Positions 1 through 48,528 of a stretch of 48,528 nucleotides of DNA are shown in pieces. Under the pieces are notes generated by a model that had not been told where the DNA came from, did no database searches, and saw only the letters and a list, made by a program, of their open reading frames with translations. The translations under genes and the position numbers were made by a program. Each line of letters begins with the position of its first letter. The first letter of the stretch is position 1. Source of the DNA: Spirochaetia bacterium (GTDB lineage Bacteria > Spirochaetota > Spirochaetia > CADAEX01); the NCBI GenBank assembly GCA_017649605.1, contig JAGCGL010000059.1:1-48528 (forward strand). The letters are read 5' to 3'.

Positions 1-495
1 TACAAGCCAAGAAGCTACTACTGCAACCTGTGGAGACAGTACAGCTACTTCAAGGAGCACGGCGAGATGAACTTCACACCTCCTGTACAGATCATCTACT
101 CAATGCAGCAGGCTCTTAAGGAGCACTTCGCAGAGGGCGAGAAGGCTAAGTACAAGAGATTCATGGACATCACAAAGATCATCAGAGAAGAAGCTGCTAA
201 GATGGGCCTCGAGGAACTCCTCGATCCAAAGATCACAACAGGTCTTGTAATCGCTATCAAGTATCCTGAGGACAAGAAGTTCGACTTCAAGAAAGTTCAT
301 GACTACCTGTTCAAAGAGGGAATCACAATCTATCCTGGAAAGATCGGAAATCTGCCTACATTCAGACTCTGCAACCTCGGAGCTAACACACCAGCAGATG
401 TTAAGGCTGCTATGAAAGAGCTCAAGGCCGCACTCAAGGCTTGCGGCGTTAAGGTTCCTATCGCAAAGAAATGCGATTGCAAATGCGGAAAATAA
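1..495 (+). CDS. phnW: 2-aminoethylphosphonate-pyruvate aminotransferase, C-terminal part
   Basis: The frame is open from base 1, so the gene begins upstream; 164 residues are visible. The fragment resembles the C-terminal half of PhnW, a class V PLP aminotransferase that converts 2-aminoethylphosphonate and pyruvate to phosphonoacetaldehyde and alanine. Supporting stretches are FTPPVQIIYSMQQAL, the IYPGK motif and FRLCNLG near the end, all in the order seen in PhnW. The PLP lysine lies upstream and cannot be checked. In treponemes such domains can be fused to a nucleotidyltransferase, which also cannot be seen here. The protein ends in an unusual Cys/Lys-rich tail, KKCDCKCGK. Codon use is strongly biased to AAG, TTC and ATC, suggesting high expression. 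Another class V aminotransferase specificity is possible. Confidence 0.75.
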   Translation, partial: YKPRSYYCNLWRQYSYFKEHGEMNFTPPVQIIYSMQQALKEHFAEGEKAKYKRFMDITKIIREEAAKMGLEELLDPKITTGLVIAIKYPEDKKFDFKKVHDYLFKEGITIYPGKIGNLPTFRLCNLGANTPADVKAAMKELKAALKACGVKVPIAKKCDCKCGK

Positions 496-522
496 TTGAG
501 TAAACCCTAAACTGATGCTCAG

Positions 523-550
523 AGGCAGACTTAACAAGTCTGCCTTTTTT
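523..550 (+). terminator. Rho-independent terminator after phnW
   Basis: A perfect 10-bp stem (AGGCAGACTT at 523-532 with AAGTCTGCCT at 536-545), a 3-nt loop and a following T run lie 28 nt after the PhnW stop codon. It separates phnW from the downstream HAD gene. Confidence 0.9.
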
Positions 551-575
551 ATGCTATAAAGTATCTGGAGATTAT

Positions 576-1382
576 ATGGAACCCACAAGCATTAAAGATA
601 TTGACCCAGCTTTCTGCAAGCGCCTTTCTATTTTCTTTGCAGATATTGACGATACTATAACCACAAAGGGCAAACTGCCGGCCACCACATTCAACGCCAT
701 GTGGGAGCTGAAGGAGAACGGCATAAAGTTTGTCCCTGTGACAGGCCGCCCCGCCGGATGGTGCGACATGATAGCCCGGATGTGGCCGGTGGCCGGTGTT
801 GTGGGCGAGAACGGAGCATTCTACTATTCCTACGACGAGGCAAACCGCAAATTCATACGCCGCTATGTGGACTCGGACGAGAAAAGGGCTGAATCAAGAA
901 AGCGGCTCCAGCATCTTAGGGAGCGGGTGCTCAAAGAGGTGCCCGGCTGCGGGATTGCATCTGACCAGGAGTTCCGCACCGCAGACCTGGCCATAGACTT
1001 CTGCGAGGATGTCAAAAGGCTGCCCCAGGAGCAGATTGATAAAATATGCAGGATTGCGGCAGAGGAAGGGACCACCGCCAAAGTTTCCAGCATCCATGTG
1101 AACTGCTGGTACGGCGACTACGACAAAGTCTCCTGTTTCAACACATTTATAAATGACTTTACAGGAAAAACCCTGGAAGACCTGCAGGAGGAGATTATCT
1201 TTGCCGGAGACAGCCCCAACGACGAGCCTATGTTCAAGGCTCTGCACCACTCCATAGCAGTGGCAAACATAAAGAATTTCCTGAACCAGATCACATACAA
1301 GCCAAGGTACATCACCCAGAAGGAGTCGGGCGAAGGCTTCTGGGAGGCGGTGCAGCTTATTCTAAAGAAGAGGAACAGCTGA
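576..1382 (+). CDS. HAD-superfamily (Cof-type IIB) sugar-phosphate phosphatase
   Basis: This is a 268-residue cytosolic HAD hydrolase. The nucleophile motif DIDDT is near residue 23, motif II (PVTGRP) follows at about 55, a conserved Lys sits near 190, and the metal-binding GDSPND motif is at about 212. The cap lies between motifs II and III, as in the IIB class that includes Cof phosphatases and sucrose/mannosyl-3-phosphoglycerate phosphatases. The likely role is removal of phosphate from a small sugar or cofactor phosphate; the substrate cannot be read from sequence. The start is supported by a GGAG about 7 nt upstream. The next gene begins 4 nt after the stop, so it heads a three-gene operon with the membrane exporter and the helicase. 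Confidence 0.85.
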   Translation: MEPTSIKDIDPAFCKRLSIFFADIDDTITTKGKLPATTFNAMWELKENGIKFVPVTGRPAGWCDMIARMWPVAGVVGENGAFYYSYDEANRKFIRRYVDSDEKRAESRKRLQHLRERVLKEVPGCGIASDQEFRTADLAIDFCEDVKRLPQEQIDKICRIAAEEGTTAKVSSIHVNCWYGDYDKVSCFNTFINDFTGKTLEDLQEEIIFAGDSPNDEPMFKALHHSIAVANIKNFLNQITYKPRYITQKESGEGFWEAVQLILKKRNS

Positions 1383-1386
1383 TAGA

Positions 1387-1866
1387 ATGACTGCAGGCGA
1401 CCTTCTTATAACTGGCCTTTTATCTATAGCCCCAATATCGGAACTCAGGGGAGCGATCCCCTTTGCCCTGGCCAAGGGAATGCCTGTGATCTGGGCCTAT
1501 CTTTTCTGCGTGACTATGAACTTTATGGCCAGCATCCTGGTGCTTATATTCCTTAACACTTTCCACAGGCTGTTCTACCATATCAGTTTATATAGAAGAT
1601 TCTTTGATGCATTCATCGAGAAGGCCCGCAGAAAAGTGGGAGCAACCCTGGATAAATACGGCACCTGGGGCCTTACAGTCTTTGTGGCTGTCCCGCTGCC
1701 TGTAACAGGGGCAATAACCGGCACACTGGGCGCCTGGGTGCTGGGAATGAAGAAACGGCAGATACTTCCTGCTGTTCTGGCCGGTGTGGCCATAGCAGGC
1801 ATCATAGTATCCATAATCGCCTACTACGGAATCGAGGCATTCTCTTTCTTTACAAAGCAAGTGTGA
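1387..1866 (+). CDS. Small multidrug-export family membrane protein (COG2426)
   Basis: A 159-residue integral membrane protein of the Sm_multidrug_ex family (PF06695/COG2426). It begins with the family's typical PISELRGAIPFALAKG segment, followed by a hydrophobic helix at about 31-50, a basic cytoplasmic stretch (ARRKVGATLDKYG, about 80-93), and helices at about 95-115 and 128-150. The loop VPLPVTGAITGTLGAW is also typical. Family members are annotated as putative exporters, but transport function is poorly established. No Shine-Dalgarno precedes the ATG, which lies 4 nt after the HAD stop, so translation is probably coupled. Confidence 0.85.
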   Translation: MTAGDLLITGLLSIAPISELRGAIPFALAKGMPVIWAYLFCVTMNFMASILVLIFLNTFHRLFYHISLYRRFFDAFIEKARRKVGATLDKYGTWGLTVFVAVPLPVTGAITGTLGAWVLGMKKRQILPAVLAGVAIAGIIVSIIAYYGIEAFSFFTKQV

Positions 1867-1870
1867 CACC

Positions 1871-3835
1871 ATGATAGACTTAGAGCATAAACTTAATCCC
1901 CAGCAGGCTCTCACCGCACGAGAGACCGAAGGAGCTTTCCTGGTTATAGCAGGGGCAGGCAGCGGCAAGACCAGGACTATCACCTATCGGATTGCAAATA
2001 TGCTGGACCAGGGGATTCCCCAGTCTGCGATCCTGGCCCTGACATTCACAAACAAGGCGGCAAAAGAGATGGCCGACCGGGTTAAAGAGCTGGTGGGAAG
2101 AAAGCTCCCCATGCTGACCATATCCACCTTCCATGCCTTCGGAGTCAAGGTGCTGCGGGAAAGCATAGCCCACATGGGGTTCAAGGAGAACTTCAGCATC
2201 TACGACCAGACCGACAAGATGGCCCTGATAAAGGAAACTGCCCGTTCCCTCAAAATAGACCCTGCCGAACTGAATCTCTACGACCTTGCAAACCTTTTCT
2301 CCGACATCAAGACCGGACGGGCAGACTGGGATATCGATACCCGGCAGTACCAGCCTATCTACGAAGAATACAACGAGCTTCTGAAGCTCTACAACGCTGT
2401 CGATTTTGACGACCTTATAGTGCTTCCCATAAAACTTTTCAAAGAGCATCCCGAGGTGCTGGAGAAATACCGCAAGCGGTACAGGTACATAATGGTGGAT
2501 GAGTTCCAGGACACCTCTAAGATACAATACGACCTTGTCTATCTTCTGGCCAAGGAGAGCAGGAATATATGTGTGGTGGGAGACGATGACCAGTCTATCT
2601 ACTCCTGGCGTGGAGCCAACTACGAGAACATAGTCCAGTTCGAGAAGGATTTCCCCGAGGTAAAGGAGATAAAGCTTGAGCAGAACTACCGCTCGACAGG
2701 CACTATACTGGATGCGGCAAACAGCATAATTGCACACAACACAAAACGGAAGAAAAAAAATCTGTGGTCCAAGTCTGGAGAAGGCAACCCTATAGTGCTG
2801 TGCTATCTGGACAACGAGATAAAAGAGGCCCAGTTCATTGCCGAGACCATAACTCTGCTGAAGATCCAGGAAGATCTCTCCTATGACAATTTCGGTATTC
2901 TTATAAGGACAAACAGCCTGGCGGCAGCTATCGAGGATGCCCTTCTGATGGAGGGAATACCCTACGCAGTCTCAGGCGGCCAGAGCTTTTTCCAGCGCAA
3001 GGAGATAAAGGATATAATCGCATACCTGCGGGTAATAACAAACCCCGACGATGACATAAGCCTGCTGCGGATAATAAACACACCCCGCCGTGGTATTGGC
3101 AAGAAGGCGCTGGAGCAGATAACAGAGCTGGGGAAAAAAGAAAAGTGCTCTATCTTCGCCGCCCTGCAGAAGCTGGACAAGTACGAAGAGTTCGTGAACA
3201 TGATAACTGCCTATAAAGGCAAATTCCTCTCCGGCAGAAACCTGGCGGCCTCCCTCACCGCACTGGTGGAGGAGATACACTACTGGGACCACCTGGTCAT
3301 GGAATACCAGAAGAACGAGAAAGAAGCCAAGTGGAAGTACAAGAATATCCTTACCTTCATAAGTCTGCTGGACCGGTGGGAGCAGGAGAACGACGGCGAG
3401 GAGAATATTTATTCATATCTCAACAAGATAACCCTGATAACCCGCGACGATGCTCAAGAGAACGAAGGAAGCAAGGTTGGGCTTATGACTATCCATGCTG
3501 CCAAAGGGCTTGAATTCAAGGTTGTGTTCCTGGCCGGCTGTGAGGATGCGATAATCCCACATGCCCGTGCCCTTGAAGAGGATCCTGCGAACATAGAGGA
3601 GGAGCGGAGGCTTTTCTATGTGGCTGTAACCAGAGCCATGAGCAAACTGTATATAACCAGCTGCAAGATGCGTCATCACATGAGGGATTATGTAACCTGC
3701 ATCCCATCCCGGTTCCTTGAGGAAATACCTGCCGAGCTTGTCCAGAACGGGGATGATGAGAATCAGGAACTATCCGAAGAGGCAGAAAAGAGGATGATGG
3801 AACAGTTTGCGAAACTCAGGGAAAAATGGAAATAG
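1871..3835 (+). CDS. pcrA: UvrD/PcrA-type superfamily 1A DNA helicase
   Basis: A complete 654-residue 3'-5' DNA helicase acting in repair and in removing proteins from replication forks. Visible motifs: Walker A GAGSGKT at 28-34, TFTNKAAKEM at 58-67, Walker B DEFQDT at 210-215, motif III GDDDQSIYSWRGA at 237-249, motif IV QNYRSTG at 271-277, LMTIHAAKGLEF in domain 2, and motif VI AVTRAMSKLYI. It is slightly shorter than E. coli UvrD (about 720 residues), mainly because the C-terminal tail is short. The ATG lies 4 nt after the preceding stop codon with no clear Shine-Dalgarno, suggesting coupling. Its stop is only 5 nt from the stop of the convergent DtxR-type gene. Rep and PcrA are close relatives and cannot be fully separated here. 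Confidence 0.93.
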   Translation: MIDLEHKLNPQQALTARETEGAFLVIAGAGSGKTRTITYRIANMLDQGIPQSAILALTFTNKAAKEMADRVKELVGRKLPMLTISTFHAFGVKVLRESIAHMGFKENFSIYDQTDKMALIKETARSLKIDPAELNLYDLANLFSDIKTGRADWDIDTRQYQPIYEEYNELLKLYNAVDFDDLIVLPIKLFKEHPEVLEKYRKRYRYIMVDEFQDTSKIQYDLVYLLAKESRNICVVGDDDQSIYSWRGANYENIVQFEKDFPEVKEIKLEQNYRSTGTILDAANSIIAHNTKRKKKNLWSKSGEGNPIVLCYLDNEIKEAQFIAETITLLKIQEDLSYDNFGILIRTNSLAAAIEDALLMEGIPYAVSGGQSFFQRKEIKDIIAYLRVITNPDDDISLLRIINTPRRGIGKKALEQITELGKKEKCSIFAALQKLDKYEEFVNMITAYKGKFLSGRNLAASLTALVEEIHYWDHLVMEYQKNEKEAKWKYKNILTFISLLDRWEQENDGEENIYSYLNKITLITRDDAQENEGSKVGLMTIHAAKGLEFKVVFLAGCEDAIIPHARALEEDPANIEEERRLFYVAVTRAMSKLYITSCKMRHHMRDYVTCIPSRFLEEIPAELVQNGDDENQELSEEAEKRMMEQFAKLREKWK

Positions 3836-3840
3836 GCAGG

Positions 3841-4209
3841 TTACTCTTTTTTATTCCCGGCTATATACTTTTTAATGGCAGCAAAAGATCTGTCGCTTAT
3901 GACATGCTCTATCCTGCACGCATCCTCCAGGGCAGTCTTCTGATCCACCCCTAAAGCTATAAGCATATCGGAAAGCACCACGTGGCGTTCGTAGATTTTC
4001 TTTGCAATCTGACTCCCCTTCCGGGTCAGGGTTATGGAACCTTTCTCGTCTACGGCAATGCAGTTCTCTTCCTTAAGAATAGAGAGACCCCGGCTTACAG
4101 AAGGCTTCGAGAAGCCCATATCCTCGGCAACATCAATTGCCCGGACAGTATCTTTCTTTCCTTTCAGTATAAGGATTGTCTCCAGATACATCTCGCCAGA
4201 TTCCTGCAT
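3841..4209 (-). CDS. DtxR/MntR/TroR-family metal-dependent repressor
   Basis: A 122-residue protein with the N-terminal winged helix-turn-helix of DtxR regulators (MYLETILILKG, then SKPSVSRGLSILKEENC as the recognition region) and the metal-binding/dimerisation helix. Likely ligands are in EDACRIEH (Cys, Glu, His) plus the His of YERHVVLSD. It has no SH3-like C-terminal domain, so its size fits MntR or a short TroR. The start at 4209 is chosen because AAGGAG lies 7 nt upstream; a longer in-frame reading upstream crosses the divergent guaA start and is not credible. It probably represses manganese or iron uptake genes. The promoter upstream carries a 12-bp palindrome that could be an autoregulatory site. 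Confidence 0.87.
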   Translation of the reverse strand: MQESGEMYLETILILKGKKDTVRAIDVAEDMGFSKPSVSRGLSILKEENCIAVDEKGSITLTRKGSQIAKKIYERHVVLSDMLIALGVDQKTALEDACRIEHVISDRSFAAIKKYIAGNKKE

Positions 4210-4228
4210 ACCTATGCTCCTTATGAAA

Positions 4229-4253
4229 ATTATACCACGGCTTTTATATAAAA
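4229..4253 (-). promoter_or_regulatory. Extended -10 promoter and palindrome for the DtxR-type gene
   Basis: Reading the minus strand, TGGTATAAT (4237-4229) is an extended -10 element, about 20 nt before the start codon. Just upstream, 4242-4253 is a perfect 12-bp palindrome (TTTTATATAAAA) overlapping the -35 region. Metalloregulators of this family often bind such palindromes in their own promoter; that role is inferred only. Confidence 0.55.
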
Positions 4254-4306
4254 ACCAGTTTAAAAAAAATAAAAAATGTGCAAAAATATCGGTATAGGAG
4301 AAACAG

Positions 4307-5284
4307 ATGGCAAGAGAAAGTACAGAACAGCGCGGTCTGGGAAAAGATTGGACAGCTGAGAAATACATTGAGACATCGGTCAAGGAAATAAGAGCACAGG
4401 TGGGAGACGGCAAGGTGCTTCTGGCCCTCTCCGGCGGAGTAGACAGCTCTGTTGTCGCAGCACTGCTGATAAAGGCAATAGGCAAACAGCTTTACTGTGT
4501 TCATGTGAACCATGGACTTCTGCGCAAGGGCGAGCCCGAGCAGGTAGTAGATGTGTTCAAGCACCAGATGGATGCAAACCTGATCTATGTAGATGCAACC
4601 GAGCGGTTCCTTACCAAGCTTGCCGGTGTTTCCGACCCTGAGCAGAAGCGGAAGATAATTGGAAAAGAGTTTATAGATGTGTTTGCCGACGAGGCCAAGA
4701 AGCTGGACGGCATCAAGTTCCTGGCCCAGGGAACTATCTACCCCGACATAACAGAATCTGAAAAAGGGGTAAAAGCTCATCACAATGTAGGTGGCCTGCC
4801 CAAGGAGCTCAACTTCGAGCTGGTGGAGCCAGTGAAGATGCTTTATAAGGACGAGGTACGGGCTGTAGGAAAAGCACTTGGGCTGCCCGACACCATGGTT
4901 TACCGTCAGCCTTTCCCAGGGCCGGGACTTGGAGTGCGGTGCATCGGTGCCATAACCAGAGACAGGCTTGAGGCAGTGCGTGAGTCGGATGCAATCTTAA
5001 GAGAAGAGTTTGCAAAAGGCGGTCTTGCAGGAAAAGTTTGGCAGTACTTTACTATAGTTCCAGATTTAAAGTCCACAGGAATTATTGACGGAAAGAGAAG
5101 CTGGGACTGGCCTGTGATTATAAGGGCTGTGAACAGCACCGATGCCACAGCGGCAACTATAGAGGAGATTCCATATCCGCTGCTGCACCGTATTACTGAT
5201 AGAATTCTCAGCGAGGTGAAGGGGGTCAACAGAGTCCTTTACGACCTGTCTCCCAAGCCAATCTCCACCATCGAATGGGAATGA
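4307..5284 (+). CDS. guaA: GMP synthase, ATP-pyrophosphatase and dimerisation domains only
   Basis: A complete 325-residue protein covering the synthetase half of GMP synthase, which aminates XMP to GMP. The ATP-PPase P-loop SGGVDS is at 42-47, the YRQPFPGPGLGVR segment starts the dimerisation domain, and the canonical C-terminus DLSPKPISTIEWE is intact. The class I glutamine amidotransferase domain of ordinary bacterial GuaA (about 190 residues) is absent. The protein starts with a good Shine-Dalgarno (TAGGAGAAACAG then ATG) and nothing upstream encodes the missing part. It is therefore either the B subunit of a two-protein enzyme, as in archaea, or ammonia-dependent. It is divergent from the DtxR-type gene and followed by tRNA-Ser. 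Confidence 0.9.
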   Translation: MARESTEQRGLGKDWTAEKYIETSVKEIRAQVGDGKVLLALSGGVDSSVVAALLIKAIGKQLYCVHVNHGLLRKGEPEQVVDVFKHQMDANLIYVDATERFLTKLAGVSDPEQKRKIIGKEFIDVFADEAKKLDGIKFLAQGTIYPDITESEKGVKAHHNVGGLPKELNFELVEPVKMLYKDEVRAVGKALGLPDTMVYRQPFPGPGLGVRCIGAITRDRLEAVRESDAILREEFAKGGLAGKVWQYFTIVPDLKSTGIIDGKRSWDWPVIIRAVNSTDATAATIEEIPYPLLHRITDRILSEVKGVNRVLYDLSPKPISTIEWE

Positions 5285-5291
5285 TTTTATA

Positions 5292-5378
5292 GGAAGCGTA
5301 TCGAAGTGGTCATAACGGGCCTGACTCGAAATCAGGTAGCCCCTCTGGGGCTCGAGGGTTCGAATCCCTCCGCTTCCG
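5292..5378 (+). tRNA. tRNA-Ser (anticodon CGA)
   Basis: An 87-nt type II tRNA without an encoded CCA end. The acceptor stem pairs GGAAGCG (5292-5298) with CGCTTCC (5371-5377), with G as discriminator. The anticodon stem CCTGA/TCAGG encloses the loop CTCGAAA with CGA at 5327-5329. A long variable arm (TAGCCCC...GGGGCTC type) and a T arm with GTTCGAATC follow, as expected for serine tRNA. It begins 7 nt after the guaA stop and could be cotranscribed. Confidence 0.95.
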
Positions 5379-5381
5379 TAT

Positions 5382-5678
5382 TTATTTTATAGTGAAGATA
5401 TCGGCGAAGCCGGTGATTGTAAGAACTTCCTTGATATCTTCGCAAACATTGCACAGTTCCATGCTGCCGATCTTGGACATGGTCTTGTGTCCCATAAGGA
5501 ACACTCTGAGTCCTGCAGAAGAGACATAGATAAGATCCTTGAGGTCCAGCACCAGATCTTTTGCGCCATCAAGCTCATTCTTTATAACTGCCTCCAGCTG
5601 GGGTGCTGTAAGGGTATCGAGCCTTCCGCTCAGAGCAAGTGTAAGTTTATCCCCCTCTCTTGTTTTAACAATTTCCAT
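5382..5678 (-). CDS. STAS-domain anti-sigma factor antagonist
   Basis: A 98-residue single-domain STAS protein of the SpoIIAA/RsbV type. The hallmark YVSSAGLRVF segment puts the phosphorylatable serine at 53 or 54. Such proteins bind the kinase/anti-sigma factor when unphosphorylated and release its target. The start at 5678 is preceded by AGGAGG with 6 nt spacing; a longer in-frame version lacks this. It is the last gene of the four-gene operon that starts with an anti-sigma kinase at 7810, lying 10 nt after the STAS-kinase fusion. Phosphorylation by the operon's kinase is likely but inferred. Confidence 0.9.
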   Translation of the reverse strand: MEIVKTREGDKLTLALSGRLDTLTAPQLEAVIKNELDGAKDLVLDLKDLIYVSSAGLRVFLMGHKTMSKIGSMELCNVCEDIKEVLTITGFADIFTIK

Positions 5679-5688
5679 AGTATTCCTC

Positions 5689-6849
5689 CTAGAACATAAG
5701 TGTATCAACAGAATCAAGACGTGTCTCTATCTGATTCTTATAATGTGCAATAAGTTTTCTCCCTTCCTCGGTGTCAAATCCGTTCCTGCGGATAAGACGG
5801 CGCATAAGGCGGGCATAGCCTATTATGGCAGATTTGTTCTCAACTGCCTTCAGCTTATCTGGATCTGTGGTGCCGAAGTAGAGCGGCAGCATCTTTTTCC
5901 AGATAGAAATTGTGGTGTCATAATCGAACCCCTGGAATGCCACAGTAGCAGAGTGGTCGAAGTCGTAGAACCCCACAAATGCATTGTAGATCGAGGCAAA
6001 CTCAAAGAGCGGATTTCCCTGGCACAGGGTATCCATATCGATAAGCAGCACCTCGCCGTTCTGCATCATCACATTCTTTGTGTGGTAGTCGCCGTGGATC
6101 ATATGGTGGTCTACTGGAACTGCTTCCACCAGAGTATGGAGCTTTTCCCATTTTGCGCTGTCAAGATAGTCCTTGAGAAAGTTGACCCAGCCTATCACTA
6201 CAGCACGCTGGTCCGGCATATCCTCGGGTCTTACCTCGGTGGAGTGGATTTTCTTAAGAAGATCCACATAGAGCTCCACATACTTATCCAGGTTCTCGGG
6301 CTCCTCGGCAATAAGCTGAGAGAAGGACTTGGCATTCAGAAGCTCAAAGACTGAGCCGTAGCTGTCCCCTACTTTGGCAACATCATAAGGGATTGCGGTA
6401 GGAATACCCAGCACAAAAGCACGCCGCGCCAGCTCCCGTTCCCGGTGAATATCGGGCAGTGCATCAGCCTTATAGTAGACCTTTACAATGGTGTCTTTAT
6501 CCAGGCGGTAGACCTTGCCGTTGGCCCCCTGCCCTATCACTTCGCATCCTTCGACAGAAAGCTTGCGGTAACCTTTGGAGACAGGAATCATCTCGGTAAA
6601 GCCTGTCATCTCGAAAATCTCGTAGACTGCAGAAGATGCGTTGATGATCTTTAGCTCCGGATACTGCTTCCTGAGCCGCAGAATAACACGGAGTCCAGCA
6701 CTGGATATGTATTCAAGGTTTTCGGCATCAAGTGCCACAGAAGGTGTCTTGCAATCCTTCAGTTTTTCCAGGAGCTCCTCTTCCACAGGGGCTGCATTGC
6801 TGGAATCAATCCGGCCATTAAGCTGTAAATAGAAAATTTCGTCAGCCAA
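5689..6849 (-). CDS. STAS domain fused to aminoglycoside-phosphotransferase-like kinase
   Basis: A 386-residue two-domain protein. Residues 1-95 form a STAS domain with the phospho-acceptor motif ISSAGLRVI (Ser49/50). Residues about 98-386 have the APH/choline-kinase fold: a glycine loop GQGANGK (106-112), a lysine in TIVKVYY (K123), the catalytic loop HGDYHTKN (252-259, with D254 and N259), and a metal-binding D271 in LLIDMD. All key kinase residues are present, so it is probably active on a small molecule or protein. The link to STAS suggests that partner-switching signals control, or are controlled by, phosphorylation. Its start overlaps the end of the upstream hydrolase by 8 nt. Substrate unknown. 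Confidence 0.85.
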   Translation of the reverse strand: MADEIFYLQLNGRIDSSNAAPVEEELLEKLKDCKTPSVALDAENLEYISSAGLRVILRLRKQYPELKIINASSAVYEIFEMTGFTEMIPVSKGYRKLSVEGCEVIGQGANGKVYRLDKDTIVKVYYKADALPDIHRERELARRAFVLGIPTAIPYDVAKVGDSYGSVFELLNAKSFSQLIAEEPENLDKYVELYVDLLKKIHSTEVRPEDMPDQRAVVIGWVNFLKDYLDSAKWEKLHTLVEAVPVDHHMIHGDYHTKNVMMQNGEVLLIDMDTLCQGNPLFEFASIYNAFVGFYDFDHSATVAFQGFDYDTTISIWKKMLPLYFGTTDPDKLKAVENKSAIIGYARLMRRLIRRNGFDTEEGRKLIAHYKNQIETRLDSVDTLMF

Positions 6850-7402
6850 AAACTTCCTCCATAAGAGTCATATATTCACGATAAGCAATTGTATCCTTAA
6901 GATCGGCCAGATACTCTGCTATTGTCCTGTAGTACCACTCCTGCTTTGCAGGATCCTTCTGGTGGAAACACGACCACATCTCTGCTTTACCATACCGTCT
7001 GTAGGCACGGTACAGGGAACGCATGTTGGAAAGCTTATCTCCCATCCACATTATCTTCACTCCCATATCCTTGGTATGCTTGAGCATAAGAAGAGAGTCA
7101 TTCTTTCTCTCCATCCAGGTCTCGGATGCAGGCCTTGGATCAAGCCGGTCCTCGGAATCGCTCTGCACCAGGGCAGAAACACGGGGACCAAACAGCTCCT
7201 TTATAGTCGCAGGCTCAATGCCACAGTCCTCAATAACATCGTGGAGCACACCTGCCGCCATAATATCCTGATCATCAGTTATAGTTGCTATTATAGAGGC
7301 TACTTCGATAGGATGAAGGATATATGGAGTGTTAGTCCTCTTGCGCATCTGTCCCTCGTGAGCTTTTGTTGCAAAGAAAATAGCCTTAGTAAGCATATCC
7401 AT
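6842..7402 (-). CDS. MESH1-like HD-domain (p)ppGpp hydrolase (small alarmone hydrolase)
   Basis: A 186-residue HD-domain protein of RelA/SpoT hydrolase type without a synthetase domain. The metal-binding pattern matches small alarmone hydrolases: H30 in YILHPIEV, H54-D55 in LHDVIED, and D122 in MGDKLSNMR, almost the same spacing as in animal MESH1. Family members cleave pyrophosphate from ppGpp or related nucleotides (MESH1 also acts on NADPH). It lies 6 nt after the anti-sigma kinase gene and overlaps the STAS-kinase gene by 8 nt, so all are coexpressed. This ties a stringent-response-type nucleotide to the switch module. Activity on (p)ppGpp is family knowledge, not shown by sequence alone. 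Confidence 0.85.
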   Translation of the reverse strand: MDMLTKAIFFATKAHEGQMRKRTNTPYILHPIEVASIIATITDDQDIMAAGVLHDVIEDCGIEPATIKELFGPRVSALVQSDSEDRLDPRPASETWMERKNDSLLMLKHTKDMGVKIMWMGDKLSNMRSLYRAYRRYGKAEMWSCFHQKDPAKQEWYYRTIAEYLADLKDTIAYREYMTLMEEVFG

Positions 7403-7408
7403 GGTGTA

Positions 7409-7810
7409 TTATTTCCTCTTGGAAATAGTAAGGATATTCTGATTATCCTTGTACTCGTAGACCATGCTGTCCATGCTCTTCTTGACCATGTAGATACCAA
7501 GTCCGCCAATCTTGCGATCTTCTGCAGACTCTGTGATGTCAGGATCCTCCTTTGCGGTAGGGTCAAAAGGAATACCCGAGTCGACAAGACGGATCACAAT
7601 GCTGTCGCCTGAGGTATCAATCCCAATCTTAACAGTACCCTTTGAATCGGGATAAGCATAGTGAGCAACATTGACAAACAGCTCCTCAAGGGCAACTGCA
7701 AGGGTGACCATAAGCTTCGGATTTGCCTGAGCCTTATCCAGCTCTTCCTCAAGAAATACTATAACTGAGGCAAGCTCGTTAATCTCTGCAGGGAAAATCT
7801 TTTCTGTCAT
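7409..7810 (-). CDS. Anti-sigma factor / serine kinase (HATPase_c_2, RsbW-like)
   Basis: A 133-residue GHKL ATPase-fold protein. The N box EELFVNVAHYAY, the G1 region LVDSGIPFDP and the G2 region GGLGIYMVKK are all present. Such proteins bind a sigma factor or other target and phosphorylate a STAS partner, probably the two STAS proteins encoded downstream. The start at 7810 is chosen because the -10 box ends 8 nt before it; no Shine-Dalgarno exists, so the mRNA is predicted to be leaderless. A start 6 codons earlier (7828) would place the promoter inside the coding region. It heads the operon 7810-5382. Confidence 0.88.
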   Translation of the reverse strand: MTEKIFPAEINELASVIVFLEEELDKAQANPKLMVTLAVALEELFVNVAHYAYPDSKGTVKIGIDTSGDSIVIRLVDSGIPFDPTAKEDPDITESAEDRKIGGLGIYMVKKSMDSMVYEYKDNQNILTISKRK

Positions 7811-7818
7811 ACATATAC

Positions 7819-7870
7819 AGTATATCAAATATGCTTTTCACTTGCAACAAATTGAATAAGCTAATATTCT
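7819..7870. promoter_or_regulatory. Divergent leaderless promoters sharing one palindromic -35 box
   Basis: TTGCAA at 7842-7847 is its own reverse complement. On the plus strand it is followed by 17 nt and TATTCT (7865-7870), then 6 nt to the DUF4416 ATG at 7877. On the minus strand it is followed by 17 nt and TATACT (7824-7819), then 8 nt to the anti-sigma kinase ATG at 7810. Both promoters put transcription start at or within a few bases of the start codon. The shared -35 implies the two directions compete for RNA polymerase. Confidence 0.8.
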
Positions 7871-7876
7871 TGAATT

Positions 7877-8407
7877 ATGGGAGCCATTGAACCGTTTGCA
7901 AAGACCAAGCTGATTATGGGAGTTCTCTCCACTCTGCCAGGGAGGAAAGATGAGCTTCGGCACCTTCTGGTGGAGGAGTTCGGCCCCATCGACTATGAGA
8001 GCCCGGAGTTCGACTTCACCTTCACCGACTACTATGTGCCGGAGATGGGGAGCGGCATAAAGCGGTTCTTCTACTCCTTTGTGAATCTGGTGAGCCCCGA
8101 CCAGCTCCCTGATATCAAGATACGGACCAACGAACTTGAGGAGAAGTTTGCCCAAAGTGGGAACAGGAAGATAAACCTGGACCCTGGACTTCTGAGCCTA
8201 AGCTCCCTGATACTGGCCACCACAAAGAATAATGTGCACCGGATACCGCTTCAGAAAGGGATTTATGGCGAGGTTACCCTGATGTATGTGAACAAAGAAT
8301 ACCAGACTCTGCCATGGACCTATGCCGACTACCGCACCCCCGCCTTCCACGAAATTTTCAAAGAGATGCGCACCCTGCTTAAAAAGCGGATGAAGGCAGA
8401 GAAATAG
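7877..8407 (+). CDS. DUF4416 family protein
   Basis: A 176-residue cytosolic protein of the DUF4416 family, of unknown function. Family-typical blocks are visible in order: AKTKLIMGVLS at the N-terminus, FDFTFTDYYVPEMG (about 47-60), KIRTNELEEKFA, RKINLDPGLLS, LATTKNNVHRIPL, GIYGEVTLMY and PWTYADYRTPAF near the C-terminus. The start codon has no Shine-Dalgarno and lies 6 nt after a -10 box, so a leaderless transcript is predicted. It is divergent from, and shares its -35 box with, the partner-switching operon. Confidence 0.85.
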   Translation: MGAIEPFAKTKLIMGVLSTLPGRKDELRHLLVEEFGPIDYESPEFDFTFTDYYVPEMGSGIKRFFYSFVNLVSPDQLPDIKIRTNELEEKFAQSGNRKINLDPGLLSLSSLILATTKNNVHRIPLQKGIYGEVTLMYVNKEYQTLPWTYADYRTPAFHEIFKEMRTLLKKRMKAEK

Positions 8408-8443
8408 TTTCCCTATTCTACAATTCTCAAAAAAATTTTTAAT

Positions 8444-8469
8444 CTTTTTTCTCAAAAATTGAAGCAAAA
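8444..8469 (+). repeat. 26-bp dispersed upstream repeat, copy 1
   Basis: This 26-bp sequence, ending in TTGAAGCAAAA, is identical to 9462-9487 and shares 20 bp (8453-8472) with the last bases of the window. It lies upstream of a TATAGA (8486-8491) and an AGGAGG ribosome site before the ATG at 8516. The same layout recurs at copy 2. Confidence 0.85.
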
Positions 8470-8515
8470 TGAACTTTTTTGCAGTTATAGAGGTAAAAGC
8501 TTCAAGGAGGAGAAT

Positions 8516-8599
8516 ATGACTGGAATACAATTATTCTTGACAATTGTAATATTTTGTATTATGTTGTATGTAATAAATAACACTTTTAGAGGTATATGT
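8516..8599 (+). other. In-frame hydrophobic N-terminal extension of RelB (alternative start)
   Basis: An ATG at 8516 has an AGGAGG 5 nt upstream, a better ribosome site than that of RelB itself. It reads 28 codons, MTGIQLFLTIVIFCIMLYVI followed by NNTFRGIC, straight into the RelB ATG at 8600 without a stop. The residues form a plausible single membrane helix. It may give a membrane-anchored antitoxin, or be a remnant of another gene's 5' end. Confidence 0.45.
8537..8565 (+). promoter_or_regulatory. Candidate promoter for the relB-yoeB operon
   Basis: A consensus -35 TTGACA (8537-8542) is followed by a 17-nt spacer and TATGTT (8560-8565). It would start transcription near 8572, upstream of the RelB ATG at 8600 and its AGAGGT ribosome site. 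It would exclude the upstream hydrophobic extension. Confidence 0.55.
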
Positions 8600-8851
8600 A
8601 TGGCAACTGTAAGCATAAGAATGGATGATGACACAAAAGCAGCTTTTGAGAGATTCTGTGATTCTGTAGGGATTACTGTCTCAGCAGCCGTTAATATGTT
8701 TGCAAAAATGACAGTCCGGGAAAACCGCATCCCTTTTGAGATCACCGGCGACCCGTTCTGGAGCGAAGAGAACCAGGCCAGACTCAGATTATCTATGGCT
8801 CACGCAAAAGAGGGAAAGCTTACCAAGCATGAAATATCAGAGGTTCTGTAA
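8600..8851 (+). CDS. relB: RelB/DinJ-type antitoxin
   Basis: An 83-residue antitoxin. The N-terminal ATVSIRMDDDTKAAFERFC segment is the ribbon-helix-helix DNA-binding region typical of RelB/DinJ; the C-terminal half (about 50-83), rich in charged residues, would wrap the toxin. The chosen ATG has AGAGGT 7 nt upstream. Its stop codon overlaps the toxin ATG by one base (TAATG), the usual arrangement for coupled toxin-antitoxin genes. It probably represses its own promoter, with the toxin as corepressor. A longer in-frame start at 8516 is described separately. Confidence 0.88.
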   Translation: MATVSIRMDDDTKAAFERFCDSVGITVSAAVNMFAKMTVRENRIPFEITGDPFWSEENQARLRLSMAHAKEGKLTKHEISEVL

Positions 8852-9120
8852 TGGATAAATTATGGACCGACGAAGCTTGGGAAGATATTCTGCGCCTTCA
8901 ATCAGATAAAAGGCTGCTGAAAAGAATACAATCCCTTCTGAATGACATTGACAGAAATGGGTATGACGGGATTGGCAAGCCTGAACCTTTAAAAGGAGAA
9001 TTCTCTGGATACTGGAGCCGCAGGATTGATGATTTCAACCGCATTGTTTACCGCATAGTTGAAACAGCTGGGAAAAAATACATCGAGGTAATTCAATGCG
9101 GAACCCACTATCACAAATAA
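8851..9120 (+). CDS. yoeB: YoeB-type mRNA interferase toxin
   Basis: An 89-residue Txe/YoeB toxin, a RelE-fold ribosome-dependent mRNA endonuclease. Diagnostic blocks are WTDEAWEDILRLQ at the N-terminus, GIGKPEPLKGEFSGYWSRRID in the middle and IVYRIV, with the terminal GTHYH carrying the expected His/Tyr. The length equals that of E. coli YoeB plus a few residues. The gene appears intact and overlaps its antitoxin by 1 nt. Toxic activity is family knowledge. Confidence 0.92.
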   Translation: MDKLWTDEAWEDILRLQSDKRLLKRIQSLLNDIDRNGYDGIGKPEPLKGEFSGYWSRRIDDFNRIVYRIVETAGKKYIEVIQCGTHYHK

Positions 9121-9126
9121 ATAGCG

Positions 9127-9426
9127 TCACACAGTCTCAAGCAGAAAGCTTACAGGACGGAAGCCGTCGTTGCACGAGATCATTGCTGATTTAGGATTCT
9201 TCATCCAGCCGTCGTAGAAGTTGCCACCGCCAGATGCCAGCTCCTGGACAAAAGGTTTGACTGAATCCCAGGCGCTGTCGCAGAACCCCTCGGGACACTC
9301 ACCACCTTTTGCTATGAACACCATCCCCACCTTCATGTCGCAGGTATGCTCTATCGGATTCTCAAACTGAGCAATCAGATCTTTATATTCAGTGATCCGC
9401 ATCACTGTTATCCGGACATCTTTCAT
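9127..9426 (-). CDS. TIGR04076 family small protein
   Basis: A 99-residue protein of the TIGR04076 family, of unknown function. It starts MKDVRITVMRI and has a cysteine in HTCDMKVGMVFIAKGG, a second in GFCDSAWDSVKPF, and the family's GGGNFYDGWMKNP block followed by ISCNDGFRPVSF. Conserved cysteines hint at metal or redox chemistry, which is unproven. No Shine-Dalgarno is present; TATATT (9438-9433) ends 6 nt before the ATG, so the gene is probably leaderless, although its -35 box is weak. It is tail-to-tail with yoeB, 6 nt apart. Confidence 0.8.
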   Translation of the reverse strand: MKDVRITVMRITEYKDLIAQFENPIEHTCDMKVGMVFIAKGGECPEGFCDSAWDSVKPFVQELASGGGNFYDGWMKNPKSAMISCNDGFRPVSFLLETV

Positions 9427-9432
9427 GCTTAA

Positions 9433-9438
9433 AATATA
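9433..9438 (-). promoter_or_regulatory. -10 box close to the TIGR04076 start
   Basis: TATATT on the minus strand ends 6 nt before the ATG at 9426 and is preceded by five G residues. A -35 at 17-nt spacing would be TTTAAA, a poor match. No Shine-Dalgarno exists. It is consistent with, but weaker than, the other leaderless promoters in the window. Confidence 0.45.
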
Positions 9439-9461
9439 CCCCCTTTTAAAACTTTTTTAAA

Positions 9462-9487
9462 CTTTTTTCTCAAAAATTGAAGCAAAA
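9462..9487 (+). repeat. 26-bp dispersed upstream repeat, copy 2
   Basis: Identical over 26 bp to 8444-8469. It lies upstream of TATACA (9505-9510) and the TAGGAGGT ribosome site of the lipoprotein gene at 9525. The TTGAAG inside it is 22 nt from the -10 box, too far for a normal -35, so it may instead be a regulator site. Confidence 0.85.
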
Positions 9488-9524
9488 CAATTTTTTTTGT
9501 TGTGTATACAGGTAGGAGGTGCCT

Positions 9525-10271
9525 ATGAATAAATTTGTGACTATCCTGCTTGCTCTTTTTCTCGCCTCCTGCAGCATGCTCGACAGTAAGAGTGCGGAGG
9601 TGACGTTCCACATCCCCGAGCTGCCAGAAGAGATGCAGCAGCTGGAGGTGTCGGGGTACCGGGTGGTGGTGACTACGGTGAATAAGCACAATGAGTTTAC
9701 GACCAAAGGGAAAAGCTTCAAGACATCGGTGCCTGTGTCTGGCATAACATCAGTGCTGGCATATCCTATGGGCAGCTGGGGTACGCTGAAACCGGCAGGG
9801 TTTATTGTACACGGCAACCTGAAGTCCCACAACTACATGACCTGGGATGATGGCTTTGCCGCTGAATGCACAGCTTTTTCCTTGGCATCCGGGGCTGGGT
9901 CGGAAAACTTCAACTTCACACTGTTTAAGCAGAAACTATTGGAAAAATCCGATGGAAACCCCTGGATATTGAACAGGGATAAAATAATCTACGCCCTCTC
10001 ATTCGGCATATTCAACATGAACTATATTAAGAAAGCAGAAAGTCATACACTTAACCTGCCCTTCCCCGGCACAGGCACATGGTACAGTGGAACCCCGGGC
10101 TGCATACAGAAGTTTGAGCAGGCTGGCGGCTACATCAATGAGCTTTCTATTACGGAGGGGGAAAATGTATTTGTTAACCCGACAACAGGCGAGGGAATCA
10201 CAATCTATGCAGACCGGCTGACATGGATCTGCATATCGGGTACTACAGGCGGATTATCCGGCTATTGGTAA
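9525..10271 (+). CDS. Lipoprotein of unknown function
   Basis: A 248-residue predicted lipoprotein. The signal peptide MNKFVTILLALFLASC has a lipobox LASC with the lipidated Cys at 16. The mature part has an Ig-like or beta-rich look, with many Thr/Ser/Gly and few charged blocks, and ends [10 protein letters not shown]. No known domain is recognised. The ATG is 4 nt after a strong TAGGAGGT, favoured over a GTG two codons earlier that overlaps this site. Its 3' end overlaps the convergent M24 peptidase gene by 29 nt. It is preceded by the 26-bp dispersed repeat shared with the RelB region. Confidence 0.75.
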   Translation: MNKFVTILLALFLASCSMLDSKSAEVTFHIPELPEEMQQLEVSGYRVVVTTVNKHNEFTTKGKSFKTSVPVSGITSVLAYPMGSWGTLKPAGFIVHGNLKSHNYMTWDDGFAAECTAFSLASGAGSENFNFTLFKQKLLEKSDGNPWILNRDKIIYALSFGIFNMNYIKKAESHTLNLPFPGTGTWYSGTPGCIQKFEQAGGYINELSITEGENVFVNPTTGEGITIYADRLTWICISGTTGGLSGYW

Positions 10272-11349
10272 GCTTTTCATAACCGTTATCGGTTATCAGA
10301 TAGTCATTCTCCAGCCTTACGCCGCCCAGTTCAGGGTCATATACTCCAGGCTCAATGGTAAAGACCATTCCATTCTCAAGCTTAACCGGATCGACTTTTG
10401 CCCGCAGGAACGGCTTCTCGTGGATATAAAGACCGATACCGTGGCCCAGATTGTGTGGCATCACATAGCCATTCTTCTCCAGGTAATCATTAACTGCGCC
10501 GGAGAGCTCTGTAGTCAGAGTGCCTGGTTTAAGCAGCTTCTCGGCCACATGCACAACACCCTCTATAACCTGCACCATCCTCTCCTGCTCTGGATTCAGA
10601 TTCCTGGTTATTGTGGTAGTTACATCGCTGGTGTAGCCGTCGTACTTGACTCCGAAATCTATGATAGAAAGACCGTCAGCAGGCATAAGGGCTCCAGTAT
10701 AGGCTGGGAAAGCATGAATGTTATAGCTCCGCCCCATGGATGCGGCCAGGGTCTCAAACCCAGTCCCCTCTGCACCGGCAAGCCGTGCCTCCCTGTCAAT
10801 CAGCAGGGCTATGTCGGTCTCGGTGCACTGACCAGTGCGGACAGTCTCCTCTATCTTATCCATAATGGAATCGGTTATGGCAAAAGCTTTGCGCAAGGTT
10901 GCAAGCTCATCTGTATCCTTGATCTGACGCATATCCTCCACCATAGCGCTGAGCCCTCCGTCGCGGCATATAAACTGGTATGCACTGCCAGCCGAAAGCC
11001 TCATGAACTCAGGATATGGCAGCTCAGACGGCAATTCGACCCTGCTCCCGACAGGAAGCTTCTCCTCCTCCACCACCTTGGCTACAGCCTGGCTGAGTGT
11101 CCTTCCATAATCGTTATATGGCTTGATCTCTGTTGCAGTTGCCTTTATCTGCGCAAGGTTGATGTCCCATGGCAAAAGCAGGGTCCTGCCGTCGGCAAAG
11201 ATAAAAAGAACGCTGTCGGAGGGATGCCCTGTCAGATACCGTATGCTGGGATTCCTCATCCCCTCTCTGTCGCAGAGCACCAATAAAGAAATATCCTCCC
11301 TGGCAAGCAGAGAGGATACATTTTTCTGACGTTTTAAATATGTGTTCAT
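10243..11349 (-). CDS. M24 family Xaa-Pro aminopeptidase
   Basis: A 368-residue cytosolic metallopeptidase with a creatinase-like N-terminal domain (1-145) and a pita-bread catalytic domain. All five dinuclear metal ligands are visible: D231 and D242 ([16 protein letters not shown]), H303 (NLGHGIGL), E333 (FTIEPGVY) and E347 (GVRLEND). It would remove N-terminal residues preceding proline in peptide turnover. The start overlaps the leuS stop by 4 nt (ATGA), so the genes are cotranscribed and translationally coupled. The 3' end overlaps the convergent lipoprotein gene by 29 nt. The exact subtype, PepP or PepQ-like, is not resolved. Confidence 0.9.
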
Positions 11350-13859
11350 TTTACTACAAAGTTGACCAGTTTATTCGGTACAACAATAGTCTTGATCACT
11401 GTCTTTCCAGCAAGAAGCTCCTTGATTCTGTCGCTTGCAAGAGCCTCTTTCTCAAGCTCTTCCTTGGAAGCTCCCTTAGGCATGGTCAGCTGACTCCGGT
11501 TCTTGCTGTTGATCTGGACAACAATGGTAACCTCATCATCATGGGTAAGAGCTTCGTCCCATTCCGGCCACTTCTCAAGAGCCACTGAATCCTTGCCATC
11601 CAGCTTCTCCCAAAGCTCCTCGGCCAGGTGCGGCGCATAAGGGCTAAGGATAAGGACAAATGGCTTCCATGCTGCAACTGGAACCTCATCCAGCCGGTTG
11701 ATCTCGTTGATGAAGACCATCATCTGGGAGATTGCAGTATTGAACTCAAGGTTCTTGGTATCAAGTGAAACTTTCTTTATAGTCTTGTGGAGCAGCTTGT
11801 TGAGCTCCGGAGTAAGAGGTGCATCGGAGAACTTCTTCTCGTCGGCGATTCTCCAGATTCTGTCCAGGAAGCGGTATACACCGGAGATTCCTGTGGTGGA
11901 CCAGGTCTTGGATACGCTGAGCGGGCCCATGAACATCTCGTAGAGTCTGATGGAATCGGCACCCAGCTCCTTGACAACCTCGTCCGGGTTGATTACGTTG
12001 CATAGGGACTTTGACATTTTGGCAACCACACGCTCAAGCTCCTCGCCATCCTGTGTGGAGAAGAACTTTCCATCCTTCTCCTCCACCTGGTCTATAGCAA
12101 CCAGAGCTTTGTTCTTACGCTGATATGCGTATGACAGGATCATTCCCTGGTTCACCAGACGGTGGAACGGCTCCTTGGTGGAGACCAGTCCGAAGTCGTA
12201 GAGCACCTTGTGCCAGAACCGTGCATAGAGCAGGTGGAGAACCGCATGCTCTGCACCGCCTACATAGAGGTCTACAGGCATCCAGTATTTCTCTTTCTCA
12301 GGGTCGATGAACTTCTCTGTGTTATGTGGATCGATGAACCTCAGGTAATACCAGCAGGAGCCGGCCCACTGAGGCATGGTGTTGATCTCTCTCTTCGCAG
12401 GGCCACCGCACTTCGGGCATGTGGTGTTGACCCAGTCGGTGATCTCTGCCAACGGAGACTCGCCTGTTCCTGTAGGAAGGTAGCTGGTAACCTCTGGCAG
12501 TGTAAGAGGCAGATCTTTCTCTGGAAGCGGAACATTGCCGCAGTGCGGACAGTGGACAACCGGTATAGGCTCGCCCCAGTACCGCTGGCGTGAGAAAATC
12601 CAGTCCCTAAGCTTATAGTTGATGGCCTTGTGGCCGCATTTGTTCTTTTCAAGGAACTCAAGCATCTTGTTGATGGCATCCTGCTTGTTAAGGCCGTCCA
12701 GCCACTGGGAGTTCACATGCTCGCCATCCTCGGTCCAGGCCTGTGTCTGAACATCTACAGGGGATTTGAGTACCTCGATGATAGGAAGATTGAACTTCTT
12801 GGCAAATTCCCAGTCGCGGTCGTCGTGGGCTGGAACTGCCATGATAGCACCTGTTCCATAGGAGATGAGCACATAGTCGGCAATCCAGATTGGGATCCGC
12901 TCTCCATTCACAGGGTTGATGGCATAGCTTCCGGAGAATACACCAGTTTTATCCTTCGCCAGGTCGGTCCGCTCCAGGTCTGACTTATGGGCAGCCATAT
13001 CCAGGTAAGCCTGAACTGCAGCCTTTTGTGATGGTACAGTAAGCTTTTCTACCAGCGGATGCTCTGGTGCAATTACCATGTAGGTGGCACCGAAGAGTGT
13101 GTCGCATCTGGTGGTGTAGACCTCCAGTTTCTCGTCCATGTTCTCCAGCTGGAAAAAGACTGCAGCACCCTCGCTGCGTCCGATCCAGTTCCGCTGCATA
13201 GCCTTGATAGCCTCGGGCCAGTCCAGAAGATCCAGGTCCTCAAGGAGCCGGTCTGCGTATGCTGTTATCTTGAGCATCCACTGGCGGATGTTCTTGCGCA
13301 CTACAGGAGTACCGCAGCGCTCGCACTTTCCTTCCTTAACCTCTTCGTTGGCAAGGCCTGTCTTACAGGAAGGACAGAAGTTGATAGGCTGCTCTGACTC
13401 ATAAGCAAGTCCTTTCTCGTACAGCTTAAGGAAGATCCACTGGGTCCACTTGTAATAGTCGGCCTCGCAGGTGGAGACTTCCCGGTCCCAGTCGTAGCTG
13501 AGTCCAAGAGATTTTATCTGGCGGCGGAACACATCAATATTCTTGTGGGTTGTCACCCGTGGATGGGTTCCTGTCTTGATAGCATAGTTCTCGGCAGGCA
13601 GGCCGAAGGAGTCGAAGCCCATAGGATGGAGCACTGCATAGCCGTTCATCCGCAGGTATCTGCAGTAGATGTCGGTTGCGGTGTAGCCCTCCGGGTGGCC
13701 TACATGGAGGCCGGCTCCAGATGGATATGGGAACATATCCAGGACATATTTACGTTTTTCTGCTGGGATGGAAGGATCCTCAACTGCCTTGAAGGTCTTG
13801 TGCTCGTCCCAATACTTCTGCCATTTTTTCTCTATTTCTGTAAAAGGATATTTACTCAT
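11346..13859 (-). CDS. leuS: Leucyl-tRNA synthetase
   Basis: A complete 837-residue class I synthetase that charges tRNA-Leu. The HIGH signature appears as HVGH (52-55) within [16 protein letters not shown]; the editing (CP1) domain and zinc-binding cysteines follow, and KMSKS is seen as [10 protein letters not shown] in the C-terminal half. The length matches typical bacterial LeuRS (about 820-870). The ATG at 13859 has no Shine-Dalgarno; a perfect TATAAT ends 7 nt before it, so a leaderless mRNA is predicted. It is followed by an M24 peptidase gene overlapping by 4 nt. Confidence 0.97.
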
Positions 13860-13866
13860 GTTTATT

Positions 13867-13872
13867 ATTATA
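13867..13872 (-). promoter_or_regulatory. Leaderless-type -10 box of leuS
   Basis: A perfect TATAAT on the minus strand ends 7 nt before the leuS ATG. The hexamer at 17-nt spacing is TAGAAT, a partial -35 match. No Shine-Dalgarno lies between, only an A/T-rich stretch. Confidence 0.65.
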
Positions 13873-13953
13873 AAATTTTTTAAAAAATTATTCTACCTGT
13901 ATCATTCTTTGACACACCCCCTCCCTTAAACTGTGCTCAAGAAGGAGAAGAAT

Positions 13954-14067
13954 ATGATTAAATATATCCTTATCTGGGCCCTTTTCTGCTATATCGAGAG
14001 CAGGATTGAAATATATCTCAACGAACAGGATGCTAAGAAAAAAGGGGCTGACAATCACCAGGCATAG
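13954..14067 (+). CDS. Small hydrophobic/amphipathic protein of 37 residues
   Basis: An ORF of 37 codons (MIKYILIWALFCYIESRIEI, then a charged tail ending KKKGADNHQA) with a strong ribosome site, GAAGGAG, 6 nt before the ATG. The first 14 residues form a short hydrophobic stretch followed by an acidic/basic helix, like small membrane-associated proteins. A TTGACA at 13909-13914 lies upstream but the matching -10 is poor. It is divergent from leuS and its last 13 nt overlap the convergent trmL gene. Function unknown. Confidence 0.5.
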   Translation: MIKYILIWALFCYIESRIEIYLNEQDAKKKGADNHQA

Positions 14068-14549
14068 CGTGTGAGCTGCCCCTGCTTCTTAAGGTCTGGG
14101 AAACCTTTCTGCCGCAGAATGTCATAGACTACTATGGCAACGGAGTTGGAGAGGTTCAGCGACCTGGTATCAGGCAGCATGGGTATGCGTATGCAGGTGT
14201 CCCTATGGGCAGCCAGCAGTTCCTCGGGCAGCCCCTTGGTCTCCTTGCCGAAGAAGATAAAGCATTTATCGGGGTATTCCATCTCCGAATAGGTGTTGAG
14301 CCCTTTAGTTGTGACATAGTAGCACCCGGCAGTACCGTTTTTGGCATAGAAATCCTCTATGTTGGAATAAACTGAGATTTCTGTCATAGGCCAGTAATCA
14401 AGGCCTGCCCGTTTAAGGTACTTGTCCTTCAGGGAGAAACCCAGGGGCTCTATAAGGTGGAGATGGGCACCGGTCGCCGCACAGGTGCGGACAATATTTC
14501 CGGTGTTCTGTGGAATTTCTGGCTCCAGGAGAACTACATTAAGATCCAT
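14055..14549 (-). CDS. trmL: tRNA (cytidine/uridine-2'-O-)-methyltransferase TrmL
   Basis: A 164-residue SPOUT methyltransferase that 2'-O-methylates the wobble base 34 of certain leucine tRNAs. Typical blocks: LLEPEIPQNTGNIVRTCAA at the N-terminus, the FGKETKGLPEELL knot region (about 99-111), and IPMLPDTRSLNLSNSVAIVVYD near the C-terminus that binds S-adenosylmethionine. The length matches E. coli TrmL (157). No clear Shine-Dalgarno or promoter is identified upstream of its ATG. It lies downstream of a bidirectional terminator. Confidence 0.95.
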   Translation of the reverse strand: MDLNVVLLEPEIPQNTGNIVRTCAATGAHLHLIEPLGFSLKDKYLKRAGLDYWPMTEISVYSNIEDFYAKNGTAGCYYVTTKGLNTYSEMEYPDKCFIFFGKETKGLPEELLAAHRDTCIRIPMLPDTRSLNLSNSVAIVVYDILRQKGFPDLKKQGQLTRYAW

Positions 14550-14560
14550 ATAAAGAAAAC

Positions 14561-14596
14561 CAAAAAAAAGACCGGACTTTAATCCGGCCTTTTTTC
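14561..14596. terminator. Bidirectional terminator between trmL and the zinc-ribbon gene
   Basis: The stem GACCGGA (14570-14576) pairs with TCCGGCC (14583-14589) with one G-T pair and a 6-nt loop. An A-run lies on the left and a T-run on the right, so both strands end in U-rich tails. Its main use would be terminating the minus-strand zinc-ribbon gene, whose stop is 14 nt away. Confidence 0.8.
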
Positions 14597-14609
14597 TTTT
14601 TACATATAA

Positions 14610-14825
14610 TTATTTCTGCTTTCCGATAGGTGTGAACTCTTCGCACTTGCACTCTGGGCAATGCTTAAAGTGTGACCATTCATCCTTAAGAACTACTTTG
14701 CCGCAGTTGTTGCATTTAACTTTTCTGTTAGCCATCTTAAGCTTCCATACGAAAATAGTTGAAAGAAGACCAACCAGGATTCCAATAGCAATAATATCTT
14801 TTACTGTACTGCTCATTAATACCAT
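14610..14825 (-). CDS. Small membrane-anchored zinc-ribbon protein
   Basis: A 71-residue protein with one N-terminal membrane helix (DIIAIGILVGLLSTIFVW, about 10-27) and a cytoplasmic zinc ribbon: CNNCGK (about 38-43) and CPECKCEEF (about 56-64). It is not a recognised family. The start at 14825 is preferred because GGAG lies 8 nt upstream; an internal ATG three codons later is 17 nt away from it. It has its own promoter and terminator, so it is a single-gene unit. Confidence 0.65.
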   Translation of the reverse strand: MVLMSSTVKDIIAIGILVGLLSTIFVWKLKMANRKVKCNNCGKVVLKDEWSHFKHCPECKCEEFTPIGKQK

Positions 14826-14864
14826 TTTTCTCTCTCCAAAAAAGTTTTTTTAAGATTTTTATTT

Positions 14865-14893
14865 ATTTTACTTTTTTATATTTTGGCTGTCAA
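14865..14893 (-). promoter_or_regulatory. Near-consensus promoter for the zinc-ribbon gene
   Basis: Minus strand: TTGACA (14893-14888), 17-nt spacer, TAAAAT (14870-14865). It predicts a leader of about 33 nt containing the GGAGAG ribosome site, unlike the leaderless promoters elsewhere. Confidence 0.75.
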
Positions 14894-14912
14894 TCTTTAA
14901 ATAGGGGAACTT

Positions 14913-15293
14913 TTACAGTTTATAGGAGAGTTTTTTCCGCCATTCCCCGATTTTTTCCTTGTTCTCGAAGTCAATTTTCTTTTTTATCTCAAATCCGGCC
15001 GGATTTTGGGAATTTTTCCTAATTATGCCAAAATTGCCGCTGCCCAGGTATGCAATGATGTCGCCCTCTTCCAGGGTCTCGGTTTCCTCAAGCTTCTTCA
15101 TCACGCAGTCAAAATGGGCCGGCTCGCCGTTATCTGGCATTGCCAGGGAAGAGGATGTCTCTTTAATCACCTCGCCGCAGAGGGCACATACCAACTCAGG
15201 CTTCTCGGGGAATACTATAGTATTATCCCTGTTAATGTGCTGTCTGCGTCTGGAATCCCTTCTGAAATTCCTTTTATCCCTGTCTCCGTTCAT
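14913..15293 (-). CDS. Zinc-finger-like protein of unknown function
   Basis: A 126-residue protein. A basic N-terminus (RDKRNFRRDSRRRQH, about 5-19) precedes a likely zinc site: CALCGE (Cys-x2-Cys) followed about 20 residues later by HFDC (His-x2-Cys). The C-terminal half, with GDIIAYLGSGNFGIIRK and EWRKKLSYKL, is mixed alpha/beta. The pattern suggests nucleic acid binding, but no known family is recognised. The start at 15293 sits just after AGGATAGG and lies 20 nt inside the preceding 53-codon gene; a longer reading to 15359 overlaps that gene much more. It is the apparent last gene of the ffh-rplS operon. Confidence 0.65.
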   Translation of the reverse strand: MNGDRDKRNFRRDSRRRQHINRDNTIVFPEKPELVCALCGEVIKETSSSLAMPDNGEPAHFDCVMKKLEETETLEEGDIIAYLGSGNFGIIRKNSQNPAGFEIKKKIDFENKEKIGEWRKKLSYKL

Positions 15294-15435
15294 TCCTATC
15301 CTGCATCTCTGAAATCTCGCTGGAAAGCACCCAGGAGATCCGATCCACAGCAGTCTCAATATACTCTGCTGTGTTAACTTCTTTTTTTAGCTCTTCAAGC
15401 CGCTCTGCAGCTGTCTCTTTGGCCACCCTGGACAT
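15274..15435 (-). CDS. Small coiled-coil protein of 53 residues
   Basis: A 53-codon ORF, MSRVAKETAAERLEELKKEV then NTAEYIETAVDRISWVLSSE and a polar tail. Its ATG overlaps the yraN stop by 1 nt (TGATG), and its 3' end overlaps the next gene by 20 nt, so it fits tightly into the operon. The first half is a strong amphipathic or coiled-coil helix. The coding frame fills what would otherwise be a 140-nt gap in a gapless operon, which is the main support. Function unknown. Confidence 0.65.
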   Translation of the reverse strand: MSRVAKETAAERLEELKKEVNTAEYIETAVDRISWVLSSEISEMQDRNERRQG

Positions 15436-15791
15436 CAGTAATCTCCGAAAGCATCTTTAATATGGGTAATCTTTCCCCCGCCATCCACAAAAATCACATC
15501 ATAGCGGATAGTCTTGCCCCGGCACAGCTGCTGATTCTTAAGCATGAAAACCTGCGACACTGCCATAATCCGCTGCTGCTTGCGCATATCAATACTGCGC
15601 TCCAGCTCCATGACAGGCAGATTCTTCCACGCCTTAACCCCAACAAAAACCAAATCGCAACCTGATGTCATGATAAGGTCAATCTCACCAGGATGCGCTT
15701 TGAAGTTCCGGGCAACAAGGGTATAACCCTTTTCTATAAGATACTTTTCGGCAGATTCTTCGCCAATTTTACCTTTTTTAAAGGTATTCAT
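15435..15791 (-). CDS. yraN: YraN/UPF0102 family protein with altered nuclease motif
   Basis: A 118-residue UPF0102 protein, a small domain with the restriction-endonuclease fold. It has the family's N-terminal GKIGEESAEKYLIEKGY block and HPGEIDLI (E36, D38). The family's usual FVEVK (the ExK half of the active site) reads FVGVK here, with Gly51 replacing Glu. The codon is GGG, one base from GAG. Catalysis is therefore likely to be lost or altered. It lies 10 nt after rplS, in the conserved place of this gene next to the trmD-rplS cluster. Confidence 0.85.
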   Translation of the reverse strand: MNTFKKGKIGEESAEKYLIEKGYTLVARNFKAHPGEIDLIMTSGCDLVFVGVKAWKNLPVMELERSIDMRKQQRIMAVSQVFMLKNQQLCRGKTIRYDVIFVDGGGKITHIKDAFGDY

Positions 15792-15801
15792 CAGAAAAGT
15801 T

Positions 15802-16164
15802 TTATTTTGTCTCTTCCTTTTTCTTGATCAGCTCTTTAATCTTGGCAGCCTTACCAACTCTGTCTCTAAGATAGTAGAGTTTTGCGCGGCGGACCTTTCC
15901 ATATTTAACAACTTCGATTTTCTGAATTCTAGGTGAGTTGAATGGGAATACTCTCTCTACGCCAACGCCGAATGACATCTTCCGTACTGTGAATGTCTTT
16001 CTAAGTCCTGTGTTGTTCTTTGCGATGCAGACACCCTCAAATACCTGAACTCTCTCTGTGGTGCCCTCGATGATCTTGAAGAATACTTTGATTGTGTCAC
16101 CGATTCCAAAGATCTCCACATTGTCCTTTATCTGTTCTGCCTCAATTGCTTTAATCAGATCCAT
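15802..16164 (-). CDS. rplS: 50S ribosomal protein L19
   Basis: A complete 120-residue L19 of the large ribosomal subunit, located at the 30S-50S interface. Recognisable blocks are [54 protein letters not shown] and [18 protein letters not shown]. The start is preceded by TAGGAGGAAATCAGA, inside the end of trmD, which it overlaps by 14 nt. It belongs to the ffh-rpsP-khpA-rimM-trmD-rplS operon. Confidence 0.97.
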
Positions 16165-16852
16165 TCTGATTTCCTCCTATATGTTCAGGTCCCAGAAGAT
16201 CAGGCCTGTTCATTTTTGTTTTCTCGAGGCTCTTCATAAGCCTCCAATCCCTGATGTTCTTATGATGCCCCGAAAGAAGCACATCGGGCACCTTCATGCC
16301 GCGGAACACCTCGGGCCTGGTATACTGGGGATACTCTAAAAGCCCGTTGGAAAAGCTCTCCTCCTCCAAGGACTCCCGGCTAATGACACCGTCGAAAAGG
16401 CGGTACACAGCATCCACAATAACCAGCGATGCAATCTCTCCGGAAGATATCACATAATCTCCGATACAGATCTCATCATCAACATAACTGTCAATTATCC
16501 GTTGGTCAATACCCTCGTACCGGCCGCAGATAAAAACCAGCTCTTCCTCCTCCGCCAGAGCAGAGGCATATTTCTGACTAAACAGCTTCCCGCTGGGGGA
16601 AGGATATATAGTCCGTATGGAGGATGCATTCACAGAGTCCAAAGCCCGGGCCAACGGCTCGGTCTTCATAACCATGCCGGCTCCTCCGCCGTAGGGATAG
16701 TCGTCGCAGCTCTTATACTTGTCCAGGCAGAAACTGCGGATATCCACAACCTGGTAGGTTATGATACCTTTCTCCACCGCCTTGGCCATTATGGAGCTCT
16801 TGAAATACCCCTCAATTATCTCAGGAAACAGAGTCAGAATAGTAAACTTCAT
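16151..16852 (-). CDS. trmD: tRNA (guanine-N1-)-methyltransferase TrmD
   Basis: A 233-residue SPOUT enzyme that makes m1G37 next to the anticodon. Key blocks are [19 protein letters not shown] at the N-terminus, [17 protein letters not shown], the AdoMet-binding knot ([13 protein letters not shown] and [20 protein letters not shown]) and [14 protein letters not shown] near the end. The length is close to the family norm. The start overlaps the rimM stop by 4 nt, and its end overlaps rplS by 14 nt. Confidence 0.97.
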
Positions 16853-17373
16853 TCAAAAAACCATGTTTCCTTAAGCTCGATAGTCTTGTTCTTTGTGTCC
16901 ACCTCGCCGATAAACTGATCCAGGAAAGGAACCAGCACTGTCCGCTTTTTCCCGTCCGCATCAGCATCGCATTCTATCTCCAGGAGGGTCGATGCTCCGT
17001 TGTCTATTACCGACTTGACCACTCCCATCCGGTTTCCTTCATGCAAAAGAACGCTACCGAACAGATCACAATAATAAAATTCTCCCTCCTCAAGGGGCGA
17101 TGCAAACTCCCGTGGAACCATAAGATCCCAAGTCGCATACATCTTTGCAGCTTCAGGGCTGTCCAAAGTTCTCAGCTTAAGGAGGATATCTCCATTCAAT
17201 TCCTGCACACGCTCCACATCAAAGTGTTTCTGCACAGCTCCCTTCTTAAGGAAAACCTCCTTAAGGGGGAGAAAATGATCGGTCTCGCCAGAATAGCTTG
17301 AAACCTTGATATCCCCTTTCACTCCATAGGATGTTCTGACAAATCCTATGGCTATCAGATCCTGCCCTTCCAC
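16849..17373 (-). CDS. rimM: 16S rRNA processing protein RimM
   Basis: A 174-residue ribosome maturation factor that binds S19 during 30S assembly. The N-terminal domain opens with IAIGFVRTSYGVKGDIKVSS, and the C-terminal PRC-barrel (about 95-170) includes EFYYCDLFGSVL and the FLDQFIGEVD segment. It lies between khpA (8 nt) and trmD (4-nt overlap), its usual bacterial position. Confidence 0.93.
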   Translation of the reverse strand: MEGQDLIAIGFVRTSYGVKGDIKVSSYSGETDHFLPLKEVFLKKGAVQKHFDVERVQELNGDILLKLRTLDSPEAAKMYATWDLMVPREFASPLEEGEFYYCDLFGSVLLHEGNRMGVVKSVIDNGASTLLEIECDADADGKKRTVLVPFLDQFIGEVDTKNKTIELKETWFFE

Positions 17374-17381
17374 CTGCTGCC

Positions 17382-17621
17382 TCAGTCGAGAATTTCCAGC
17401 ACTACCCTTTTTCCACTCTTGGAAGCAGCCGCACTCAGCACAGTCCGCACCGCCTTGGCAATCCTGCCATGTTTTCCGATTACCTTGCCGATATCGTCCG
17501 GTGAAACCCTGAGCTCAAGAATGGTGGATTTTTCCCCTTCGATTATGCTTACGCTTACGTTTTCGGGATCATCCACAAGGGACTTTGCGATATATTCCAC
17601 AAGATCCTTTTCCAAATTCAT
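17382..17621 (-). CDS. khpA: KH-domain RNA-binding protein KhpA
   Basis: A 79-residue single KH domain with the characteristic GKHGRIAKAVRT loop (I-G-K-H-G-R-I pattern). It usually partners with KhpB (Jag) to bind many RNAs and influence cell division. The start has GGGGAG 6 nt upstream. It sits between rpsP and rimM, the position seen across bacteria. Confidence 0.93.
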   Translation of the reverse strand: MNLEKDLVEYIAKSLVDDPENVSVSIIEGEKSTILELRVSPDDIGKVIGKHGRIAKAVRTVLSAAASKSGKRVVLEILD

Positions 17622-17633
17622 GGGACACTCCCC

Positions 17634-17882
17634 TTATTTTACAGCGATGTTCTGCTTGTTAAGGAGTTTTTTAACTGTCTGACTTGGTAAAGCACCTTTG
17701 GCAATCCATGCCTTGATCTTTTCTGCATCAAGAACAATCTGATTCTCGGCCTCGATAGGATGATACTGTCCAACCTCTTCCAGGGTTCTTCCATCCCGTG
17801 GTGCCCGTGAATCAACAACTACCATTCTGTAGTACACTCTCTTCTTTGTTCCGAACCGTTTCAGTCTGATTTTTACGCTCAC
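17634..17882 (-). CDS. rpsP: 30S ribosomal protein S16
   Basis: A complete 82-residue S16, a small-subunit assembly protein. It begins SVKIRLKRFGTKKRVYYRMV, followed by DSRAPRDGRTLEEVGQY, both diagnostic. The start codon is GTG, with AGGAGG 8 nt upstream. Second gene of the ffh operon. Confidence 0.97.
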   Translation of the reverse strand: MSVKIRLKRFGTKKRVYYRMVVVDSRAPRDGRTLEEVGQYHPIEAENQIVLDAEKIKAWIAKGALPSQTVKKLLNKQNIAVK

Positions 17883-17903
17883 TTCAACTTCCTCCTATTC
17901 AAC

Positions 17904-19232
17904 TCAACTGCCGAACCGTGACATAAGGTCCGACTGGTATTTCTTATTTTTCGAGACTTTTTTCATCATAAGTCTTGTTTTATCAAATTTCTTAAGGAAA
18001 CTGTTCACCTCGCCCACCGATACGCCGCTTCCCTTGGCAATCCGCTTTCTTCTGGAAGGACCGATTATACGGTGGTTCTGACGCTCCATCTTGGTCATGG
18101 AGAGGATTATCGCCTCTTCCCTCTTAACCAGGCTGTCGTCCAGTTTGTCCTCGTCTATGTTACCCTTGAGTCCAGGGATCATCTCCATCATCGACTTGAT
18201 GCTGCCCATCTTGCGGATCTTGGCAAACTGCTCAAGGTAATCCTCCAGTGTGAAGGTAGCTTTGTTTATCTTCTCCTGAAGCCTTGCCGCCTCTTCTGCA
18301 TCCACAGTCTCCTGCGCTTTCTCCACCAGGGTGACAATATCGCCCATTCCCAGGATACGGGAAGCGATACGGTCTGGATAGAAGACATCAAGATCCTGGA
18401 TCTTCTCGCCGGTACCGATGAACTTTACCGGCTGACCAGTTATAGTCTTGAGGGAGAGGGCTGCACCGCCACGGGTATCGGAGTCGAACTTGCTAAGGAT
18501 AATACCGGTTATTCCGATCCTCTCGTTGAACTCCTTGGCTATGTCCACTGCATGCTGACCAGTCATTGCATCTGCAACCAGCAGGGCCTCGACCGGATTA
18601 AGGACTTTCTTTATATCCTCAAGCTCCTGCATCATGCTGTCGTCCAGGTGGAGACGGCCCGATGTATCGGCTATAAGGATGTTGAACTGGTTCTTCTGGG
18701 CATAGTGGAGTGCGTTCTTGACTACTGCAACAGGATTCTTGGAATCCTCGCTGTAGACCTCCACGTCTATCTGTGAACCGAGCACTTTAAGCTGCTCAAC
18801 TGCCGCAGGACGAACCAGGTCGGCTGCAACCAGGAGCACCTTGCGCCCCTCTTTCTTAAGGCGGTAGGCCAGCTTGGCCGATGCAGTGGTCTTACCGGAA
18901 CCCTGGAGACCCAGCATAAGGATAGGAGAAAGGGCATCGGGCCCTTTGAGCTGCAGATCCTGTTTCTCGTCCCCCAGGAAGGAGACCATCTTGTCGTAGA
19001 CAATCTTGGTGAACTGCTGGCCTGGATTTACAGAGCGCAGAACCTTCTCGCCCACAGCCTCTTCCAGCGTGGAGTTGATGAAACGGCGGACAACCCGCAG
19101 GTTCACATCGGCGTCAAGGAGTGCGACTTTGATCTCTTCTACTGCATCCTGTACGTTCTTTTCCGAGATGGATGCCTTGCCCGAGATTCTTCTGATTAAA
19201 TCACTGAATTTGTTAGAAATTCCGTCCAGCAT
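17904..19232 (-). CDS. ffh: Signal recognition particle protein Ffh
   Basis: A complete 442-residue SRP GTPase that brings nascent membrane proteins to FtsY. N domain 1-90; G domain with the P-loop LGLQGSGKTTASAKLA (about 108-123), ADLVRPAAVEQL, DTSGRLH (usual DTAGR has Ser here) and SKFDSDTRGGAA. The methionine-rich M domain carries the RNA-binding RKRIAKGSGVSVGEVN helix. No Shine-Dalgarno precedes the ATG. TAATAT (19245-19240) ends 7 nt before it with TTGTAT 19 nt further upstream, so it may be another leaderless gene. It heads the ribosomal operon. The probable SRP RNA it would bind is at 27040-27132. Confidence 0.96.
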   Translation of the reverse strand: MLDGISNKFSDLIRRISGKASISEKNVQDAVEEIKVALLDADVNLRVVRRFINSTLEEAVGEKVLRSVNPGQQFTKIVYDKMVSFLGDEKQDLQLKGPDALSPILMLGLQGSGKTTASAKLAYRLKKEGRKVLLVAADLVRPAAVEQLKVLGSQIDVEVYSEDSKNPVAVVKNALHYAQKNQFNILIADTSGRLHLDDSMMQELEDIKKVLNPVEALLVADAMTGQHAVDIAKEFNERIGITGIILSKFDSDTRGGAALSLKTITGQPVKFIGTGEKIQDLDVFYPDRIASRILGMGDIVTLVEKAQETVDAEEAARLQEKINKATFTLEDYLEQFAKIRKMGSIKSMMEMIPGLKGNIDEDKLDDSLVKREEAIILSMTKMERQNHRIIGPSRRKRIAKGSGVSVGEVNSFLKKFDKTRLMMKKVSKNKKYQSDLMSRFGS

Positions 19233-19382
19233 AGTTAATATATTACCCTAGAGTATTATTTTATATACAAAAAGGGCGGATAATGTCAACCACCAGCTTG
19301 GATTACCTACCTCGATTAGGCGCACTCCCCTCCCTGGTACAAAACCCACCCTAGCGGCTAATTATGTGTTGTTTTTTTGTGC

Positions 19383-19589
19383 CAAGGCCCAGAGGGTGGC
19401 CGGGGGCAGTGCCTATCCGAGGCATCGCGCTCTGCAGCAACAAGCATGGATAGACTGGACAGATTCCGAACTGAATTCGGAATGACATTTTAGAAAAATG
19501 TCGCTTACTGGTCGGGCTGTCCTTTGCTTGTCTGCAGGGTACGCGCCAGCCGAGGGTGGGTACTGCCAGAGGCCACCCTCTGTGCCTTG
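19383..19589. repeat. 207-nt imperfect palindromic element (MITE-like or structured RNA)
   Basis: Within the 405-nt gap between ffh and the phosphatase gene. The ends 19383-19401 and 19571-19589 match as inverted repeats at 18 of 19 positions. Pairing continues inward, with GGCAGT/ACTGCC, CTGCAG/CTGCAG, CAAGCA/TGCTTG and GGACAG/CTGTCC. In the centre are two perfect hairpins (ATTCCGAA/TTCGGAAT and GACATTTT/AAAATGTC). The whole element would fold into one rod with two terminal loops. No coding frame, no clear target-site duplication. The rest of the gap (19233-19382) shows only the ffh promoter region. Confidence 0.75.
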
Positions 19590-19615
19590 ACTTACGAAAA
19601 TAGTAATACTATAAT
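19587..19615 (+). promoter_or_regulatory. Near-consensus promoter partly formed by the palindromic element
   Basis: TTGACT (19587-19592), 17-nt spacer, perfect TATAAT (19610-19615), about 22 nt before the GTG start of the phosphatase gene. The TTG of the -35 box is the last three bases of the palindromic element, so the element's end supplies half the -35. Confidence 0.85.
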
Positions 19616-19637
19616 ATAATTTTAAGCGGAGATAGTT

Positions 19638-20930
19638 GTGAACCCACAGGATGATGAGCTTATATTTGCAGACGAAATCAGTGCACCGGCAGAATCGCCG
19701 GCTCCTCAGGAGACCCATAAAGAGGCTTGGAAGGTGCTGGTGGTGGATGATGAGCCACAGGTGCATACTGTCACCAAGCTTGTCCTGCGGGATCTTACAT
19801 TCAAGGGGCGTAAAATAGAGTTCTACGACGCCTACTCTGCCGCCGAGGCCAAGAAGGTGCTGGCCGAGAACCCGGATGTGTGCCTGGCCCTGGTTGACGT
19901 GGTAATGGAAGAGGACGACGCCGGACTGCGCCTGGTGGAATATATCCGTGACATAATGAACAACAAGGCGATCCGCATAATACTCCGCACCGGCCAGCCG
20001 GGCTATGCCCCCGAGAAAGAAGTAATAATCGACTACGACATCAACGACTATAAGGAAAAGACCGAGATGTCGGCCCAGAAACTCATAACCTGTGTCATAA
20101 CCGCAATCCGCAACTATGAATATATCGATGCCCTCAACAAGCTTACTGCCGAACTGGAGCAGAAGGTGGCAGACCGGGTGGCCGAGCTGGATGAGTCCAA
20201 CCGGAAGCTGCTGGAGGATCAGGAGGCCGGCAAGAAGCTGCAGAACAAGATTCTGCCTAAACCGGAGAAAGAGATAGGTCCATACCTTTTCTCAAGCCAT
20301 CTTTTCCCATCTCTGGTGCTCAGCGGCGACTTTGTGGATTACTTTGCCATCTCAAGCCGTTACATAGGCTTCTATATAGCAGATGTCTCCGGCCACGGAA
20401 TGTCTTCGGCAATAGTGACTGTGCTTCTAAAGAACTTCATAGACAACAAAGTTGAGAAATATGCCCTTCTGGATGACCAGACTGTGCTCCATCCCCAGGA
20501 GATATGCCTCAGGATGAACAGCATCCTCCTCAGGGAGAACCTGGGCAAATACCTGACTATCTTCTATGGCATTATCGATATGGAGACCAACACTTTAAAA
20601 TATGCCAACTGCGGACAGTTCCCATATCCGGTGCTGGTTTCGGATGGCAAAGGAGACTTCCTGGCTGACAAAGGAACTCCGATCGGGCTTTTCAAGACCC
20701 CTGTGATACAGGCAAAGGAGATCAATCTGCCTGACCATTTCTCCATGTTCCTGACCTCCGACGGCCTTCTGGACATTCTGGAGGAGAGCGACCTCGAGGC
20801 AAAGAGCGGCCGAATCCTTTCGGAACTGGCAGAAAATGGGGATTCTCTTGAAAAACTTATAGAAAACTTCAAGATCCGGCAGCATGGCAGCCTGCCAGAT
20901 GATATAACATTCATGCTTATCAGGAAGTAG
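19638..20930 (+). CDS. Response-regulator receiver fused to PP2C-type (SpoIIE/RsbU) serine phosphatase
   Basis: A 430-residue signalling protein. Receiver domain about 30-155: acidic D37/D38, phospho-acceptor D87 (LALVDVVM) and a conserved lysine in NDYKEK. A coiled coil (about 165-215) leads to a SpoIIE-type phosphatase with intact metal motifs: SGDFVDY, ADVSGHGMSS, LTSDGLLD and DDITFML at the C-terminus. It should dephosphorylate STAS proteins under control of an upstream histidine kinase, which is not in this cluster. Start is GTG with GGAG 6 nt upstream. The next gene, a STAS protein and likely substrate, begins 9 nt after the stop. Confidence 0.9.
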   Translation: MNPQDDELIFADEISAPAESPAPQETHKEAWKVLVVDDEPQVHTVTKLVLRDLTFKGRKIEFYDAYSAAEAKKVLAENPDVCLALVDVVMEEDDAGLRLVEYIRDIMNNKAIRIILRTGQPGYAPEKEVIIDYDINDYKEKTEMSAQKLITCVITAIRNYEYIDALNKLTAELEQKVADRVAELDESNRKLLEDQEAGKKLQNKILPKPEKEIGPYLFSSHLFPSLVLSGDFVDYFAISSRYIGFYIADVSGHGMSSAIVTVLLKNFIDNKVEKYALLDDQTVLHPQEICLRMNSILLRENLGKYLTIFYGIIDMETNTLKYANCGQFPYPVLVSDGKGDFLADKGTPIGLFKTPVIQAKEINLPDHFSMFLTSDGLLDILEESDLEAKSGRILSELAENGDSLEKLIENFKIRQHGSLPDDITFMLIRK

Positions 20931-20939
20931 GGAGTTCAG

Positions 20940-21434
20940 ATGGGAAACTACTATTTTGCAAAGGATGGCAACAAAGTTTACTTCAAGCTCACCGGCGTGC
21001 TCAAATATACAACCTGCGGCCACTTTGACACCTTCCTTGACGACTTCATAGCCCATGCATCTGATGTTGAATCGATATCCATCGACCTTACCGAGGCCGA
21101 ATTCCTGGACAGCACAAACCTTGGGTTTCTGGCCAAGATAGCCCAGTTCATGCTGGACAAGAACGGCAGCAGAACCACTATCTACTCCACCTCCAAGGAT
21201 GTGAACCAGACCCTCTGCGGAGTAGGCTTTGACCAGGTGTTCAACCTGGTGGACGGCAAATCAAATCTTGACGATATATTCGGCGAGATAGAAGCTGATA
21301 AATTCGAGAAAAAGGACAAGACCATAATGATGCTGGATGCCCACAGATGCCTGATGAATATAAATGAGAAGAACCAGCAGACCTTCAAGGATGTGGTCAG
21401 CCTGATGGAGCAGAGCCTGAAGAACAAGCTCTGA
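20940..21434 (+). CDS. STAS-domain protein with C-terminal helical extension
   Basis: A 164-residue protein. The STAS domain (1-115) has the acceptor motif FLDSTNLGFLAK with Ser58 as the likely phosphorylated residue. The extra 45-residue C-terminal tail (DKTIMMLDAHRCLMNINEKN...), absent from simple SpoIIAA proteins, is helical and may bind a partner. It lies directly after the PP2C phosphatase that probably acts on it and four bases before the transporter ATPase. The kinase partner is probably the gene at 23515. Confidence 0.87.
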   Translation: MGNYYFAKDGNKVYFKLTGVLKYTTCGHFDTFLDDFIAHASDVESISIDLTEAEFLDSTNLGFLAKIAQFMLDKNGSRTTIYSTSKDVNQTLCGVGFDQVFNLVDGKSNLDDIFGEIEADKFEKKDKTIMMLDAHRCLMNINEKNQQTFKDVVSLMEQSLKNKL

Positions 21435-21438
21435 TACT

Positions 21439-22821
21439 ATGGCCGCCATCCTTTCTGTCAAAGATTTATCCTTCCAATATCCCTCATATCCAGGCCTTGA
21501 GAGCAAATCTCTCTTCAACAGCCTCTCCTTTGACCTTGAGAAAGGGAGCATGACCCTGCTCCTGGCACTGCCCGGCACCGGGAAAACTACCCTTTCCCGT
21601 ATCCTTACAGGACTGGTGCCAGCCTACACCGGCGGCCAGCTTTCAGGCACTGTCGAAAAGAACGGCCAGACCGGCATTGTGTTCCAGAACCCGGACGAAC
21701 AGCTATTCTGCAGTACTGCCGAGAAAGAGGTTGTATTTCCCCTTGAGGCCGCCGGCCTTCCCCGGGAAGAGATAGCCCGCCGCGCCGACCTTGCCTTCCA
21801 GAAAACTGGGATAGAATACCTGCGGTTCAAAGAGCCGATCCACCTTTCGGGGGGCGAGAAGCGTCGCCTTCTGATCAGCGTCCTGTTTGCCACCGACCCC
21901 GACCTGTGGATTCTGGATGAGACATTGGAGGAAATTGACATCCTGGGCAGAGAGGAGATCCTCTCCTTCCTTAAGTCAAGCGGCAAGACAATCCTGATCC
22001 TGACAGCAAAGATGCTGGATGTCTATAAAAAGTATGCCGACAGCTTCTTGGTATATTCAGACGGCACCATGAAACAGTTCCATGATGGAAACAGCCCTGA
22101 GTTTGCAGATGCTGTAAGGAAGGGAGGCTTTGTCCTGGACGAGAAAATGCCGGATGAGAATGCAATCAAAGCTTTAGAAAATATAACTTTTCAAAATCCA
22201 CTTTTAAAAGTTGAAAACCTGCGCTTTTCATACCCAAATTCCGACTTCTCCCTGACCATAGAGAGCTTTGCCCTGGAGCAGGGGAAAACCACTGCTGTCA
22301 TAGGTACCAACGGCTGCGGGAAATCAACCCTGTCCCACATAATAGCCGGGCTTCTGACACCAGGATCCGGCAGGATTCTGATGGAGGGGAAAGAGGTTTC
22401 TGATAAAAAGCTTAACCGGAACTGCTCATACCTTTTCCAGAACCCCGACTACCAGCTGTTCCTGCCCACAGCCCGCGCCGAGCTTGAATATGGCCTCAAG
22501 CTCCAGAAACTGCCCCAGGAGCAGATCGACAGGAAAGTGCAGGAAGCCATAAAAGTCTTCGGGATCGAGACCCCCGATGCGCCGCCTGTCCTTATGAGCT
22601 ACGGGCAGAGGAAAAAGCTGCAGGCCGCCATCTACTGGCTTTTGAACAAGAGAATCGTGATAATAGACGAGGCTGATTCAGGTATCTCCTCCAAAGAATA
22701 CCGGCAGATTATAGAAGCATTCAGAGCATCACCGGCAAATCCGGCCATTCTGATTATAACCCACGATATACAGCTGGCGGCCCTGGAAGCAGACAGCATA
22801 TTCAGGATGGGATCGCTATGA
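21439..22821 (+). CDS. ECF transporter ATPase, two ABC domains fused
   Basis: A 460-residue duplicated ABC ATPase equivalent to EcfA plus EcfA'. Domain 1: Walker A variant ALPGTGKT (43-50), VFQNPDEQLF Q-loop, LSGGEKR signature (136-142), Walker B with D160-E161; the switch histidine is replaced (LILTAKM, A190). Domain 2: GTNGCGKST (289-297), LFQNPDYQLF, signature MSYGQRKK, VIIDEADSG and ILIITHD with the histidine present. So site 1 looks degenerate and site 2 intact. It energises uptake of a vitamin or metal with EcfT (next gene, 4-nt overlap). No S (substrate-binding) component is nearby, so the module may be shared by several. Confidence 0.88.
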   Translation: MAAILSVKDLSFQYPSYPGLESKSLFNSLSFDLEKGSMTLLLALPGTGKTTLSRILTGLVPAYTGGQLSGTVEKNGQTGIVFQNPDEQLFCSTAEKEVVFPLEAAGLPREEIARRADLAFQKTGIEYLRFKEPIHLSGGEKRRLLISVLFATDPDLWILDETLEEIDILGREEILSFLKSSGKTILILTAKMLDVYKKYADSFLVYSDGTMKQFHDGNSPEFADAVRKGGFVLDEKMPDENAIKALENITFQNPLLKVENLRFSYPNSDFSLTIESFALEQGKTTAVIGTNGCGKSTLSHIIAGLLTPGSGRILMEGKEVSDKKLNRNCSYLFQNPDYQLFLPTARAELEYGLKLQKLPQEQIDRKVQEAIKVFGIETPDAPPVLMSYGQRKKLQAAIYWLLNKRIVIIDEADSGISSKEYRQIIEAFRASPANPAILIITHDIQLAALEADSIFRMGSL

Positions 22822-23525
22822 GAAAATCATTCCTCTATCAGGCCGACCCCCGCTTGAAGCTTATCCTCATGCTGTTCTATACAGCCGCATTCTTCTGCCC
22901 GATATCAGCAATCCGGTATGCACTCCTGCTTGTTCCTGTCGTGGCAGCCGGGTTCATCACCTGCGGCTGGAAACCGTTCCTGTCGGTATTCAAGCTTATA
23001 CTGCCCCTCCTGATTCTGACTGCAGTTGTAACTCCATTCTTTTCAGGACTCCACGAGACTGTACGGATAATCCTCAGGTTCATCGGGATCACAGCCCTCT
23101 TCTTCCTCTATTTCAAGACCACCGACCCGGATGAGTTCATCCAGACCTTGCGGTTCTTCGGAATGCCTTACCGTCTGGCTCTGATCATCTCCATATCCAC
23201 CAGCTATATTCCGCTGCTCCTGGACACCTACCACGATGCCGAAGCTGCCCACAGGCTGCGCTACACAGAAAACTGCCCTGAAGTAAACAGATGGAACTTC
23301 ATAGCCAGGTTCCGTGCGATACTTCCGGTACTGGCATCGGTGCTCATCCAGGCTGTGAAGAATATCCCCACCCTGGCCATGGCATTGGAAATAAGGGGTG
23401 TTGGCAAGGCAAAACCCACTGTTTTCAGACCTCTGCACCTTAAGAAACCCCTCCATATACAATTATTGTTGTATTTTCTCCCAATTACTGTTATAATTCT
23501 AATATTGGTGATTTATGCAGCTTAA
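22818..23525 (+). CDS. ecfT: ECF transporter transmembrane T component
   Basis: A 235-residue membrane protein of the EcfT/CbiQ family. It opens DPRLKLILMLFYTAAFF, has about five hydrophobic helices (roughly 13-48, 55-72, 80-98, 115-135 and 212-233), and carries the coupling-helix motif LEIRGVGKA (the family's Ala/Arg-rich motif) near 195. It overlaps the ATPase gene by 4 nt and the following anti-sigma kinase gene by 11 nt. The overlaps show the transporter is truly embedded in the signalling operon. Confidence 0.88.
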   Translation: MRKSFLYQADPRLKLILMLFYTAAFFCPISAIRYALLLVPVVAAGFITCGWKPFLSVFKLILPLLILTAVVTPFFSGLHETVRIILRFIGITALFFLYFKTTDPDEFIQTLRFFGMPYRLALIISISTSYIPLLLDTYHDAEAAHRLRYTENCPEVNRWNFIARFRAILPVLASVLIQAVKNIPTLAMALEIRGVGKAKPTVFRPLHLKKPLHIQLLLYFLPITVIILILVIYAA

Positions 23526-23928
23526 TTTTTCTATACCTGGCGATGACATGGACATGGCTGGAATTGCATCCAGCACCCTTAAGAAAAAACTCCAGCAGAT
23601 CGGCGTTGACAACTCTGTCATAAAGCGGACAGTAGTAGCCCTTTACGAGGCCGAAATCAACATGGTGATCCACGGCGGAGGCGGCGATATAACTATAAAT
23701 GTCACCCCTACCGAGATTCAGTGCGAGCTGGTAGACCATGGTCCAGGCATTGCAGATGTGGGTCTTGCCATGCAGGAGGGATACTCCACCGCCACCGACG
23801 CTATCCGGGAGATGGGATTCGGAGCAGGTATGGGATTGCCAAATATCCAGAGGAACTCCGACCACATGGAGATTCACACTGTCCCTGGCGAGGGAACTAC
23901 TGTCAAGATAATGATAAAGATAGGATAA
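23515..23928 (+). CDS. Anti-sigma regulatory factor / serine kinase (RsbT-like HATPase)
   Basis: A 137-residue GHKL-fold protein with N box VALYEAEINMVIHGGGG, G1 DHGPGIADV and G2 FGAGMGLPNIQRNSDHM, closest in look to RsbT/SpoIIAB-like kinases. Together with the PP2C phosphatase and the STAS protein upstream it completes a partner switch. The start overlaps ecfT by 11 nt with only a weak ribosome site, so it may depend on coupling. The hydrogenase-like gene follows 4 nt later, suggesting these two act together; this pairing is known in Clostridia and Thermotogales sensory hydrogenase loci. Confidence 0.88.
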   Translation: MQLNFSIPGDDMDMAGIASSTLKKKLQQIGVDNSVIKRTVVALYEAEINMVIHGGGGDITINVTPTEIQCELVDHGPGIADVGLAMQEGYSTATDAIREMGFGAGMGLPNIQRNSDHMEIHTVPGEGTTVKIMIKIG

Positions 23929-23932
23929 GCAG

Positions 23933-25231
23933 ATGAGCGAAGAATACTTACATTCGGTAACACTGGATAAAGATCTCTGCAAGGGGTGCACAAACTGCAT
24001 TTCCCACTGTCCTACCGAGGCTATCCGGGTACGCGACGGCAAGGCAATGATCATCTCCAACCGGTGCATCGACTGCGGCCAGTGCATAAGGACCTGTCCT
24101 TCCCACGCCAAGAAGGCGGTGAGCGACCCGCTGGATATGCTCAATAAATACACATTCAAGGTGGCGCTGCCTGCACCAAGCTTCTATGCCCAGTTCAAGA
24201 ATGTTCCTATCGATACAGTCCTGACTGCTCTTAAGAAAATCGGCTTTGATGATGTGTACGAGGTTGCCAGCGCTGCCGAGATCGCATCGATTGCAACAGC
24301 TGAGTTGCTTGAGAAAGTCAAATCTCCGCGCCCCATGATATCATCATCCTGCCCTGCAGTTGTACGGCTTATCCAGGTGCGGTTCCCAAGCCTTATAGAG
24401 CATGTAATCAAGATCCAGACCCCGATGGAGATAGCGGCAAGAATAGTAAAGAACCAGATTTATCCCGACAAGCGGGGACTGGGGGTATTCTTCATCTCTC
24501 CATGTCCTGCAAAAGTGACCAGCGTGAGGGTCCCATTAGGAAACGAGAAATCCGAGGTGGACGGTGTGATTGCCCAGAAGGATATCTACCCGGCACTTCG
24601 CAAAATCATAAAGACTATCGACAAACCGGAACACCTTTCCAAGGCATCCAGCCTGGGAATCAAATGGGGACACAGCGACGGCGAGAGCGAAGCAGTCAAT
24701 TCCAAGAAAAGTATTTCTGTAGATGGCATTGACCATGTAATAAGAGTTCTTGAGCAGATAGAGAGCGAGGACTTCCATCATATCGAGTTCATCGAAGCCA
24801 TGGCATGCCCTGGAGGCTGTGTGGGTGGCACCCTGACAGTGGAGAACCCGTTCATCGCCCGTTCAAGGCTCAAGAGATACAGCATGGCCTGCGAGAACCG
24901 CGGAATCAAGGATTCTGACCAGCTCACCGAATTCGATATCTCATGGACCAAGGAGATCTATTCCCATCCAGTCCTCAAGCTGAGCGAGAATATGTCCGAG
25001 GCTATCAAGATGATGGATGAGATCGAGAAGATCGACTCAGAGCTTCCAGGCCTTGACTGCGGAAGCTGCGGTGCCCCGACATGCCATTCACTGGCCGAGG
25101 ATATTGTCACAGGCAAAGCCCAGAAGACAGACTGCATCTTCATTCTGCGGGATGAGATAAAGAAAGTGGCTGGACAGATGGCAGAGCTTGAGCGGCGTAT
25201 GCCTCAGACACGGAATTTCGAGCAGAAATAA
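23933..25231 (+). CDS. Sensory-type [FeFe]-hydrogenase-like iron-sulfur protein
   Basis: A 432-residue protein. Residues 16-60 carry two [4Fe-4S] motifs (CKGCTNCISHC and CIDCGQCIRTC). The H-cluster domain follows with all four cluster-ligand cysteines: C140 (MISSSCPAVV), C191 (FISPCPAKV), and C292/C296 (MACPGGCVGG). A C-terminal FeS domain, CGSCGAPTC plus a Cys 17 residues on, matches PF04060. The proton-relay cysteine before the first ligand in catalytic enzymes is Ser139 here, and the Met of the MPC motif is Ser. This points to a sensor (HsfB-like group) rather than a hydrogen producer. It sits in the partner-switching operon. Confidence 0.87.
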   Translation: MSEEYLHSVTLDKDLCKGCTNCISHCPTEAIRVRDGKAMIISNRCIDCGQCIRTCPSHAKKAVSDPLDMLNKYTFKVALPAPSFYAQFKNVPIDTVLTALKKIGFDDVYEVASAAEIASIATAELLEKVKSPRPMISSSCPAVVRLIQVRFPSLIEHVIKIQTPMEIAARIVKNQIYPDKRGLGVFFISPCPAKVTSVRVPLGNEKSEVDGVIAQKDIYPALRKIIKTIDKPEHLSKASSLGIKWGHSDGESEAVNSKKSISVDGIDHVIRVLEQIESEDFHHIEFIEAMACPGGCVGGTLTVENPFIARSRLKRYSMACENRGIKDSDQLTEFDISWTKEIYSHPVLKLSENMSEAIKMMDEIEKIDSELPGLDCGSCGAPTCHSLAEDIVTGKAQKTDCIFILRDEIKKVAGQMAELERRMPQTRNFEQK

Positions 25232-25987
25232 TTACTCTGACTCTCTTTTCTTGAATTCCTCGTATGCGATATGGGCTGCATGCTGCTCCGCTGTCTTCTT
25301 GTTCTTGCCCTCGCCGGGGCCGAATTTCTCGTCTTTGATTATTACTTCAACCAGGAAAGTCCTGTCATGATCAGGACCGGTCTTCTTCACCAGCTTGTAC
25401 TTTGGGCAGGTCTTATATGCTTTCTGGACATATTCCTGAAGCAGTGTCTTATAATCCTGCTCGTGCTTGTTCTCCAGCACATTCATTATCTCCGGCACCA
25501 GATAGCTCAAGACAAGATCCTGCACCGGCTTGAACCCAGAGTCCAAGTAGTAGGCCCCAATAATAGCCTCCATGCAGTCGGCCAGAATAGCCTTCTTGGT
25601 GCGGCCTCCGGAATACTCCTCCCCTTTTCCGATAAGGATGAAGTTGTCGATACGGATAGATTTTGCAATCTTGCTCAAAGTGTTTTCGCTGACTACAAAT
25701 GATTTGATCCGGGCCATATCCCCCTCGGCCTTGTCCTTGAGGTGCAGATAGAGATATTCGCTGGTTATGAGCCCCAGCACAGAGTCTCCCAGGAACTCCA
25801 GCTTCTCGTTGTTATCTATATCCTCTGAGCTTTCGTTCACATAGGAGCGGTGGCAGAATGCAAGGTTGAGCAAATCCAGGTTTATGAAATCGAGTCCCAC
25901 CTGGTCTTGAAATAACAAAAGCTCCCTTTTTCTCTTTGAATCGATCCGGGGAGCTTTTACAGCAATTTTCTTCTGAAAATTAAACAC
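25232..25987 (-). CDS. rnc: Ribonuclease III
   Basis: A 251-residue dsRNA endonuclease for rRNA and mRNA processing. The catalytic signature NEKLEFLGDSVLGL is near residue 60, a second acidic cluster ADCMEAIIGAYYLDSG is at about 135, and the dsRNA-binding domain occupies about 178-248. The start is GTG with no Shine-Dalgarno, 8 nt after the acpP stop, so it is probably coupled to acpP. It is tail-to-tail with the hydrogenase gene with no bases between the two stop codons. acpP-rnc order is common in bacteria. Confidence 0.95.
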   Translation of the reverse strand: MFNFQKKIAVKAPRIDSKRKRELLLFQDQVGLDFINLDLLNLAFCHRSYVNESSEDIDNNEKLEFLGDSVLGLITSEYLYLHLKDKAEGDMARIKSFVVSENTLSKIAKSIRIDNFILIGKGEEYSGGRTKKAILADCMEAIIGAYYLDSGFKPVQDLVLSYLVPEIMNVLENKHEQDYKTLLQEYVQKAYKTCPKYKLVKKTGPDHDRTFLVEVIIKDEKFGPGEGKNKKTAEQHAAHIAYEEFKKRESE

Positions 25988-25995
25988 GGAAAAAC

Positions 25996-26232
25996 TTATT
26001 TTGCAACTGATTTAATAAATTCTACAGCGTTACCTACTGTCTCAAATTCGTTGGCTTTCTCGTCTGGAATCTGGATTCCCATCTCCTCCTCAAGGGCATA
26101 GATGAGCTCGTAGGTGTCAAGGCTGTCAGCTCCCAGATCCTGGCGGAAGGAAGCTTCCATTGTAATTTTTTCCTCTTCAATATCAAGCTTTTCAGCGATA
26201 ATTTTCTTTACTTTCTCAAATACTTCGTCCAT
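25996..26232 (-). CDS. acpP: Acyl carrier protein
   Basis: A 78-residue acidic carrier for fatty acid synthesis. The phosphopantetheine attachment site is S37 in [11 protein letters not shown]. The sequence is otherwise standard. The start has AAGGAG 7 nt upstream. It lies between rpmF (10 nt) and rnc, a frequent grouping. Confidence 0.97.
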
Positions 26233-26242
26233 GCTGTGCTCC

Positions 26243-26431
26243 TTATGCCATCTCTTCTACGTCAATATACTGTTTGCCTTTGTAGAAACCACATTTTGGA
26301 CAAACCTGATGCCGAGCCACCTTGTTTCCACAGGTTGGACATTCTGTCAAAGCTGGGCTTTCCAGCCGCATGTTTATTGCTTCTCTTCTTCTACTTCTTG
26401 CTTTTGAAGGCTTTCTTTTAGGTACAGCCAT
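26243..26431 (-). CDS. rpmF: 50S ribosomal protein L32
   Basis: A 62-residue L32 beginning [17 protein letters not shown]. It has the zinc-binding form, with CPTCGNK and CPKCGFY. AGAGGT precedes the ATG by about 9 nt. First gene of rpmF-acpP-rnc, with its own promoter just upstream. Confidence 0.96.
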
Positions 26432-26456
26432 TTCATTTACCTCTTATAATCAAAAA

Positions 26457-26485
26457 ATATTATTTCCATAATAATAATTATGCAA
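26457..26485 (-). promoter_or_regulatory. Promoter of rpmF-acpP-rnc
   Basis: Minus strand: TTGCAT (26485-26480), 17-nt spacer, TAATAT (26462-26457). It gives a leader of about 20 nt with the AGAGGT ribosome site, so this operon is not leaderless. Confidence 0.65.
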
Positions 26486-26516
26486 AATATACTTTAAAGG
26501 AAATGGGGATAGATTG

Positions 26517-27002
26517 TCAAGAACCCTTATTAAATTTTGCCTTGAGGGCTTCCTCCACCAGAGGAGGGACCATTTTCGAGATATTACCGCCGAAATAGGC
26601 CAGATCTTTTATAGCAGACGACTTAAGGAGAGAATACTTGGAATCGGTAGGCATAAAGAGGGTCTCGATCCGATGGTCCAGACCCCGGTTCATAAGGGAG
26701 AGCTCAAACTCGTAGGCAAAGTCGTTGAGGGAGCGGACTCCACGTATGATCAGGAAGGTGTTTATCTTCTTGGCAAAGTCTACTATCAGCTTGTCCCATA
26801 CAGAAATATGGACATTATTATAGTGGGCGGTGAGCTTCTCCATCATATCAAAGCGCTCCTCCACCGAGAACATATATTTTTTCTGAGGATTGACAGAGAT
26901 TACTACCTCCACCTTGCCGAAAAGCTTGGTGGCCCGGTCTATTACATTGAGATGCCCATTGGTGACAGGATCGAAGGATCCTGGGAAAATTACTTTCTGC
27001 AT
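26517..27002 (-). CDS. coaD: Phosphopantetheine adenylyltransferase
   Basis: A 161-residue enzyme for the fourth step of coenzyme A synthesis. The nucleotidyltransferase motifs GSFDPVTNGHLNVIDRA (near the N-terminus) and RGVRSLNDFAYEFELSLMNR, plus KYSLLKSSAIKD, are all present. The start at 27002 is chosen for TAGGAG 6 nt upstream; a longer reading has an unlikely hydrophobic leader encoded by the terminator-like region of the upstream RNA. It follows the probable SRP RNA gene in the same direction. Confidence 0.95.
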   Translation of the reverse strand: MQKVIFPGSFDPVTNGHLNVIDRATKLFGKVEVVISVNPQKKYMFSVEERFDMMEKLTAHYNNVHISVWDKLIVDFAKKINTFLIIRGVRSLNDFAYEFELSLMNRGLDHRIETLFMPTDSKYSLLKSSAIKDLAYFGGNISKMVPPLVEEALKAKFNKGS

Positions 27003-27039
27003 GTTGTCTCCTACAGGGAATATAATATAAAAAAAGAAA

Positions 27040-27132
27040 TAATACAACCAAGCAATAAGGCAACCCCGGCTCGGTGGTCCTGCTCCCTTCGGGCCAGGGA
27101 TACCGACCGGGGTGCCTTTTGCTTGGTTGGCG
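27040..27132 (-). ncRNA. ffs: Probable bacterial small SRP RNA (4.5S)
   Basis: On the minus strand the sequence folds into one rod: a 9-bp base (27121-27129 with 27045-27053), long middle helices rich in G-C (ACCCCGG/CCGGGG and CGGU/ACCG), then the apex. The apex has the SRP domain IV layout: stem UCC/GGA, a 4x4 internal loop CUGG (27097-27094) against AGCA (27084-27081), stem CCC/GGG, and a GAA loop. The usual sequence is CAGG opposite AGCA with a GGAA tetraloop, so two apical differences exist. TATAAT lies 7 nt upstream of the predicted start, and a U run at 27035-27029 follows the rod. Ffh is encoded in this window. Confidence 0.7.
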
Positions 27133-27138
27133 CCATCT

Positions 27139-27144
27139 ATTATA
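27139..27144 (-). promoter_or_regulatory. -10 box of the SRP RNA gene
   Basis: A perfect TATAAT on the minus strand, ending 7 nt before the first base of the predicted RNA rod. No good -35 is seen at 16-18 nt. Confidence 0.6.
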
Positions 27145-27190
27145 ACCTCTGTTATCGAATGAGGTGGGTGGTTAGAAGTCGCACCGCCAG

Positions 27191-27254
27191 TAAACTTTAG
27201 ATTTTTACCACATTAAACTTTAGATTTTTACTACTATAGACTTTTGATTTTAAC
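27191..27254 (+). repeat. Three direct repeats of 18 bp at 23-bp period in the DUF4143 promoter
   Basis: Copies start at 27191, 27214 and 27237. The first two are identical (TAAACTTTAGATTTTTAC); the third is a variant (TAGACTTTTGATTTTAAC). The first six bases of copy 3, TAGACT, act as a -35 box: 17 nt later is TATGAT (27260-27265), then 6 nt to the ATG at 27272. About two helical turns between copies suggests protein binding on one face, possibly by the ATPase or a partner. Confidence 0.8.
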
Positions 27255-27271
27255 CATGTTATGATATATAC

Positions 27272-28447
27272 ATGATTAATCGTATTGCAAAAAAAGCATT
27301 GCTTAGATTATCTGGGCAATTTCCTGTAGTCGGCATAACAGGTCCTAGGCAGAGCGGGAAGACCACCCTTACAAAGGAAACATTTCCGCAAAAACAGTAT
27401 GTCTCGTTTGACGATAAGAACATGAGGGAAATAGCCACATCCAATCCATCCGATTTTCTTAGAGCTTTCCCAGATGGTCTTATTATTGATGAGGCCCAGA
27501 AGGTTCCAGATATTTTTGATGCCATCAAACTTACTGTTGATAAAGAGCAATCACCTCCGGGAAAATTTATTCTTACGGGATCAAGTCAATTCCGATTAAA
27601 GAAGAATATGTCAGACAGCCTTTCAGGAAGAGCCGCTTTCCTGTCACTGCTTCCGTTTGCTATGCAAGAGCTTAAGAATGCAGACCTGCTTCCTGATGAT
27701 CCATATGAATTTATTCTAAAGGGACAATACCCACCTCTCTATGATAAAAACAAACATTTTATTCCAGATGACTGGTTTGAGGCCTACATTGACACATATC
27801 TTTCACGAGATGTCAAAGGAAAAATAAATGATTCAAATATGTCCACATTCAGAAAATTCATTCAGGTCTGTGCTGTATATAGCGGACATATGCTGTCTAT
27901 GGACAGCATTGCAAAAAATGTAGGAATAACAGCTCCTACAGTCAAAAACTGGCTTTCTATCTTGGAACAGTCATATATAATTCATTTTTTGGAACCAGAC
28001 ACAAACAACTTAGGGCATGCCTTAGTTAAAACTCCTAAATTATATTTTATTGACACTGGGTTGCTGTGTCATCTCCTGCGTATGGAATCTACGAAAGACC
28101 TTCTTCTTGACCGCATGAAAGATGCTGTTGTAGAAACCTTTGCCGTGTCTGAACTGTTAAAAGCCAGAAGCAATATAGCAAAAAAGGCAAACATAACTTA
28201 TTTCCGAGACCAGAAAGGTTTTGAAGTAGATATAATAGCCGATTGGAAAAAAACATTTGCCCTAGAAATCAAGAGTTCAGCCGATACAGAAGCCATTATG
28301 TCATCGAACCTGAGAAAATATTTAAAGATGAGACAGGAAACTCAGACAAAAGGATCAATCCTCTACTTGGGAGATATAAGTGCCACAATAAATAATATCG
28401 ATTATGTCAGCTGGAAAGACTGGGGATCATTTTTCAGCAGCAAGTAA
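27272..28447 (+). CDS. AAA ATPase with DUF4143 nuclease-like C-terminal domain
   Basis: A 391-residue protein. The N-terminal AAA_14 domain has Walker A GPRQSGKT (24-31), Walker B GLIIDEAQKVP (about 69-79) and the sensor stretch FILTGSSQF. The middle is a winged-helix region (ITAPTVKNWLSILEQSYIIHFL), and the C-terminal DUF4143 has a PD-(D/E)xK-like motif: FEVDIIADW followed by FALEIKSS. These proteins are widespread in anaerobes and their role is unsettled (mobile element, defence or toxin links have been suggested). No Shine-Dalgarno: leaderless start predicted. The gene looks more AT-rich than the housekeeping genes around it, consistent with transfer. Confidence 0.85.
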   Translation: MINRIAKKALLRLSGQFPVVGITGPRQSGKTTLTKETFPQKQYVSFDDKNMREIATSNPSDFLRAFPDGLIIDEAQKVPDIFDAIKLTVDKEQSPPGKFILTGSSQFRLKKNMSDSLSGRAAFLSLLPFAMQELKNADLLPDDPYEFILKGQYPPLYDKNKHFIPDDWFEAYIDTYLSRDVKGKINDSNMSTFRKFIQVCAVYSGHMLSMDSIAKNVGITAPTVKNWLSILEQSYIIHFLEPDTNNLGHALVKTPKLYFIDTGLLCHLLRMESTKDLLLDRMKDAVVETFAVSELLKARSNIAKKANITYFRDQKGFEVDIIADWKKTFALEIKSSADTEAIMSSNLRKYLKMRQETQTKGSILYLGDISATINNIDYVSWKDWGSFFSSK

Positions 28448-28475
28448 CAAAAGTGCTGGAAATGATAATTAGGCA

Positions 28476-28509
28476 TAAAAACTTGCCCTGCCAGACGGCA
28501 GGGCAAGTT
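28476..28509 (-). terminator. Rho-independent terminator of the repeat lipoprotein gene
   Basis: A perfect 13-bp stem (28480-28492 with 28497-28509) and 4-nt loop. On the minus strand it ends in TTTTT, so it terminates the lipoprotein gene whose stop is 10 nt away. It may also serve the DUF4143 gene on the plus strand. Confidence 0.9.
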
Positions 28510-28519
28510 CATATAGCAA

Positions 28520-30769
28520 CTACTGTTTGCAGACTATGCGGAAACCATAGAAGTTGCCATCATAATGGTAACCATTCTCATAAGTTATTGCGCACCATGA
28601 AGCTGGTGAACCAAAACTTCCTCCGCATAAATAACGCCAGGTAGGACCACCACTATAATATACGTCCCAACACCATTCCCATACATTTCCACTCATATCA
28701 TATAGACCATAACCGTTCGGATTCTTCTGTCCTACTACCTGCAAAGAGTATGTATTCTCTTTATACCAAGCCACATCATCTATTGTGTCGCTTCCAGCAT
28801 ATGTGTATGCCTCACCTCCGCTGGCGGCATACCGCCATTCTTCTACGGTCGGGAGCCGGAATCCACTCTTGGATGTATCCTGTGTCACATCATTTCCGTT
28901 GATGGTATATACTGGTTCAAGCCCAGTAAATGTGCTAAGTGCATTACAGAATGCTAACGCTTCAAACCATCCCACATCCAAAACTGGCAGAGTATCTCCA
29001 ACATAAAGACTTGGATTCTCACCCATTATCGCTGTATAAAGTGCCTGTGTAACCTCGGTGCTAAGCATCTTGAAGGTCTTTCCTGGTATGTTCACCATAT
29101 TATTAAGTGTCCATTTTGCATATACTGTTATATTGCCTGTGACTGTCGTTCCAGCTGTGAATGCATCTCCGGCACCGCCCGGCTGGGTATACCAGCCTCC
29201 GAATGTGAAGCATGTCTTCTCTGGTGCTGTAGGAAGCGAGCCCACTGTGGTGGCAGGACTAACAACTGTCTTGGTTGCCGGACTTACTGGGGTAGTCGCC
29301 CCCTGGTCATTGAAGGTAACAGTGTAAACAAGGTTCCACTTTGCATAGACTGTGATATCGCCTGTGACTGCGGTTTCGGCCGTAAACTCAGTTCCACCGC
29401 CGCCTGCCTGGGTATACCATCCACCGAAGGCAAAGTTTGTCTTCTCCGGCGGTGTAGGAAGCGAGCCTACTGTGGTGGCCGGGCTGTTCACTGTCTTTGT
29501 TGACGGAGTTACGTGAGTTGTTGCGTCCTGATCATCAAAAGTAACTGTGTAGCTGTAATCAACCCAATATGCATAGACTGTTATATTCCCGGTCACAGGT
29601 GTGCTGGCCGTGAACTGTGTGCCGCCTCCGCCTGTCTGGGTGTACCAGCCTGCGAATATCTGACCGTTCTTTGCCGGTGCTGTCGGCAGTGCATCTATTG
29701 TTGTAGCCGGACTGTTCACTGCCTTGCTGTCCGGGCTTACTGGTGTGGTTGCTCCCTGATCATCAAAGGCCACGGTATAGCTGTACTCTTCCCAGTATGC
29801 GTAGACTGTCAGATTAATTGTAAACGGTGTGGTTGCGGTAAACTCTGTACCGGTTCCACCAGTCCCTGTGAACCATCCACCGAAATTGTATCCCGTCTTC
29901 TGCGGCGGTGTCGGTAATGTTCCAACTATGACAGAAGGCGGATTGACTGTCATGCTTGCAGGGCTTGCTGGTGTGGTAGCCCCCTGGCTGTCGAAAGTTA
30001 CAGTATGCGGCTCGTCGGTGTAGCCCGCTATTATCCCAGGATTCGCATTCCACCCCTCTGCGGCCTGATATGCAGCAACTGCCGCAATCGGCACATATAC
30101 TGTGGCGGGACAGCTGCCGAGGAACGCAGGATCAACCTCCCGTGGGATTTCGCTCCTCATCACTATGCTGGTGAGGTTTGTGCATCCGTCGAACGCTCCG
30201 GCCATTATCCATAGCACGCTGGCAGGGACTGTCACATCTGTCAGATTGGTGCACCCTTGGAAGGCGTTATCCCCTATTATGTTCATAGGCTTGCCGTCTA
30301 TAGCAGAAGGTATGTCAAGTGATGACAGCTGCCTGCCCCTAGCTGTGAGCCCCGTTATCTGCAGGAAGTATCCGCTCGGGAGGGCCGGCACACCATAGAG
30401 GGACGGTGACGGCGAGCCCCCGCTCATGAGGAGCACTTCATATATCGCTGCCCACTTGGGGTACAGCACAAGGTCATCCCCCTTGTACTTCGCCCCGGGG
30501 GCATAGTTCTTGCCTGTGCCGTCAGCCTTCGTGTTCCAGCCGTCGAACAGATACCCGGCCTTCGCAAGGTTCCCGGTGTTCTCCCGGATCACAACCTCTT
30601 CCCCGGAGCTGAACTGCCCCTCAGGGCCTGCGCCCGACTCCGCCCCGTTCACATCGTAGTTCACGGTGAAGCCCTCTCCTGCTCCCCCTCCGCCGCCGCC
30701 TCCGCAGCTTGTAGCAAAAAGGATCAAACTTGTTATTAATAGGATAGAGATCGCTGGCCTGAGTCTCAC
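28520..30769 (-). CDS. Surface lipoprotein with InlB-like repeats, LRR and FGE-like domain
   Basis: A 749-residue lipoprotein. The signal peptide ends LILFATSC (lipid Cys22), followed by seven glycines. Next come one Listeria-Bacteroides repeat (about 33-107), a BspA-like leucine-rich region (about 150-230, with IIGDNAFQGCTNLTDVTVP), four more InlB-type repeats in tandem (about 255-555, each ending in VYAYW or VYAKW), and a formylglycine-enzyme-like/sulfatase-modifying domain (about 558-749: FRLPTVEEWRYAASGG, YDMSGNVWEWCWD). It should be surface-exposed and adhesive or sugar-binding. Start: GTG at 30769, with AGGAGG 8 nt upstream; an earlier GTG overlaps that site. The promoter has a nine-G spacer tract. 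Confidence 0.88.
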   Translation of the reverse strand: MRLRPAISILLITSLILFATSCGGGGGGGAGEGFTVNYDVNGAESGAGPEGQFSSGEEVVIRENTGNLAKAGYLFDGWNTKADGTGKNYAPGAKYKGDDLVLYPKWAAIYEVLLMSGGSPSPSLYGVPALPSGYFLQITGLTARGRQLSSLDIPSAIDGKPMNIIGDNAFQGCTNLTDVTVPASVLWIMAGAFDGCTNLTSIVMRSEIPREVDPAFLGSCPATVYVPIAAVAAYQAAEGWNANPGIIAGYTDEPHTVTFDSQGATTPASPASMTVNPPSVIVGTLPTPPQKTGYNFGGWFTGTGGTGTEFTATTPFTINLTVYAYWEEYSYTVAFDDQGATTPVSPDSKAVNSPATTIDALPTAPAKNGQIFAGWYTQTGGGGTQFTASTPVTGNITVYAYWVDYSYTVTFDDQDATTHVTPSTKTVNSPATTVGSLPTPPEKTNFAFGGWYTQAGGGGTEFTAETAVTGDITVYAKWNLVYTVTFNDQGATTPVSPATKTVVSPATTVGSLPTAPEKTCFTFGGWYTQPGGAGDAFTAGTTVTGNITVYAKWTLNNMVNIPGKTFKMLSTEVTQALYTAIMGENPSLYVGDTLPVLDVGWFEALAFCNALSTFTGLEPVYTINGNDVTQDTSKSGFRLPTVEEWRYAASGGEAYTYAGSDTIDDVAWYKENTYSLQVVGQKNPNGYGLYDMSGNVWEWCWDVYYSGGPTWRYLCGGSFGSPASWCAITYENGYHYDGNFYGFRIVCKQ
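29105..30007 (-). repeat. Tandem array of four InlB-type repeat units within the lipoprotein gene
   Basis: Four consecutive units of about 225-230 nt encode the repeats that begin Y/H-TV-x-F-DxQ-x-ATT and end VYAYW/VYAKW. Long identical stretches between units, especially around GSLPTPPEK and GGWYTQ, make copy-number change by recombination likely. Confidence 0.8.
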
Positions 30770-30804
30770 GGCAGACACCTCCTGAAGATAGGGTTTCTAC
30801 CGTA

Positions 30805-30834
30805 AGTCTACCCCCCCCCATGCCGATTTGTCAA
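30805..30834 (-). promoter_or_regulatory. Promoter with nine-G spacer tract (possible phase-variable switch)
   Basis: Minus strand: TTGACA (30834-30829), an 18-nt spacer, and TAGACT (30810-30805). The spacer ends in nine consecutive G (30819-30811) directly before the -10. Loss of one G would give the optimal 17-nt spacing; gain would move it to 19. The gene start is about 36 nt downstream. Confidence 0.75.
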
Positions 30835-30879
30835 GAAAAAACTCAGTATAGTACTATTAATAAAGCAGGCTCAAAAGTA

Positions 30880-33225
30880 TCAGAAGCCGCGCTGCCAGTT
30901 GCCACGGGTTATTGCACCGGCTGCTGCCTTGGCTTTTTCGGATAGAGACCGGTCGCCTTTGAAGCATTCAAATATAGTCAGCTTGTTCTCCTGGCTTAAG
31001 TGCATGAACGGAAGAGCCCTGAAATCAAGGAGGAAGCAGTCGGCATCCACCTGGCTCACCGCCTCCGGGATATAGAGGAGGGCATCGTTGAACACACGGT
31101 TTATATAGCCGGAGCTTTTCACTATGTGGAATGGAATCTCTTTCTCATCGTAGAAGGTCTCGTACCCGCTGCAGAACCTGCAGGAAGCGCTGAACCGGTT
31201 ACGGCCGCTGCGGCAACGTCCTGCAGAGGCCAGGAGGCACTGCCGGGTGGTCATCATGGTTATTGGGCCGAACACCTGCAGGAAAAGCCTGAACCCGGCA
31301 GGGGCTGAGATCTGCGAAAGCTGATCCCGGTTCAGTTCGGTGGACAGAAATGCCCCAGAGGCATGAGCCTGCTCCTGATAGGCTTTCAAGGTATAGCTAT
31401 TGGAACTGTTCAGCATAGGGCCTGCAATCCAGTTTATGCCCCGGCGAGCAACCTCAAGTCCCAGCCCCACATTGTCGGAGACCACCAGACCTGGTTTGGT
31501 ATCCAGCAATTCCAGGTAATCCTGCACAGCAGAATCCTCGATAAAGGCAGGAATCCATGGGTATATGTTTTTCTCAAACCTGACCTTGCAGCCAGGAAAC
31601 CACTCTACAAATACATTGTCGCACCGGTCTGCAAAAAGCTGTGCGTCATCTTCGGTGGAGACCAGCACTGCCGGCGATTTCTCCATGTGGGGCTGGTATG
31701 AAAGGTGGGGTACCTGGGGCGCCGGGGCTGTGGCAAACAGAGCCTCCAGGGCAGAGCGCCGCACCTGGTTAAGCTCCTTAACCGGCAGGAACAGGGGCTC
31801 CTCAAGGCCATGGCAGGTCAGATTGCCCAGGGTGCAGAGCATGTCGCCGGTCTTCTGGAACTGGGTTCGGATACCATCTTCAGAAAGGCCCCTGTTCTGG
31901 GCTTTTTCCAGCGGCACAGTGCTGCAAACTTCGGCCTTGTGGCCCTGGCACTGGAACACTGCCCTGAGAGGCTTCCTCTCCTGGGCAAAAACTTCGGCAT
32001 CAAACACGGCCGGCACAGGCTTAAGTTCTGCCAGCTGCTCGGCCAGAATCTGCATCCTCTTGGGCTGCGGCAGAAGGGCGACAATCTGTCCTTTCAGTAT
32101 CTTGCCATGAAGCAGGTTCTCTATCTCTATCCTGTACTGCCCCTGCCCCAGCACATCTTTTACTATTGCGCTGCAGATGAAGCTGTTCTCCGGGGTATAG
32201 ATACTTATCCTGCTCCCCTCTTCTATGGTATTTCCATCATGCTCCACAGCCAGTTCCTGCCGGTCGGCGGTGTAGGAAAGCACTATACCGGCCTGAACCA
32301 TGGACTGATCCAAAGGGGATTCCACAAACATGTCGGGACTGATGCAGCTGTCGAAATAGCCTGTGGTAAAGCCCCGGTTGAACACCTGGCTCACATCGGA
32401 GTCCGGGTCTGTGGCAGCAGGATCGTCAGAAGAAGAATCAAGGGCATGCCGGTATGCCGAGACTGTAGTATAAACATATCCGTAATTCTTTATCCGCCCC
32501 TCTATCTTAAGGGCGTCTGCACCTATTTCTTTAATGCGGTCCAGATTGGGCAGGGCGTTGTTGTCCTTGAGGCTGAAGAAATAGCTTTTCTCCCCATGGG
32601 GAGTAAGGCTGTAGCGCCGTCTGCAGGGCTGGAGGCATTTGCCCCGGTTTCCAGCCTGGGATGATATGAAGGAGCTCATATAGCAGATGCCGGAGCAGGA
32701 GATACAGTAGGCGCCGTGGACAAAAATCTCGGCCTTGATACCCTTTGCTTTTGTGCAGTCGATAATAGTTTTCAGCTCATCAGCAGAGAGCTCGCGGGCA
32801 AAGTTTATGTTCTTTATCCCCAGCTCCTTGAGAAAATCCACCTGCAGACAGTTGTGGGTTGTCATCTGAGTGGAGGCATGGAGCTCCAAATCCGGCAGAT
32901 AATGGTGGAGCACATAGGCAAGTCCGGCATCCTGCACAATAAGGGCATCGGCACCAGCATTGAAGATTTCAGAGGCACACTGAACTGCCTCGTAGAGCTC
33001 ATCATCAGTAAGGAGGGTGTTCATGGTGACATATATCTTTGTCCCGTGGCTGTGGGCAATAGAGATTATCTCCTTAAGCTCCTCAAGACCTAAGTTGGAG
33101 GCACGTTCCCGGGCATTGAACTTCTTGAGTCCCATGTATACAGCATCTGCTCCAGCCAGAATCGCTGCCTTGGCGCAGTCATAATCCCCGGCGGGTGCAA
33201 GCAGCTCTAGTTTTCTCCTTTCCAT
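30880..33225 (-). CDS. U32 family protein, RlhA-like (DUF3656 type)
   Basis: A 781-residue member of the U32 family, long annotated as peptidases; characterised relatives hydroxylate RNA or ubiquinone. The N-terminal TIM-barrel begins KLELLAPAGDYDCAKAAILAGADAVYMG, with FNARERASN and ELHASTQMTTHN blocks. Four cysteines in CISCSGICYMSS...GKCLQPCRRRY (about 172-202) could hold an Fe-S cluster. The long C-terminal part resembles the DUF3656-containing RlhA, which hydroxylates C2501 of 23S rRNA in E. coli. No Shine-Dalgarno; a leaderless promoter is seen. It is divergent from rlmKL, another 23S rRNA modifier, which supports an rRNA role by inference. Confidence 0.82.
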   Translation of the reverse strand: MERRKLELLAPAGDYDCAKAAILAGADAVYMGLKKFNARERASNLGLEELKEIISIAHSHGTKIYVTMNTLLTDDELYEAVQCASEIFNAGADALIVQDAGLAYVLHHYLPDLELHASTQMTTHNCLQVDFLKELGIKNINFARELSADELKTIIDCTKAKGIKAEIFVHGAYCISCSGICYMSSFISSQAGNRGKCLQPCRRRYSLTPHGEKSYFFSLKDNNALPNLDRIKEIGADALKIEGRIKNYGYVYTTVSAYRHALDSSSDDPAATDPDSDVSQVFNRGFTTGYFDSCISPDMFVESPLDQSMVQAGIVLSYTADRQELAVEHDGNTIEEGSRISIYTPENSFICSAIVKDVLGQGQYRIEIENLLHGKILKGQIVALLPQPKRMQILAEQLAELKPVPAVFDAEVFAQERKPLRAVFQCQGHKAEVCSTVPLEKAQNRGLSEDGIRTQFQKTGDMLCTLGNLTCHGLEEPLFLPVKELNQVRRSALEALFATAPAPQVPHLSYQPHMEKSPAVLVSTEDDAQLFADRCDNVFVEWFPGCKVRFEKNIYPWIPAFIEDSAVQDYLELLDTKPGLVVSDNVGLGLEVARRGINWIAGPMLNSSNSYTLKAYQEQAHASGAFLSTELNRDQLSQISAPAGFRLFLQVFGPITMMTTRQCLLASAGRCRSGRNRFSASCRFCSGYETFYDEKEIPFHIVKSSGYINRVFNDALLYIPEAVSQVDADCFLLDFRALPFMHLSQENKLTIFECFKGDRSLSEKAKAAAGAITRGNWQRGF

Positions 33226-33231
33226 ACTATC

Positions 33232-33296
33232 AGCATAAAAGAATTTAAACTGAAATACAACTGCCTATTGTTTATACGCCTGAAAAAGGGTATCGT
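33232..33296. promoter_or_regulatory. Divergent leaderless promoters of the U32 gene and rlmKL
   Basis: Minus: TTGTAT (33260-33255), 17 nt, TATGCT (33237-33232), then 6 nt to ATG at 33225. Plus: TTGTTT (33268-33273), 17 nt, TATCGT (33291-33296), then 6 nt to ATG at 33303. Both genes lack a Shine-Dalgarno. The two -35 boxes are 7 nt apart back to back. Confidence 0.75.
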
Positions 33297-33302
33297 AGAA
33301 GC

Positions 33303-35456
33303 ATGGATTTTTATTCTTTCTCCGTGACATCTGCAAACGGATACGAAAGCCTTGTGGCAAAGGAGCTTGAGGCTCTGGGGATAGCCCGTTACTCAATGGG
33401 AAAAGGGAATGTAACATTCTCCGGCACCCAAGCTGAAGGGCTCAAGGTGTGCCTCTGGTCCAGAGTGGCCTCCAAGGTGCTTTTAAAGCTTTTCGATTTC
33501 GATATACAGCAGGAGAAAGATATCTACAGGAATGCCCGCAAATTTGACTGGGAAAGCCTCTTCAGCGTAAACAGGACATTTGCGGTGGACACCATACTCT
33601 CCACAGGCAGCTTCAAGAATGCTTCATACCTCTCTCTGGTCCTCAAGGATGCAATTGTGGACGCATTCAGGGAAAAGACAGGGAAACGCCCCGACATAGA
33701 GACCAGCCAGCCCGATATACGGATAAACCTATACATAGAGCGGAATCACGCCTCAGTAAGCCTTGATATGGCAGGGAATTCCCTGCACCGGAGGGGCTAC
33801 CGGATAGCACATGTGGAGGCTCCTCTTAAAGAGAATGCTGCTGCAGCACTGCTGTATCGGGGTGGCTGGGAAGCTGTCGCCAAAGCTGGTGGCAGTTTTA
33901 TAGACCCTATGTGCGGATCAGGCACCCTTGTAATAGAGGCCGCTATGATGGCAGCAAAGATTCCGCCAGCTTTTGACAGGAACTATTTCTGCTTCAAATA
34001 CTGGAAAAAGTTCCGCGGCGACCTATGGGAAGAACTTAGGCAGGATGCACTTGAAACTATAAAGGCAAATATAAACACTGTGCCCCACCTTTTCGGCTAC
34101 GACTACAGCACCGACGCTGTGACATCAGCCCGAAAGAATGTATCAAAAGCTTTCTCCATGTACCCGGAGCTGCTCGAGAAAGTTCACATTGCAAAGAAAG
34201 AGCTGCATAAGCTCTCCATACCGGCCGAGGCCGGTGATAAACCGGGGTTTATCGGGGTGAACCCACCCTATGGAGAGCGGCTGGGCGAGATCGAGGCTCT
34301 CAGGACTCTTTATGCCGACATGGGCAGCATCTTAAAAGAACGGTTTGAGGGCTGGAAAGGAATCTTCATAACCGGCGACGAAGAACTGGCCCGCAGGACT
34401 GGGCTCAAAGCCTCTAAAGTGAACAAGATTTATAACGGCCCTATCGAGTGCATCTCGGCCGTCTTCTCCATAAATGCGGCATACAGGGAAGAGCATACTC
34501 ATGAGCTTTCTGAAAGCGCACAGATGTTTGCAAACCGTCTTGCTAAAAACATGAAGCAGTTCGGTAAGCTGGCCCGCCGCCAAGGCATCACCAGCTACCG
34601 CATCTACGACGCAGACCTGCCTGACTACTCTGCAGCCATCGACTTCTACGAAGGAAAATGGATGTACCTGCAGGAGTATGCCGCCCCTTCCTACATAGAC
34701 CCTATCAAGACAAGACGGCGTGTCCGGGAGATGGCCCAGGTTCTTAAAGAGTATGTGCCTGAGGAGTGCATCTTCATCCGCCGCAGGGAAAAACAGCGGG
34801 GTGCAAATCAGTATACCAAGAGCGGCCAGTCGGAGCATCTTGAGATTATGCAGGAGAACAGCCTCAAGTTCTATGTGAACTTCTACGATTACCTGGATAC
34901 AGGCATCTTCCTGGACCACAGGCCGGTGCGCAAGCTTATCGGAGAGATGAGCGCAGGGAAAAAAGTGCTCAACCTCTTTGCCTACACCTGCACTGTCAGC
35001 GTCTATGCCGCCGCAAACGGAGCAGAGAGCACCACCAGCGTGGACACATCATCCACATACCTCGACTGGGGCAAAAAGAACTTCCAGCTCAACGGTCTGA
35101 ATCCAGCACATCATGCCTTTATAAAAGAGGACTGCATCCAGTATCTTCAGAAGACAAAAGAAAAGTTTGACCTTATCTTCATAGATCCCCCCACCTTCTC
35201 AAATTCCAAGAGCAGGGAGGATATCTTCGATGTACAGAGGGATCACCGGATTCTCCTTATCCTCGCCTCCGGGTGTCTGGCAAAGGATGGCAAGATAATC
35301 TTCTCCACCAACTACAGGAAGTTCCAGCTGGACGAGAGCTTAAAAGAGCAGTTTGAGATAAAGGAGATCACTCAGGAGACTATTTCTTTCGACTTTGAGC
35401 GGAACAACAAGATTCACCGCTGCTTCTTCTTGTCTGCCCGCTTGTTGAAGATGTAG
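33303..35456 (+). CDS. rlmL: Bifunctional 23S rRNA methyltransferase RlmKL
   Basis: A complete 717-residue fusion enzyme. The N-terminal half has the THUMP domain (about 45-155), then the RlmL methyltransferase with FIDPMCGSGTLVIEAA (about 200) and GVNPPYGERLGE (about 320), making m2G2445. The C-terminal RlmK half has LDHRPVRKLI (about 540), LNLFAYTCTVSVYAA and FIDPPTFSNSK (about 627), making m7G2069. The length matches E. coli RlmKL (702). It lacks a Shine-Dalgarno and has a leaderless-type promoter. Its 3' end overlaps the convergent RND pump gene by 43 nt. Confidence 0.95.
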   Translation: MDFYSFSVTSANGYESLVAKELEALGIARYSMGKGNVTFSGTQAEGLKVCLWSRVASKVLLKLFDFDIQQEKDIYRNARKFDWESLFSVNRTFAVDTILSTGSFKNASYLSLVLKDAIVDAFREKTGKRPDIETSQPDIRINLYIERNHASVSLDMAGNSLHRRGYRIAHVEAPLKENAAAALLYRGGWEAVAKAGGSFIDPMCGSGTLVIEAAMMAAKIPPAFDRNYFCFKYWKKFRGDLWEELRQDALETIKANINTVPHLFGYDYSTDAVTSARKNVSKAFSMYPELLEKVHIAKKELHKLSIPAEAGDKPGFIGVNPPYGERLGEIEALRTLYADMGSILKERFEGWKGIFITGDEELARRTGLKASKVNKIYNGPIECISAVFSINAAYREEHTHELSESAQMFANRLAKNMKQFGKLARRQGITSYRIYDADLPDYSAAIDFYEGKWMYLQEYAAPSYIDPIKTRRRVREMAQVLKEYVPEECIFIRRREKQRGANQYTKSGQSEHLEIMQENSLKFYVNFYDYLDTGIFLDHRPVRKLIGEMSAGKKVLNLFAYTCTVSVYAAANGAESTTSVDTSSTYLDWGKKNFQLNGLNPAHHAFIKEDCIQYLQKTKEKFDLIFIDPPTFSNSKSREDIFDVQRDHRILLILASGCLAKDGKIIFSTNYRKFQLDESLKEQFEIKEITQETISFDFERNNKIHRCFFLSARLLKM

Positions 35457-38400
35457 TACATAATCGGGATAAAGAACAGGGTTATAAGAGTAGCACTCAT
35501 AAGGCCGCCCAGTACGGTAAGGGCGATAGGCTGTGTCATGTTTGGCCCCTCCTTATGGGAGAAAGCCATAGGGAGCATAGCGAAAATAGTGGTGGTACTG
35601 GTCATGAGGATTGGCCTGATTCTGGCGGCCGCAGCCTCGACACAGGCATCGTATACGCTCATTCCCTTGGCCCTCAGCTGGTTGGTGTAGTCCACCAGTA
35701 CAATACCGTTGTTCACAACAATACCGGTCAGCATTACAACTCCGATTGCACTGAAGAGGCTCAAGGACTGTCCTGTTATGTAGTAGATGCCGGCAACTCC
35801 GATAACCAGGAGCGGAATAGTGAACATGTTGATGAACGGGTTCTTGAATGACTCATACTGTCCTGCCATTACCGCAAAGATAAGGATGATAGCCATGGTC
35901 AGAATTATGCCCACATACTTTCCTTTCTCCTGGGCATCAACCCAGTCGCCGTCAAATGTGTAGGTGACATCATCAGGGAACACCATGTTCTCGTCCATAA
36001 GGACCTTGATACCGTCCTGCACCTCGTTCATCTTCGCAGTTGCAGAGCATTCCACGCTTATGGTGGCCAGACGCCGCTTATTATCACGGCTTATAGTCAT
36101 AGGGCCAACACCTTTCTTGAGGGAAGCCACATTGGAAAGATAGATCTTCTCCCCGGCACTTGAGATAAGGAATATCTTGTTAAGGTCTGGTATCTGGAGC
36201 CGGTCCGATTCCTGGAGCCGGAGGATGACATCATACTCGTTTCCCGATTCCCTGTATGTGGTGGCGTTGGTTCCCTCTATGGAGTTCCTGACCTCCTGGG
36301 CTATATCAGAGACGCTGAGACCGAAGTTGTAGGCCCGCTGTCTGTCGATCACAACCTCCACCTGAGGCAGACCGTCGGTAAGATCCAGCACTGTGTTGGT
36401 GACAGTGTCAGCCATGTTCAGCCTGATAAGCTCCATTATTTCATCAGCTGCTATACGCACATTGTTGATATCCTCATAGGCCAGCTGCACCTTGATGGTC
36501 GGAGTTGATGAGAAACCGCCACGGCGGGAGCTGAAACTGAGCTTTGCCTGCGGGAATCTGGTGAAGTATTTACGCAGCTTGTCCTTGACCTGGTCAGGGG
36601 TCTCCTTACGTTCCCCTGCACTCAAGAGCTCTACCGAAATCTCTCCAGAGTACGAAGCTGTGCCTGAACCTGATGTTGTGATTATGTACTTGTAATCCTT
36701 CACCTCTTCCTTCACTATCTCCTCAAGGCCAAGCATGAACTTTTCTGTCTCCTCAAGCTTGGTTCCCGGAGCCAATGTGACCGAAAGGGTGATGTTGTTT
36801 GTAGTCATTCCCGGCATATAGATGATACGGGTCTTCGACAGCATATATAGACCGCCGCAGAATGCAGCTATGATAAGGAGAATCACAAGATAACGGAACT
36901 TGATGGCAAACCTGATTGAACTTCTGTACCCATTTCTGAACCGCTCCACAAACGGAATCTTGGCTTTCTTTTTCTTGCCCTCTTCTCCCTCTCCTTCCAC
37001 AGTCTTTACCGCTTTCCGCTTGCTCCGCACAGGGAAGTATTTGGTGGCAAGTACCGGTACCAGGAAGATAGCGACAAAAAGGCTTATGCTGACCGATATG
37101 ATGATGGTGAAGATTACATCGGTGAGGATCTGTCCCACCATCTCCAGCTGGTTCTTATAGAAGATGAATGGAAGGAATACAACTACTGTTGTCAGAGTGG
37201 ATGCGGTGATAGCAGCTATCATCTCATGGGCACCCTCTATTACAGCCTCTTTTCCAACCTCACCCCTGTCCAGATGCTGGTACACATTCTCAAGCACAAC
37301 TATAGAGGCATCCAGAATCATACCAAGACCCAGGATAAGACCTGTCATGGACATCATATTCAGGGTAAAACCGCACAGGTACATGGCAAACACTGTGATA
37401 AGGACTGCAACCGGCAGCGAAATACTTATGATTACTGTACTGCGGAGGCTCCGGAGATATACAAAGAGGACACAGATGACAAGGCCGAGTCCCTGGAGCA
37501 AAGTGGTCTTGAGCTCTGAAAGGGTGTCACGGATCTCGGTGCTGTCGTCGCGGATTATGATAAGGTTTATATCCTCAGGGAGATAATCCTTGAGCTCCTC
37601 GATTTTCTTATAAAGGCCGTCGGCAACTTTGACTATGTTGGCGCCTGTTGCTCTCTGAATTGATACGTAGACTCCGGGCTCTCCGTTAACAGAGGCAATG
37701 GAGGTCTTATCCTTGTGCCCCATGAACACTCTGCCCAGGTCTGAAAGATGTATTGGAACACCGCCCCGGACCGCAACTACAGTCTCTGCAATCTCCTCAA
37801 CATTCTTGAACTCGCCTGTGGTGCGGACCAGATATTCTCTGGTGCTTCCCTCTATATCTCCGCCGCCAAGCTCCATATTCTGCTTGCTCAGAGAGCTCTT
37901 GATAGAAGCGATTGTTATTCCATAGGCGTCGAGCCGGTTCTGCTCAAGCTCCACCTGGACAGCCTGAACCTGGCCTCCGTAGGTATTTACATCACCTACT
38001 CCCTCGACCTGGGAAAGGCGGTCCTCTATACGGTTCTCTGCAATGTATCGGAGCTCGCCCAGGTCACGGTCGCCCCGCACTGCAAGACGCATTATAGGCA
38101 TGGAAGATGAGTTGAAAATACGGATAAGAGGGGTGTCGGCATCGTCCGGCAGGCTCCTCTTGACTCTGTCCAGTTTATCGCGGATATCGTTGGTCGCAGC
38201 ATCCAGGTTGGTACCGAAGTCGAACTCCAGCATTACACGGCTCCGCCCTTCCTGCGATGCGGAGGTGAGCTCCTTGACACCTGTGACACTGGTAAGAGCC
38301 TCTTCGATAGGTTTGGTTATACTCTTCTCAACCGACTCCGGCGCCGCTCCTGAATAGGTGGTTATGACTGTGATCATAGGGTATTCCACCTCTGGCATCA

Positions 38401-38506
38401 TCTCCACCGGAAGGTCGGAATAGAAGAACAGGCCAAGACCGGTAAGAACTACGAAGATGATGGTGAAAAGGACAGGACGGCTTACAACCAGACGGGAGAC
38501 ATTCAT
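35414..38506 (-). CDS. RND efflux pump, inner-membrane transporter (AcrB/MdtB-like)
   Basis: A 1030-residue proton-driven exporter. The start MNVSRLVVSRPVLFTIIFVV is the first of twelve membrane helices. Two large periplasmic loops and the pair of repeat halves are complete. The segment GMILDASIVVLENVY with its acidic residue in TM4 carries the proton relay; the C-terminal half shows GVVMLTGIVVNNGIVLVDY and RIRPILMTSTTTI, both typical of the HAE family. It takes drugs or other compounds from the periplasm or inner membrane to the outer-membrane channel. It starts 9 nt after the adaptor gene; it is the last of three in the operon and overlaps rlmKL by 43 nt tail-to-tail. Confidence 0.95.
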   Translation of the reverse strand: MNVSRLVVSRPVLFTIIFVVLTGLGLFFYSDLPVEMMPEVEYPMITVITTYSGAAPESVEKSITKPIEEALTSVTGVKELTSASQEGRSRVMLEFDFGTNLDAATNDIRDKLDRVKRSLPDDADTPLIRIFNSSSMPIMRLAVRGDRDLGELRYIAENRIEDRLSQVEGVGDVNTYGGQVQAVQVELEQNRLDAYGITIASIKSSLSKQNMELGGGDIEGSTREYLVRTTGEFKNVEEIAETVVAVRGGVPIHLSDLGRVFMGHKDKTSIASVNGEPGVYVSIQRATGANIVKVADGLYKKIEELKDYLPEDINLIIIRDDSTEIRDTLSELKTTLLQGLGLVICVLFVYLRSLRSTVIISISLPVAVLITVFAMYLCGFTLNMMSMTGLILGLGMILDASIVVLENVYQHLDRGEVGKEAVIEGAHEMIAAITASTLTTVVVFLPFIFYKNQLEMVGQILTDVIFTIIISVSISLFVAIFLVPVLATKYFPVRSKRKAVKTVEGEGEEGKKKKAKIPFVERFRNGYRSSIRFAIKFRYLVILLIIAAFCGGLYMLSKTRIIYMPGMTTNNITLSVTLAPGTKLEETEKFMLGLEEIVKEEVKDYKYIITTSGSGTASYSGEISVELLSAGERKETPDQVKDKLRKYFTRFPQAKLSFSSRRGGFSSTPTIKVQLAYEDINNVRIAADEIMELIRLNMADTVTNTVLDLTDGLPQVEVVIDRQRAYNFGLSVSDIAQEVRNSIEGTNATTYRESGNEYDVILRLQESDRLQIPDLNKIFLISSAGEKIYLSNVASLKKGVGPMTISRDNKRRLATISVECSATAKMNEVQDGIKVLMDENMVFPDDVTYTFDGDWVDAQEKGKYVGIILTMAIILIFAVMAGQYESFKNPFINMFTIPLLVIGVAGIYYITGQSLSLFSAIGVVMLTGIVVNNGIVLVDYTNQLRAKGMSVYDACVEAAAARIRPILMTSTTTIFAMLPMAFSHKEGPNMTQPIALTVLGGLMSATLITLFFIPIMYYIFNKRADKKKQR

Positions 38507-38515
38507 TTTATGCTG

Positions 38516-39409
38516 TCACCTCTCCACCAGGTTGACCTTGGAGCCATCAACCAGGACATCCATACCGTCAATAACTATGTTGTCACCTATGGCAAGCCCT
38601 TCGGAAATAAGGGTTGTATTATCTATTGTTATCAGTTTTCTCACCGGAACGCGGCTGGCGATATTTCCCTTGACTACAAACACATAATCCTGCTCAGCCC
38701 TGGTAACCACCGCATCGTCCGGAACTGCAATATAGCCTTCATAAACTGTGGTATAGAGCTTGATCTTCGGGAACATACCGGTGTTGATACGTGAATCCTT
38801 CTTGTCCAGGGTCAGCTCTATCTGCTTGCTTCTGGAGGCAGGATCCACCACCGGAGAAATCCATGTTATATGGGCCTTGAAAGGAGTATCTGGATATGCA
38901 GGGAAGAATACATCGGCAGCAAGGTTTTTCTTAAGCTCACCCACATTCCGCTCAGGGATATTCGCGTGGATCACAAGGTTGTCTATATCCCCTATTGTCA
39001 CAATTTCTGTGCTGGTTGTCAAAGTAGCTCCCTCCCGGGAGATAACCTTGGTGACAACTCCGGAGATAGTCGATTTCACAGGGTTCATAACATAGCTGTA
39101 GCCTGGCTTGGATGGATCTACAGAAGCAATCTGCTGCCCCTTCTGCACCCGGTCGCCGACCTCCACCTTGAGGGATACAAGCTTGCCACCGATCTCCGGG
39201 TAGATTGCCACATTGGTCTTCACATCAACCTCGCCGTTTATCTCTATGCTGTCCTGAAGCACAGCCACCGATGCCGGCTGGGTCACAACTGCGTAGACAC
39301 GCTCTCTGTTCACAGGAGCAGCCGCCTCTTCCTTCTTCTTGCAGGAGACTGTGGTCAGGATAATTCCGACCGAAAGGATAGAAAATATAAATAAAAGTTT
39401 CTTTGACAT
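38516..39409 (-). CDS. RND periplasmic adaptor (membrane fusion lipoprotein)
   Basis: A 297-residue adaptor. The signal peptide ends ILTTVSC with lipid Cys23, followed by a KKKEEAA linker. The biotinyl-lipoyl-like halves are seen in IYPEIGGKLVSLKVEVGDRVQKGQQIASVD and KSTISGVVTKVISREGATL, then beta-barrel and membrane-proximal domains. The alpha-hairpin is very short, as in some anaerobe adaptors. It bridges the RND pump and TolC channel. ATG at 39409 is chosen with AGGTGA just upstream; a GTG two codons earlier is a possible alternative. It starts 2 nt after the tolC-like stop. Confidence 0.93.
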   Translation of the reverse strand: MSKKLLFIFSILSVGIILTTVSCKKKEEAAAPVNRERVYAVVTQPASVAVLQDSIEINGEVDVKTNVAIYPEIGGKLVSLKVEVGDRVQKGQQIASVDPSKPGYSYVMNPVKSTISGVVTKVISREGATLTTSTEIVTIGDIDNLVIHANIPERNVGELKKNLAADVFFPAYPDTPFKAHITWISPVVDPASRSKQIELTLDKKDSRINTGMFPKIKLYTTVYEGYIAVPDDAVVTRAEQDYVFVVKGNIASRVPVRKLITIDNTTLISEGLAIGDNIVIDGMDVLVDGSKVNLVER

Positions 39410-39411
39410 AG

Positions 39412-40695
39412 TCACCTGCCTAATGTTCCGAATGTTAGATTGAGTGTATATTCAAGCTCAAGGATAGAGCAGTAGATATCAAATTTCCGCTGAAGGATAT
39501 CCATCTCTGCTGTGCGCACTGTAAACTGTGCATCGCTTACATCCAGCATATCCTTGGTTCCAAATTTATATGCATCTTCTGTCAGGGCAAGAGTTTTTTC
39601 AGCCACCTCTCTGGTCAGGTCCAAAGTCTTAACGCTCTCCTGCTGCTGCTTTATCTGGCGCACCAGATTCTCAACCCTGCTCACGCTCTCCTCCTCTTCT
39701 TCTGCAATCTGGAGGCGGATCTTCTCGGCATCATCTTCCATCTGTCTTATCTTGAGGTTGCCGGCAGAGTTCGGGATAAGGTTGTCCAGATGCCACCTGA
39801 GAGTAGCGCTCAATGCACCTCTGTCCATATAATCATCGCCATGGGAAATGTCGTTCCAATAAGGGTTTATGTTCCATCCCAGGGAAAGCTCCGGCATAAG
39901 CGAAGAACCGCGGAGCTCCTTCCTGCTGCTCTCTGTCACCAGAAGGCTGGCCTTAAGTTTTCTAAGCTCAGGAGTCTCATACTCTTCCGGGATATTTGAA
40001 AGGTCGAACTCATCGGGAACCAGAGTCTCCACATCCCCCTGCAGCACCACTTCTTCGCCTGCAGGAATACCCAGAGTTATCTTAAGCTGATCAAGCTTAT
40101 GCTGATATACTGTCGAAAGGGAGTCGTAGGTTGGAACCAGCTTGCTCCATGCAAGCCAGGAATTAAGCACATCCAGCTCCGGGGCAAGACCTCCATTATA
40201 CCGTTCCTGGGTCTGGTCGTAGCGCTTCTTGTTGGTCTCCAGGTTGTTCTGCACCAGCTCCATATTCTTCTGATAGATCAGAAGCTCATAGAAAGCCTGA
40301 CGCACAGTCACCTCAAGGTTCCGCTGTGCAACCTCGTAGTCGATGTTGCCTGCAGCATACTCTTCCTTTATACGGTTCATCTTGTGGGGAATATCGGTTC
40401 CAAGGGTCAGCGATATGGAGCCACCCACCTGCCCTGCCCATGTGGCATCGGGAGAATTCTTGAGTATCTCGTTGCCACGGCTTACTCCGGCAGTTGCAGT
40501 TATCTCGGGGAGGAACACATTCCAGCGGTTCTTAGCTGTCCGCTCTTTTCCCAGAACAGTTATCTCCTGTCTCTTAAGACCGCGGTTGTTCTCCTTCGCC
40601 ATCTCGGCGGCGGTGTCGGCTGTAAGGACAATCTCTCCGAAGCAGGAAAAGATGAAAGATGTCAAAAGCAAAAGAAGACAAACGTATTTTTTCAC
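39412..40695 (-). CDS. TolC-family outer-membrane efflux protein
   Basis: A 427-residue outer-membrane factor with a signal peptide (MKKYVCLLLLLTSFIFSCFG). The FSC sequence also resembles a lipobox, so it could be lipid-anchored. Two long coiled-coil repeats, about 35-215 and 235-420, are typical of TolC (NRWNVFLPEITATAGVSRG; ENLVRQIKQQQESVKTL; TEDAYKFGTKDMLDV). It starts with GTG and has no Shine-Dalgarno. TATAGT (40707-40702) ends 6 nt before the GTG, so a leaderless mRNA is possible although the -35 is weak. First gene of the efflux operon, divergent from its likely regulator. Confidence 0.92.
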   Translation of the reverse strand: MKKYVCLLLLLTSFIFSCFGEIVLTADTAAEMAKENNRGLKRQEITVLGKERTAKNRWNVFLPEITATAGVSRGNEILKNSPDATWAGQVGGSISLTLGTDIPHKMNRIKEEYAAGNIDYEVAQRNLEVTVRQAFYELLIYQKNMELVQNNLETNKKRYDQTQERYNGGLAPELDVLNSWLAWSKLVPTYDSLSTVYQHKLDQLKITLGIPAGEEVVLQGDVETLVPDEFDLSNIPEEYETPELRKLKASLLVTESSRKELRGSSLMPELSLGWNINPYWNDISHGDDYMDRGALSATLRWHLDNLIPNSAGNLKIRQMEDDAEKIRLQIAEEEEESVSRVENLVRQIKQQQESVKTLDLTREVAEKTLALTEDAYKFGTKDMLDVSDAQFTVRTAEMDILQRKFDIYCSILELEYTLNLTFGTLGR

Positions 40696-40827
40696 AAGTT
40701 TACTATACTATAAAACCATATGTGCCGCTATAAAATAATTATAAAAAAACAATAATTTTTTGTTATAAAGCCAGAATTGTGTTGGTTTTTGGAGCAAGTT
40801 AGAGTAGTATTAGTTTGGGAGGCAAGT

Positions 40828-41529
40828 ATGAAAGCTTCAGTTGTCATAATAGAAGATATAAAAGAGATGTCCGATCTTATCCAGCTGTATGTCAAGCGGG
40901 AAGGGATGGATACCAAAGTCTTTGACAATGCAGAAGATGCTCTGGAATACCTCAAGACCAGCACCCCAGACCTTATCCTTCTGGATATAAACCTCCCAGG
41001 CATGGATGGCTTTGAGTTCCTCAATATCTACCACAAGCAGTCGGACTGTCCTGTGCTGATCGTATCGGCAAGGGATTCGGACGAGGATATCATTATGGCG
41101 CTGGGCTATGGTGCCGATGAGTTTGTCACCAAGCCATTCTCTCCCAAGGTGCTTATGGCGCGTATCCGGGCACTGCTTCGCAGGAAACAGAGCGGATCTT
41201 CAAGCTCTTCAAAGAACATAATCCAGTTCGGCCCTTATACATTGAATACAGAATCCTGCCTTCTCAAGCGGGATGATGAGCGCATCCACCTTTCGGCCAA
41301 GGAATTCGATATCCTCCTCTACCTTATAAATACAAAAGGAAAGACCAGCACACCCGAGGAGATCTACCGCAAGGTATGGGGCAGCGAGTTCGGCGACCTG
41401 ACAGCAGTTGCAGTTTATGTGCAGCGGCTTAGGAAAAAGCTGGAGGCAGACCCGGCGGCACCTCATTTCATCGAGACAGTGCATGGCATGGGATACCGGT
41501 TTGTTCCCGACGAGGAGATCAAGAAATGA
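40828..41529 (+). CDS. OmpR-family response regulator
   Basis: A 233-residue transcription factor. Receiver domain 1-120 with acidic E9/D10, phospho-acceptor D53 (LILLDINLPGMDG), and lysine in FVTKPFSPKVL. The C-terminal winged helix (about 135-230) shows LSAKEFDILLYL, EEIYRKVWG, AVAVYVQRLRKKLE and VHGMGYRFV. GGGAGG lies 5 nt before the ATG at 40828; longer in-frame readings lack it. It is divergent from the RND efflux operon and overlaps its sensor kinase gene by 4 nt, so it probably controls the pump. Confidence 0.95.
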   Translation: MKASVVIIEDIKEMSDLIQLYVKREGMDTKVFDNAEDALEYLKTSTPDLILLDINLPGMDGFEFLNIYHKQSDCPVLIVSARDSDEDIIMALGYGADEFVTKPFSPKVLMARIRALLRRKQSGSSSSSKNIIQFGPYTLNTESCLLKRDDERIHLSAKEFDILLYLINTKGKTSTPEEIYRKVWGSEFGDLTAVAVYVQRLRKKLEADPAAPHFIETVHGMGYRFVPDEEIKK

Positions 41530-42872
41530 AGATAAAGACCCAGAGTTTTCTTCTTCTGGCCGGTATCATCATTATTCCTATAGTGCTTCTTTCCTCCTAC
41601 TGGCTTATGTTCCACCAGCGGCAGAAATTAGGTTCCGATGTCCCCACCTACGAAGAGATCTTCCAGGAGAAGCAGAACCTCACATCGGCAGAGGACTGGG
41701 AGCGGATCAGAAGCTTTATATCACGCCGCCCGCCCAATATGGAGATCACAGTCTTTGACAAGGCCACCATGGAAGTCCTTTATTCCACCATGGAGCAGTT
41801 TGCCCAGGGGCAGAAGCTGGACAACAGGAATCTGCTTCAATACTCAATGGACAACTCTGACCGCTACTTCTTCCAGATGACTACCCCGCCGCACCTTAAG
41901 GAGAGCACGCTGGTCACCCTGATAAGGTCGGAGAAAAGGGCCAGACCCCTCAGATCCAGGACCGAGTATTATGTAAATACTGTCACCATAATCTCTGTGG
42001 TAATTCTTTTATTCTGTATTGTCATAATAACTATGATAACCAGATCTATCGCCAAGTCGGTGACTGTCCTGGAAGATGCCGCAAAGCGGGTTACCAGGGG
42101 CGAGCTGGACAAGCCCATAGAAGTGCGTGGAAGCAACGAGGTAATATCCCTTACAAAATCGCTTAACGAGCTGAGGCTGGCTGTAAAGGAGAACCGGGAC
42201 AAGCAGGCACGGTTCATAATGGGCATATCCCACGATTTAAAGACACCGCTGGCCCTTATCCGGGGCTATGTGGAGGCGCTGTACGACGAGATTCCGGCAT
42301 CTCCCGAGGAACGCAGGCAGTATGCCCAGATAATACTGCGCAAAGCCGACGATCTGGAAGCACTTATAAACGACCTGATCGACTTTATCAAGGTTGACAC
42401 AGGCGAATGGCGGACCACCTGGGAGAATGTGAACCTGGCAGACTTTGTAAAGGAAATAGCAAAGCGGGGTGCCGAAGCGACCACCATACTCAAGCATAAT
42501 TTTGAATCAGAGGTCAACCTGCCTAATGATGCAGTTGTGCAGATGGACGAGAAGCTTATGAACCGGTGTTTTGAGAACCTTTTCAGCAACGCAATACGCT
42601 ACTCAAAGGAAGGGAGCACCGTGGTACTCCGCGCTTTCCGGGATTCAGGCTGCTACAAGATCCAGATAGAGGATGATGGAATCGGAATTGATAAAGATGA
42701 GCTTAAGAATATCTTTGATCTTTTCTACCGTGGCACTGCATCAAGACGCGAGAAAGGCAGCGGCCTTGGACTTGCCATAGTAAAGAGCATCATAAACTCA
42801 CACAACTGGGGAATAGGGGTAGAATCAGAGGCAGGGAAAGGGACAGTATTCACCATCACAATCCCTGCTTAA
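41526..42872 (+). CDS. Membrane sensor histidine kinase
   Basis: A 448-residue sensor with TM helices at 7-27 and 150-172, an extracytoplasmic domain of about 120 residues between them, and a HAMP linker (about 173-225). The H box IMGISHDLKTPLALIRGYVE has phospho-acceptor H236. The ATPase core has N box ENLFSNAIRYSKEG, G1 EDDGIGIDKDE and G2 GSGLGLAIVKSI. It pairs with the preceding OmpR-type regulator and likely senses envelope stress or the pump's substrates. Its stop is 3 nt from that of the convergent lysS gene. Confidence 0.95.
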   Translation: MKIKTQSFLLLAGIIIIPIVLLSSYWLMFHQRQKLGSDVPTYEEIFQEKQNLTSAEDWERIRSFISRRPPNMEITVFDKATMEVLYSTMEQFAQGQKLDNRNLLQYSMDNSDRYFFQMTTPPHLKESTLVTLIRSEKRARPLRSRTEYYVNTVTIISVVILLFCIVIITMITRSIAKSVTVLEDAAKRVTRGELDKPIEVRGSNEVISLTKSLNELRLAVKENRDKQARFIMGISHDLKTPLALIRGYVEALYDEIPASPEERRQYAQIILRKADDLEALINDLIDFIKVDTGEWRTTWENVNLADFVKEIAKRGAEATTILKHNFESEVNLPNDAVVQMDEKLMNRCFENLFSNAIRYSKEGSTVVLRAFRDSGCYKIQIEDDGIGIDKDELKNIFDLFYRGTASRREKGSGLGLAIVKSIINSHNWGIGVESEAGKGTVFTITIPA

Positions 42873-42875
42873 TAT

Positions 42876-44480
42876 TTATTTATACCACTTAAGAAGAGGC
42901 AGCACTTTCTCCTTGCCGCATGTCTTGATGAATCCTGCAAGGCGCGGCCCTTTCTCCTTGCCGATAAGCACGTTGTAGAACACCTTGAACATATCCTTGG
43001 AATCCATACCAGCTTTCTCGGCTACTGCATACAGAGCCTCGGCCAGAGATTTCTCATCATACTGATCCAGGTTCTCAACAACTGGAACTGACTGCTGAAT
43101 GACTGCAATCTCCCTGTCGTCCTGAGGGAAATACATATCCTCGCCCGGCTTCTTGAGGGCAAATCGGAAATCCTCGGGAGCAAATGTGGTAATCCACCGC
43201 CATGCGCACTCTGCACGGTTCCGAAGCCGTGGCACCTGGCTCTCATCCTTGATGTCGCAAAGCTTGAGCACCTCGTCTATATTACCGTCGTGAATCTGCA
43301 GCAGGTTGCAAAGGTGGCGGAGCGGAATCTGATATGGCATAACAGCTGGAACATCGCCCACCTGAGAAAGCTCGTAGATTCTCTTCTCCTTCTCTGCTTT
43401 CTTGTCGTTCACCTTCTCCACGCCGAAGTAGATCCGCTCGCACTTGTCGTAGTCCTCGTAGATCTTGAGCACGTCCAGGTCGAAGGAGATTGCGAACTCT
43501 GTATTAGGCCTTGTGCTTGCAAACATGTAGCGGACAATCTCGGGCTGGTAAATCTCAAGAACATCCCGCAGGCTTATAACTTCGCCGCTGGAGGATGATA
43601 TCTTTCCGCCTCTTCCCTTGATGCTTAAGAAGTCGTACTGGAATGTCACAGGAGGCTCGTGGTTGTATACTTTCCGGGCAATACCTTTTGCTGTGCTGAA
43701 TGAGCCACCCTCGGAGTGATGATCCTTTCCCGCAGGCTCGAAATCCACACCCTCTACGCCCCACCGCATAGGCCAGTCGATACGCCATGGCAGCTTTGCA
43801 ATGGAGGTGGTGCGCAAGTCCACAGTCTCCTCGCATCCGCAGGAGTCGCATTTATATGTTACGCCCCATTCACCGTCCCAGCTCAAGACTGTGGTGGTGT
43901 CCTTGTGGCATTTGCCGCAGAACATGGAGATAGGCATCCAGTCGTCAGGCAGCGGAGTGGTGCGGAACTCATCCAGGATTGCCTTGATCACAGCGCGGTT
44001 CTCAAGAGCCTTCCGCATACCCTCGGCATAGCGGGATGCCTGATAATTTGAAGCCTGGTACAGATACTCAGGATATACTCCCACAAGCGGCAGAAGGCTC
44101 TCAAGCTCAACCTCGTGGGCCCGTGCATAGCTGGTCTCTTTTCCCCATGGATCCGGAACCATAGTGATAGGGAAACGGAGATACTTTGCAAGCTCCTCCT
44201 GCTTAGGCATGTTTTTAGGCACTTTTCGGAACACATCGTAGTCGTCCCATGAGTAGATGAAACGGACATCGGCCCCCTTCTGGCGCAGGGCCCGGACAAC
44301 CAGCTCCACCGAGATGATCTCCCGGAAGTTGCCGATGTGGACAGTGCCTGAGGGAGTGATACCGGAAGCACACACATATTTTGTCTTCTTGTCGTTCAAG
44401 AACTGTTTTCTTTCTCTGATAATCTTGTCTGCTGTTATATCTGCCCAGTGGACAGACTGAGTATTCTCTTTTGTATCCAT
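42876..44480 (-). CDS. lysS: Class I lysyl-tRNA synthetase
   Basis: A 534-residue class I LysRS, the form found in archaea, spirochaetes and some alphaproteobacteria, not the usual bacterial class II. The HIGH motif is HIGN (48-51) in SGTVHIGNFRE, the KMSKS loop is KISSSS (293-298), and a zinc site is formed by C188, C191, C211 and C214. The C-terminal alpha-helical anticodon-binding domain is complete. No Shine-Dalgarno precedes the ATG; a promoter ends 7 nt before it, predicting a leaderless mRNA. A strong pointer to a spirochaete host. Confidence 0.96.
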   Translation of the reverse strand: MDTKENTQSVHWADITADKIIRERKQFLNDKKTKYVCASGITPSGTVHIGNFREIISVELVVRALRQKGADVRFIYSWDDYDVFRKVPKNMPKQEELAKYLRFPITMVPDPWGKETSYARAHEVELESLLPLVGVYPEYLYQASNYQASRYAEGMRKALENRAVIKAILDEFRTTPLPDDWMPISMFCGKCHKDTTTVLSWDGEWGVTYKCDSCGCEETVDLRTTSIAKLPWRIDWPMRWGVEGVDFEPAGKDHHSEGGSFSTAKGIARKVYNHEPPVTFQYDFLSIKGRGGKISSSSGEVISLRDVLEIYQPEIVRYMFASTRPNTEFAISFDLDVLKIYEDYDKCERIYFGVEKVNDKKAEKEKRIYELSQVGDVPAVMPYQIPLRHLCNLLQIHDGNIDEVLKLCDIKDESQVPRLRNRAECAWRWITTFAPEDFRFALKKPGEDMYFPQDDREIAVIQQSVPVVENLDQYDEKSLAEALYAVAEKAGMDSKDMFKVFYNVLIGKEKGPRLAGFIKTCGKEKVLPLLKWYK

Positions 44481-44487
44481 AGTAGAC

Positions 44488-44517
44488 AGTATATATAAAA
44501 AAATGGTATTTATTCAA
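44488..44517 (-). promoter_or_regulatory. Leaderless-type promoter of lysS
   Basis: Minus strand: TTGAAT (44517-44512), 18-nt spacer, TATACT (44493-44488), then 7 nt to the lysS ATG. No ribosome binding site lies between. Confidence 0.75.
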
Positions 44518-44531
44518 TCAGCGAGGTGAAT

Positions 44532-44930
44532 ATGAAGAATGACAATGTTCCCCAGAAAGTGATAGACCTGATGAAAGCCGACAAGTTTGTAGACCTGTGT
44601 GGCATTACCTTGGATGAGATAGGGCCAGGGTACGCCAAGACCTCGGTTCAGATAGGACCGCAGCACCTTAACGGCGCAGGCGTCATACAGGGGGGCGTGC
44701 TCTTTACTCTGGCCGACTACGCGCTGGCCTCGGCCGCCAACTCTAGGGAAAAAGTATCAGTCTCCATCGAAACCACCATGTCCTTCATCAAAGGTGTATC
44801 CTCCGGCAAGATTACTGCCATCGCAAAGGAAATCACCTGCGGACGCACATTAGCCCGCTATGATGTATCTGTTACCACCGAGGACGGCACACTCATCGCC
44901 CTGCTGCACGGCACTGTGTATAGGAAATAA
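44532..44930 (+). CDS. PaaI-type hotdog-fold thioesterase
   Basis: A 132-residue hotdog thioesterase likely acting on acyl- or aryl-CoA. The active-site region reads HLNGAGVIQGGVLFTLADYALASAAN, with the His-Asn-Gly turn and an acidic residue on the long helix (D in LADYA). The following strands (ETTMSFIKGVSSGKITAIAKE) fit the family. ATG at 44532 has GAGGTGA just upstream; a GTG two codons earlier is less likely. Divergent from lysS and followed after 21 nt by a small RelB-like ORF. Confidence 0.88.
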   Translation: MKNDNVPQKVIDLMKADKFVDLCGITLDEIGPGYAKTSVQIGPQHLNGAGVIQGGVLFTLADYALASAANSREKVSVSIETTMSFIKGVSSGKITAIAKEITCGRTLARYDVSVTTEDGTLIALLHGTVYRK

Positions 44931-44951
44931 GCTCAAAACAGAGGCACTTAT

Positions 44952-45128
44952 ATGGCAACAGAATACCCACTCAATTTAGGCACCATGACAGAAAAAGAGT
45001 TTAACTCCGAAATGGAGAAATCTTATAAAAGTATGAAAGCAGGAAAAGGCGTGTCAGCAAAGAAAGCGTTTGCTAAGGTAAAAAGGTCAATGGAAATAAA
45101 AAACCGGCCGCTGACTGCGACCGGTTGA
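44952..45128 (+). CDS. Small orphan RelB-like antitoxin ORF (58 residues)
   Basis: A 58-codon ORF with AGAGG 7 nt before its ATG. The middle, LGTMTEKEFNSEMEKSYKSM, then KAGKGVSAKKAFAKVKRSMEI, resembles the C-terminal toxin-wrapping part of RelB/DinJ proteins, without the DNA-binding N-terminus. No toxin gene follows; the next region is a minus-strand terminator. The final nine codons lie inside that hairpin, so the last residues may not be under selection. It could be a decayed antitoxin or an anti-toxin peptide. Confidence 0.55.
   Translation: MATEYPLNLGTMTEKEFNSEMEKSYKSMKAGKGVSAKKAFAKVKRSMEIKNRPLTATG
45094..45126 (-). terminator. Terminator of the minus-strand membrane protein/lipoprotein operon
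   Basis: Minus strand: AACCGG (45126-45121), CGC/GCG inner pairs, and CCGGTT (45107-45102), followed by a T run (to about 45096). It ends transcription from 45171 and overlaps the 3' end of the plus-strand RelB-like ORF. Confidence 0.75.
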
Positions 45129-45170
45129 GGAAGTAATTATAAACGCATTCATAGTGATTAAATTATAATA

Positions 45171-45800
45171 TTAAATTTCTATTTTCTTAAACTGCAATCC
45201 ATTTTTTGTTTTAGAAGCTGAATCATCAGTTTTTGACATTGAACCTTTTGAATCACTTTTTGATTCATTAAACTTTTCTTCCAATTTAGGAAAACGCTTT
45301 ATCAAATTATAAAAATTACCCCAGAATATATAGCTTCCTTTCAAGTAATCAACTATAGCTTTACATTTAATAATACATTCCAGTCGAAAATAGTAAAGCT
45401 TTTTAAAAGTTTTTTTAGTTAAAGAACCATTTGCTATCATTTCTTCACATATCTCAAATAAGCCCAAATAGTCATCTATTTTAGCACCATTTTCTTTAAC
45501 ATATTCATCATCAACTCTTCCATCTTTAATATCACAATGAACTGTCCATCGCCTTCCCTCGCTAAATGCGGTTCTTAATTCTAATAAAAAACGACTAGAA
45601 TCTGTTGTGTTTATTTTTTTAAGCTGGATATATGCAATAAAACATGTTAAAAGAGTAATAATAGCTATTATACAATCCGCAGTACTGCTTTTATAATCCC
45701 CAATGCATAATAAACAAATCACCAAACAGAGAACTAACATAATAACCCAACTATATTTCTTATTATTTATTTTCCCGTTTAAAATATTTAATATATTCAT
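45171..45800 (-). CDS. Membrane protein of unknown function
   Basis: A 209-residue protein. Two N-terminal membrane helices (about 17-35 and 42-60) are followed by a long cytoplasmic helical domain with FLLELRTAFSEGRRWTVHCDIKDG and LGLFEICEEMIANGSL, and a Ser/Lys-rich tail (SKSDSKGSMSKTDDSASKTK). The layout resembles DUF4760-like proteins of membrane-anchored helical type, but I do not recognise it firmly. AAGGAG lies 4 nt before the ATG. It is AT-rich and lies 22 nt after the lipoprotein gene in the same operon, so the two were probably acquired together. Confidence 0.6.
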   Translation of the reverse strand: MNILNILNGKINNKKYSWVIMLVLCLVICLLCIGDYKSSTADCIIAIITLLTCFIAYIQLKKINTTDSSRFLLELRTAFSEGRRWTVHCDIKDGRVDDEYVKENGAKIDDYLGLFEICEEMIANGSLTKKTFKKLYYFRLECIIKCKAIVDYLKGSYIFWGNFYNLIKRFPKLEEKFNESKSDSKGSMSKTDDSASKTKNGLQFKKIEI

Positions 45801-45822
45801 TTTCTCCTTTTCCTTTTTTTAA

Positions 45823-47943
45823 TTAATCGTCCAAAGCATGGACAACGCGTACCGTGAATGAACAATCTTTCGTGTTTGTGTTAGGAGCTCCATCCCAGCT
45901 GTAAAATCCTTGATTATACGCCATTGCCGTACCACTATTATGGCTTTGAGACGACGACCAGAAAGTAGAATCTTTCAAGACTGTTGTTGTCCCGCCTGCC
46001 CCTATTATTGCAGTAAGTCCATCATTAATATTTGACCTATTATAATGTATTTGACTCAGTTCATTTAAACTAGGGACAAACCAGCCATTTGTGTACCCAG
46101 TCACGTTGTAGTCAATAGCATAGCCGAATGCTGGATAGTTTGAAGCACTATAGTCTACAAGATTCTGAATAATAGTATAAGTGTTGTAAAAGCCTGAATT
46201 AGTTGTAGATAGTTCAGTAGACCAGCCCCATTTTTGATACAATGCCCAAGCGAGGGAACTCTGATTGAGACCAACCATGTAGACAGTTCCCTCTTCGCCT
46301 GCTTCTGCTGTACCTACATATGCCACCACTCCTACCGGAATACCAGAAGCTGCTGTATATGCAGCATGAGTATCGCTCGTATAGTTTACAGTGGTTGCTG
46401 TCTTTCCATCTGCAAGGACAATATCTCCAACAGCAATATCGTTTCTGTTACCAGGAATACTGGAATATGAAAGAACCCACTTGGCATAAAGTGTTGCGTC
46501 TCCAGTTACTTTATAACTTGCCCCAACTGCATAATCAGTTCCAGAACCGTCTGCCATAGTGTTCCAACCTTCGAACCTATATCCAGTTCTTACCAAGTTT
46601 CCTGTATTGTCATGCAGGGTTATGGACTGATTAAATTTCGTAGCATGGGATGCCGGTACAGAACCACCTGTTGCATTGTTTCTATTATATGAAACGGTGT
46701 AATCATTCTCGCTCCACTTTGCATATACGGTCATACTACTTATAACTTGTGAGCCGACAACAAACGGGTCACCTGTTCCGCCAGCCTGTGTATACCATCC
46801 AACAAAATGATATCCATTTTTCGTTGGAAGTGTTGCTGGCAAAGAACTTATAGTATTAGCAGGAGCTTTGACTGTAATACTTCCTGGAGAAGCCTCTGTA
46901 TCTGCCCCATTGCCATTGAAGGTGACAATATAATCAGGGTGCGTCCACTGGGCATAAAGTAACATATCTTCTGGTCCGTCATACGATTCATCCACTGCAA
47001 AGCTGTTACCAGTGCCATCTGCTTTAGTATTCCATCCGTTGAATGTACAGCCTGCCCTGGTCAGATTTCCATCGTTGCCATGTATATGTACGGGTGATCC
47101 TATCGCTTCAACCTGTCTAGAGGGGACAATTCCTCCATCTGAACCATTTCCATTGTAAAGTATACTAAATGTATTAGGTGCTAAAATAGGTACTGTACTC
47201 CAATTTGGGTCAGAAGTATATGCTGATGCTGCACTCTGTGGAACATTTACTGCAAGCTGCACACAGCCATCAAACGCATTTGCCCCTACAGTTGGAGGCG
47301 TTGTCCCCTGCATTGTAATCTCTGATAGGTTTGAACATCCACTGAAAGCACTATCTCCGATTTCTGTTACTGTTTCCGGAATAGTAACTTCTGCAAGATT
47401 ACTGCAGTCTTGAAATGCATTATCACCTATAGAGGATACCGTATAACCATCGATAGCTTTTGGGATAATAATATTAGGGAGAGTTCTTCCCCTTGCTGTA
47501 AGACCAAGAATCTTAAGATAAGATAACCCCGGGGCTCTCTGGACACCATCCAAGGCAGGTGCAGGAGAACCTGGATTAATCACCTGAACATTGAATATTG
47601 CCGCCCACTTGGCATACAGGGTGATATTTTTACCATTATACAAGGCTCCAGGAGCATAATCTGTCCCAGAACCGTCTGCAGAAGTGTTCCATCCATCAAA
47701 GAGATATCCTCCTTTTGCAAGATTGCCAGTATTTGCACTTACTGACAGAGCTTCTTTACCACTTCCATTTTGTGAAGCAGGAGTTTCACCAGACTCTGCC
47801 CCATTGGCATTGTAGCCTATGGAGAAAGAATTGTCTTCTATTGCATTGTCAACTCCTCCACCACCGCCGCCACCGCCGCAGGAGAACATGAGTGCAACAG
47901 CAAGGATAAGTGAAAGTGTAAATTTATAGGCAGTCTTCTTCAT
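45823..47943 (-). CDS. Surface lipoprotein with InlB-like repeats, LRR and DUF1566-like C-terminus
   Basis: A 706-residue paralogue of the lipoprotein at 28520. Signal peptide to VALMFSC (lipid Cys22), then polyglycine; one InlB-type repeat (about 38-110); BspA-like leucine-rich region (about 150-245, with ISSIGDNAFQDCSNLAEVTIP); three further InlB-type repeats (about 255-490), each ending LYAQW or YAKW. The C-terminus (about 495-706, with WFVPSLNELSQIHYN and TFWSSSQ) resembles Lcl_C/DUF1566 rather than the FGE-like domain of its paralogue. It is more AT-rich. ATG at 47943 is used although its ribosome site is weak; TTG one codon earlier is possible. Confidence 0.85.
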   Translation of the reverse strand: MKKTAYKFTLSLILAVALMFSCGGGGGGGGVDNAIEDNSFSIGYNANGAESGETPASQNGSGKEALSVSANTGNLAKGGYLFDGWNTSADGSGTDYAPGALYNGKNITLYAKWAAIFNVQVINPGSPAPALDGVQRAPGLSYLKILGLTARGRTLPNIIIPKAIDGYTVSSIGDNAFQDCSNLAEVTIPETVTEIGDSAFSGCSNLSEITMQGTTPPTVGANAFDGCVQLAVNVPQSAASAYTSDPNWSTVPILAPNTFSILYNGNGSDGGIVPSRQVEAIGSPVHIHGNDGNLTRAGCTFNGWNTKADGTGNSFAVDESYDGPEDMLLYAQWTHPDYIVTFNGNGADTEASPGSITVKAPANTISSLPATLPTKNGYHFVGWYTQAGGTGDPFVVGSQVISSMTVYAKWSENDYTVSYNRNNATGGSVPASHATKFNQSITLHDNTGNLVRTGYRFEGWNTMADGSGTDYAVGASYKVTGDATLYAKWVLSYSSIPGNRNDIAVGDIVLADGKTATTVNYTSDTHAAYTAASGIPVGVVAYVGTAEAGEEGTVYMVGLNQSSLAWALYQKWGWSTELSTTNSGFYNTYTIIQNLVDYSASNYPAFGYAIDYNVTGYTNGWFVPSLNELSQIHYNRSNINDGLTAIIGAGGTTTVLKDSTFWSSSQSHNSGTAMAYNQGFYSWDGAPNTNTKDCSFTVRVVHALDD

Positions 47944-48069
47944 CAAATTTAAACCCCATAAAAAACATAAAAATATAATTCTATTAGAATTAGTATATTA
48001 ATACTAACTGATGTTTATATATAAGTCAATCTTATGGTTAAAATGAATTAGCTAAGAGGATTGGTTGTT

Positions 48070-48402
48070 ATGAACGGAAATGAAGTCAGACAGATTCTTG
48101 CGAAGAATATCAAGCGGCTTAGAGAAAACAGATCCATATCTCAAGAGGAACTGGCTTTTACCGCTGGTATTTCCATTCCTTTCCTCAGTGATATTGAACG
48201 GGGTAACAAGTGGCCATCTCCAGAAACTGTAGCCAAGATAGCAACTGCTTTGGAAATAGATGTATTTGAATTATTCTGTCCTCATCTGATGACTGGCACT
48301 GACACTTCTATTTTCATTTCGAAACTGGTTAAAGAAATATCTATCTCCCCAAATAATGCCTTAAAAAATCTCTGCAAGAAATACTCAATCAAACTTCAAT
48401 AG
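48070..48402 (+). CDS. XRE-family helix-turn-helix regulator
   Basis: A 110-residue protein. The HTH (about 8-65) reads AKNIKRLRENRSISQEELAF, then TAGISIPFLSDIERGNKWPS, as in Cro/C1 regulators and restriction-modification controllers. The C-terminal 40 residues have no known domain. ATG at 48070 is chosen; GAGG lies about 10 nt upstream and a TTG at 48061 is possible. Divergent from the lipoprotein gene and might control it. Downstream bases 48403-48508 contain no supported gene. Confidence 0.85.
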   Translation: MNGNEVRQILAKNIKRLRENRSISQEELAFTAGISIPFLSDIERGNKWPSPETVAKIATALEIDVFELFCPHLMTGTDTSIFISKLVKEISISPNNALKNLCKKYSIKLQ

Positions 48403-48508
48403 TCTCCTACGCTAATGCCCACATGAACCATTGTGGATTATATTACAAGCAAGTGTGTTTTATTTGCTGGGTATGTAAGCAATTATAAAGTTTTTGAAAT
48501 TAATGGTG

Positions 48509-48528
48509 CAAAAATTGAAGCAAAATGA
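48509..48528 (+). repeat. Dispersed upstream repeat, copy 3 (cut by window end)
   Basis: The last 20 bases match 8453-8472 exactly, including TTGAAGCAAAA. By analogy with copies 1 and 2 an SD-bearing plus-strand gene may begin shortly beyond the window. Confidence 0.75.

Follow-up and report, generated by a model that had tools for sequence, protein, structure and literature searches.

The six-gene locus and its conservation

The window, by which we mean the whole 48,528-nucleotide stretch of Spirochaetia bacterium DNA analysed here, carries six co-directional genes between ffh and a convergent rnc, laid out as follows.

17904..19232, - strand: ffh, left flank, common with the PP2C-STAS locus of congener G001 (contig C20)
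19587..19615, + strand: promoter-like site TTGACT-17-TATAAT, 11/12 consensus matches, upstream of the operon
19638..20930, + strand: REC-PP2C, 430 aa, SpoIIE-type response-regulator phosphatase, RssB-like
20940..21434, + strand: STAS protein with a C-terminal extension, 164 aa, RssC-like
21435..21438, + strand: STAS-EcfA boundary, 4-nt gap, rearrangement join
21439..22821, + strand: EcfA, 460 aa, two fused ABC ATPase domains
22818..23525, + strand: EcfT transmembrane coupling protein, 235 aa, CbiQ 57.7 bits
23515..23928, + strand: HATPase_c_2 protein of anti-sigma/STAS-kinase type, 137 aa
23933..25231, + strand: HydS, group D [FeFe]-hydrogenase-type H-cluster protein (HydS/TamHydS type), 432 aa
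25232..25987, - strand: rnc, right flank, convergent, common with the ECF-HATPase-HydS locus of G001 (contig C34)

Both the coordinates and the gene names of the initial annotation held up: the gaps of 9, 4 and 4 nt and the overlaps of 4 and 11 nt are exact, and Pfam recovers SpoIIE with a sub-cut-off Response_reg, STAS, ABC_tran twice, CbiQ, HATPase_c_2, and Fe_hyd_lg_C together with FeS and Fer4 domains. The same order is found on intact contigs in four further congeners (G002, G003, G004 and G006); in a fifth, G005, EcfA is split by the end of a contig, with both halves consistent with that order. The crown congeners share the spacing of the six genes as well. The operon is thus kept in six related gut spirochaete species, and because it recurs in congeners it is neither a chance arrangement nor an assembly error. 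Purifying selection acts on each of the six, per-gene dN/dS values against two congeners being 0.006-0.11.

That the genes form one unit is also supported by a single conserved promoter-like site upstream, the sole strong one on the + strand within 19100 to 25200. Its TTGACTT and TATAAT-like boxes align in 6/6 genus members compared, one of them being G001, in which PP2C-STAS is all that follows the site. No riboswitch or other known RNA element was found 5' of the ECF genes in the window or at 13 related loci.

The HATPase-HydS pair and H-cluster maturation

The most durable association at the locus is that between its last two genes. The HATPase lies directly 5' of HydS at 79 of 80 related loci from Spirochaetes and Clostridia, the 80th ending at a contig edge, and the 14 relatives mapped through gene calls or tblastn all show the pairing too; HATPase and HydS are the lasting unit of the locus. 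The HATPase scores 43.3 bits with Pfam HATPase_c_2 and 48.8 bits with the SpoIIAB model, whose cut-off is 135, and its N, G1 and G2 boxes are intact (E45, N49, D74xG76xG78 and G101-G107 conserved).

HydS matches Fe_hyd_lg_C at 134.8 bits and the Pfam FeS domain, and its H-cluster ligands C140, C191, C292 and C296 are invariant in 15 homologues, as is K194. C299 is lost and M353, for which group D proteins have Ser or Thr, is replaced by Ser, the accompanying motifs being SSSC-P and ISPC with Ser139 and Ser189. A C-terminal Cx2Cx4Cx16C (C376, C379, C384 and C401) is invariant with exact spacing and the Pfam scan revealed no PAS domain, which are both features of group D (M2e) (PMC8163306). No close solved structure was found. 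Judged by these motifs, HydS is a sensory-type [FeFe]-hydrogenase belonging to group D (M2e, TamHydS type), in line with the sensory role proposed in the initial annotation. TamHydS of Thermoanaerobacter mathranii (PMC8163306, PMC13104023) has the same two residue changes, C-terminal motif and lack of a PAS domain, and likewise carries two N-terminal [4Fe-4S] motifs and has an adjoining HATPase gene. Its gene, however, precedes those of a trimeric group A hydrogenase, whereas here HydABC lies on a separate contig (C136) and the neighbours of HydS are ECF and PP2C-STAS genes.

The genus of the window differs from the TamHydS system in a second respect: HydG gave no match in 7/7 of its genomes, while the same search finds it in G007, G008 and G013. 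This leaves the HydE/HydF/HydG maturation set incomplete, a functional requirement rather than a defining sequence feature. HydS may therefore be a redox or Fe-S sensor instead of an H2 sensor, the genus then being unable to finish an H-cluster, a reading that we hold to be rather unlikely: the genus retains HydF, HydE (twice in most genomes) and a HydA of group A6, and HydS has invariant H-cluster ligands. As losing HydG while keeping everything else would be odd, an unrecognised replacement is possible. A literature search on TM1421/TM1422 and on genomes without HydG returned nothing useful; should the genus truly build an H-cluster without HydG, the known maturation pathway would be called into question.

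Two older units joined at the STAS-EcfA boundary

The first two genes form an RssB-RssC-like bicistron. REC-PP2C scores 98.6 bits with SpoIIE and 28.7 bits with Response_reg, slightly below the cut-off of 30.2, and its translation shows the PP2C aspartate motifs SGDF, ADVSGHG, SDG and DDIT; the STAS protein scores 27.8 bits with Pfam STAS, and Ser58 in its DSTNLG motif, invariant among orthologues, provides the phosphorylatable serine of partner switching. The best NCBIfam matches for both belong to the RssB-RssC operon of Pseudomonadaceae, in which a REC-PP2C gene likewise precedes a STAS gene and whose known target is RpoS (PMC12923157). The scores nevertheless fall far under the curated cut-offs of the NF045505/NF045506 pair (RssB_Pseudo 213.7 bits against 700; RssC_Pseudo 104.8 bits against 250), and in the window the pair is joined into a longer operon.

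In G001 and the sister genus PP2C-STAS occupies a separate locus, and in other relatives it is found at other loci. The two halves of the window lie apart in G001, ffh and PP2C-STAS on C20 and the ECF-HATPase-HydS genes with rnc on C34, and the flanking genes follow the same division, with gene families F6, F7, F8, F10, F11, F17 and F18 on the left shared with L280 (the C20 side) and F9, F12 and F14 on the right shared with L037 (the C34 side). This two-contig split identifies the STAS-EcfA boundary as a join made by rearrangement that has become fixed in six species; in each of the five congeners whose contig is intact, 4 nt separate the two genes. EcfA and PP2C trees, on which the phylogenetic placement rests, join G001 to the crown clade as its sister and leave the sister genus outside.

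The transporter genes have a longer history beside HydS. EcfA matches ABC_tran twice and ECF_ATPase_1 at 235.5 bits and keeps its Walker A/B and signature motifs; together with a CbiQ-family EcfT it makes up a recognisable ECF core. A dead transporter was considered and rejected, since the losses that could suggest a degenerate EcfA (the H-loop histidine of domain 1 and the MSYGQ signature) are common to the whole subfamily. An ECF core, to which the S component ancestrally belonged, lies 5' of HATPase-HydS in 10 of 11 family genomes, and the eleventh (G007) is without EcfA, EcfS, HATPase and HydS altogether. The initial annotation had let its reading depend on the ECF genes being present in relatives: they are so in all five closest species, and they are absent from the HATPase-HydS locus in the examined relatives outside the family, none of which has a comparable ECF there.

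The S component, of family PF07155, is missing from the operon of the window, and its cognate gene lies on another contig (G000:C35:35674-36189). It adjoins EcfT in the sister genus and is fused to it in G001, in both occupying the EcfT/HATPase junction that is an 11-nt overlap in the window. In the window's clade the S gene adjoins purine genes, which points to a purine or a related compound as the probable ECF substrate. The ECF transporter with an HmpT-like S component (PDB 4hzu chain S) shares the EcfA domains, EcfT and a PF07155 protein, but here the two ATPase domains sit in one protein, the S gene is at another locus in the clade and, within one family, the ECF genes stably adjoin HATPase-HydS.

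Taken together, this analysis reveals that two older units, phosphatase-STAS and ECF transporter-kinase-hydrogenase-like sensor, were joined recently in the chromosome, giving a new arrangement of known modules. The transporter began as A-T-S and took the upstream place in the HATPase-HydS operon in the family ancestor; the S gene later left the operon in the window's clade, and PP2C-STAS, bringing its own promoter, was put before EcfA by rearrangement in the ancestor of the six species. As both spacing and promoter are conserved, we infer that all six genes have been read from the PP2C promoter since the join. The locus thereby documents, with dated intermediates, the assembly of a six-gene operon out of separate modules.

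Possible wiring of the joined genes

The initial annotation saw a transporter embedded in a signalling unit. Its partner-switch parts were recovered, namely a HATPase with intact nucleotide-binding boxes, a phosphorylatable STAS serine and a PP2C; the embedding was not, given the separate PP2C-STAS locus of G001 and the sister genus and the separability of the modules, with G007 having PP2C-STAS without HATPase-HydS and G008 having ECF-HATPase-HydS without PP2C-STAS. PP2C-STAS and HATPase-HydS are no old unit. Neither PP2C nor STAS was detected within 9 kb of HATPase-HydS at 80 loci in Clostridia and other Spirochaetes, using narrow profiles that distant SpoIIE/STAS proteins may escape. The join being recent, co-expressed cargo is a likelier status for the transporter than a place in one ancient circuit or a role as its target, and we moderately favour a composite operon of three older modules with the ECF core as such cargo.

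In this composite, HydS would read the H2 or redox state and set the activity of its paired HATPase, which would phosphorylate STAS Ser58, with REC-PP2C removing the phosphate. Phosphorylation of STAS by the HATPase is plausible, and we give roughly equal weight to either outcome for the full scheme, a split version of CrsR-CrsA/HsbR-HsbA. Those systems (PMC6482189) also combine REC-PP2C, a STAS protein with a phosphorylatable serine and a HATPase kinase; they carry all enzymatic domains in one protein, whereas the 430-aa protein of the window ends after PP2C and the HATPase is a separate gene, placed behind a transporter and coupled to HydS. HATPase and STAS presence is unassociated across 49 relatives outside the family (Fisher p = 0.28), which counts against the composite circuit, and separate inheritance of the modules makes a HATPase-STAS partnership less likely. 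Besides that of the operon, the genome encodes HATPase_c_2 proteins that could partner STAS at 7409-7828 of the window and, as a CBS-HATPase, on C46, which also speaks against the composite circuit.

The same data lend some weight to simple co-transcription, in which PP2C-STAS uses another HATPase, HATPase-HydS has its own target and the join was kept for a suitable promoter. The two modules occur apart (G007, G008, G020 and G059 versus G032, G035 and others), PP2C-STAS had the same promoter before the join, and at a distance of 12 kb there is an RsbW-like HATPase that has STAS partners. We consider this possible yet less probable than the composite, as the 4-nt spacing and gene order are constant in six species, the predicted transcript unites three types of partner-switch component that make up the CrsR/HsbR domain set, and G001 has PP2C-STAS but no match to the RsbW-like type of the window.

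Two readings would give the transporter a regulatory part. By analogy with MlaB, a STAS protein that binds the ABC ATPase MlaF, a phosphorylation-switched STAS might act directly on the ECF transporter, a direct action that the initial annotation had suggested. The adjacency of STAS and EcfA, with its constant gap in the crown clade, would suit this; comparative data lend it no support, since the two are neighbours solely through the join, the RssC-like STAS occurs without this EcfA (G007, G020, G034, G054 and G059) and EcfA without an RssC-like STAS (G008, G031, G035, G039 and others), and we regard it as highly improbable. Scarcely less doubtful is a true new circuit created by the join, in which HydS, responding to H2 or redox state, would through HATPase and STAS govern a purine-type ECF transporter, both at the level of transcription and in its activity or supply.

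Which protein partners group D hydrogenases in signalling is a question posed in PMC13104023, and the near-invariant pairing across phyla makes the small HATPase the candidate. In the spirochaete operon this pair is accompanied by an accessory STAS and PP2C, which gives a complete kinase-substrate-phosphatase set that is testable in vitro.

Gene content and transcription of the operon

An ORF check bore out exactly the six reading frames and five spacings of the initial annotation (gaps of up to 9 nt, overlaps of 4 and 11 nt) at this locus:

19638-25231 (+): operon of REC-PP2C, STAS, EcfA (double), EcfT, HATPase and HydS (H-cluster protein)
17904-19232 (-): ffh, left flank
25232-25987 (-): rnc, right flank, convergent

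Read in gene order, Pfam assigned SpoIIE (with a receiver domain below its cut-off), STAS, a pair of ABC ATPase domains, CbiQ/EcfT and HATPase_c_2; the last gene has Fe_hyd_lg_C together with ferredoxin and FeS domains. Scanning 19100-25200, we found a single strong + strand promoter-like site, TTGACT-17-TATAAT at 19587-19615, which aligns in six of the genus's genomes; the operon genes have no + strand terminator-like site between them. Against two congeners, dN/dS was 0.006-0.11 for all six genes, with the strongest constraint on the HATPase and H-cluster protein. The operon is thus a genuine transcription unit under maintenance, and its six genes are probably co-transcribed.

Between ffh and this promoter lies an imperfect 52-nt inverted repeat (19372-19600; 73%, 125 nt apart), possibly a small mobile element, present in the window's species and absent from congeners' aligned upstream regions. 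Right of the operon, an insert missing from congeners (27272-30778) separates coaD from the conserved gene that comes next. It encodes an ATPase that carries an ATP/GTP-binding motif and looks DUF4143-like by eye, plus a 752-aa protein that has repeated Listeria-Bacteroides-type repeats and whose end resembles a formylglycine-generating enzyme.

Origin of the STAS-EcfA boundary

The window genome is a 1.79-Mb draft of 136 contigs; the complete six-gene order recurs in four congeners (G002, G003, G004, G006) and fits across a contig break in G005. The most divergent congener, G001, and the sister genus (G008, G009, G010) carry EcfA-EcfT-[S]-HATPase-HydS without PP2C-STAS in front, the S component (PF07155) being a separate gene between EcfT and HATPase in the sister genus and fused to EcfT in G001. 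Another family genome, G007 (99% complete), keeps PP2C-STAS and lacks EcfA, EcfS, HATPase and HydS, whereas G008 (99% complete) is the reverse, keeping ECF-HATPase-HydS and lacking PP2C-STAS.

On G001 contig C20, PP2C-STAS directly adjoins homologues of ffh, rpsP, rimM, trmD and rplS (assigned from sequence), matching the window's left flank, with tRNA-Trp and 5S rRNA behind STAS; on contig C34, the ECF-HATPase-HydS genes end convergently at rnc, the window's right flank. In EcfA and PP2C trees, G001 groups beside the six species with the joined operon (support 1.0); the sister genus branches outside. The simplest history is a chromosomal join at the STAS-EcfA boundary on the stem of that six-species clade; the gap there is 4 nt in all five genomes with an intact contig, and the 11 nt by which EcfT and HATPase overlap are consistent with deletion of an S gene formerly there. 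On this history, the embedding of the transporter in a signalling unit is a by-product of the order in which the modules arrived.

HydS, its HATPase partner and H-cluster maturation

HydS matches every listed feature of group D [FeFe]-hydrogenases (PMC8163306): four invariant H-cluster cysteines, Ser at C299 (CpI numbering) and at M353, a C-terminal Cx2Cx4Cx16C, and no PAS domain found by Pfam. A histidine kinase-like ATPase beside TamHydS was noted previously (PMC8163306); the present analysis shows the near-invariance of the pairing. A genome-wide scan yielded 80 best HydS loci, in Spirochaetes and Clostridia; in 79 of them a close homologue of the HATPase sits directly upstream, and the contig of the other ends where it would be. 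ATP-binding boxes are conserved in the HATPase. Thermoanaerobacter wiegelii has the order DRTGG, HATPase, HydS, DRTGG, PHP, then trimeric hydrogenase genes. Elsewhere in the window genome, locus L292 (contig C46, 1367-3340) resembles part of this gene set without HydS, encoding a CBS-CBS-HATPase (43.6% identity to the operon HATPase) with genes for a DRTGG-like/Hpr_kinase_N and a PHP protein behind it.

The window genome encodes HydF (581 bits), two HydE copies (531 and 315 bits) and a group A6 HydA, and all seven genomes of the genus keep HydE (two copies in most), HydF, group A6 HydA and HydS. Searches of these seven recovered no HydG, the protein that supplies CO and CN; G007, G008 and G013 have it. 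This qualifies H2 sensing by HydS: either a replacement exists in the genus, or HydS here senses redox state via its Fe-S clusters.

Transporter substrate and proposed circuit

EcfA motifs are intact for its subfamily, and the closest PDB match of the S component is 4hzu chain S. Six relatives outside the family have guaB and/or guaA inside the same ECF cluster (clear S adjacency in five), and the relocated S gene of the genus (L097, contig C35 in the window genome) is divergent from purB-purA-guaA. With moderate confidence, these neighbours point to a purine-type substrate. At L097 4246-6214 (- strand), that S gene lies ahead of a gene for a CitMHS-family transporter. In 49 relatives from outside the family, presence of the ECF subfamily goes with that of HydS (p = 0.0004 by genome and 0.0007 by genus, without correction for phylogeny), an association that shared anaerobic life could explain.

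PP2C-STAS resembles RssB-RssC in family match but scores below curated cut-offs; STAS Ser58 is invariant. The conserved HATPase-HydS pairing, the ATP-binding boxes and the single upstream promoter are observed. In the mechanism inferred, HydS would gate the HATPase, which would phosphorylate STAS, and REC-PP2C would reverse this. The scheme is that of CrsR-CrsA/HsbR-HsbA (PMC6482189), except that the kinase here is a separate gene. However, across the same 49 relatives from outside the family, presence of PP2C-STAS was not associated with that of HATPase-HydS (p = 0.28), which counts against a HATPase-STAS circuit. The initial annotation's integrated reading, from H-cluster sensing through STAS to a sigma factor or the transporter, holds in part. 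The operon is a new arrangement of known modules, real and conserved in one clade; STAS acting on EcfA is the least supported step of the circuit.

Other HATPases are present in the window genome, which also counts against the circuit. A candidate competing kinase for STAS is the RsbW-like HATPase (86 bits) of a second STAS/HATPase cluster (5382-7828, - strand), which also encodes an HD_4 protein and two STAS proteins, one of which carries a fused APH-type kinase domain; the cluster is conserved in G006.
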